Virus record (IMG/VR): IMGVR_UViG_3300030117_004310
Location: 1 to 30,044 of that record
Direction: 5' to 3' (one strand)
Length of the DNA: 30,044 nucleotides
DNA from: a virus
Under the pieces are notes generated by a model that worked only from the letters and a program-made list of their open reading frames with translations, made no database searches and was not told the DNA's origin. Positions 1-30,044 of the stretch are shown in pieces (position 1 is the first letter of the stretch; each line of letters opens with the position of its first letter). Both the position numbers and the translations under genes were made by a program.

Positions 1-331
1 CAACAGATTTATTGGGGCTCAACATACAGCCAAGCAACAACTTGCTGTCGCGTTTCTTTTCATCGCACGATGACTTGCTGATATCGTCCTTGCTGTGCTG
101 CCCATCGACATGCGCCACAAAGTGATTACGCAGTTCCTCGAAAGTCCAGTCCCAGGAGCTGGCGCTATCACTGACCAGCTCAGTGTTGAGCTTGTCGATG
201 TATTTCTGAGCCGCAATCTTACTGTCGAAAAACTCACGCTTGCCGCCATCGAGCAACCCCCGTGTGTCTACACAGTAGGCGGCACGACCTTGCTTGGCGC
301 GTGATGGATAATGTTTAATATCTAGGTTCAT
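1..331 (-). CDS. int: Tyrosine integrase, N-terminal part (runs off window)
   Basis: An open frame of 110 codons starts at ATG 331 and continues past base 1 without a stop. An AGGAGGGAG ribosome site lies just upstream. The N-terminus has the look of an integrase arm-binding domain: a short strand-rich segment followed by FFDSKIAAQKYIDKLNTEL (residues 34-52), the usual 'F.tk..A..yi..l' helix. A core-binding segment then begins (WTFEELRNHFVAHV). The catalytic domain with the Arg-His-Arg-Tyr residues is outside the window, so activity cannot be judged. Its place next to a tRNA-derived attP with arm repeats strongly supports the call. It is the second gene of a short operon driven from the promoter at 716-744. 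Confidence 0.85.
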   Translation of the reverse strand, partial: MNLDIKHYPSRAKQGRAAYCVDTRGLLDGGKREFFDSKIAAQKYIDKLNTELVSDSASSWDWTFEELRNHFVAHVDGQHSKDDISKSSCDEKKRDSKLLLGCMLSPNKSV

Positions 332-357
332 GTCTATCTCCCTCCTGGGCGGGGCCG

Positions 358-681
358 TTAGGCCGCCGCCTTTTTGCTTGGTTTCTTTGATGCGATGTTT
401 CTGTGCATTTCTTGCAGCTCTAAAATCCACTCAAAATCTTCAGACCAATATTTGTTGGCGCTGAATACTGGACGGAAAGCCTCGGTTACATTCATGAGGT
501 CATCTGGAATCTCAAGCCAATCAGTGTTGGTGTCTATCAAGCTACCCATTGTGATGCGCCCTTTGAGTCCATCATAAATGTTTTGCAGAGCCTCAAAGGC
601 GGCTTGCTGTTCTTTTGGTTTAAGAAAAACTCGACTATTTAATTTCTCAGCTATCTTGCGATTTTTCCCTATTTCTTTCAT
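358..681 (-). CDS. Small protein of the integrase operon, unknown function
   Basis: This 107-residue protein starts at ATG 681, seven bases after a GGAGGG ribosome site. A TTG 15 bases upstream is less likely because it would overlap that site. It is the first gene after the integrase promoter and ends 26 bases before the integrase start. The sequence is mixed charged and helical, Lys-rich at both ends (MKEIGKNRKIAEK and KKPSKKAAA), with an acidic middle (WLEIPDDLMNVTEAF). I see no membrane segment and no clear helix-turn-helix. Position suggests a recombination directionality factor or another lysogeny accessory protein, but that is inference only. Confidence 0.7.
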   Translation of the reverse strand: MKEIGKNRKIAEKLNSRVFLKPKEQQAAFEALQNIYDGLKGRITMGSLIDTNTDWLEIPDDLMNVTEAFRPVFSANKYWSEDFEWILELQEMHRNIASKKPSKKAAA

Positions 682-709
682 TTTTCTACCCTCCAATTCT
701 TGTCTGTAT

Positions 710-744
710 ACGTAAAATATAGTTACGTTTTACGTCAAGTTCAA
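710..744 (-). promoter_or_regulatory. Integrase-operon promoter with overlapping operator palindrome
   Basis: On the minus strand TTGAAC (744-739) and TATATT (721-716) are separated by exactly 17 bases, a good sigma-70-type promoter 35 bases upstream of the ATG at 681. An inverted repeat ACGTAAAA (710-717) / TTTTACGT (728-735) with a 10-base spacer covers the -10 box and part of the spacer. That placement suggests a repressor operator. Which protein binds it cannot be told from the window. Confidence 0.6.
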
Positions 745-783
745 GGGATAGTCCCGTTACTCTCGTCGCTTTTTTTGACAATG

Positions 784-805
784 TTTGGCACCCGTTTGGC
801 ACCGA
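784..805 (+). repeat. Integrase arm-type sites, P side (2 tandem copies)
   Basis: Two head-to-tail 11-bp units, TTTGGCACCCG (784-794) and TTTGGCACCGA (795-805), lie on the integrase side of the tRNA-like core. The same motif recurs four times on the other side of the core (978-1024). The spacing and two-sided placement match arm sites recognised by the N-terminal domain of tyrosine integrases. The assignment is inferred from arrangement, not from a known binding site. Confidence 0.7.
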
Positions 806-808
806 GAC

Positions 809-849
809 AAAAAAATAAGCCACCGAAAGCGTTAACTTTCAGTGGCTTA
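809..849 (-). terminator. Rho-independent terminator between late genes and integrase operon
   Basis: A long hairpin pairs 816-829 with 836-849 (TAAGCCAC and GAAAG arms, one internal mismatch, 6-base loop). On the minus strand it is followed by seven T residues (815-809). It lies directly 3' of the tRNA-like sequence. It may therefore be the host tRNA terminator captured in attP, or a phage terminator that keeps late transcription out of the integrase operon. Confidence 0.8.
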
Positions 850-862
850 ACATCATACAAAA

Positions 863-892
863 TGGTGAGCGCGACAGGATTCGAACCTGACA
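863..892 (-). other. attP core: 3' end of a tRNA gene
   Basis: Read on the minus strand, 892-863 gives the T-arm and acceptor 3' strand of a tRNA: a TTCGAAT loop flanked by CAGG and CCTG, then CGCGCTCACCA ending in CCA at 863. The region 5' of it contains no matching D-arm, anticodon arm or 5' acceptor strand, so it is a fragment and not a tRNA gene. Integration here would rebuild the host tRNA 3' end. The repeats on both sides and the neighbouring integrase make this the phage attachment site. Tyrosine integrases commonly use tRNA 3' ends. Confidence 0.8.
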
Positions 893-977
893 AAAACTGT
901 GTCAACGGGTCCGATTCTAGCCCTGACGGGCGTTACGGGTCAAGCGGTATTCTCCACACACCGCCACAGACGCTACG

Positions 978-1024
978 GTTGGCACCGGGTTGGCACCGAC
1001 GGGTGCCAAAAGTTTTGGCACCCA
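978..1024 (+). repeat. Integrase arm-type sites, P' side (4 copies)
   Basis: Four copies of the TTGGCACC motif are packed here: GTTGGCACCGG (978-988), GTTGGCACCGA (989-999), an inverted copy that is an exact reverse complement of the first P-side unit (1000-1010), and TTTGGCACCCA (1014-1024). The 11-bp register of the first three units equals one DNA turn, so bound proteins would lie on one face. The intervening stretch 893-977 holds no gene that I can support. Confidence 0.7.
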
Positions 1025-1025
1025 G

Positions 1026-1259
1026 CTATCTAAATCGACGTGTTTTTTGCATAATGCTTTTGGGTTGTTTCGAGAACTGCTTGCCGGCTTTTTTTGCTTT
1101 TCGCTTGGCCCTGGTTGTGGCGGCATATTCTGCCGGCGACAAGGCCTTGATGGCAGCTGCTGGCAAATATCGTTCACCTGTCTCGCTGGATTTTTTGCCT
1201 GACTTGGTACGCCAATCTTGCTTGCCCCATTGCTTCAAGCTGTGCTGTGGATTGTGCAT
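1026..1259 (-). CDS. Small basic phage protein with TKSGKKSSETGERYLP motif
   Basis: This 77-residue Lys/Arg-rich protein has the signature WRTKSGKKSSETGERYLP followed by an AIKALSPAEYAATTRAKRKA helix. I recognise this from short hypothetical proteins of marine phages, but no function is established for it to my knowledge. The start (ATG 1259) overlaps the stop of the upstream gene as TAATG, indicating translational coupling. It is the last gene of the late transcription unit before attP. Nucleic-acid binding is plausible from the charge, but that is inference. Confidence 0.75.
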   Translation of the reverse strand: MHNPQHSLKQWGKQDWRTKSGKKSSETGERYLPAAAIKALSPAEYAATTRAKRKAKKAGKQFSKQPKSIMQKTRRFR

Positions 1260-1444
1260 TAGTTTCTATATCCTCCACCAGCAGCCTTATAACGCTTGGC
1301 CAGGGCCTGAGCTTTTCTAGCACTCCACTTACCAGCGGCTGTGCCGTAGGACGCGCTTGCAAGAATAGACTTGAACATACGCTTACGCATCCCTGGCTTT
1401 GTGTAGTTGCCGGCCTTGTTGACCTGGCTTTTTTTCTTAGCCAT
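1259..1444 (-). CDS. Small basic phage protein (MAKKKSQVNKAGNYTKP type)
   Basis: This protein of 61 residues is strongly basic and ends AKRYKAAGGGYRN. The N-terminal MAKKKSQVNKAGNYTKPGMR and the central KWSARKAQALAKRYK are conserved-looking features of tiny proteins seen near the lysis genes of marine podovirus-like genomes. The ATG at 1444 overlaps the TGA of the upstream 45-residue gene (TGATG), and its own stop overlaps the next ATG. The three genes are therefore translated as a coupled set. No membrane segment is seen and the function is unknown. Confidence 0.75.
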   Translation of the reverse strand: MAKKKSQVNKAGNYTKPGMRKRMFKSILASASYGTAAGKWSARKAQALAKRYKAAGGGYRN

Positions 1445-1581
1445 CAGCGCTTTTTCTTTTTGGCTTTCATAATTTTAGATTGCAAAGCTTTCGGCAAGGT
1501 ACGCTGCTTAGCTGTTAGCATCCCCGCTTTCTTTTTCTTCGCGCCTGCTTTCTTCATACCCTTACCATAATGACCCGGCAT
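1444..1581 (-). CDS. 45-residue lysine-rich protein (MPGHYGKGMKK type)
   Basis: This very short gene has a good AAGGAG ribosome site seven bases before ATG 1581. The product starts MPGHYGKGMKKAG and contains TAKQRTLPKALQSKIMKAKK. Fifteen of 45 residues are lysine. The same start motif and the 'LPKAL..KIMK' segment are typical of small proteins found across marine phages, so this is a real gene despite its size. It opens the coupled trio ending at 1026. Its role is not known; DNA binding or condensation is a guess based on charge. Confidence 0.75.
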   Translation of the reverse strand: MPGHYGKGMKKAGAKKKKAGMLTAKQRTLPKALQSKIMKAKKKKR

Positions 1582-1596
1582 TGAAATCTCCTTCGT

Positions 1597-1851
1597 TTAA
1601 CATTTCCACCTTCGCCTTGCGGCTCTCCCTCTTGGCCCAGTCCAATTTTTAGACCTTGCACAAAAGCTCTTGCGCCTCTTAGCAGCCTTGCTGCCAGGCT
1701 TAACCTTGCCCGTAACCGGGGCTTTTAAATTACTGCCTGTCGCCTTGTTGTATTTGGCCCGACCTTTTGCTGTGAGACCTCCCCCCTCTTTTACGGAACG
1801 CTTCTCACCTCGCCCGACCGACAGGTTTACGCTTTTCTTTTTTCTAGCCAC
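1597..1851 (-). CDS. Small basic phage protein with GGGLTAKGRAKYN motif
   Basis: The gene begins at GTG 1851, overlapping the end of the muramidase gene by eight bases; a GGAG lies just upstream. The 84-residue product is VNLSVGRGEKRSVKEGGG at the N-terminus, followed by LTAKGRAKYNKATGSNLKAP and a Cys-containing, Arg-rich tail (SFCAR... RRRWKC). This signature is shared with small uncharacterised proteins of many marine phages. It is strongly basic and has no transmembrane segment. Location after the muramidase puts it late in the lysis transcript, but nothing shows a lysis role. Confidence 0.75.
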   Translation of the reverse strand: MARKKKSVNLSVGRGEKRSVKEGGGLTAKGRAKYNKATGSNLKAPVTGKVKPGSKAAKRRKSFCARSKNWTGPRGRAARRRWKC

Positions 1852-2377
1852 GGCACAGCTCCACGGCCTGGTGAAGGGTCTCGTCGTTTCGCCTAGTCCA
1901 ACCCTTGCCAAAATGCTCAAAGGTCTTGAGGCGCTCATAGAAAGCCTGTCGCCGGCTGTATAAATCAGTGATTAATTCCTCAGTGTCGTGTCCTGAAACA
2001 GCGGCAAGAGTTTGTGGCCCAATACCGCCATCGGCTGTAACACCAAGGATTTTTTGCAACGTCCGAGCTGACCGACCTACCCCGCTGTTAACAGCCCAGT
2101 CGAACACAGCCCAGTCAAGCCCAGATGGCAGTTTGTCGCCGGCTACTCGGTTCCAATATTCTTGGCGATAGATTTGCTCGACGTGGCTGTCAGGGATATC
2201 CCGCATCAGCTCTTCTGTCATCTCGGCATCCACGTCCAATGAGTCAAATAGCCATTGACTGTAGACCTTTGCAGTGATGCCCTTGTTGGTCATTCCACCG
2301 GGGTCACTTGGATGATTCACAAAACCGCCCTCATGAGCTAGCAACCAAGCTAGGCACTGGTCAAAATTATGCTTCAT
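1844..2377 (-). CDS. Endolysin, GH108-type muramidase with peptidoglycan-binding C-terminus
   Basis: This 177-residue protein is expected to cleave the glycan strands of peptidoglycan at lysis. Residues 14-36 (AHEGGFVNHPSDPGG then MTNKGIT) carry the GH108 signature; Glu16 in HEGG is the expected catalytic acid. Residues 87-130 (LDWAVFDWAVNSG ... LGVTADGGIGPQTLAAV) match the peptidoglycan-binding module that usually follows. ATG 2377 overlaps the holin stop as ATGA, the expected holin-endolysin order. An in-frame upstream extension is possible but would lie inside the holin gene. No signal peptide is seen, so export through the holin is likely. Confidence 0.92.
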   Translation of the reverse strand: MKHNFDQCLAWLLAHEGGFVNHPSDPGGMTNKGITAKVYSQWLFDSLDVDAEMTEELMRDIPDSHVEQIYRQEYWNRVAGDKLPSGLDWAVFDWAVNSGVGRSARTLQKILGVTADGGIGPQTLAAVSGHDTEELITDLYSRRQAFYERLKTFEHFGKGWTRRNDETLHQAVELCRG

Positions 2378-2763
2378 GACTTTTTGCCGAAAAACTTGGT
2401 GGCCGACCTGACGCCAAACGATGCCGCCACAATCACGCCTAGCGTGTACTGATACCAATCAGGCATAGACTCTAGAGCAGCAAAGCCTTCAGCTACAATG
2501 GTTCTCCCCCACTCACCAGCAAAAGCTAGCACCATTGGTATGCTAAAAAGCAGAACCAACCATTCGTCAGCCCAGCTGTTGGCTTTGCCTCTAGCTATCT
2601 CAAGATCCCAGTCGATCTCGCCCGTGGCCTTTTTCTCCATAATCGTTGCTTCAGCTTTCGCCGTTGCAACCTTCGCCACAGTTTCAGCTTTTTTTGTCTC
2701 AACCTTGCCCTCAAGCCACGTCCCCAACAACGAGCCAACAGGGCCAATCAATGCCTGTAACAT
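2374..2763 (-). CDS. Holin, three-transmembrane (GTA_holin_3TM-like)
   Basis: The 129-residue protein begins with a hydrophobic helix (MLQALIGPVGSLLGTWL). A charged coiled-coil-like stretch rich in Ala/Lys/Glu and the segment DWDLEIARGKANSWADEW come next. Two further hydrophobic helices follow (LVLLFSIPMVLAFAG and YTLGVIVAASFGV). That layout and the 'SW.DEW..LLFSIP' motif match the three-TM holins also found in gene transfer agents. ATG 2763 overlaps the upstream stop (TAATG), and the gene is followed by the endolysin with an ATGA overlap. It should form the inner-membrane lesion that starts lysis. Confidence 0.85.
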   Translation of the reverse strand: MLQALIGPVGSLLGTWLEGKVETKKAETVAKVATAKAEATIMEKKATGEIDWDLEIARGKANSWADEWLVLLFSIPMVLAFAGEWGRTIVAEGFAALESMPDWYQYTLGVIVAASFGVRSATKFFGKKS

Positions 2764-2978
2764 TAGTGCTTCTCCGAGTTCAGCCACACAGCCAGTGACC
2801 CCGTGGCGGCACCAGTTACAACTGAAATTAGGGCTGCCCTTTCGGCAGTCGTTTCATCAACCGACAAACCAGTGAACCAGAGGATGCAGTAAATATAGAC
2901 GCCGGTAAAAACCAACATCATAAATCGTGGCAGTATCTTTAACTCCAGCATCTTCCTGGCGACATCTTCGACAGTCAT
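2763..2978 (-). CDS. Small two-TM membrane protein of the lysis cluster
   Basis: The 71-residue protein starts MTVEDVARKMLELKILPRF. It then has two hydrophobic helices, around residues 19-37 (FMMLVFTGVYIYCILWF) and 48-65 (AALISVVTGAATGSLAVWL), and ends NSEKH. ATG 2978 overlaps the upstream stop as TAATG, and its stop overlaps the holin start in the same way. Small membrane proteins of this type are common beside holins in marine podoviruses. It might be a second holin or an antiholin, but no sequence feature proves it. Confidence 0.75.
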   Translation of the reverse strand: MTVEDVARKMLELKILPRFMMLVFTGVYIYCILWFTGLSVDETTAERAALISVVTGAATGSLAVWLNSEKH

Positions 2979-3448
2979 TACTTCAACCCCTTCAACCAAA
3001 GAACAAACAAAACAATCAAGCCAAGTCCGGTGGTGATGGTTGCGATAATGGCAACAATCTCGACAAACTTGCGTCTAAGCTCTCGTTGTTTGTAGATAGT
3101 CTCTTGTCTTTCTTTGCGGATCTTGCCTTCCATCCTGACAAGCTCATCCCACTTGGATTGACCATAGCTATACTGGATGTACTGCTTGAGCTGCGCCCTG
3201 TCCTCTTCAGCTTTTGTCTTGGCAGCGAGGGCTTCAAAAGCGGCTGATTCAACCGTTGATCCAGCAAATAATTTTTTAAACAAAGGAGGATTTTTAGCTT
3301 CTTTTTCAGCTTGCTCAAGATCTGATAGCGCACCCATCCAGCGTGATAGATCGGATGCCATACTCTCGATTGATTTTAAGGTTTGGAAACCTTTTTCAAC
3401 AGCTTTAAATGCACTGGCGGCTGTGGCTGCTGCTGTAATTAAGTCCAT
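2978..3448 (-). CDS. Coiled-coil protein with C-terminal membrane anchor, lysis cluster
   Basis: This 156-residue protein has a long charged helical region. It begins with an Ala-rich segment, then LSRWMGALSDLEQAEKEAKN and PPLFKKLFAG, then helices up to residue 133. It ends with one strong membrane segment (IVAIIATITTGLGLIVLFVLWL, about 130-153). The pattern 'DLSRWMG..SDLEQAEKE' is recurrent in podovirus genomes near holin/endolysin genes, with no function known to me. The topology would suit a component acting at the inner membrane during lysis, such as a spanin-like partner, but spanins usually anchor at the N-terminus. Coupled to the next gene by TAATG. Confidence 0.75.
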   Translation of the reverse strand: MDLITAAATAASAFKAVEKGFQTLKSIESMASDLSRWMGALSDLEQAEKEAKNPPLFKKLFAGSTVESAAFEALAAKTKAEEDRAQLKQYIQYSYGQSKWDELVRMEGKIRKERQETIYKQRELRRKFVEIVAIIATITTGLGLIVLFVLWLKGLK

Positions 3449-3642
3449 CAGTACACCTTCATGTTATCGGTCACGGCCTCTGGCAGGCAATATGCTGTAA
3501 TGAGGTTTCCTTGCGCATGTAATTTTTTGGCGTACCAGACGCACTCAGTTAGCGAACGAAACCGAATTGTTTCAGGCACGCGCCTTCGATCTTCTCCGAT
3601 GCCGATAAAGACATAGAGGGAAAAAGCGACCAGAGTTTCCAA
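3448..3642 (-). CDS. Small protein with hydrophobic N-terminus (64 aa)
   Basis: The frame begins at TTG 3642, two bases after the stop of the upstream gene, with no obvious ribosome site. Coupled re-initiation is the likely way it is translated. The product has a short hydrophobic start (LVAFSLYVFIGI), a basic GEDRRRVPETIRF, and a C-terminal part with two cysteines (LTECVWYAKKL ... AYCLPEAV). It ends MKVY, overlapping the next start. I know similar short proteins from podovirus lysis regions, but not their function. The start codon is the weakest point. Confidence 0.6.
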   Translation of the reverse strand: METLVAFSLYVFIGIGEDRRRVPETIRFRSLTECVWYAKKLHAQGNLITAYCLPEAVTDNMKVY

Positions 3643-3644
3643 AT

Positions 3645-4247
3645 TTAGATTTCGTCAGGCCAATCAGCTATAGGTGCCTTGCCCGTTGGCTTTCCATCTT
3701 TTACTGGCACATCGTACAAAGCAATGAAGGCTGCTAAATTAGCGGCGCTAGTGATCTTTGTTTCTATTGCCGCACACGCAGTGCGAACAGCGGCTCTGTA
3801 TGTTGTTATTGTAGAGGGTATTGCTACATCCGTTTCTGACTTACGCACCACGTACCAATCGTATGGCTGAAGGCGTCCTGCCGCCTGTTGCTTGGCTAGT
3901 GCTATAGCTTCTGTCTTGAGGCCGGGAGTTACAATCTGTTTGCCATCCAAATCTAGTTTTGCCGCACCCGCAGATGTACCACCTGGCGCAACACCCGCAT
4001 CAATCTCTTTTTGTGTCCAGGTGTGATTGATGTCAGTTAAAGATTTTGGAATAAGGCTACCATCCGTATTACGGCCCCAGTAAAATCTGCTGTCGTGTGG
4101 GGCTACAGTGTCATCAACCCAACTTAGCCCTGCTGTTTTTTTGTCACTGTCAGACCATATCATCCAGTTCGAGGGATGCGTAATGCCATTGCTGTCTTGC
4201 CAACTTTTTCCAGCATTAATTGTTTTGTTGTTGTATTTCCAAGCCAT
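3645..4247 (-). CDS. Hypothetical protein downstream of the tail spike
   Basis: This protein has 200 residues. The N-terminal half has short tryptophan-containing segments (MAWKYNNKTINAGKSWQD, THPSNWMIWSD, RFYWGRNTDGS). The C-terminal half is helical: LAKQQAAGRLQPYDWYVVRK, then TYRAAVRTACAAIETKI. The second half resembles the C-terminal parts of tail-associated or tail-fibre assembly proteins ('LQPtDW.v.Rk.E....P'). Its place, nine bases after the tail spike gene, supports a tail-fibre accessory role. That role is inferred, not shown. Confidence 0.7.
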   Translation of the reverse strand: MAWKYNNKTINAGKSWQDSNGITHPSNWMIWSDSDKKTAGLSWVDDTVAPHDSRFYWGRNTDGSLIPKSLTDINHTWTQKEIDAGVAPGGTSAGAAKLDLDGKQIVTPGLKTEAIALAKQQAAGRLQPYDWYVVRKSETDVAIPSTITTYRAAVRTACAAIETKITSAANLAAFIALYDVPVKDGKPTGKAPIADWPDEI

Positions 4248-4256
4248 GATTTACTC

Positions 4257-6752
4257 CTACGCGCCGTTGGCAAATTTAAAGGGCTGCTCTGCAATCGCTA
4301 AATACAAATAAGTGCCGCCATCAGCGTTTCCAAAATTGACTGCGCCACGGAACTTAAAACCATTACTTAAAAAGTCTACTATTGCTGTTGAATATGTCGC
4401 CTCGGCTTGAGGCAAATCTGCAAGAAGATAACTGTCTCGAACATTAAAAGTATCTCTTGTGCTATCGTAAATTGCCCAGTTGTCTGCTGTGTCTGTGCGT
4501 TTTACTATGAGAAAAGCGGGACGAAAACCGGTTATAACTACAGGCCCATCAGCATTGCCATTGCCTTTAAAACTACCTATTAATTGATAGGATTCTATAT
4601 CTGCGAAGCAGTATGCAACGTGACTGTTGCTTGCCTTGTTTGTGTTATTCGCAGTTCCAAGACTAAACACTGAACTTGTAGGCTCTGTGTTATTCCAATA
4701 AACGCTGTTTGTGTTATTTGCGGCGTCGCTACTCAAAACCATTTGTCCAGTTGCACCGATCGATCCGACGTAAACAGGCCAGTCTTGTGCACCGTCATCT
4801 CTGTTTTTAACGATAATCAGTCTAGGCTTTTTGCCCAAACCGTGGCCTACTGTGGCACCAGCAGTTCCATTACCAGTATAAGTTACAATGCTAAAGCCTG
4901 ACTCTTGGCTAGCCGAAACAGATGATGTAATACTTCCATCCGAATTGCTTGATGCAGAGCCTCCAGCTTTCCAGTTCCAAGCAACAAATGTTTGACTGTT
5001 TTCGTTTATCTGTCCAGCATTACCGATGGTAAATCCATCATTATCGAAACTCAGTAGAGTGTTGCTCTCCGTACCTTCTGCATAGACATCGTCTGAGCTT
5101 AAATGCTTTGTGTTTCCTCGAACAACATCATGCAGACGATGATTGTCAGCACTACCACTCCTCTGCTTGAACCATATCCAATCAGGTTGAAATGATAATC
5201 CGTCTATTTCTCGTGAGGACGAACCATCGCCTGTATATATAACAGTATCAAAGAAATCCGTTGGAGACTCTCCCTCTTCTGGGTCAATCCCCGGACTAGG
5301 CAAATTAGCTGCACAAAGTGCGAGTCCATCCGACGGTACAGGATACTTGAACAAACCTCTACCGTTGGCATCGGTATTAGCTCCCGCACTTACTGCGCCA
5401 GCAAATGTGCTGTCTTGCCCAAAATTAAGTATTGATGAGGTTGCTTGTCCGCCAGAAATAGAACCTATCCAAACAACAAGATCACCGGAATGGTCTGTGT
5501 CAGTGCTAGTAAAATCAGATGATAAAGTTATAAAACTTGTAGGATTTGACTGATTAGCTGCACTGCCATTGCCCCACTGACCATTCAAACTCCAAGTTAC
5601 TTTTGGTGGGGTGACTGTCATATCAACAAGCATCCCAACTACATCACCTGCAGACACAACAACTGAACTATCATTGTTTCCAAATACGCCAGTAAAACTT
5701 TGAAAATTCATAATAGCTCCACCAGTGTTGTAAACCAGACAATATCTGCTATTGTTGCTGTCGTGTTGAATTTTTCCAGATTGTTCTGGACTAAGACCAA
5801 AGGTAAAATCAGTGTCTGTTACATAGTGTTCTACATACCATTTAGAACCTGCCTTCAGTAAAAGCGTAGAAGTAAATGACCTTTCCATATTTCGGGCAGA
5901 AGTTCCTGCTGTTGATTCGCATTTTAAATTTCCTTGCGATAAAACTGCACCTGATTCAGCGGGTGTGCCAGCAATCTTCAAAACAGAAAAATTGTTGGTC
6001 GGTGAATCTATGACTTGATGATCCGCACCTAAGCCACTGGCGGTAAAGTCATTACCGTTGCCGCTGGTGTCGTCACCAAGTGCGCTGCTATCGCTGAAAT
6101 TAAATTTAAAACCGTTAGTGCCGTGACTTCCTGTATATTCTTTAGGTATCCAAATGCCACCAGCCTTAGTCTCTCCAAAACTTGATGCTGTTAATTGAGA
6201 GCCATTAACCATGTGCATTTCTGCTAAATAATAACTTGCATAATTATTGTCAGCATTTTCATCTCGCCCAATAGTGTGTTGCACGGCATTGCCTATGGCA
6301 TAATCCCCACCTTGACTCATATTGGCTGTTTCTGCGAATGACTGTTCAGTGCCATTAACATAAACTTTTACTTGTCCAGCAGATACCGTAGAATAGTCAG
6401 TTGTATTATGTGCTATGACTATATGATACCAAGCACTTTGGTCATTAAATGTCATATCTGTTCTAAATACACGTCCTACACCTCCAACATCCATATATAA
6501 TCCTTCAAGGCTGTTGAAAGCTATGTTTGTATTTTGACTCCCATCTAAAGCATAAAAAACAATATCATTTGACAGTCTGGCTCTTTTTATCCAAAAACTA
6601 AGTGTCCACTTTTCACGATTGCCAGCACTACTAAATGTTTTAGTTAGGTATGAGCTGTCACCACTTTCAAATCTACAGCTTTGACTTATCTCGTGCGTAT
6701 AGAATGACGTTGATGGATTATACATCCATTGTGGTGAGCCGACGATACTCAT
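4257..6752 (-). CDS. Tail spike / receptor-binding protein: LamG, SPRY-like and three C-terminal repeats
   Basis: The product is an 831-residue virion surface protein. Residues 20-225 form a LamG/concanavalin-like domain (WTLSFWIKRA, VYVNGTEQS, YYLAEMHMV). Residues 295-450 have a SPRY-like look (GSKWYVEHYV, GDVVGMLVDM, VTWSLNGQWG). Three related units of about 100 residues follow at 503-597, 621-718 and 723-826, each running from Y-TG-G or G-F-G-N-G through a P..(L/I)I(V/W)(F/V)K strand to a final strand ending A(W/Y/I). Carbohydrate binding on the host surface is expected. ATG 6752 overlaps the tail fibre stop (TAATG). Base composition is more A/T-rich than the neighbours, as often in receptor-binding genes. 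Confidence 0.8.
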   Translation of the reverse strand: MSIVGSPQWMYNPSTSFYTHEISQSCRFESGDSSYLTKTFSSAGNREKWTLSFWIKRARLSNDIVFYALDGSQNTNIAFNSLEGLYMDVGGVGRVFRTDMTFNDQSAWYHIVIAHNTTDYSTVSAGQVKVYVNGTEQSFAETANMSQGGDYAIGNAVQHTIGRDENADNNYASYYLAEMHMVNGSQLTASSFGETKAGGIWIPKEYTGSHGTNGFKFNFSDSSALGDDTSGNGNDFTASGLGADHQVIDSPTNNFSVLKIAGTPAESGAVLSQGNLKCESTAGTSARNMERSFTSTLLLKAGSKWYVEHYVTDTDFTFGLSPEQSGKIQHDSNNSRYCLVYNTGGAIMNFQSFTGVFGNNDSSVVVSAGDVVGMLVDMTVTPPKVTWSLNGQWGNGSAANQSNPTSFITLSSDFTSTDTDHSGDLVVWIGSISGGQATSSILNFGQDSTFAGAVSAGANTDANGRGLFKYPVPSDGLALCAANLPSPGIDPEEGESPTDFFDTVIYTGDGSSSREIDGLSFQPDWIWFKQRSGSADNHRLHDVVRGNTKHLSSDDVYAEGTESNTLLSFDNDGFTIGNAGQINENSQTFVAWNWKAGGSASSNSDGSITSSVSASQESGFSIVTYTGNGTAGATVGHGLGKKPRLIIVKNRDDGAQDWPVYVGSIGATGQMVLSSDAANNTNSVYWNNTEPTSSVFSLGTANNTNKASNSHVAYCFADIESYQLIGSFKGNGNADGPVVITGFRPAFLIVKRTDTADNWAIYDSTRDTFNVRDSYLLADLPQAEATYSTAIVDFLSNGFKFRGAVNFGNADGGTYLYLAIAEQPFKFANGA

Positions 6753-8560
6753 TAGCTGAACGCCAGCTGTGGTGCACCTAACAAGATGCGATTAGATGCG
6801 ACAACGATATATGGTATAATGTCAGTTGAACTGGCTGCTGTTGATAGCGTTATACCAGACCCACCAGCAGTTTCGTAGTCAGTGCCAAGCGACAAAGTGC
6901 GTGAGCCTGTACCGTCCTGAATACAAACGATGAAGCCTGATTGACCCACTGCCTCAGTCGAGGGGTTAGCCAGCGTGACGTTGCCAGTGAACGTCAACAC
7001 GAAGTTTTGATTTGTGTTGAAATCTAAAGTTACAGACCCAGTGTTGCTCGTGTCAGTATCAGTGCTGCCACGCTGCGCTGCTGTAAAAGTGTTGTTGGTG
7101 TCCTTGGCAACAATGTCAGCATCAAAGGCTTGTACATCAGATCCTATAGCTAAGCCCAGAGCTGTTCTGGCTGCTGAGGCTGACGAAGCGCCCGTGCCGC
7201 CTTTCGAGACCGCGACTTGGCCAGAAAGTTGCGCTACACCTATTGTTTTATTTGTGAGTGTCTGAGTGGCACTTGTACCCACAATCTCTTGATCGCCACC
7301 TGGCGGCAGTGTGAGGACGTTGGTTACTGACTCGCTGTGTGGTTGAGATTTTACAGTCTGACCGTGGCTGTTGCTTTCACAGTTAAATACAACTGTGCCA
7401 GGATTATCGTTGCCTTTGACAACTACCTTGCCGGTGCCGTGAGGTGCAAGGTCGATGTCTCGATTGCTCGAGGACACAATGTCTTGAGCCAGAACATCTA
7501 GCGAGCCACCCAGCTCTGGACTGGTGTCTTCAACGAGATTCGTCAGAGAGCCGGCACCGTCATTGCCAGAATAAGAAAAGTCAACGCGGATGCCATCTGT
7601 GTTGCTGAACGTGCCATTCGAAGCCAAGTGAGAGACCGGCACCTTTGTATAACCCGAGGCATCAGTGACTGCCCCAGTCACTTTGAAAAGAGCGAAGGTA
7701 GCAGCAGTGCCCTCTTTCTCGACGTGGATAATACCTCGACCAGTAGCATTGCTAGCATCATCAAAGCTTTGAACAAAACCAGATATATCCGCGCCATTGT
7801 CGTCAGCGTCGTCGAAAAACATTACTGACACAGAGCTGATCGTGCCGTTGTTAAATGCAAGTTTGCCAGCACCTGGGTCGGCGTCTGAGGTGCTATTACT
7901 AAATGTCATCTGCAGCCCGGCAGAATTGCCTGTTGCGCCTGTGTTGCCGGTAACAAGACCAAAGGCTAAGGCGAGCGCACCAGAGCTGGCTGTATAGGTC
8001 GCAGAGGCCGTAGGAGAGCCACCAGCTGCTACAGCCGACACAGAGGCGCTGACAGTGTCTATCTTGCCCTCTGTGACCGTTAAATCGCCCGAACCGTCAA
8101 AGCTTAGCAATTTGTTTTGTCGGTCAGTTGCAGAGGTTGTGAAATCAGACGTTGTAATAGTATTGGTTTCTGAAACCTTGAGAGATCTGCCTAGCTCTTC
8201 GCTGAGCTGCTGGGCAATCATTGTTAGACGGTCAAGTGCATCCTCATGCGATTCAGCTGGGAACGGGTCATTTGCAACGTAGTCTGTGCCTTGTGTTAAT
8301 GTCAGCTTTCGCAGAATCACAACAGTCTCGCCGGATGCCGGTATGTTACCACTGGTGAATGTGACGTTGCCACCTGATGCGTCACCAGCTCCGCTGACCG
8401 TGTAATGTGTCGTAAGGGTTTTAGTTGTCTCAACACCAGCTGATGAGCGTATTATCACCGCTAAATCAGCGTCGGCAAAAATCTTGAACCCGTATGCAAA
8501 CGCCGCAGTGCTGCCGTTGCCGGAATAGCTAGCCCGGTTGGTTGTGGTTGACACTGTCAT
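6752..8560 (-). CDS. Tail fibre protein with podovirus-type N-terminal attachment domain
   Basis: This protein has 602 residues. The first ~130 (ASYSGNGSTAAFAYGFKIF, LTLTQGTDYVANDPFPAES, HEDALDRLTMIAQQLSEEL) match the N-terminal virion-attachment domain common to T7-group tail fibres and many podovirus spikes. The rest is low-complexity, rich in Ser/Thr/Gly/Asp and predicted beta. It includes the 'GTSATQTLTNKTI' and 'VSKGGTGASSASAARTALGL' segments typical of fibre shafts. ATG 8560 has AAGGGAAA upstream. It likely docks the LamG spike encoded next or forms a separate fibre. Confidence 0.85.
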   Translation of the reverse strand: MTVSTTTNRASYSGNGSTAAFAYGFKIFADADLAVIIRSSAGVETTKTLTTHYTVSGAGDASGGNVTFTSGNIPASGETVVILRKLTLTQGTDYVANDPFPAESHEDALDRLTMIAQQLSEELGRSLKVSETNTITTSDFTTSATDRQNKLLSFDGSGDLTVTEGKIDTVSASVSAVAAGGSPTASATYTASSGALALAFGLVTGNTGATGNSAGLQMTFSNSTSDADPGAGKLAFNNGTISSVSVMFFDDADDNGADISGFVQSFDDASNATGRGIIHVEKEGTAATFALFKVTGAVTDASGYTKVPVSHLASNGTFSNTDGIRVDFSYSGNDGAGSLTNLVEDTSPELGGSLDVLAQDIVSSSNRDIDLAPHGTGKVVVKGNDNPGTVVFNCESNSHGQTVKSQPHSESVTNVLTLPPGGDQEIVGTSATQTLTNKTIGVAQLSGQVAVSKGGTGASSASAARTALGLAIGSDVQAFDADIVAKDTNNTFTAAQRGSTDTDTSNTGSVTLDFNTNQNFVLTFTGNVTLANPSTEAVGQSGFIVCIQDGTGSRTLSLGTDYETAGGSGITLSTAASSTDIIPYIVVASNRILLGAPQLAFS

Positions 8561-8561
8561 G

Positions 8562-11500
8562 CTATTTCCCTTTCTGTCTAAATAGAGTTTCGACAGCCTG
8601 TCGATCTTCTCGAACCGTTGCTAAGTCTTGATTGCCTGGGCGAGACAACATAATCGGCAGAGCCTCTTTATAAAATTTGGCCTCTGCGTTTTGGATAATA
8701 CCTATTTTCGTGTCATCATCAGCGCTGATGAATAACGGGTCGAGCATCACTGCTTTTAAATACTCACGGAACCTTAGACGAGTTGGCCCACGCCGACTGC
8801 CTTTGACAGTGACTGGCAAGGCAATTTCATTTTTAGCGATATTGGTAAGTTCACCACGCTGTCTTGGATCGAGCTTATAACCGTCAATAGTTTTAATATC
8901 GCGGCTTTCCTTGAGTGGTGCACCTAGTCTTATAATCTCCGCGAGGTACTGATCTACTTCACCGCCTCGGCTAATTTTAAATGGCGTCACATTATTCCAA
9001 ATAGCCTCAACTGGATTGATATCGAAAGAAATTCCGATTTCTTTTTTATTGCCGAGCATGTCGTACTGATACGCAAAGTTTTGGACTTTTTCGTTTACGT
9101 AAGGCACGTTTTGCATTTGCCGCTCCCAGTTAACAATGAATTGGTCATTAAAAAATTTAGACCAACTAGCATCCTGGGGGTTTTTGACAGTGCCAATTAA
9201 ATCATACGGCACCTCCTTGAAAGGCACGTCTGTGTCCTTCGCCTCTTCAAAAAGGCGCTGAACATCTTCCAGAGTGTAATATTGATAGGAAGCTTCGACA
9301 GTGCGCTTTTCGTTGTTTCGTAATTTTTCTATGTTTCGCACTGCAGAGCTATAAGGCATTGGCAAAGCGAGTGCCGTGCCGCCCATGAATCCATCTGTTA
9401 TAATGCTTGGGTCTCCATACTCGAAAGCTCTGGCTATAGAACCAATGCCTTGAATCATTGGCATATCGCGAAAGTAATCATAGGTTGCTAGCGTTGCTGC
9501 GCTGAGCAAGTTTTGCTTGTCTTCCGGATCATAGAAGAAAGTCTGATACCGAGCTGTGCTGGCGGCTATGCCCAGGAAAGCACTCACAGGCTCCAACCCC
9601 TGGTAACTAATGTATTTCAACGGGCCATTTGGCAGCCCAGTCTCTTTGTTGTACAGCGGCAGCGGGTCTCCCTCTTCATCGACAGGGAACCCCTCATCTC
9701 GAAATACCAGGCTATAGGGCTGCCACTTAGGCGGAAGCATACGTTGTAGCTGTTTATCTCTTGGATAAGATCCGGTTAGCTCGCCATTAATTGCCTTTTG
9801 ATGAAAATAGTACATCGTACCGCCGCCAAGCGACAAGCGACCCAAGGCACGTTGTTGAGCCTTCGCACCGTTTCGACCAAGCAAGTTATTGCGCGATTTG
9901 CTTGATAAACCGAAGCCCACTATCTGCATAAGTGGGTGTCCCTCGGCCACGCGCAGCATAGAGTTTGTAGGTGCTTTGGCGAAAGGCATAATCAATTTGC
10001 CAAGGAATGATCGCCTAAGCAAATTTGTAGATGTTCCAACAAAACTGTCGCCCAAATCAGTTGTCATAGTGATATAGCGTGACTCGGCGTCTATCTCATC
10101 GGCTGCAAATTTAGGATCGAGCAACACCATCATGCCGTCATCCATCGCTTCTTTGTCTGTCCGACCATTAGCTTTGGATCTTCGAGCCTGTCTGACGGCC
10201 TCTTCATAGAGCGCACCCCGACCACCAATCGTTTTCCAAAAATCATCGGCCATCATTAGAAAACGACCAGGCAGCCTTATCAGCCGACCCAGCCTATCGA
10301 CAGCCTCTGCCATGCCCGGTTTGGTAATATTAAGACGCTCACTATCGATAGCGCGTAATGTGCCAGCCTCTAGTTTGTTCAGCGCGTCAGCTGGTGTTTC
10401 ATCTCTAAATGTTTTGCCGGCAACGGCCAAGGCATCGCCAAAAGCTTTTGTCATGCCGAGGACGCGAGCAAACACATCCTCGAAATACAAGCCTTCAACA
10501 TCAACCTCTTTGTTGAAAGCCTTAGCGCCAGTTCTAAAAGCAGATCCATAAGCAGCCCCAGTCAAATCTGCAAAAGTGTTGTAAACCATAAAGAGCGGGG
10601 TCGCTAAACCGTTCTTCAAATGTGTTGGAAAGTAAGACAAAAGGCCATTTATGTAGACCTCCATCCAAACGTCGCTGACTTTTTGCAAGGCTGCGCCAGC
10701 TACATAATTATTTGCGTTGGCTTGTCCTCCCTCTTCTAGCGCGTCTAGATATCCTTTTGCCATTTTCTCTGCCAGCTTTGATCCGCCAGACTCATTCAGT
10801 AAAGCCTCAAGGGCTTCTTGCGGAACTTGTGCGCCAGCTGGTATTTTAAACGCTTGTAAGGCTCTAGCTATCTCAGTTTGAGCGCCTTTAGCTTTCATTT
10901 GTATGCCGGCATGTATAGACATTTGTCGACGAAACTCGACCAAAAGTTTTGGGCTGCCCTGCCCGGCTTTGATTTGTTCGGCCATCTCCTTCAACCGCCC
11001 GGCGGATTTTTGTAATAAAATCCGAGCTGCGGTCATTTCTGCTGCGTTCAAGAGTTTGCCACTTTGCTTTTTCAAAAGCTCTTTCGAGAATTTCATCTCG
11101 TCGGCCATAAGATCAAAAGCGCTGTCTAAGGTTTCTTGATTGGTTATAATACCTCGTTTTTCGGCTTCTATGGGGTTAGCAATAATTTCAGAAACGCCGT
11201 TGATGACGCGGTTTATATCCTCCCCGCCTTCAAAATTGTCGAAGTTAAAATCAATGCCTGTCGTATCGTCAACCAGTCCAGGTTCTGTTGCCATACGAAT
11301 TAGATCGTCAGCATCACCAAAAGAGGCTATGGCTGACTCACTTTCTCTTACGGTCTGGAGACCGCTTGTTGCCAGCTTTGCTTTTTTTGTAACTTCGTCA
11401 GCGTCTGTTGCTGACCGCAAATCATCAAAAGTCGGCTCAAGCTTGCCGCCCATGATTTCTCGCTCTGTTGGTTTTGCTATGGCTGAGCGAGCGTCCTGAC

Positions 11501-11801
11501 CTCTTGATTGAAACCTTTCTAGCCCTTCTGGTGAAAGCACATTGGGTGCCAGCTCAGACTGTATTTTTTCTGTCGTTTGCCCCTCTGGCAGCACTTGAGC
11601 GACAGATGGTTCAGGAACTCGCTTACCTTGCGTAACCGAACCAGGTGCTGGGTTTTGGACCGACTTGCGCACTAATTTTTCGAACAATTTGCTGACTGCG
11701 CCTGCTGGCACTATGCCATCGTCTTGCGGATTAGTGTCGGCCATGCGCCGCACCCCACCCGAGCGTAATGCCTGGGCGGCCTGTTGTCCTGGTGTTGCCA
11801 T
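8562..11801 (-). CDS. Large internal virion / DNA ejection protein (1079 aa)
   Basis: This is the largest gene in the window. Its position, last of the internal proteins and just before the fibres, corresponds to T7 gp16. The N-terminal ~170 residues are polar and disordered-looking. A hydrophobic helical stretch (NGLLSYFPTHLKNGLATPLF) lies near residue 385. Around 600-700 the segments MPFAKAPTNSMLRVAEGHP and PPKWQPYSLVFRDEG resemble domains found in large polyvalent phage proteins (LPD38-like, tentative). I see no lytic transglycosylase motif. It should be carried in the capsid and injected with the DNA. TTGGAG precedes ATG 11801, just past a terminator. Confidence 0.75.
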   Translation of the reverse strand: MATPGQQAAQALRSGGVRRMADTNPQDDGIVPAGAVSKLFEKLVRKSVQNPAPGSVTQGKRVPEPSVAQVLPEGQTTEKIQSELAPNVLSPEGLERFQSRGQDARSAIAKPTEREIMGGKLEPTFDDLRSATDADEVTKKAKLATSGLQTVRESESAIASFGDADDLIRMATEPGLVDDTTGIDFNFDNFEGGEDINRVINGVSEIIANPIEAEKRGIITNQETLDSAFDLMADEMKFSKELLKKQSGKLLNAAEMTAARILLQKSAGRLKEMAEQIKAGQGSPKLLVEFRRQMSIHAGIQMKAKGAQTEIARALQAFKIPAGAQVPQEALEALLNESGGSKLAEKMAKGYLDALEEGGQANANNYVAGAALQKVSDVWMEVYINGLLSYFPTHLKNGLATPLFMVYNTFADLTGAAYGSAFRTGAKAFNKEVDVEGLYFEDVFARVLGMTKAFGDALAVAGKTFRDETPADALNKLEAGTLRAIDSERLNITKPGMAEAVDRLGRLIRLPGRFLMMADDFWKTIGGRGALYEEAVRQARRSKANGRTDKEAMDDGMMVLLDPKFAADEIDAESRYITMTTDLGDSFVGTSTNLLRRSFLGKLIMPFAKAPTNSMLRVAEGHPLMQIVGFGLSSKSRNNLLGRNGAKAQQRALGRLSLGGGTMYYFHQKAINGELTGSYPRDKQLQRMLPPKWQPYSLVFRDEGFPVDEEGDPLPLYNKETGLPNGPLKYISYQGLEPVSAFLGIAASTARYQTFFYDPEDKQNLLSAATLATYDYFRDMPMIQGIGSIARAFEYGDPSIITDGFMGGTALALPMPYSSAVRNIEKLRNNEKRTVEASYQYYTLEDVQRLFEEAKDTDVPFKEVPYDLIGTVKNPQDASWSKFFNDQFIVNWERQMQNVPYVNEKVQNFAYQYDMLGNKKEIGISFDINPVEAIWNNVTPFKISRGGEVDQYLAEIIRLGAPLKESRDIKTIDGYKLDPRQRGELTNIAKNEIALPVTVKGSRRGPTRLRFREYLKAVMLDPLFISADDDTKIGIIQNAEAKFYKEALPIMLSRPGNQDLATVREDRQAVETLFRQKGK

Positions 11802-11813
11802 GAAAACTCCAAT

Positions 11814-11835
11814 AAAAAAGGAGCCGGGCGGCTCC
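11814..11835 (-). terminator. Rho-independent terminator inside the ejection-protein block
   Basis: On the minus strand GGAGCC (11835-11830), a GCCC loop and GGCTCC (11825-11820) form a perfect 6-bp GC-rich hairpin, followed by six T residues. It sits between the 798-residue and 1079-residue protein genes. It probably lowers expression of the fibre and lysis genes by partial termination, or implies a promoter that I cannot identify. Confidence 0.8.
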
Positions 11836-11850
11836 TCACTTTAACCTAAT

Positions 11851-14247
11851 TTACTCTAATTCTAGCTCATTGGCTACATTTGCAGCCACATTATCGGATT
11901 CTATTTGTCCTGGTCTGTAGTCTTGGTTGAGGTCTGTGTTTCTGGTGAATCCGTATCGCTCTGCGAAATCGGTGTCGATTTCATCGATGCGGGTTTGGAG
12001 CCTTGAGATGATAGAACGAACTTTCCGCTGTAAATCGGGTCGTCCTGTTCCGCGTAACGCATTGAGGTACTCTTCGCCATTTTTGTTCGCGCTCCAATCG
12101 TTGCCGACATATCCGTTCTGACTGTTAAAAAGAACGGGGTCAATAGTTAGATCGTCATCTAAGTCTAACGAATCAATAGCATTTTGTACTAATTTTGCAA
12201 ATTCTTTGTTATCAAACTCTAGATAATCAAAATTAATTAACCTGACGCCATCGCGTGTGGCTATTGGATTATATTCACCATGACCTGATGCGTCTGCCAA
12301 AATCTTAGCCAATCGCTGTGTTTCACCCTCTGAAAACTTACGCCCTATGCGTAACTCAACGCCGTTGGCATCCGCTTTCTTAGGATTGTAGAATGGTCGG
12401 TGAAACCCAACACCGTCCTGTTTCATAGCAACACCGCGAATTGCAGCATAGGCTTTCATGAGCTCTAGTGCGGCTGGCTCAACAGATCCATATTTAGGGC
12501 CACCAAACTCCCTTGGTACAGCAAGTTCAGTTTGTGTGCCGGGGCTAACCTTGCCCTCAAAATATCCCGGCGCTTCAAAATCTCCGGGCGTAGGTATGCC
12601 AAGCTCTTTGGCGACAAAGTCGTTGCCGTTTTCATCAAGAAACGCTTTTGACACTGCAACGTGATATTCTTGCTGCACCTCATATGGCGCATCAAACATT
12701 TCCGGCATATGGTTGCCGGTGCGCCCTGGTATGCTTTCCCAACTTATTTGGGCCTTGTTATTAAGCAGCGCGTCAGAATAGTCAAACGCCGCATCTTTTA
12801 CATCTATACCCTCTTTTCTAGCCTTGTCAGCGACCCATATAGCCGCTTGCACTTGTTGCGGTTCCCATCCAAGCTGATCGGCTATTCGCTTCGTTTCCTC
12901 TTCCACAAAAGTATATTGGGCGTCTGTTGGTGTGCCACTGTAGGGTGAGCCGTCAGCATTTTTAAAGCCAAATGCTCGCATCATCCACATATCTGTCGTA
13001 ACGCCCTGCACTTTGCTAGGGTCTATCTCGCGCATTAAATTGACATAAAAGTTGTTTGTTTTGCGCCCGTCCCAATCTTCTCCTTCAAAAACCTTTTGTA
13101 TGCGTTTGCTCATAGATGCTGGGAAACGACCAGTTTTTATGGGTTTACCGGCCTTGTGTTGAAGGAAGGCTTGCAACGCAAAATCAAAGTTTGTTTTGAC
13201 GCCAGTGGCAGATGACGTGATAGCGATTGCTTGGGCTAGTTTATCAGCATCATCTTTGTTCCCGCCAAGCGCATCTAATATGGCTTTCCCGCTACGCTCG
13301 TACCAGAAACGACCAGTCTCACCCTCAGCTGCCGCAGCCTCGAGATTGCGTCGCAAAGTATTTAAGGTTGCTTGCGATTTTATGTTGGGCGGGGCACCAA
13401 CGATTTGACCTGATTTTCTAACCTTTCGACCAGCGTATGAAAGCGCCGCGTTTATCGCGTCTGTTGGATCAGCCCCAGCTGTCAGCGTCACCTCGGTATC
13501 AGCTGCTCGTTGTTCAATCCTAGTGTCTGCTGCTTGGCCAGCCTCGTCTATTTTTCTAGTGGTGGCTTTCATTGCTTGAGCAAACGTATTTGTGGCACGA
13601 CGCAGTGCAGACGGACTGTTTTTTATAGCCTTGAGGGCTCGAATGATGCCATTAGTAGCAGCGCCTAACACACTGCCCTCGCCGGCTTGTACTAGGCGCT
13701 GCTTCAGCCTGTCTTCAGCGTCTGAGTCCTCGTCAATATCAAGCGCTAGGAACTCCATCACTTCCGGCAGCACTTCATAATCGCGCGCTAGCTTAATTAG
13801 GCTGCCCTCTTCCGGGTCAAAAAAAGCATCAGAGAAAGCAGATTTTGTGATGAGACCACCGGGGGATGCCACCAATCCCGCACCAAATTGCACAAAGTCT
13901 CTAGCCAGTTGCCTGGCAAATCCTTCGGGTTCTTCTACCTCTGGCAACCTGGGTGCCGGTATATCAAGTTGGATTTCTTCCCCACCGGGTCGCACAAGCC
14001 CAGACTGCGTTAAAAAATCCTCGCCAGCTTCCGTCAACAACTCAGCGCCCATGTCCATAGCGCCCTGCGCCATGTCCCTTAGCCCTCCCCCAATCACTTT
14101 ATTTATGTCATCTTTCACCTGTTGACCAGCTGCCTGAGCCTGGCTGAGAGGTACACCCATAATCTTTGGCTCTTGCTTCATACTTTGTAAAAAGCGAGCT
14201 GCCTCAGCCGTTTCATAGGCTTGGAGCTGATCGGATTCATAGCTCAT
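11851..14247 (-). CDS. Large internal virion protein (798 aa)
   Basis: The 798-residue product lies between the 613- and 1079-residue proteins and so belongs to the internal (ejectosome) set of a T7-like virion. The N-terminus is helical and Gln/Ala-rich (LSQAQAAGQQVKDDINKVIG). It has a short amphipathic region FVQFGAGLVASPGG near residue 128 and a helical Ala-rich middle. The C-terminal part is mixed and more globular (YGSVEPAALELMKAYAAIRG, VGFHRPFYNPKKAD). I recognise no enzyme motif with confidence. ATG 14247 overlaps the upstream stop (TAATG). Assignment rests on order and size. Confidence 0.65.
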   Translation of the reverse strand: MSYESDQLQAYETAEAARFLQSMKQEPKIMGVPLSQAQAAGQQVKDDINKVIGGGLRDMAQGAMDMGAELLTEAGEDFLTQSGLVRPGGEEIQLDIPAPRLPEVEEPEGFARQLARDFVQFGAGLVASPGGLITKSAFSDAFFDPEEGSLIKLARDYEVLPEVMEFLALDIDEDSDAEDRLKQRLVQAGEGSVLGAATNGIIRALKAIKNSPSALRRATNTFAQAMKATTRKIDEAGQAADTRIEQRAADTEVTLTAGADPTDAINAALSYAGRKVRKSGQIVGAPPNIKSQATLNTLRRNLEAAAAEGETGRFWYERSGKAILDALGGNKDDADKLAQAIAITSSATGVKTNFDFALQAFLQHKAGKPIKTGRFPASMSKRIQKVFEGEDWDGRKTNNFYVNLMREIDPSKVQGVTTDMWMMRAFGFKNADGSPYSGTPTDAQYTFVEEETKRIADQLGWEPQQVQAAIWVADKARKEGIDVKDAAFDYSDALLNNKAQISWESIPGRTGNHMPEMFDAPYEVQQEYHVAVSKAFLDENGNDFVAKELGIPTPGDFEAPGYFEGKVSPGTQTELAVPREFGGPKYGSVEPAALELMKAYAAIRGVAMKQDGVGFHRPFYNPKKADANGVELRIGRKFSEGETQRLAKILADASGHGEYNPIATRDGVRLINFDYLEFDNKEFAKLVQNAIDSLDLDDDLTIDPVLFNSQNGYVGNDWSANKNGEEYLNALRGTGRPDLQRKVRSIISRLQTRIDEIDTDFAERYGFTRNTDLNQDYRPGQIESDNVAANVANELELE

Positions 14248-16088
14248 TATTGAACACCCATTTTGGAATATTGTTTTATGGCTAGGACGGCCTGCGTTTT
14301 TTCAAAACTATCAGGCAAAGTTCTGAAAAACTGTGATGCGGATTCTGCTGGCCTTTCAGCGTCAATAGCGGCCTGAAGACCAGGAAAAAACCTTTCTCCG
14401 AGGATGTTCAAATAGCTAATTAGCGCTGGCTTAAGTTCAGCTAAATAATCTGCCTTGTTTGCTTGATTAATCTCTTTGGCCTTGGTGATTGATTCTTGAT
14501 AGCTTGCGCCCTGGCCTCCATTTTGATTTTTAGGTGTAGTGTACCAAACCTGCAATTCATTGATGCTGCGTTGATAAAACTCATCGGCAACTTTGCCAAG
14601 CGCGTCTGTGTTGTCTCTAAATTCATGATATCTAAGCGCGCTTGCTATTAGCGCTTGTGCATCTTTCTCGCCTTCTTCGTATTCTTGAAGAGCGCGTTTT
14701 TGATACTCTTCAAAATCCGCATCACTTAGCTCAGTTGATAAACTTTCAACTAGCTCCAGTGTAAGCATATTCATAGCATCAGCCTGAATTAATTGTGTTC
14801 TTGCTGATCTAACGGTTTCAACTTTCTCAGTGGTTGCCCTTCGACTAATGCCCAACTGTCTTTCTGCAGCCGTGCGCTGGGCGTCCGTATAAAATTTTGA
14901 CCTCAAAAGCACCTGGTGAGCTGCTCTAGCTAAATCCATTTGACTTGGGTCATTCACATCGACGTTTATAATTTGTCGAAAGAACTCTTCATTTTGCCGA
15001 TTTGCTTCAACCTCTGCAGCTTCGCTTTGTTCTCTCCGCTCAGTATCGATTTTGTTCGCCGTGGTGAACATATCATTGATGGCTTTTTGCGCCGCGCTAG
15101 GGTCCATGTCACCTAGCATGTTGTCTAGAATAGCATCGCCGCTGTTGCCCTGCGATATGGCTAAGACAACTGCTGTTGCATCATCACTCTTAGTCATGAG
15201 ATCCATGCCAATAGCTCTAACGGTATCATCAAAGGCTTTAGCAACAATCTCTTCACCCTGTGTTTGAGTAATGATATTATTTTTAATGGCTGTTTTTAAA
15301 TCCGCGTTGCCATTAGCTATTTGATTCTCACGCTCTACCAACGGCAAGGTCGTATCAGACGCAATCAAAACTCGCTGATCGATATTGCTTATTAAGATAG
15401 CTTTATCTGTTTCATCGTTTTTCTTTTGTATTTCATTGCGGGCAGACCGACGCAGCTCACCCGCCTTTGTTGCATCGATCAAACCATCTGTTGCCATTTG
15501 ATCGTAAAGCCCAACAGTGCTGCCATCGGGGCTACCAAACAGCTCAAGCATGGCAGCTGTTCGTTGAGCGCCATTGCCTCGAATTGCTTGTTTTTGTAAG
15601 TCGTCAGCCCTCTGATATTCTGTTGCGACCCTCTGATCAACCAACCTGTTCCTGGCGTCTTGATTCACAGAAATTTGTTTAAGGTTCACGGTTTGTCGAG
15701 CTTTTGCGAGGAAGGCAGCTCGAGATTTTTTATCACTCATTCCTAGAGCTAGGTTGTTCATCTCCTGCAAAGCTAAGTCCCCAAAGCTAAGCTCGTTCTT
15801 ACTTGAGTCACCCGCAATCACAAGTGACGGGCTTCTTTTCCTTTGGTTGTCAGCAGTCACTGATAAGGCTCTATCGAAAGCCATTTCGGCCTGGGCCACC
15901 TCTTCTGCGCGCCGCAGTTTAGTTTCTGTTTCGTACCAAGAAACAGCTGTTTTTTCAGCTGAACCGGCAGCGCCAGCCAAAGCACTGAGGCCAGCCGCGA
16001 GAGCACCCGGACTTGCCTGTACTGTCATTCTGGTAGCGCCGGTCCTATTTGTGAGGCCTGTCTGCCGTGTGTAAGTTGGCACTTTCAT
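14247..16088 (-). CDS. Internal virion protein, gp15-like by position (613 aa)
   Basis: The 613-residue protein is almost entirely alpha-helical and rich in Ala, Gln, Glu and Arg. An Ala-rich helical start (GALAAGLSALAGAAGSAEK) is followed by long heptad-like segments (ETETKLRRAEEVAQAEMAF, RRATTEKVETVRSARTQL). This matches the tubular internal virion proteins such as T7 gp15 in size and character. ATG 16088 overlaps the preceding stop as TAATG; an internal Met at residue 21 is an alternative start. No catalytic motif is seen. It is expected to be part of the trans-envelope channel during DNA ejection. Confidence 0.7.
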   Translation of the reverse strand: MKVPTYTRQTGLTNRTGATRMTVQASPGALAAGLSALAGAAGSAEKTAVSWYETETKLRRAEEVAQAEMAFDRALSVTADNQRKRSPSLVIAGDSSKNELSFGDLALQEMNNLALGMSDKKSRAAFLAKARQTVNLKQISVNQDARNRLVDQRVATEYQRADDLQKQAIRGNGAQRTAAMLELFGSPDGSTVGLYDQMATDGLIDATKAGELRRSARNEIQKKNDETDKAILISNIDQRVLIASDTTLPLVERENQIANGNADLKTAIKNNIITQTQGEEIVAKAFDDTVRAIGMDLMTKSDDATAVVLAISQGNSGDAILDNMLGDMDPSAAQKAINDMFTTANKIDTERREQSEAAEVEANRQNEEFFRQIINVDVNDPSQMDLARAAHQVLLRSKFYTDAQRTAAERQLGISRRATTEKVETVRSARTQLIQADAMNMLTLELVESLSTELSDADFEEYQKRALQEYEEGEKDAQALIASALRYHEFRDNTDALGKVADEFYQRSINELQVWYTTPKNQNGGQGASYQESITKAKEINQANKADYLAELKPALISYLNILGERFFPGLQAAIDAERPAESASQFFRTLPDSFEKTQAVLAIKQYSKMGVQ

Positions 16089-16534
16089 TATACAGTCGCC
16101 ACTGCTGTGCCGGTCTGTATCAGACTTTGGACAGCCCGAGCCTGTCCCCTAACCCTTGCGGCCTTGCCATACATGCGATTCAGGGTGCCTTGCATCCGCT
16201 CTTGTACCCCAGCCTCTCTTATTTCTTGAGCACCCACAGCTGCATTGTAACGTCGCACTGCAACCTCCTCGTCTGCTTCTTGAGCGCTTGCTAGGGCTAC
16301 TTTGAGGGGTGTGCCTTCTTCTGCAATCCAGCCATTGTAGCGAAACGCCTGAGCTTGTGCGTCTTGCAGATCTGAGAACTGCTTTCGAAAGTCAGCAATG
16401 TTTTGCTCCTCGACTGCAACAACCTGAGCTGCGTTTTGATCTGCAGCCTTTGCGTTTCTTTCATTCACGTCGGCATTGAAATTAAATCCGGCCTGTTCCT
16501 GCCTGCCAACTGCTAGTTCAAATAAAAAAGCCAT
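16088..16534 (-). CDS. Internal virion protein, gp14-like (148 aa)
   Basis: The start ATG 16534 overlaps the upstream stop (TAATG). The product of 148 residues opens with MAFLFELAVGRQEQAGF and then forms one long helix (ADVNERNAKAADQNAAQVVA ... DLQDAQAQAFRYNG). It ends AVQSLIQTGTAVATV, a mildly hydrophobic tail. In T7-like gene order the short helical protein after the gp13-like gene is internal virion protein gp14, which forms the outer-membrane part of the ejection channel. Order and composition support this; no direct motif does. Confidence 0.7.
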   Translation of the reverse strand: MAFLFELAVGRQEQAGFNFNADVNERNAKAADQNAAQVVAVEEQNIADFRKQFSDLQDAQAQAFRYNGWIAEEGTPLKVALASAQEADEEVAVRRYNAAVGAQEIREAGVQERMQGTLNRMYGKAARVRGQARAVQSLIQTGTAVATV

Positions 16535-16977
16535 TATCTCACCCAAGCCACTCTGATGTAATCCATGCCCTCCGGGCCGTACTTGCGCATGACCCCTTCA
16601 GGCTCGAAGCCCATAAAACGTGCAAATTTTTGTGCTGCCGGCCAATCTGATTTGCACACCGCCTGCACTCGCCATAAATCATTCTCATCGACGACTTTCT
16701 GCATCACATCGGTTTTTGCGAACCGTATGAATGGCCTGACATTTGCGTGTATCTTGCCACTTGCCACAAACCAAGCCTCGCCCACACCAGGCCACATATT
16801 GACGATGCCAGCGCAGCAAATAATGTGACCGTTTTCTATGAGCGTATAGGACCAGCCCTTTTGTTGCAGCTCTTCAGCCCAGTCTCGCATATAGCCAATA
16901 TGCTGTGGTGCACCATCGTTCAATGGCCCATCCATTAGCTCATGGAGATGGCTCTGTGTGTAATCAACAATTCTCAC
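16534..16977 (-). CDS. GNAT-fold protein, gp13-like internal virion protein
   Basis: This 147-residue protein starts at GTG 16977, overlapping the upstream stop (GTGA). It has the strand-turn-strand core of a GNAT acyltransferase (WSYTLIENGHIICCAGIVNM then VGEAWFVASG, and a C-terminal FARFMGFEPEGVMRKYG). The usual acetyl-CoA loop (R/Q-x-x-G-x-G/A) is not clearly present. T7-group phages encode such a protein (gp13) just before gp14, where it serves virion assembly and not acetylation. Gene order here is the same. Residual enzymatic activity cannot be excluded. Confidence 0.8.
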   Translation of the reverse strand: MRIVDYTQSHLHELMDGPLNDGAPQHIGYMRDWAEELQQKGWSYTLIENGHIICCAGIVNMWPGVGEAWFVASGKIHANVRPFIRFAKTDVMQKVVDENDLWRVQAVCKSDWPAAQKFARFMGFEPEGVMRKYGPEGMDYIRVAWVR

Positions 16978-19565
16978 TGATCGAACGTAATCAAGCGTGG
17001 GAAAATGCCAATAACAGTGAGCGGTAGCGGTTGATCTTGTCGCACAACTATGAATCCATCGCTATCGAACCCGCCGCGAAACTCAATTTCTTTATCACCC
17101 GTAAAAAGCGGAATGGCTTTGCTCATAGCCTGCGCTGATGATCTAAAGGGTATTCTATCAAGCTCGGTTTCTGAACTGCCTACCGTGACCCCTACAGTGC
17201 GAAACAGACGCAACACGACTTCATGTATTCGTTTAACTTTGCCCTGGGCAGTACCCTCAGTGCCACCAGCCTCAATCCTCATGGTTTGTAAGGTTGAGTT
17301 ATAATTCAGACCTATATGCGCCTTAGTTACAGCAAAGTCTAAAGTGATTGCTCCTGACGATACTGTTTTATTTGGGTGCGTGGCACCGTTCGCAAGTATC
17401 GATACAACTTCTCCCTCTAAGTGATCGAGGCCACTTATAGTTGTTGCTGAAGACCCGGAGTAACTTAGGCCACTGTCGATAAAGAACGCATCTTCAATAT
17501 CGGACCCAAAATCAAAACTGCTAAAATACTCAACAAATCTTTTTGTAGAGCCATTTATGGTGCGCTGAACAATGACATAGGTGTCATCCTCATTCAGATC
17601 ACCGGGGATCGTTGCCACGCTTTCGACCAGGGCATGGGTTTGATCTGTGGTTGTTAGCCTGGTTGTATCTGAGCTTACGACAGACAGAAAGCCCGTAGGC
17701 GTCGGGCTTGTCTCTTCAATCGTAACCACAGCCGCTGCTGGATTAGCGACAGTAAAATCGGCGTGTGCGTTGATTGCTGTAAAAATATTGTCAGCTGTGG
17801 TGTTGTTATTTGTATTTGGTCGAAACCCCAAAGATGATGACGGGTCAGAGCTGCCAGCTGCCTCTGATGTGAAAGTTACAGTCGTGCCGTCAGACTTGGT
17901 AAATGTCAGTGTAGTGCCCGTGGCTATGTTGGCGTAGTCGCTCACCGTGACAGTACAAGCGCCGGATATGCCACCGATAATATGTTCATGCCAGGCGATC
18001 ACGTTTTCTTCGCGGCGATAGGTCATGCCGACAAACAAACCGTTTTCCAACACGCACCAGACCACATTGTCTGGCTCCTGTTGGAAAGACATTTCTTTTA
18101 TGCCGGCCTCTGTAATATGCTCTGCCAAAATGGTCAGATCGGGGGCTTGATAAGAATCTGTGTTCAGATCAAACACCAGCTCGCGCAGCTTTCGTTTTGC
18201 GCGCTGAACAAACAGCGTCACGTTTGCCACCTGGACAGGCTGTATGTCTGCCGAACCATATGTGGCCTGGCGCTTCACAACAGCGTTTGTAGGGCTTAGA
18301 GGCGCGTCCTCTGAGCTTGTTACCACAAACTCACCACCCGACGTGCCAACAAGCAGCACACGGCCAGCCTGTAGGTATCTAATGGTGTTCACCTGGTTGG
18401 AGCCAAGCGTGTAAACTAGCGCGTCATCTGCGTCCACGCCGGCTGCAAAATCCTCGAAACTGCCACCCACTGAGAAGAACAGTGTTTGAGGCTGTGTTGT
18501 TGTCGATGCAAATACCAAGCGCTGTTCATAGAAAGAAACAGCAGACGGAAAGCCGGTGGTTGTTGAGAACGCTCCCAAGGCAAAGTCAGTGCTGGCTGTT
18601 AAATCGCCTGCAATCGTTACACTGTCGCCAGCCGCCTCGTCTACCAGATCGGAGCTTGGTGCGAGCAGCATAGTGTCTTCGGTTACCTGAACAATGATCG
18701 CCGAGCTTTCATTATTATTACTGTCGGTAAAACCAGTGACTGTAACTTTTTGCCCAACCTTAAATCCTTGAGCGATAAATTGCCCGGCGGTGTCTTGGTA
18801 ACGGTCATTGTGCTCAAGGCCAGTTGTTGATGGGTCGCCCTCATGGGCTGATATAGTGGTTGCGGTATAGCTGGGCATTAACTCGGCCCGGCCATCAGCG
18901 TTTGTCTGAACTGTCGTTGCCACTACAGTGGCGCTAGTAAATCCAGTAATTTTTGTAACACCGTCATGAACCTTTATGAGCCGGCCAACATCGCTGCTAA
19001 CAAAAGTGCTAGCACTGGCAGTGACATTGACATTGCCAGTGCGAGCAGAGGCGACAAGAGTTGTTGTGCTTGTGTTGTCCTCACCGAACGGACCTCTAAG
19101 CAAGTCTACTTCGCTAATAGTCCATGCGGTGTGGCTTGTCCGGGTAATTTTTCTGACGCTAAAACTAGGATGCACTAGGTACATAACATCCGCGCTTTGC
19201 GTAAATTTAAGCTTAGCCAAGTCTGTGTGCGCGTAGGGCGTTGTTACTTCTACTGGGTTGCTACTACCATCGACAACTGTCCCGCCATCCTTGTGCACAC
19301 GAAAGTAGCTGTCGCCAAACTCTAGAATGTAAGCTTGCTCAACATTGAACTCAAAAGGTATCAGGCGAACATTGTGCGCGCTGTTTTTGACTTCTCTAAC
19401 GAATATTGTACCGGGTCGTCGGCTTGCCCCGCCATGAGGATGAACAATCAGATTCTGCAATTTCTTACAGCCATTTGCATATTTTGCAATGTCGGTGCGG
19501 CCATCTAGACGAGGGCTTAGCTCACCGGCTGTGAAATTGGTAAATGCTGGTGACGCCTTAGCCAC
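16974..19565 (-). CDS. Tail nozzle protein (gp12-like tail tubular protein B)
   Basis: The product is an 863-residue beta-rich protein. The N-terminal SPAFTNFTAGELSPRLDGRTD, then NLIVHPHGGASRRPGT and LIPFEFNVEQAYILEFGD, are hallmarks of a widespread podovirus tail nozzle/stabilisation family. The middle (about residues 140-330 and 520-680) is Ser/Thr/Val-rich with insert domains. The C-terminus (IEFRGGFDSDGFIVVRQDQP, LPLTVIGIF) is typical of the family. ATG 19565 is adjacent to the gatekeeper gene, the T7 gp11-gp12 order. It forms the distal tail tube through which DNA leaves. Confidence 0.88.
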   Translation of the reverse strand: MAKASPAFTNFTAGELSPRLDGRTDIAKYANGCKKLQNLIVHPHGGASRRPGTIFVREVKNSAHNVRLIPFEFNVEQAYILEFGDSYFRVHKDGGTVVDGSSNPVEVTTPYAHTDLAKLKFTQSADVMYLVHPSFSVRKITRTSHTAWTISEVDLLRGPFGEDNTSTTTLVASARTGNVNVTASASTFVSSDVGRLIKVHDGVTKITGFTSATVVATTVQTNADGRAELMPSYTATTISAHEGDPSTTGLEHNDRYQDTAGQFIAQGFKVGQKVTVTGFTDSNNNESSAIIVQVTEDTMLLAPSSDLVDEAAGDSVTIAGDLTASTDFALGAFSTTTGFPSAVSFYEQRLVFASTTTQPQTLFFSVGGSFEDFAAGVDADDALVYTLGSNQVNTIRYLQAGRVLLVGTSGGEFVVTSSEDAPLSPTNAVVKRQATYGSADIQPVQVANVTLFVQRAKRKLRELVFDLNTDSYQAPDLTILAEHITEAGIKEMSFQQEPDNVVWCVLENGLFVGMTYRREENVIAWHEHIIGGISGACTVTVSDYANIATGTTLTFTKSDGTTVTFTSEAAGSSDPSSSLGFRPNTNNNTTADNIFTAINAHADFTVANPAAAVVTIEETSPTPTGFLSVVSSDTTRLTTTDQTHALVESVATIPGDLNEDDTYVIVQRTINGSTKRFVEYFSSFDFGSDIEDAFFIDSGLSYSGSSATTISGLDHLEGEVVSILANGATHPNKTVSSGAITLDFAVTKAHIGLNYNSTLQTMRIEAGGTEGTAQGKVKRIHEVVLRLFRTVGVTVGSSETELDRIPFRSSAQAMSKAIPLFTGDKEIEFRGGFDSDGFIVVRQDQPLPLTVIGIFPRLITFDQ

Positions 19566-20155
19566 TAGAACCTCGAATTGATAAAGGTGTCTGCTGCAAC
19601 CTGTCGGCTTTCGGTAACGACTGAGGTGTTGATCTGGTTGTCCTCTGTCGCGTCAACAAATCGTGCTTCGGTTAGCTTTGTTTGATAAAGCCGGTACATA
19701 TTGGAGCCGAGCGCTTGGCTGCCAACCAAAGGATAGGCCAGGTCAGCTGCTAGCGCAGCTGCCAGTGTTTCTATCAAAAGCGTGTCGTATTCATTAATGT
19801 CTGTAACACGCCCTACGTAAATCATCTCAATAGTGCTTTCGTTGCACAAAAGCTTTCTGCCCTCTACGCGATATAAGATATTAGCATCGCTCAAACCCAG
19901 GACACGTAAACAAAATGGGTCAGTTGGCAGGGTGAATTGTTTTGTAAACTCAAAAACAGGGGCAGCGGAATCTGGTGCCAGGCTGACCCTGGTGGTCAGG
20001 CTGTTCCAGGGATGCGCTCGAAAGACGCTGTCGCGAATAAAATCATATCGCTGGTTACAAATCCGAGCAGCCTTACTGTCTTCGGTCAACGCTATGATAT
20101 TGGACGCACCAATCTGATTCAGCGCGCTGTTACAAATATCAACAACAGATGCCAT
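19565..20155 (-). CDS. Tail gatekeeper protein (gp11-like tail tubular protein A)
   Basis: A 196-residue protein starting at ATG 20155; a TTG one codon earlier is less likely. A GAGGG lies about ten bases upstream. The start MASVVDICNSALNQIGA, then RYDFIRDSVFRAHPWN and a C-terminal ETLAAALAADLAYPLVGS helix, match the T7 gp11 / P22 gp4-like head-completion proteins that sit between portal and nozzle. It is the first gene after the terminator at 20163-20199, so transcription must restart or read through there. Its stop overlaps the nozzle start. Confidence 0.88.
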   Translation of the reverse strand: MASVVDICNSALNQIGASNIIALTEDSKAARICNQRYDFIRDSVFRAHPWNSLTTRVSLAPDSAAPVFEFTKQFTLPTDPFCLRVLGLSDANILYRVEGRKLLCNESTIEMIYVGRVTDINEYDTLLIETLAAALAADLAYPLVGSQALGSNMYRLYQTKLTEARFVDATEDNQINTSVVTESRQVAADTFINSRF

Positions 20156-20162
20156 CAAACCC

Positions 20163-20199
20163 TCACAAAAGAAAAGACCAGCCCATTACTGAGCTGGTC
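20163..20199 (-). terminator. Terminator between head and tail gene blocks
   Basis: On the minus strand GACCAGC (20199-20193) pairs with GCTGGTC (20182-20176) around a 10-base loop and is followed by TTTTCTTTT. It directly follows the decoration-like gene and precedes the gatekeeper. It could set a high head-to-tail protein ratio by partial termination. Confidence 0.8.
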
Positions 20200-20205
20200 C
20201 ATTGT

Positions 20206-20685
20206 TTAGTTCACAACGTAAATTATGTTGAACGACATGGTCCCGGCTGTACCGCCAGTCGCGTTAAAAGTCACCGCAACATAATAGTAGTCGCCGGGGT
20301 CTGTTGAATCACCAGCTAGCTCGTACACTCGTTGGCCGGCAGTGTTTATATCTGCTGCCTCAAAGCGTACATCAGCCATAGCTGCTGCATCAGCCACTGA
20401 CGTGGCAAAGACATCCTCGTCTTTGACAGTGCCATCTGGCAGATACAAACCCACGTTGAAGGTACAAGACCCGCCAAAGGTATCGGTGCCGATAAACAGT
20501 TGCGGGATTGTTGCATGGCTTGGAATCGGTGCGAGCATCACAATGTCATTGTCAGTGCTATCACCAGCTGCCAGCTCTATGGTGCCTTGTGCAACACGTA
20601 ATTCACCGCCAAGCAGTGCCGCATTGTTAAACACCTGGGGGCTAGCTTCAAAGTTAGCAACAAGATCAGAATTTTTCGTTGTCAT
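20206..20685 (-). CDS. Putative capsid decoration protein (159 aa)
   Basis: The 159-residue protein lies 11 bases after the capsid gene with a good AAGGGG site before ATG 20685. It is acidic and beta-rich, with no helices or membrane segments evident (GGELRVAQGTIELAAGDSTD, IPQLFIGTDTFGG, YYYVAVTFNATGG). Proteins of this size and character directly after the major capsid gene are commonly head decoration proteins. Being in the same segment before a terminator suggests high expression like the capsid. There is no motif that proves the role. Confidence 0.65.
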   Translation of the reverse strand: MTTKNSDLVANFEASPQVFNNAALLGGELRVAQGTIELAAGDSTDNDIVMLAPIPSHATIPQLFIGTDTFGGSCTFNVGLYLPDGTVKDEDVFATSVADAAAMADVRFEAADINTAGQRVYELAGDSTDPGDYYYVAVTFNATGGTAGTMSFNIIYVVN

Positions 20686-20696
20686 AACAAGCCCCT

Positions 20697-21764
20697 TTAT
20701 GCAGATTCATCGCAGTCGATTTGAATCACCTTGGCCTCTTCCATCCTGGTCGCGCCAAACTGAGCGCAATAGTAAACCTGGGTGGAGTAAGACTTGTCGG
20801 CTCTCTCATCGATACGAGATTCAACGTCTTTACCAACTGCTAGCTTGATGCCATCTTGCGCCCAAGCGAAACAGGTACGAATGTTGCCAGCTTTGGCAAG
20901 GCGAGTAGACACATGGAACTGGAAACCCAGGAATGTGTTAACCTCACCCTGTACAAGTGCCTTCCGTACCACTTCGGCTTTCGCCGCCAGCTGCCGCTGT
21001 TCGTGGTCTGGACTATACCTTGACCGTCGCCCTTGGCGTTACGGCCCTGCCCGTCTAGTCTCTACACCTTCCCATTTCTGGGCTTGGCTCGGTATTAGCA
21101 TTTTAAAGCCTTCACCGAATTTGAGCAGTTTTCATCTAACCGTTTCCGGCTAGATAGGCAAAGTGTTTACCGTATTGAAATCACTTGATGTTACAGAGGT
21201 GGTGTTTAACAACGCCTCAATTTGATCTGGCCCCACAGCGATATGCCGAGGGATCGATGGGTCAACTGAGCCGAGATCAAGAAGCTTCTTGGCCTCGATC
21301 AGTTTCGCTATCGTTAGATCGGCACTGCCATTAGCAATCTGATTCGCCGCAAGCATAGATGTGCTTGTGCCGCCAGCTTTACCAGTCAGCGAAGTGCCTG
21401 TTGCTGCTTCAATAATGCTGTCGTCCATTGCACGACCCATAGCCGCAGCTGCCGCACGGGCATATGTGCTTGTAGGATCGATGAGCATTTGAACTTTGTC
21501 AGCGTCATCTATTAAGTCTGCCCACTCATATGCATCCATTGTGACCATGCGCCTTGAGTGCGGGGTGTCGACAACGGGTGTATCCTGATGGCGAGATGTG
21601 CGTTTTACCGCCGCAGCCGAGCCAACTTGATCGAAGAAAGCCTTTTCTCCAACCACTGATTCCTCTTCGACGCCGCCCCGTAGGATCGACCCCATCTGCT
21701 GAGAAAGCAGCTGTACGTTAGCGCTAAACTGCTGGGAAAACGCGGTGGTGATTTGCGTAGACAT
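20697..21764 (-). CDS. Major capsid protein, interrupted by a group I intron (join 21764-21169, 20964-20697)
   Basis: Two exons of 596 and 268 bases encode a 287-residue capsid protein once the 204-base intron is removed. Exon 1 starts at ATG 21764 after AGGGAGA and carries the typical N-terminus (TTAFSQQFSANVQLLSQQMG, VDTPHSRRM, LIDPTSTYARAAAAAMGRAMD). Exon 2 continues LVQGEVNTFLGFQFHVSTRL and RIDERADKSYSTQVYYCAQ. The join falls inside codon 199 and gives SSDFNTVKALVQGEVNTFLGF, the expected family sequence. The family is the HK97-fold phage capsid type seen in podoviruses and prophages. Without splicing translation ends after 204 residues, so splicing is needed for any virion. Confidence 0.93.
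20965..21168 (-). ncRNA. Group I self-splicing intron in the major capsid gene
   Basis: All core elements are visible on the minus strand. P1 is GGTAAA (last three exon bases 21171-21169 plus 21168-21166) with TTTGCC (21162-21157), giving a U-G wobble at the 5' splice site. P2 has a GAAA loop (21155-21134). P3 is CTGCTC (21128-21123) with GGGCAG (21052-21047). The P4 strands are TTCGGT and ACCGAG, inside AATTCGGTGAAGG and AATACCGAGCCAAG. P6a is CCCA-GAAA-TGGG. P7 is GACTA (21060-21056) with TAGTC (21015-21011), inside GTGTAGAGACTAGACGG and AAGGTATAGTCC. P8 is GGCCGT with ACGGTC. P9 is ACCAC with GTGGT around a CGGC-GAAA-GCCG hairpin. The intron ends in G (20965). It holds no homing endonuclease ORF. 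Confidence 0.95.
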
Positions 21765-21803
21765 ATTAATGTCTCCCTTTGTTTGCAGTTAATGGCTTGC
21801 TAC

Positions 21804-21818
21804 CCGGCAGGATGCCGG
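21804..21818 (-). promoter_or_regulatory. Hairpin in the capsid 5' leader
   Basis: CCGGCA (21804-21809) and TGCCGG (21813-21818) form a perfect six-pair hairpin with a three-base loop, in the 98-base gap before the capsid start. No T-tract follows, so it is not a standard terminator. It may protect the 5' end of processed capsid mRNA or act as a processing signal. No promoter is recognisable in the gap. Confidence 0.4.
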
Positions 21819-21862
21819 ACAAAGGTTTTGTGCAAGTACGATTGCGGCGCGGGGGCTAACGC

Positions 21863-22042
21863 TTATCCCGATTGTTTGCTGGACGCTTTTTTCTCTTGGG
21901 CCTTTGGCTTATCAAGAGGCTGTAAGCACCACTGCAAATTCTGTTCTGCCTGTTCTAACGGATTTTGAATTACGGCCTGGGTGCCGGCTTCCATCGTTAG
22001 GCGTAATACTTCTAGGCGAAATTCACGATCATCCTGAGACAC
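21863..22042 (-). CDS. Small protein between scaffold and capsid genes (59 aa)
   Basis: The start is GTG 22042, preceded by AGGAGA at ideal spacing and overlapping the scaffold gene by 14 bases in another frame. The product (SQDDREFRLEVLRLTMEAG ... NPLEQAEQNLQWCLQPLDK) is short and helical and ends Lys/Ser-rich. I recognise similar small proteins at this position in marine phage genomes, with no assigned function. A role in capsid assembly is suggested only by location. Confidence 0.65.
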   Translation of the reverse strand: MSQDDREFRLEVLRLTMEAGTQAVIQNPLEQAEQNLQWCLQPLDKPKAQEKKASSKQSG

Positions 22043-22898
22043 TAAGCATCTCCTGCAGACGCAGTCCCTCATTTACATAGAAACTATGCTCAGGGTGACG
22101 CTGGTCCCAATAAGGTGAGTTAGGCGCTCTGATCTCAGATAGCTTTGCCCTGACATCATCTGGCGCTAGTGCTCCTGATGATTTGACGCCCTCAAGCGTG
22201 TCCTCACCTATTTTGCTGTTGATGAAATCGCCAATGCCGGCCAACATCTTTAACATCTCTGGATGATCGCCCAGCGGGGTGCCATCCTGTAGGACCAACT
22301 CGTCTATAAATGACTGATTAATATTCTTGCCGTTCTCGTCTTTAATTACAGTCGATGCGCCGAACTCAATCGCTACAGCGTTAGCGTTCGACATTTTATC
22401 ATCATAGGTGGCACCAAACTCTTTCTTTAGCGCCAGTTCAACCTGTTGTTGGTTTTCTATCAGATGGTTAGAGTCTGTTTCTACGACACCGCCTAAACGC
22501 TCGTTATAGCCATTCAAAAGCTTTTGAGCTTGTCCTGGTGTTAGCCCTGCCTCGTGAGCCGCACCTTTGAACCACTCTAGTATCGTGTCATCAGACTCGA
22601 CGCCCTCTGGTACTTCATTGATTAGCTCATAGCCATCGGGGGCTTCGGGTCGGCCTAGCCGGCGATAAACCTCGTTCCAATCTTCATCTGTTGCGTGTTT
22701 GCCAGGGAGCGCAATCTTGTCAGCGCCTATCATGGACTGAGCGTTCACATAAGATTTTGCCAGCGCTCCTACGTCCTGTATATGATCTAATGATTTATGA
22801 CCCCTTATTTCTTCGGGGATTGTGTCGCGCCAATTAGCTTCGACAGACTGGGTTACCGCAGCATCCGCTGCGACCTCAGCTACCTGTTCTTCACTCAT
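22029..22898 (-). CDS. Capsid scaffolding protein
   Basis: The 289-residue protein is acidic and helical and lies between portal and capsid, the standard place of the podovirus scaffold. The N-terminal region has WRDTIPEEIRGHKSLDHIQD and ALAKSYVNAQSMIGADKIALP, a family signature of 'DIP.e...kSL..i.dv..LaksyvnaQ'. Next comes DEDWNEVYRRLGRPEAPDGY. The middle and C-terminus are Gln/Glu-rich helices with a capsid-binding-like basic tail region (RAKLSEIRAPNSPYW). ATG 22898 overlaps the previous gene; AGGAA is the ribosome site. Confidence 0.88.
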   Translation of the reverse strand: MSEEQVAEVAADAAVTQSVEANWRDTIPEEIRGHKSLDHIQDVGALAKSYVNAQSMIGADKIALPGKHATDEDWNEVYRRLGRPEAPDGYELINEVPEGVESDDTILEWFKGAAHEAGLTPGQAQKLLNGYNERLGGVVETDSNHLIENQQQVELALKKEFGATYDDKMSNANAVAIEFGASTVIKDENGKNINQSFIDELVLQDGTPLGDHPEMLKMLAGIGDFINSKIGEDTLEGVKSSGALAPDDVRAKLSEIRAPNSPYWDQRHPEHSFYVNEGLRLQEMLSVSG

Positions 22899-23115
22899 CG
22901 CTTGCTAGTTCCTCTAATTGTTTACGATCCCGCAGCATGGATCTGATAAAAAGCAAAACCGTGCGCTGCCCTTCACGATAGGCTGTTTCACATGGGTCAT
23001 TAGAAAAAGTTGAACTATGTTCACAAAATCTCATGCCCATATCTTCTAACACCCGTTCACCTTGAGATGTTGTGAACACCTCTTTGTACAACTCGACTAT
23101 TTCGTCAGGCGTCAT
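22891..23115 (-). CDS. Bbp19-like small phage protein (74 aa)
   Basis: A protein of 74 residues with the pattern YKEVFTTSQGERVLEDMG, a short variable segment, then AYREGQRTVLLFIRSML. This fits the Bbp19-like family of small podovirus proteins, which is found regularly between portal and scaffold genes. Its function is not established. ATG 23115 overlaps the portal stop as ATGA and its own end overlaps the scaffold start by eight bases. Confidence 0.75.
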   Translation of the reverse strand: MTPDEIVELYKEVFTTSQGERVLEDMGMRFCEHSSTFSNDPCETAYREGQRTVLLFIRSMLRDRKQLEELASDE

Positions 23116-24728
23116 TCCGCCGCCTCGGATGCTTCTATGGCCCTTACCATTGGCGCAGCATTGCCGGCAGCCTCAGCTGTTTGCATCAGCTCTTGCTGTT
23201 GCGCTATCATTGCTTGCTGCTCTTGGCGCTGTGCTCTCATCATTGCGACCTCACGCTCTCCACGCACCGCAGTGGCCGGCACACCCAGGATCTTGATCAG
23301 GTGCTTTGAGATGCCGTCTGAATCAACATAATCCATAATACCTGGGTCCAGCTGGCTAAGTGGTGTCATCAGCTCAAGCAGCCTGGTCATGGACTGGATA
23401 TCGCCCTGGCGTTGCGCTTTGGCCAATGGACTTACATATTCAATGTCTAGGTTCATGTTTCGCATCATGTCTGGAGCCGGCAGGAACGCCTTTTGCCTAG
23501 ATAGAATGTTGTATGACCTGGTAATCAGCGGCTGCAGCAGCTCCTGCGACAATCTTCCTGTCAGAGGGCCAAGCAGCCGCATCTTTTCTTCGGTGCGCTG
23601 TATGACCTCGGTGGCCGTCATTTGTGGCCCCTGGCTCAAAATCAGCTGATCTACATAAAAAGCAGCCCTGATGGCTTGCCGGCGCTGTTCTTCCATGTTG
23701 AGGCCCAGCGGGTTGTTGGCACCGATATTGAGCGGCTCAATGCGGTCTCTAGTCCCGGATCTGTAAAAATTCAGACCGCCTGGTACAGTTCTGACCGGCA
23801 GCATGAAACCATCATCTGGCACCAGTAGCGGTGGGTCTACTTGCTTTTGCGCAGCCCTGATTGTCACCTCGGACATGCGATTCAACATTTTAATATCTGC
23901 CAATGCTGTCATCGAGGGTGATCTTCCATAACCAATCTCGAAAGAGCTTTTGGAAAATCTTGGGCAGCAATATGGGAACTCTTCGAAACCGCTCTCAGAT
24001 ATCACCACCTTTTCATCAGGCTCAATATAGACAGAGGCAAAGGGTTTGTTTTCGGCATTAATCTTGGTTACATCCCGCTCCGACCTTGGAAAGACAGCAT
24101 GGACTAGGGTGACCTGATCATAGGGGTTGTTTTCTGCTTTTTTCAGAATCTTGCTATTAAAACTAGCCTCACCAAAGCGTTTCAGCGCAGCCCCGCCCGG
24201 CATTTTAAATTTACGATAGACGGTATCGACCCTGCCTTTGTCATCCTCTGATACATAACATTCTTTTATATGTCGTGTGCTAAACCTGAGCTGCTGCTCT
24301 TCGTCCTCATCAATAAACATTACAGCGGTGCCAAACGTCACCAGGTCATGATAAAGCTCTGATATCTGCTCTTGAAAGTTAGACCTGTTGAAGGCCTGGT
24401 ACATAACGTCCTCGACGCCCTGCAGCCATTCCATCGCTTCATCATCGCTGTTCAGCTCGACATCAGTATAGCGCAAAGAAAACCAGCTGGTGCTACTATT
24501 GGTAAGCATACCGTGCAAACTTGCACTGAGCAGCTCGGCTGCCAGAATAGCAGTGCCATCGAACACAAGCTCGGAGCGTTTGTCGCCCGGTGATCTGTTT
24601 TTTGTTACATCAGCTTTGCGCGGCACGACATAGTCGGCCACTTCCTGCCAGTGTGATTCCCAGGTTTGGCGTTGCGTCTCAAGGCTATGAAAGCGCTTGA
24701 GAAGCAGAGTTGCTCTTTCGTCAGCCAT
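23112..24728 (-). CDS. Portal protein (podovirus head-to-tail connecting protein)
   Basis: The product has 538 residues, the normal length of T7-group connector proteins. Residues 27-38 (WQEVADYVVPRK) and the region LLSASLHGMLTNSSTSWFSL are family hallmarks. Further matches are YEQ-like segments FEIGYGRSPSMTALADIKML and FYVDQLILSQGPQMTATEVI near residues 268-370. It forms the dodecameric ring through which terminase pumps DNA and to which the gatekeeper binds. The C-terminus is Gln/Ala-rich (RQEQQAMIAQQQELMQTAEA). ATG 24728 directly follows the upstream TAG. Confidence 0.93.
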   Translation of the reverse strand: MADERATLLLKRFHSLETQRQTWESHWQEVADYVVPRKADVTKNRSPGDKRSELVFDGTAILAAELLSASLHGMLTNSSTSWFSLRYTDVELNSDDEAMEWLQGVEDVMYQAFNRSNFQEQISELYHDLVTFGTAVMFIDEDEEQQLRFSTRHIKECYVSEDDKGRVDTVYRKFKMPGGAALKRFGEASFNSKILKKAENNPYDQVTLVHAVFPRSERDVTKINAENKPFASVYIEPDEKVVISESGFEEFPYCCPRFSKSSFEIGYGRSPSMTALADIKMLNRMSEVTIRAAQKQVDPPLLVPDDGFMLPVRTVPGGLNFYRSGTRDRIEPLNIGANNPLGLNMEEQRRQAIRAAFYVDQLILSQGPQMTATEVIQRTEEKMRLLGPLTGRLSQELLQPLITRSYNILSRQKAFLPAPDMMRNMNLDIEYVSPLAKAQRQGDIQSMTRLLELMTPLSQLDPGIMDYVDSDGISKHLIKILGVPATAVRGEREVAMMRAQRQEQQAMIAQQQELMQTAEAAGNAAPMVRAIEASEAAE

Positions 24729-25037
24729 CTAGCTTCCTAACAAATTCTTTTTCTGTGTAGGGGCTTCACCCATCACACCCTGCGAGCTGGTCAATATGGT
24801 TGACGCCCGTCTTCGTCTTCGCCGTCTGCCGGTGGCCATCTCCCCCTCACCTGAATAGACAACATCAGCTGGGCTGGCCGGATCTGGTGCCTCAACAACC
24901 GGGGCTGGCTCGACCATTGCCACAGGCTCTACAGCTGGTGCTGGCGCTGCCGCCGCCGGCTCTTGGCTTGGGGTGTCAACGACCTTTGCCACCTCGTCGA
25001 CAGCTCTTTTTATGCGTCTGACTACACCTCCCATCAT
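24729..25037 (-). CDS. Short Pro/Ala and Arg-rich protein upstream of portal
   Basis: The start is ATG 25037, overlapping the upstream TGA; a second ATG at 25034 has better spacing to the AGGAGG. The 102-residue product begins basic (RRIKRAVDEVAKVV) and continues as a Pro/Ala/Val/Glu low-complexity linker. It then has seven arginines in a row (71-77) and ends with STILTSSQGVMGEAPTQKKN before LLGS. The RR..STILTS end recurs in small proteins beside the portal gene of many podoviruses. Function unknown. The C-terminal motif is shared with the neighbouring 80-residue protein. Confidence 0.72.
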   Translation of the reverse strand: MMGGVVRRIKRAVDEVAKVVDTPSQEPAAAAPAPAVEPVAMVEPAPVVEAPDPASPADVVYSGEGEMATGRRRRRRRASTILTSSQGVMGEAPTQKKNLLGS

Positions 25038-25279
25038 CAACCTCCTGGGCTTCTGGTTCGTTTGCTGCCACCCAATAGCGTCGAATATTCAACCGGCGCA
25101 TCTGTCATGACGCCCTGCGGCCCGGTTTTGATATTGGTCTTCGGTGTTGCTTTGGGTTTCTTCTTCCTGGTCTCTGCTTCCATAGACCCAGCCCTGACCA
25201 CTGGGTCTGGCCTGGCCGGTGGCGGTGGTGGGGCCGGTGGTGGCGGTGGAATACTCACCTTTGGCTGCATAAAACTCAT
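25037..25279 (-). CDS. Proline-rich small protein between terminase and portal
   Basis: The product has 80 residues: an N-terminal polyproline stretch (residues 11-21, broken by one Ala), then a Lys-rich section, then TGPQGVMTDAPVEYSTLLGG (residues 52-71). A short basic tail ends it. ATG 25279 overlaps the terminase stop as ATGA, and its own stop overlaps the next start. It looks disordered apart from the C-terminal motif, which is also found in the following protein. A docking role with portal or terminase is a guess from gene order. Confidence 0.7.
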   Translation of the reverse strand: MSFMQPKVSIPPPPPAPPPPPARPDPVVRAGSMEAETRKKKPKATPKTNIKTGPQGVMTDAPVEYSTLLGGSKRTRSPGG

Positions 25280-26556
25280 ATTGCTACTCCAAGCGGGTTA
25301 TATTTACTGTCTGCTATTGCTTGTGGTGGCCGATCAAAGGTACGCGTTTCCTTGATACCAACTGCCAAATAGCGGAAAGCATCGCTAGCATGGCTCGACC
25401 AATCATGAACCGGCGTATTCCTGAAGCTCCGCAGTCGTTCGTTGTAGGCACGATGGTAGTGTCGTAACGCTTCGAGCCCCGGCTTTGTGCGCTCTCTATC
25501 AAACCAGCAGCGTGGTATAAGCATCTGTGCAGCATGTATCCCGTCCTCGAGCGGTAGCTTGGGAACCACCCTAAAATTAATTCCTAAATCCCATGCAACT
25601 TCCCGCCGGCTCTTGCCGCTGCCAAGCTCTCTGACTTCAATATCGTGCGGCGCGTTGTGTGTGCCGTAGAGATAATCACGCTCTGAAAGCATCCTGGCGT
25701 AATGCGGCAGGCCCTCCCCCCTATTCTCATAAAAATCTATGACATGCACAGCCCGGCCAACGCTTTGGGTAAACCAAACGCTGGTCGAATCACCCACGCC
25801 TAGATCCCACCAGGTGTCTACCTTACAGGTTGGGTCATAGGGAACTGAAGATATGCGGCCTGTTTCCTGGGCCGCCTGCAGCTCTTTTCCAAAAACAGCA
25901 CCTGGCACATTAGCCACCCAGCTGCACTCAAACTCCTGCTGATACTGATCAGCCGTCATCATTGCCTGCGCAGCTGCTAATTCCTCTGCATCCAATATGC
26001 CTGTCTCACTGGCCCTATAAATCGACGTGTGCCAATCATCCTGCCCCTCAGCAGCCGTATAAAGCTCGAAGAAGGCGTTATGACCCCTAGGTGTACCAAT
26101 GAAAAGCGCCCAGCCCTTGCGGTCACTCAGAGCCGGCCTGATGACCTCTGGAAACAAACTCTCAGGATGGTCAGCCATCTCGTCCAGGACGGTGCCATCA
26201 AGATAGATGCCCCTCAGACTATCGGGATTTTCAGCGCCCAGCAGCTGTATCCTGGCACCATTGGGCAAATCACACCGAAGCTCTGTTTCATGGAATCGCA
26301 CCATAGGCACCGCCCCGGCAAACTGCTTCAGATAATCCCAGGCGACAGCCTTAGCCTGCCGGTAAGTGGGCGCAATGTACGCATACCTCGGATTAGGCTT
26401 GGGACAGAGTATTGCGTCGCGTAGCAAATGATTAATCGCCATCACAGTCTTGCCCCAGCGACGATGACAGACTACGACGCCCCAGCGCTTGGATTGTAGC
26501 TCACCGTGCAGCTGAGCTTGGAGCGGTCGTGGTGTGTAGGGGATCTCGATGTTCAT
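25276..26556 (-). CDS. terL: Terminase large subunit
   Basis: The 426-residue protein pumps and cuts DNA at the portal. The ATPase has Walker A CHRRWGKT (residues 30-37), Walker B TVLDEM (122-127) and the coupling motif GTP at 154-156. The nuclease begins with WWDLGVGDST (Asp251) and ends with VHDWSSHASDAFRYLAVG, which supplies the final acidic residue. The length is normal. ATG 26556 follows a 253-base gap with a TATAAT box about 26 bases upstream, while the ribosome site is weak. The small subunit lies upstream of the gap. Confidence 0.95.
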   Translation of the reverse strand: MNIEIPYTPRPLQAQLHGELQSKRWGVVVCHRRWGKTVMAINHLLRDAILCPKPNPRYAYIAPTYRQAKAVAWDYLKQFAGAVPMVRFHETELRCDLPNGARIQLLGAENPDSLRGIYLDGTVLDEMADHPESLFPEVIRPALSDRKGWALFIGTPRGHNAFFELYTAAEGQDDWHTSIYRASETGILDAEELAAAQAMMTADQYQQEFECSWVANVPGAVFGKELQAAQETGRISSVPYDPTCKVDTWWDLGVGDSTSVWFTQSVGRAVHVIDFYENRGEGLPHYARMLSERDYLYGTHNAPHDIEVRELGSGKSRREVAWDLGINFRVVPKLPLEDGIHAAQMLIPRCWFDRERTKPGLEALRHYHRAYNERLRSFRNTPVHDWSSHASDAFRYLAVGIKETRTFDRPPQAIADSKYNPLGVAI

Positions 26557-26581
26557 GTGAGAGACAGGCTCATGATAGGTT

Positions 26582-26587
26582 ATTATA
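26582..26587 (-). promoter_or_regulatory. Possible promoter -10 box upstream of terL
   Basis: A perfect TATAAT lies on the minus strand 25 bases before the terL start. No convincing -35 box is found at 16-18 bases, so this may be weak or activator-dependent. Confidence 0.3.
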
Positions 26588-26705
26588 CGCTATAGATTCG
26601 GCGGCCTAGTTTGGGTGTGGGTGGGGGTCGCTCTAGGCAAATCGCCCAGTAAAACAGGTACGCATCCCGTTACTCTGATCAATGTTTCTGCGCCACGCCA
26701 GGCCT

Positions 26706-26727
26706 TCGGTGCCAAGCCGGTGCCAAG
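26706..26727 (-). repeat. Tandem CTTGGCACCG pair in the terS-terL gap
   Basis: On the minus strand two 11-bp units, CTTGGCACCGG (26727-26717) and CTTGGCACCGA (26716-26706), stand head to tail. They differ from the attP pair at 978-999 only in the first base of each unit (C instead of G). The surrounding gap 26557-26809 encodes nothing that I can support. It may be a second binding site for the integrase or for another phage protein. Confidence 0.55.
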
Positions 26728-26749
26728 CTCTCGAGAACCGGCATCGATT

Positions 26750-26791
26750 TTAGAAAAACAAAAATCTTGGGTGCCTCGTGCGCGCGAGCAC
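26750..26791 (-). terminator. Possible weak terminator after terS
   Basis: On the minus strand GTGCTCG (26791-26785) can pair with CGAGGCAC (26778-26771) with one bulged base. Six bases further comes TTTTTGTTTTT. The bulge and the distance to the T-run make this uncertain. Confidence 0.35.
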
Positions 26792-26809
26792 TGCCACGCT
26801 GCCTGTCTT

Positions 26810-27232
26810 TTATATATCTCGCGACGCACCTGAAACCTCAGCATTGCCCCACGTCAAAGTAATCGTGCCACTGCTCTGCTTGTTATCCTCTGCCTTGTCT
26901 CTAATCCCGAGAGGCTGCATTTGCCTAATGTGCTTGTCCTTATGATCTGCCTCGAGACGACGACGCTGGACTTCAGCCATTGCTAGTTTTGGATCATCAG
27001 GCAATGGGGCTTCGACAATATCAATGATCTGATCGCGCATTGCTTCACACTGCAACGTCCTTGCTACGCGATACTTTGTGTAAGCATCCTCGTCTTCCTG
27101 AACCCAGCGCAGCACGGTACGCCACGATGGCAGCTCGCTATCCTCGTTGCATATCTTAGTCAGGCTTGTGCCGTTAGCTATGCGCTCACAGATAATATCC
27201 ATCTGAGCTTTTGTGACACGTTTCTTAGACAT
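26810..27232 (-). CDS. terS: Terminase small subunit, Sf6/P22-group type
   Basis: The 140-residue protein has an N-terminal helix-turn-helix-like region: ICERIANGTSLTKICNEDSE then LPSWRTVLRWVQEDED. YTKYRVARTLQCEAMRDQII follows, and AEVQRRRLEADHKDKHIRQM forms a C-terminal helix. This pattern matches the Sf6 gp1-like small terminases that recognise pac sites for headful packaging. TTGGAG lies before ATG 27232. Headful packaging would give circularly permuted genomes, in line with attP sitting inside the sequence. The last 20 residues are polar and probably contact TerL. Confidence 0.88.
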   Translation of the reverse strand: MSKKRVTKAQMDIICERIANGTSLTKICNEDSELPSWRTVLRWVQEDEDAYTKYRVARTLQCEAMRDQIIDIVEAPLPDDPKLAMAEVQRRRLEADHKDKHIRQMQPLGIRDKAEDNKQSSGTITLTWGNAEVSGASRDI

Positions 27233-27246
27233 GATGCTCCAAAAGA

Positions 27247-27288
27247 TACTGACTTGCCATTGCTCGGGGGAACAACAACAAGCCAGTA
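27247..27288. repeat. Inverted repeat upstream of terS
   Basis: TACTGACTTG (27247-27256) and CAAGCCAGTA (27279-27288) are inverted copies with one mismatch in ten, separated by 22 bases. It lies just before terS, so it could be a leader hairpin, an operator or part of a packaging signal. Confidence 0.45.
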
Positions 27289-27364
27289 CAAGTCTCGTTA
27301 GGGAGGAAAGAAAATGAACCGCAGCTCATCTAACACCGACATATAGTCTATGTTATAGTTTTCA

Positions 27365-27380
27365 GTACCAGATTTGGTAC
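27365..27380. promoter_or_regulatory. Operator-like palindrome GTACCA-GATT-TGGTAC
   Basis: A perfect 6-4-6 palindrome lies in the 171-base gap between terS and the preceding gene. A second short palindrome (CTTTA-CGTT-TAAAG, 27396-27409) lies over the stop of that gene. A TTGACG (27391-27386) is nearby, but no -10 at correct spacing. The gap is the logical site for control of late-gene expression. Confidence 0.45.
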
Positions 27381-27403
27381 ATTCGCGTCAATAGTCTTTA
27401 CGT

Positions 27404-27802
27404 TTAAAGCATATAATATAGCCGTATTAGTGCATCTTTGTACCGCTGCTTGACGATTCTGGGGTCATTCAAGCCCAGAATAATAGCTAGCTTTGTCCAG
27501 CGTGGCCCTCGCTGCCGGTGCGCAGCTGAGGCTGCCACAGCCCATACAAGTCGCCTGTCCTCTTCATCTAGCTTGGTGAGCACTAGATGCAGCGCTGCGT
27601 CATATCTGTCGATCTGGTCCGGCGTTGCCTTCAGCCTAGGTGCTTCGAAGGCATTGTAGCCATAAGCCATGCCATCCTTAACGTAGTCGGGCCATGCTGA
27701 CATTTTTTGCCTACGCATGGCGGCAGGCATTTTACGCTCAGTCTCTGCTGCTTCCATGAACAGCTCATCCAGATCTGCTATGCTGAGCCTAGCGTAATCC
27801 AT
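27404..27802 (-). CDS. DUF6362-like phage protein
   Basis: The start is ATG 27802, inside the end of the upstream gene (14-base overlap) with AGGA before it. The 132-residue product has RRQKMSAWPDYVKDGMAYGY, then PRLKATPDQIDRYDAALHLV. Next comes LDEEDRRLVWAVAASAAHR and a C-terminal helix-turn-helix-like WTKLAIILGLNDPRIVKQRY. This order (WP..v.d...aYG, P....idR.d, D..lvw, HTH) resembles DUF6362-type proteins placed just before terminase genes. The C-terminal half looks like a sigma-factor region-4 type DNA-binding fold. A late-gene regulator is possible but unproven. Confidence 0.72.
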   Translation of the reverse strand: MDYARLSIADLDELFMEAAETERKMPAAMRRQKMSAWPDYVKDGMAYGYNAFEAPRLKATPDQIDRYDAALHLVLTKLDEEDRRLVWAVAASAAHRQRGPRWTKLAIILGLNDPRIVKQRYKDALIRLYYML

Positions 27803-28049
27803 TAAGTTCGTCCTGTTTGGCCTGAAGCCAATCTTGACGCTCGAGCGGTGGTAGCTCGTTAACATACCTTGTTAGATCTTTGAGGCGGTCTAAAGATAAT
27901 CTAGGCGCAAGACGTTTAAACACGCGCCGTTGCAGCTCGTCCAGAGGAGATAGCTTAGACCTAGCTATAGCTTGCTTATATGCTAAGCTTACATGCTTGC
28001 CTTGCTCTTTGAGTAATTTATTTATGTATGGGTTTTCGCTTAGTACCAT
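27789..28049 (-). CDS. Small helical protein, unknown (86 aa)
   Basis: ATG 28049 lies one base after the stop of the 23-codon ORF, so translation is probably coupled. An in-frame TTG at 28061 is possible but falls within the repeats. The product is basic and helical (NPYINKLLKEQGKHVSLAYK, SPLDELQRRVFKRLAPRLSL, LTRYVNELPPLERQDWLQAK). I recognise no family. Its start region carries the inverted copy (GCTTAGTAC, 28038-28046) of the neighbouring repeats, which might allow autoregulation. Confidence 0.65.
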   Translation of the reverse strand: MVLSENPYINKLLKEQGKHVSLAYKQAIARSKLSPLDELQRRVFKRLAPRLSLDRLKDLTRYVNELPPLERQDWLQAKQDELNGLR

Positions 28050-28083
28050 TCTAAGCACCAATACTAAGCATAGTACTAAGCAT
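28038..28083. repeat. CTAAGC repeats with 12-bp period
   Basis: Three direct copies, TTCTAAGCAC (28049-28058), TACTAAGCAT (28062-28071) and TACTAAGCAT (28074-28083), stand at exactly 12-base spacing. An inverted copy, GCTTAGTAC, is at 28038-28046. They cover the 23-codon ORF end and the start of the next gene. They could be operator sites, iteron-like sites or simple repeats. Confidence 0.6.
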
Positions 28084-28122
28084 GTGCGGCTGCGCCGAGC
28101 TTAATTTCAGTTTCCGAATCAT
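28051..28122 (-). CDS. 23-residue ORF with repeated MLS codons
   Basis: ATG 28122 lies one base after the upstream TGA, and an AAAGGGG ribosome-like site stands about eight bases before it. The peptide is MIRKLKLSSAQPHMLSTMLS followed by IGA. The last third is encoded by the 12-bp repeats, giving MLS twice. The stop is one base before the next ATG. It may be a leader peptide that couples translation to the next gene, or the frame may be fortuitous. No family is known to me. Confidence 0.4.
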   Translation of the reverse strand: MIRKLKLSSAQPHMLSTMLSIGA

Positions 28123-28123
28123 G

Positions 28124-28303
28124 TCAAGCCCCTTTACGGAATAAATCAAAAATAGGCTTCCACCAGGGATCGGTCTGACCTCCGAGCTTGTCCCAAGCCT
28201 CTAAATCTTTTCGACGCTTCTTGTCTGCCCAAGCCTTTTTTAACCTAGCTGAGTGCTTCTCACGTTGCTCCGGGGTCCATTTCGCTTTTTGTTTCTTCGC
28301 CAT
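28124..28303 (-). CDS. Small basic protein (59 aa), unknown
   Basis: The 59-residue product starts MAKKQKAKWTPEQREKHSAR and continues LKKAWADKKRRKDLEAWDKL before ending PWWKPIFDLFRKGA. It is strongly basic and helical, with a tryptophan-rich end. ATG 28303 has AAAGGGAAAAG upstream. The gene overlaps the end of the zinc-protein gene by 44 bases in another frame, a fairly long overlap, but both frames have good start signals. The function is unknown. The N-terminus resembles short nucleic-acid-binding phage proteins. Confidence 0.6.
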   Translation of the reverse strand: MAKKQKAKWTPEQREKHSARLKKAWADKKRRKDLEAWDKLGGQTDPWWKPIFDLFRKGA

Positions 28304-28472
28304 TCTTTTCCCTTTCTACTGCAATGCGCCAACAACGATCATTCGCACATAACAAATCGCCTTTGGCTGTGATGATCCAGGTCCCCATATGCAGCTGGTG
28401 CATAGCGCCGCAGACAACGCACGGTTCTGGCTCTGTTAATTTTGGTGCCGGCATGGCTTTCTTTTTCTTCAT
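28260..28472 (-). CDS. Four-cysteine zinc-binding protein (70 aa)
   Basis: ATG 28472 overlaps the methyltransferase stop as ATGA, so this start is preferred over longer in-frame versions. The 70-residue protein starts MKKKKAMPAPKLTEPEPC. It has CVVC (Cys18, Cys21) and CANDRC (Cys42, Cys47) separated by a 20-residue loop (HMGTWIITAKGDLL), a compact zinc-ribbon arrangement. Coupling to the methyltransferase suggests a related DNA role. No specific family is recognised. Confidence 0.7.
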   Translation of the reverse strand: MKKKKAMPAPKLTEPEPCVVCGAMHQLHMGTWIITAKGDLLCANDRCWRIAVEREKNGEETKSEMDPGAT

Positions 28473-28984
28473 ATCCAGCCAAGCTGCGGAACGCCGTTGT
28501 AGTTGCTGTTCCAAACAAACCAGGCATAGGCCGTTGTGCCAGTGCCGGCAGGCTCCGAGCCACCCTTCCAAATCGTCAGGCGCTTGGAGAACACATGGAT
28601 TCGTGATGGCGGGTAATGATCAAACAGCTCGTTAAAACGCCCCTGCCCTTCTAGGAAGCTCAAGCGCAGCAGCCAGGCATGTTTCTTGACGCCTAGCCCG
28701 ATCGCATGTTCGATAAATTGCTGAGCAAGTTTGAATGGCGGGTTTGTTACCAAGCAGTCAGCTTCGCGCTTTGTCGCCATCAAAAAATCATAGCCGGCAG
28801 GACAATAGCCATAATCGTTCAGATCCTGGCTAACGACCTCATAGCAGGCCAGCTTCAGCACCTTGGATATAGCCCCGTCACCAGCTGCCGGCTCCCAGAT
28901 AACAGGGTCAAACACTTCGACATCCAGCAGGCTCTTGATTGCTGTGTGAGGCGTTGGATACCAGTCATCTTTCTGCCTGGTCAT
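28469..28984 (-). CDS. Phage DNA adenine-type methyltransferase (SAM-dependent)
   Basis: The 171-residue protein has the N-terminal DDWYPTP motif. It then has an SAM-binding motif I, WEPAAGDGAISKVL (residues 30-43), and the catalytic motif TNPPF (80-84), the N-P-P-F form of amino-methyltransferases. SQDLNDYG (52-59) supplies the acidic SAM-contact. This short form without a target recognition domain is common in phages as an orphan methylase, probably protecting phage DNA. It starts directly after the upstream TAA and couples to the zinc protein. The target sequence cannot be predicted. Confidence 0.88.
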   Translation of the reverse strand: MTRQKDDWYPTPHTAIKSLLDVEVFDPVIWEPAAGDGAISKVLKLACYEVVSQDLNDYGYCPAGYDFLMATKREADCLVTNPPFKLAQQFIEHAIGLGVKKHAWLLRLSFLEGQGRFNELFDHYPPSRIHVFSKRLTIWKGGSEPAGTGTTAYAWFVWNSNYNGVPQLGWI

Positions 28985-29362
28985 TTAGTCTTTGCCTAAA
29001 CGCTTGGCGTCCAGGGGAACAGCCTTTACAAACCCCAAGCCCTTGTTGTCAGTGTGCTTGTGACGCTTCGCAACCCGGCGCGCGGCTATATCCATAGCAT
29101 GTTCATCGTTCATCGCTCGGATTGTGTAGCTCTTGGCGTATGTCACATGCAGCGTTACAGCGAATGTTTGATAATACTGGTAGCCATGTGGCTTGCGTGA
29201 TTTCAACAGCTCGTCTTGCTCTTCATCCTTCATAGGTATTTGTCCCTCTCCATCGCATTTCGGACACAGCTCAGACTGGACGCAGCCCATGCCATCAGGC
29301 ATGTAGACCCAACCCTTTTTGCAGTGTGTGTAATAATTTCTGAAATCGCAGATACGCATCAT
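28985..29362 (-). CDS. Cys-rich protein with CPKCDGEG motif, unknown
   Basis: The 125-residue protein begins MMRICDFRNYYTHC and contains CVQSELCPKCDGEG around residues 27-40. Cys5, Cys14, Cys27, Cys33 and Cys36 are available for zinc. The CxxCxGxG element resembles a single DnaJ-type zinc repeat. The C-terminal two thirds form a mixed alpha/beta domain (QTFAVTLHVTYAKSYTIRAM) that is not recognised. ATG 29362 overlaps the nuclease stop (ATGA). A role alongside the nuclease and methylase is likely but unspecified. Confidence 0.7.
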   Translation of the reverse strand: MMRICDFRNYYTHCKKGWVYMPDGMGCVQSELCPKCDGEGQIPMKDEEQDELLKSRKPHGYQYYQTFAVTLHVTYAKSYTIRAMNDEHAMDIAARRVAKRHKHTDNKGLGFVKAVPLDAKRLGKD

Positions 29363-29748
29363 GACCCGGCCCTCAACTTAACCAGGGGCACGAGAAACTC
29401 ATGCACTTGCTCAAGAGACCGAGCCATGCCCCAGTGGCAACCGGCGAGCTGTAATTCATCGCGCAGCTGCTTTTGATTTGCAGTCAACGTGCCGCCCTTG
29501 GGTCGCTTGAGTTCAATGAATATCGAAGAGCTTAGGCCAGTCCTGGACTGATCGGCTGGGACAAAGATCTCGAGATCAGGCCAGCCAAACCTCGTGCCAC
29601 TAGCTTTGAGCTTCTGCTTGAAAGCAACATGCCTTGTCCCCTCATTCGGCGAATGATGAAAGACACAACCAGACGGCAAGGCAATAGACAGCCATTGCGC
29701 CACCTGTTTTTGCAGTTGGTCCTCAGTCACGCCGCAGATAAAAGTCAT
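29359..29748 (-). CDS. VRR-NUC domain nuclease
   Basis: The chosen start is ATG 29748, nine bases after GGAGAGG; ATG 29766 is an in-frame alternative. The 129-residue product carries the PD-(D/E)XK core of VRR-NUC nucleases: HHSPNEGTR (31-39), GWPDLEIF (55-62, with Asp58) and FIELKRPKGG (77-86, with Glu79 and Lys81). TANQKQLRDELQ (89-100) follows, with the usual Q. Stand-alone VRR-NUC proteins are frequent in phages and may act as structure-specific nucleases in replication or recombination. Confidence 0.88.
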   Translation of the reverse strand: MTFICGVTEDQLQKQVAQWLSIALPSGCVFHHSPNEGTRHVAFKQKLKASGTRFGWPDLEIFVPADQSRTGLSSSIFIELKRPKGGTLTANQKQLRDELQLAGCHWGMARSLEQVHEFLVPLVKLRAGS

Positions 29749-29950
29749 TCGGCATGACCTCTCCATTGGTCAGCAAAATGATCTTATCCATGTTGTCGGC
29801 GCGAGGTATTAGCCGCTCTTTGTCGTCAAAAGGCAGGCACCAGCGGCGCACTATCGTGGCGTGTTTAACGCCAACTAGACGGGCTAAATCCGTATAGTGC
29901 CAGCCCTTTTTCAGCCTATAATCGTTCAATAGCATGTACACAATCCGCAT
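29723..29950 (-). CDS. Small HTH DNA-binding protein (Cro/XRE-like)
   Basis: The 75-residue protein starts at ATG 29950; ATG 29935 is an alternative, and neither has a strong ribosome site. A helix-turn-helix spans about residues 18-38 (WHYTDLARLVGVKHATIVRR). The end, DKIILLTNGEVMPNDFYLRR, is typical of Cro-like phage regulators. It overlaps the nuclease gene by 26 bases. Being first in the early operon with its own promoter, it may regulate its own transcription. Whether it is repressor or antirepressor cannot be decided. Confidence 0.78.
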   Translation of the reverse strand: MRIVYMLLNDYRLKKGWHYTDLARLVGVKHATIVRRWCLPFDDKERLIPRADNMDKIILLTNGEVMPNDFYLRRD

Positions 29951-29971
29951 AGATAATATTCAGCAGACTGT

Positions 29972-29999
29972 AATATACTTGACTTAATCCGTAAAGCAA
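29972..29999 (-). promoter_or_regulatory. Candidate early promoter
   Basis: On the minus strand TTGCTT (29999-29994) and TATATT (29977-29972) are 16 bases apart, 22 bases before the HTH gene. The rest of 29951-30044 holds no gene that I can support. A plus-strand TTGACT (29979-29984) with a poor -10 could make this a divergent region, but that is weak. Confidence 0.45.
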
Positions 30000-30044
30000 T
30001 TTAACTGTACAAGATTATTGACGTTAAACGACAAAGGCACGACA

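Follow-up and report, generated by a model that had tools for sequence, protein, structure and literature searches.

Why should a pair of sequences resembling the integrase arm sites of an attachment site lie between terS and terL? The question arises in the window, the whole 30,044-nucleotide stretch analyzed here (IMG/VR record IMGVR_UViG_3300030117_004310, positions 1-30,044), a virus record classed as linear that is possibly a fragment. It carries a T7-like virion gene set together with an Sf6-like TerS and a TerL that is 57% identical to the TerLs of HTVC010P-type pelagiphages. Its integrase part is 49.5% identical to the integrase of the relative L004 across 105 aa; a cognate integrase with an arm-binding domain, catalytic residues, and PF00589 is found in the relatives, the window itself holding 110 aa only. 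The major capsid gene is apparently split (window 20697-21764) into ORFs at 21150-21764 and 20697-20972, in place of the single ORF of ~860 nt in isolates; a frameshift, an assembly error, and a programmed event are all candidate explanations. The features considered below are as follows.

2-331, minus strand: integrase N terminus with the arm-binding domain (first 110 aa, after which the gene leaves the window; R32 codon at 236-238)
753-765, minus strand: core-like half site, CGAGAGTAACGGG, immediately upstream of the promoter of the int operon
784-804, plus strand: attP P' arm pair on the int side, TTTGGCACCCGTTTGGCACCG, at +83/+94 from the core centre
872-892, plus strand: attP core, CGACAGG-ATTCGAA-CCTGACA, in a 3' tRNA fragment (T-arm to CCA)
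978-998, plus strand: attP P arm pair, GTTGGCACCGGGTTGGCACCG
1001-1023: further attP P arm units in inverted orientation (1001-1010 on the minus strand, 1014-1023 on the plus strand)
25276-26556, minus strand: terL (PF03237), downstream of the gap site
26557-26809, minus strand: terS-terL intergenic gap that houses the element, flanked by terS and terL
26653-26677, minus strand: core-type inverted repeat of the gap site, (CAGAGT)AACGGG-ATGCGTA-CCTGTT, with its spacer at 26659-26665
26707-26727, minus strand: the two arm-type units of the gap site, CTTGGCACCG GCTTGGCACCG, which repeat with period 11 and stand in P' orientation to the core-type repeat
26810-27232, minus strand: terS (PF20901 Sf6_terminase, an Sf6-like small terminase), upstream of the gap site

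The gap pair at 26707-26727 reads CGGTGCCAAGCCGGTGCCAAG on the plus strand and CTTGGCACCGGCTTGGCACCG on the minus (terL-sense) strand. A preliminary description of this DNA had noted that it matches the attP pair at 20 of 22 positions in the same register, and direct comparison with 978-999 (GTTGGCACCGGGTTGGCACCGA) confirms two differences in 22 positions and a period of 11 in both. A search of the whole record for TTGGCACCGNNTTGGCACCG with up to three mismatches returned three places only (979-998, 785-804, and 26707-26726), and the reversed control pattern gave no match in the 30,044 bases; the exact 10-mer CTTGGCACCG occurs twice in the record, both times in the gap. The separation of 25.7 kb from attP given in that description does not hold on a circular map, where attP lies upstream of int and ~8-10 kb 5' of terL, a distance read from relatives that carry both on one contig.

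In the relatives, attP was read by script plus eye, as was the alignment. They have the same T-arm core, and where their attP is readable it lies upstream of int and brackets a tRNA 3' fragment; ARAGORN found no whole tRNA at the attP core. The place of the window's 784-804 pair is that of the P' arms in a comparison of 19 attP regions. Within the core-like half site at 753-765, 11 bp (AGAGTAACGGG) are identical to the left half of the gap core, and equivalents are present in relatives.

The resemblance to attP extends beyond the arms. In the window, a core-type inverted repeat lies ~41 nt downstream (in the terL sense) of the pair. Apart from the isolates, the relatives are all metagenome contigs. 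We fetched 80 contigs whose TerL is 80-91% identical, and many have a period-11 pair ~170 nt before the terL start codon, with differing sequence; units include TTGGCACA, TTGGCACT, TTGGCATG, TTGTGATG, AGTGACC, TTGTGACC, and TTGTGACT. The pair is present in 50 of 78 unique gaps, and 42 of these 50 also have CRGG-N7-CCYG at a fixed distance, its left half ending 59-63 nt from where the pair begins; a 43rd match, at 25 nt in L037, is probably fortuitous. Across the larger set of 102 unique gaps, a period-11 pair of variable sequence occupies the same position in 62, and the classes are 56 composite (pair plus CRGG-N7-CCYG), 13 dif-like, 8 with a pair and no strict core, and 25 with neither. The window has a single composite, and none turned up in 447 kb of control loci or in any of the 13 dif-type gaps. 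Exceptions to the strict core include L047, L054, L076, and L148, which, as read from the sequences, keep the 7-bp spacing with other half sites; L020, which has the pair and lacks a clear core repeat; and HTVC028P, whose gap core matches on the left half only. In most gaps the element lies 106-114 nt before the terL start (129 nt in L173). Separately, a small ORF that starts ~142 nt before terL is inserted between the element and terL in L008, L011, L012, L016, and L021. The preliminary description, which took the element to be an arm pair, was thus right about the pair and missed the core-type half, the geometry, and the dif-like replacement described below.

Other stretches of the gap are also conserved. 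Directly after terS, at window 26774-26797, TGGCAGTGCTCGCGCGCACGAGGC is kept in both pair- and dif-bearing relatives and is a candidate packaging signal or terminator. A C-rich block with a TATAAT-like box at ~26580-26632, before terL, is kept even in lytic isolates and may be a late promoter or a packaging cut region.

Wherever attP is readable, the phage's own attP arms carry the same unit variant as its gap. This co-variation check had been proposed in the preliminary description, and in no readable relative were different attP arms combined with an unchanged gap unit. Units that look unrelated to one another are shared between gap and attP within single phages: TAGGCGCC in L134, GCGACC in L127 and L138, TTGTCGT in L053, CTTCTC in L173, TTGTAAG in L148, and TTCACTA in the cultured HTVC028P. 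Among 25 genomes, 105 sites in attP match the phage's own gap unit, compared with a permutation mean of 28 (sd 7.7, maximum 68; 0 of 100,000 permutations), in a test that treats phages as independent and has no relatedness or phylogeny in its model. When each of the 12 unit types is represented once, the count is 47 against 8.8 expected (maximum 36; again 0 of 100,000). Matching over nine letters makes these counts too low for L127 and L173; by eye, their arms agree at 5-6 bases. For the L071/L152/L153 group, where the integrases have a different N terminus, no attachment arms were found. The resemblance of gap pair and attP pair is not a chance match, in line with the earlier judgment that chance is unlikely.

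The core halves follow attP as well, being similar to the attP core in the tRNA T-arm. The gap has a CAGG half only where the phage's own attP core has CAGG (6 of 8 versus 0 of 12; Fisher p=0.0007, phages being treated as independent here too). A divergent attP core is matched in its own gap by GTTGTAGG in L148, and further gap/attP core matches seen by eye are GGACCCGGG in L127, GACCC(C)AACGGG in L053, and AGAG(T/C)AGTTGA in HTVC028P. Read on the other strand, the gap presents core then arms, the same orientation as attP core then P'. The arm centres of the window gap lie ~50 and 61 bp from the core centre, compared with 70-72/81-84 or 82-83/93-94 bp in attP, so that the arm-core spacing is shorter than that of attP by about two or three helical turns. 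The 7-bp gap spacer differs from the attP overlap in all 20 phages compared, and it changes between close relatives (ATACACA in L042, ATACGTA in L043, ATACATA in L105). Such a spacer would fit a site whose sole recombination partner is its own copy, and also a site without any recombination.

Which protein reads the pair? Close relatives with different units point to the N-terminal domain of the integrase. Between L110 and L111, the attP arms and the gap pair both switch from TTGTGATGC to AGTGACC; their integrases have 17 differences, all at residues 6-121 and 15 of them within residues 1-89, and their TerS proteins differ at a few terminal residues. Similarly, the gaps of L123 and L062 are almost identical, with GGC changed to GTG in both gap units and in the attP arms; TerS is nearly identical, and there are 34 differences between the integrases, some of them, R32Q included, clustered at residues 31-37. 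Across 22 phages, integrase residue 32 is R with GGC units (9 of 9) and Q with G(T/C)GA units (13 of 13). On an integrase tree built without the N-terminal domain, unit type and residue 32 need four changes each, and they change together in all three independent pairs on well-supported branches, a sample too small for a sign test to reach significance. In the structure predicted for the L109 integrase (mean pLDDT, 81; pTM, 0.52), residues 5-52 form a three-stranded sheet and a helix, the fold of arm-binding domains, with residue 32 opening the third strand; the best Foldseek matches of this model are the Tn1549 and lambda integrases. Since specificity tracks the N-terminal arm domain, and since no ORF that fits lies between attP and int in L004, where ~190 bp separate the attP core from int, the integrase is the probable reader of the gap pair. 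We consider its binding to the gap site highly probable. Of the options raised in the preliminary description, an integrase-bound site is thus strongly supported by the joint variation of gap, attP, and integrase N-terminal domain.

Relatives that appear to lack an integrase have something else in the gap. A 28-bp dif-like site (11+6+11 bp, with XerC and XerD half sites) occupies the same gap in 18 loci, with about ten different 6-bp centres, and in 13 of the unique gaps; it is seen in L001, L017-L019, L050-L052, L056, L064, and L066-L068 (~170-225 nt upstream of terL), as well as in L016 and L021. The window gap site does not have this 11+6+11-bp structure of XerC and XerD halves. A search for PF00589 found none in the dif-type records searched, including two of 34 and 36 kb, the records being possible fragments, and none in four lytic isolates; the domain was present in the tested pair-bearing records of 34-37 kb and in HTVC028P. 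Only in the isolates, therefore, is the absence of an integrase firm; in the two long dif-type contigs it is probable. None of the lytic isolates HTVC010P, HTVC024P, Greip, and HTVC100P has a tyrosine integrase, the pair, or a dif-like site, and HTVC010P and Greip are described as exclusively lytic (PMC8163748). The dif-type phages possibly use host XerCD. Near the terS end, L064 and L066-L068 (~390 nt upstream of terL) and L050 have period-11 repeats of their own (TTTGGTACATGTTTGGTACA). For hosts or prophages, a single scan of genome contigs with the integrase alignment gave distant matches only, in Sorangium and other lineages.

What the integrase does at the gap admits several readings. The main rival to the reading favoured below is that it acts as a transcription factor that represses or activates the terL-late operon, tying that operon to integrase level. 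Integrase autoregulation has precedent: IntS of KplE1 represses its own gene via an att site overlapping the promoter (PMC2951348). With the core-like half site at the int promoter (753-765), beside the P' pair, both operons carry Int-type sites, and the integrase probably autoregulates its own promoter at attP. Most gaps, moreover, keep the element at a fixed 106-114 nt before terL. We nonetheless consider a regulatory role less likely than not, because the gap is built like a recombination half-site (a 7-bp spaced inverted repeat with arms in P' orientation) and the element does not overlap the conserved TATAAT-like box. Further, the element at the int promoter differs from that of the gap, with the pair in opposite orientation and at variable spacing, and host XerCD, whose site stands there in relatives without an integrase, has no evident part in late-gene control. 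The complete arm-plus-core architecture would also fit a second integration site, an alternative attP directed at some other target on a chromosome or a phage, and the dif-like site of integrase-less gaps could correspondingly be an attP for host dif. A spacer that varies among near relatives (L042, L043, L105) appears to follow no fixed host target, however, and never equals the tRNA overlap, which makes this reading improbable. The earlier suggestion of a second integration or excision element came near to the reading that we favour, although the gap is probably not a second integration site.

The remaining candidates name a reader other than the integrase. A small protein such as an excisionase, encoded next to int, might bind the attP arms and the gap pair much as P2-type Cox proteins bind repeats at both att and promoter, and the window does have a 112-aa ORF between attP and int. 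ORFs at that place in other phages look unrelated, L004 has none that fits, and specificity tracks an integrase residue, so a Cox-box-like role is quite improbable. The location between terS and terL had suggested a packaging signal, a TerS-binding repeat belonging to pac or a cos subsite. In the L110/L111 and L123/L062 comparisons, the units switch completely while TerS stays nearly identical, and the pair is absent from integrase-less and lytic relatives, so that a TerS-read site is disfavoured and we regard it as highly improbable. As for a host-protein site, TTGGCACCGGCTTGGCA is a fair match to the sigma-54 -24/-12 consensus, a resemblance confined to the window. One motif should persist if a host factor bound it, whereas the relatives keep the position and swap the unit to GTGACC, GTGATG, GCGACC, CTTCTC, or TTCACTA; the shared host-protein site proposed earlier is accordingly rejected as hardly credible. 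A sigma-54 promoter was dropped as a candidate, TGGCAC-N5-TTGC not being conserved in relatives.

We favour a different reading, in which the tyrosine integrase of the phage has a second att-like site, with one arm, in the gap and uses it for self-recombination; on present comparisons, we would place its chances near the midpoint. Comparison shows a composite site of fixed geometry there, varying with the attP arms and the integrase arm domain and accompanying the integrase; what we infer beyond this is binding, strand exchange, terminal redundancy across the gap, and circularisation or resolution. The tandem arm pair would be bound by the N-terminal domain of the integrase, and the core repeat with its 7-bp overlap by the core-binding and catalytic domains; that the site is competent for recombination seems moderately probable. 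The Sf6-like TerS probably fills heads by a headful mechanism, starting near terS and proceeding through the gap, in which case the earliest packaged molecules would carry the gap site at both ends. Recombination of the two copies by the integrase would then circularise incoming linear DNA before integration at attP. Alternatively, the integrase might resolve multimers at gap sites, as Cre-lox does for P1. Such a role in circularisation or multimer resolution is, at best, an even call. Integrase-less relatives might put a dif-like gap site and host XerCD to the same use, and the dif-like sites may instead be attP sites for host dif. Support for self-recombination comes from the non-attP spacers, the varied dif-like centres, the Sf6-type TerS, and the Skadi-1 repeats. 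By P1-like logic, a cyclisation site would be expected shortly after terS in the direction of packaging, which is where the gap lies.

Headful packaging with the gap in the terminal redundancy is suggested by the Sf6-type TerS and by the terminal repeats around terL reported for Skadi-1 (PMC10504331). In the isolate records checked, end repeats are absent except for the 125 bp of Skadi-1, which are possibly an assembly overlap. Clustering of contig ends near terL was dropped as an indicator of genome ends because strain polymorphism confounds it. A 33,956-bp contig (L256 at its start, L285 at its end) has both ends inside terL with ~180 bp of overlap; the overlap contains mismatches and is polymorphic, not identical, which indicates strain polymorphism and not a terminal repeat.

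The gap site combines features of several known systems, and literature searches found no description of the element. In lambda, the arm units and the core, an inverted repeat whose overlap is 7 bp, are separated by about 50-60 bp. The gap resembles a lambda-type attL (core plus P' arm pair) in its tandem arm units of the kind read by an N-terminal arm domain, and the predicted integrase fold is like those of lambda Int and Tn1549 Int; unlike attL, the site lies between terS and terL and not at an integration locus, has one arm, and has an overlap that differs from attP. In P1, loxP is a Cre recombinase site near the packaging region that circularises terminally redundant DNA. The gap site likewise adjoins packaging genes, has a spacer free to diverge from a host target, and, if the proposed role is right, would circularise terminally redundant DNA; its recombinase, however, would be the integrase itself, its form is an arm-plus-core att, and circularisation here is conjectural. 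The dif/Xer phages are paralleled by the 28-bp dif-like site in the same gap of integrase-less relatives, whereas the window site is not dif-like and accompanies a phage-encoded integrase. KplE1 IntS at attL (PMC2951348) similarly has integrase sites overlapping or adjoining a promoter, although it regulates int itself at an att site, and the gap is a separate locus before the late operon. Late gene order is similar in the HTVC010P-type phages (proposed Ubiqueviridae), in which HTVC028P has an integrase and the element with its own unit and core, unlike the lytic HTVC010P, HTVC024P, Greip, and HTVC100P.

We tentatively suggest, at somewhat less than even confidence, that temperate phages of this marine family keep a lox-like second site beside the terminase genes, worked by their own integrase or, in relatives lacking one, by host XerCD, so that a single enzyme closes the incoming genome into a circle (or resolves multimers) there and integrates it at attP. 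If so, one integrase would have separate tasks at two places in the genome, and there would be a testable answer to how DNA with headful-type ends is closed in temperate podoviruses. The element is present in a cultured isolate, HTVC028P. Even if the site proves regulatory, the integrase would directly control the late operon.
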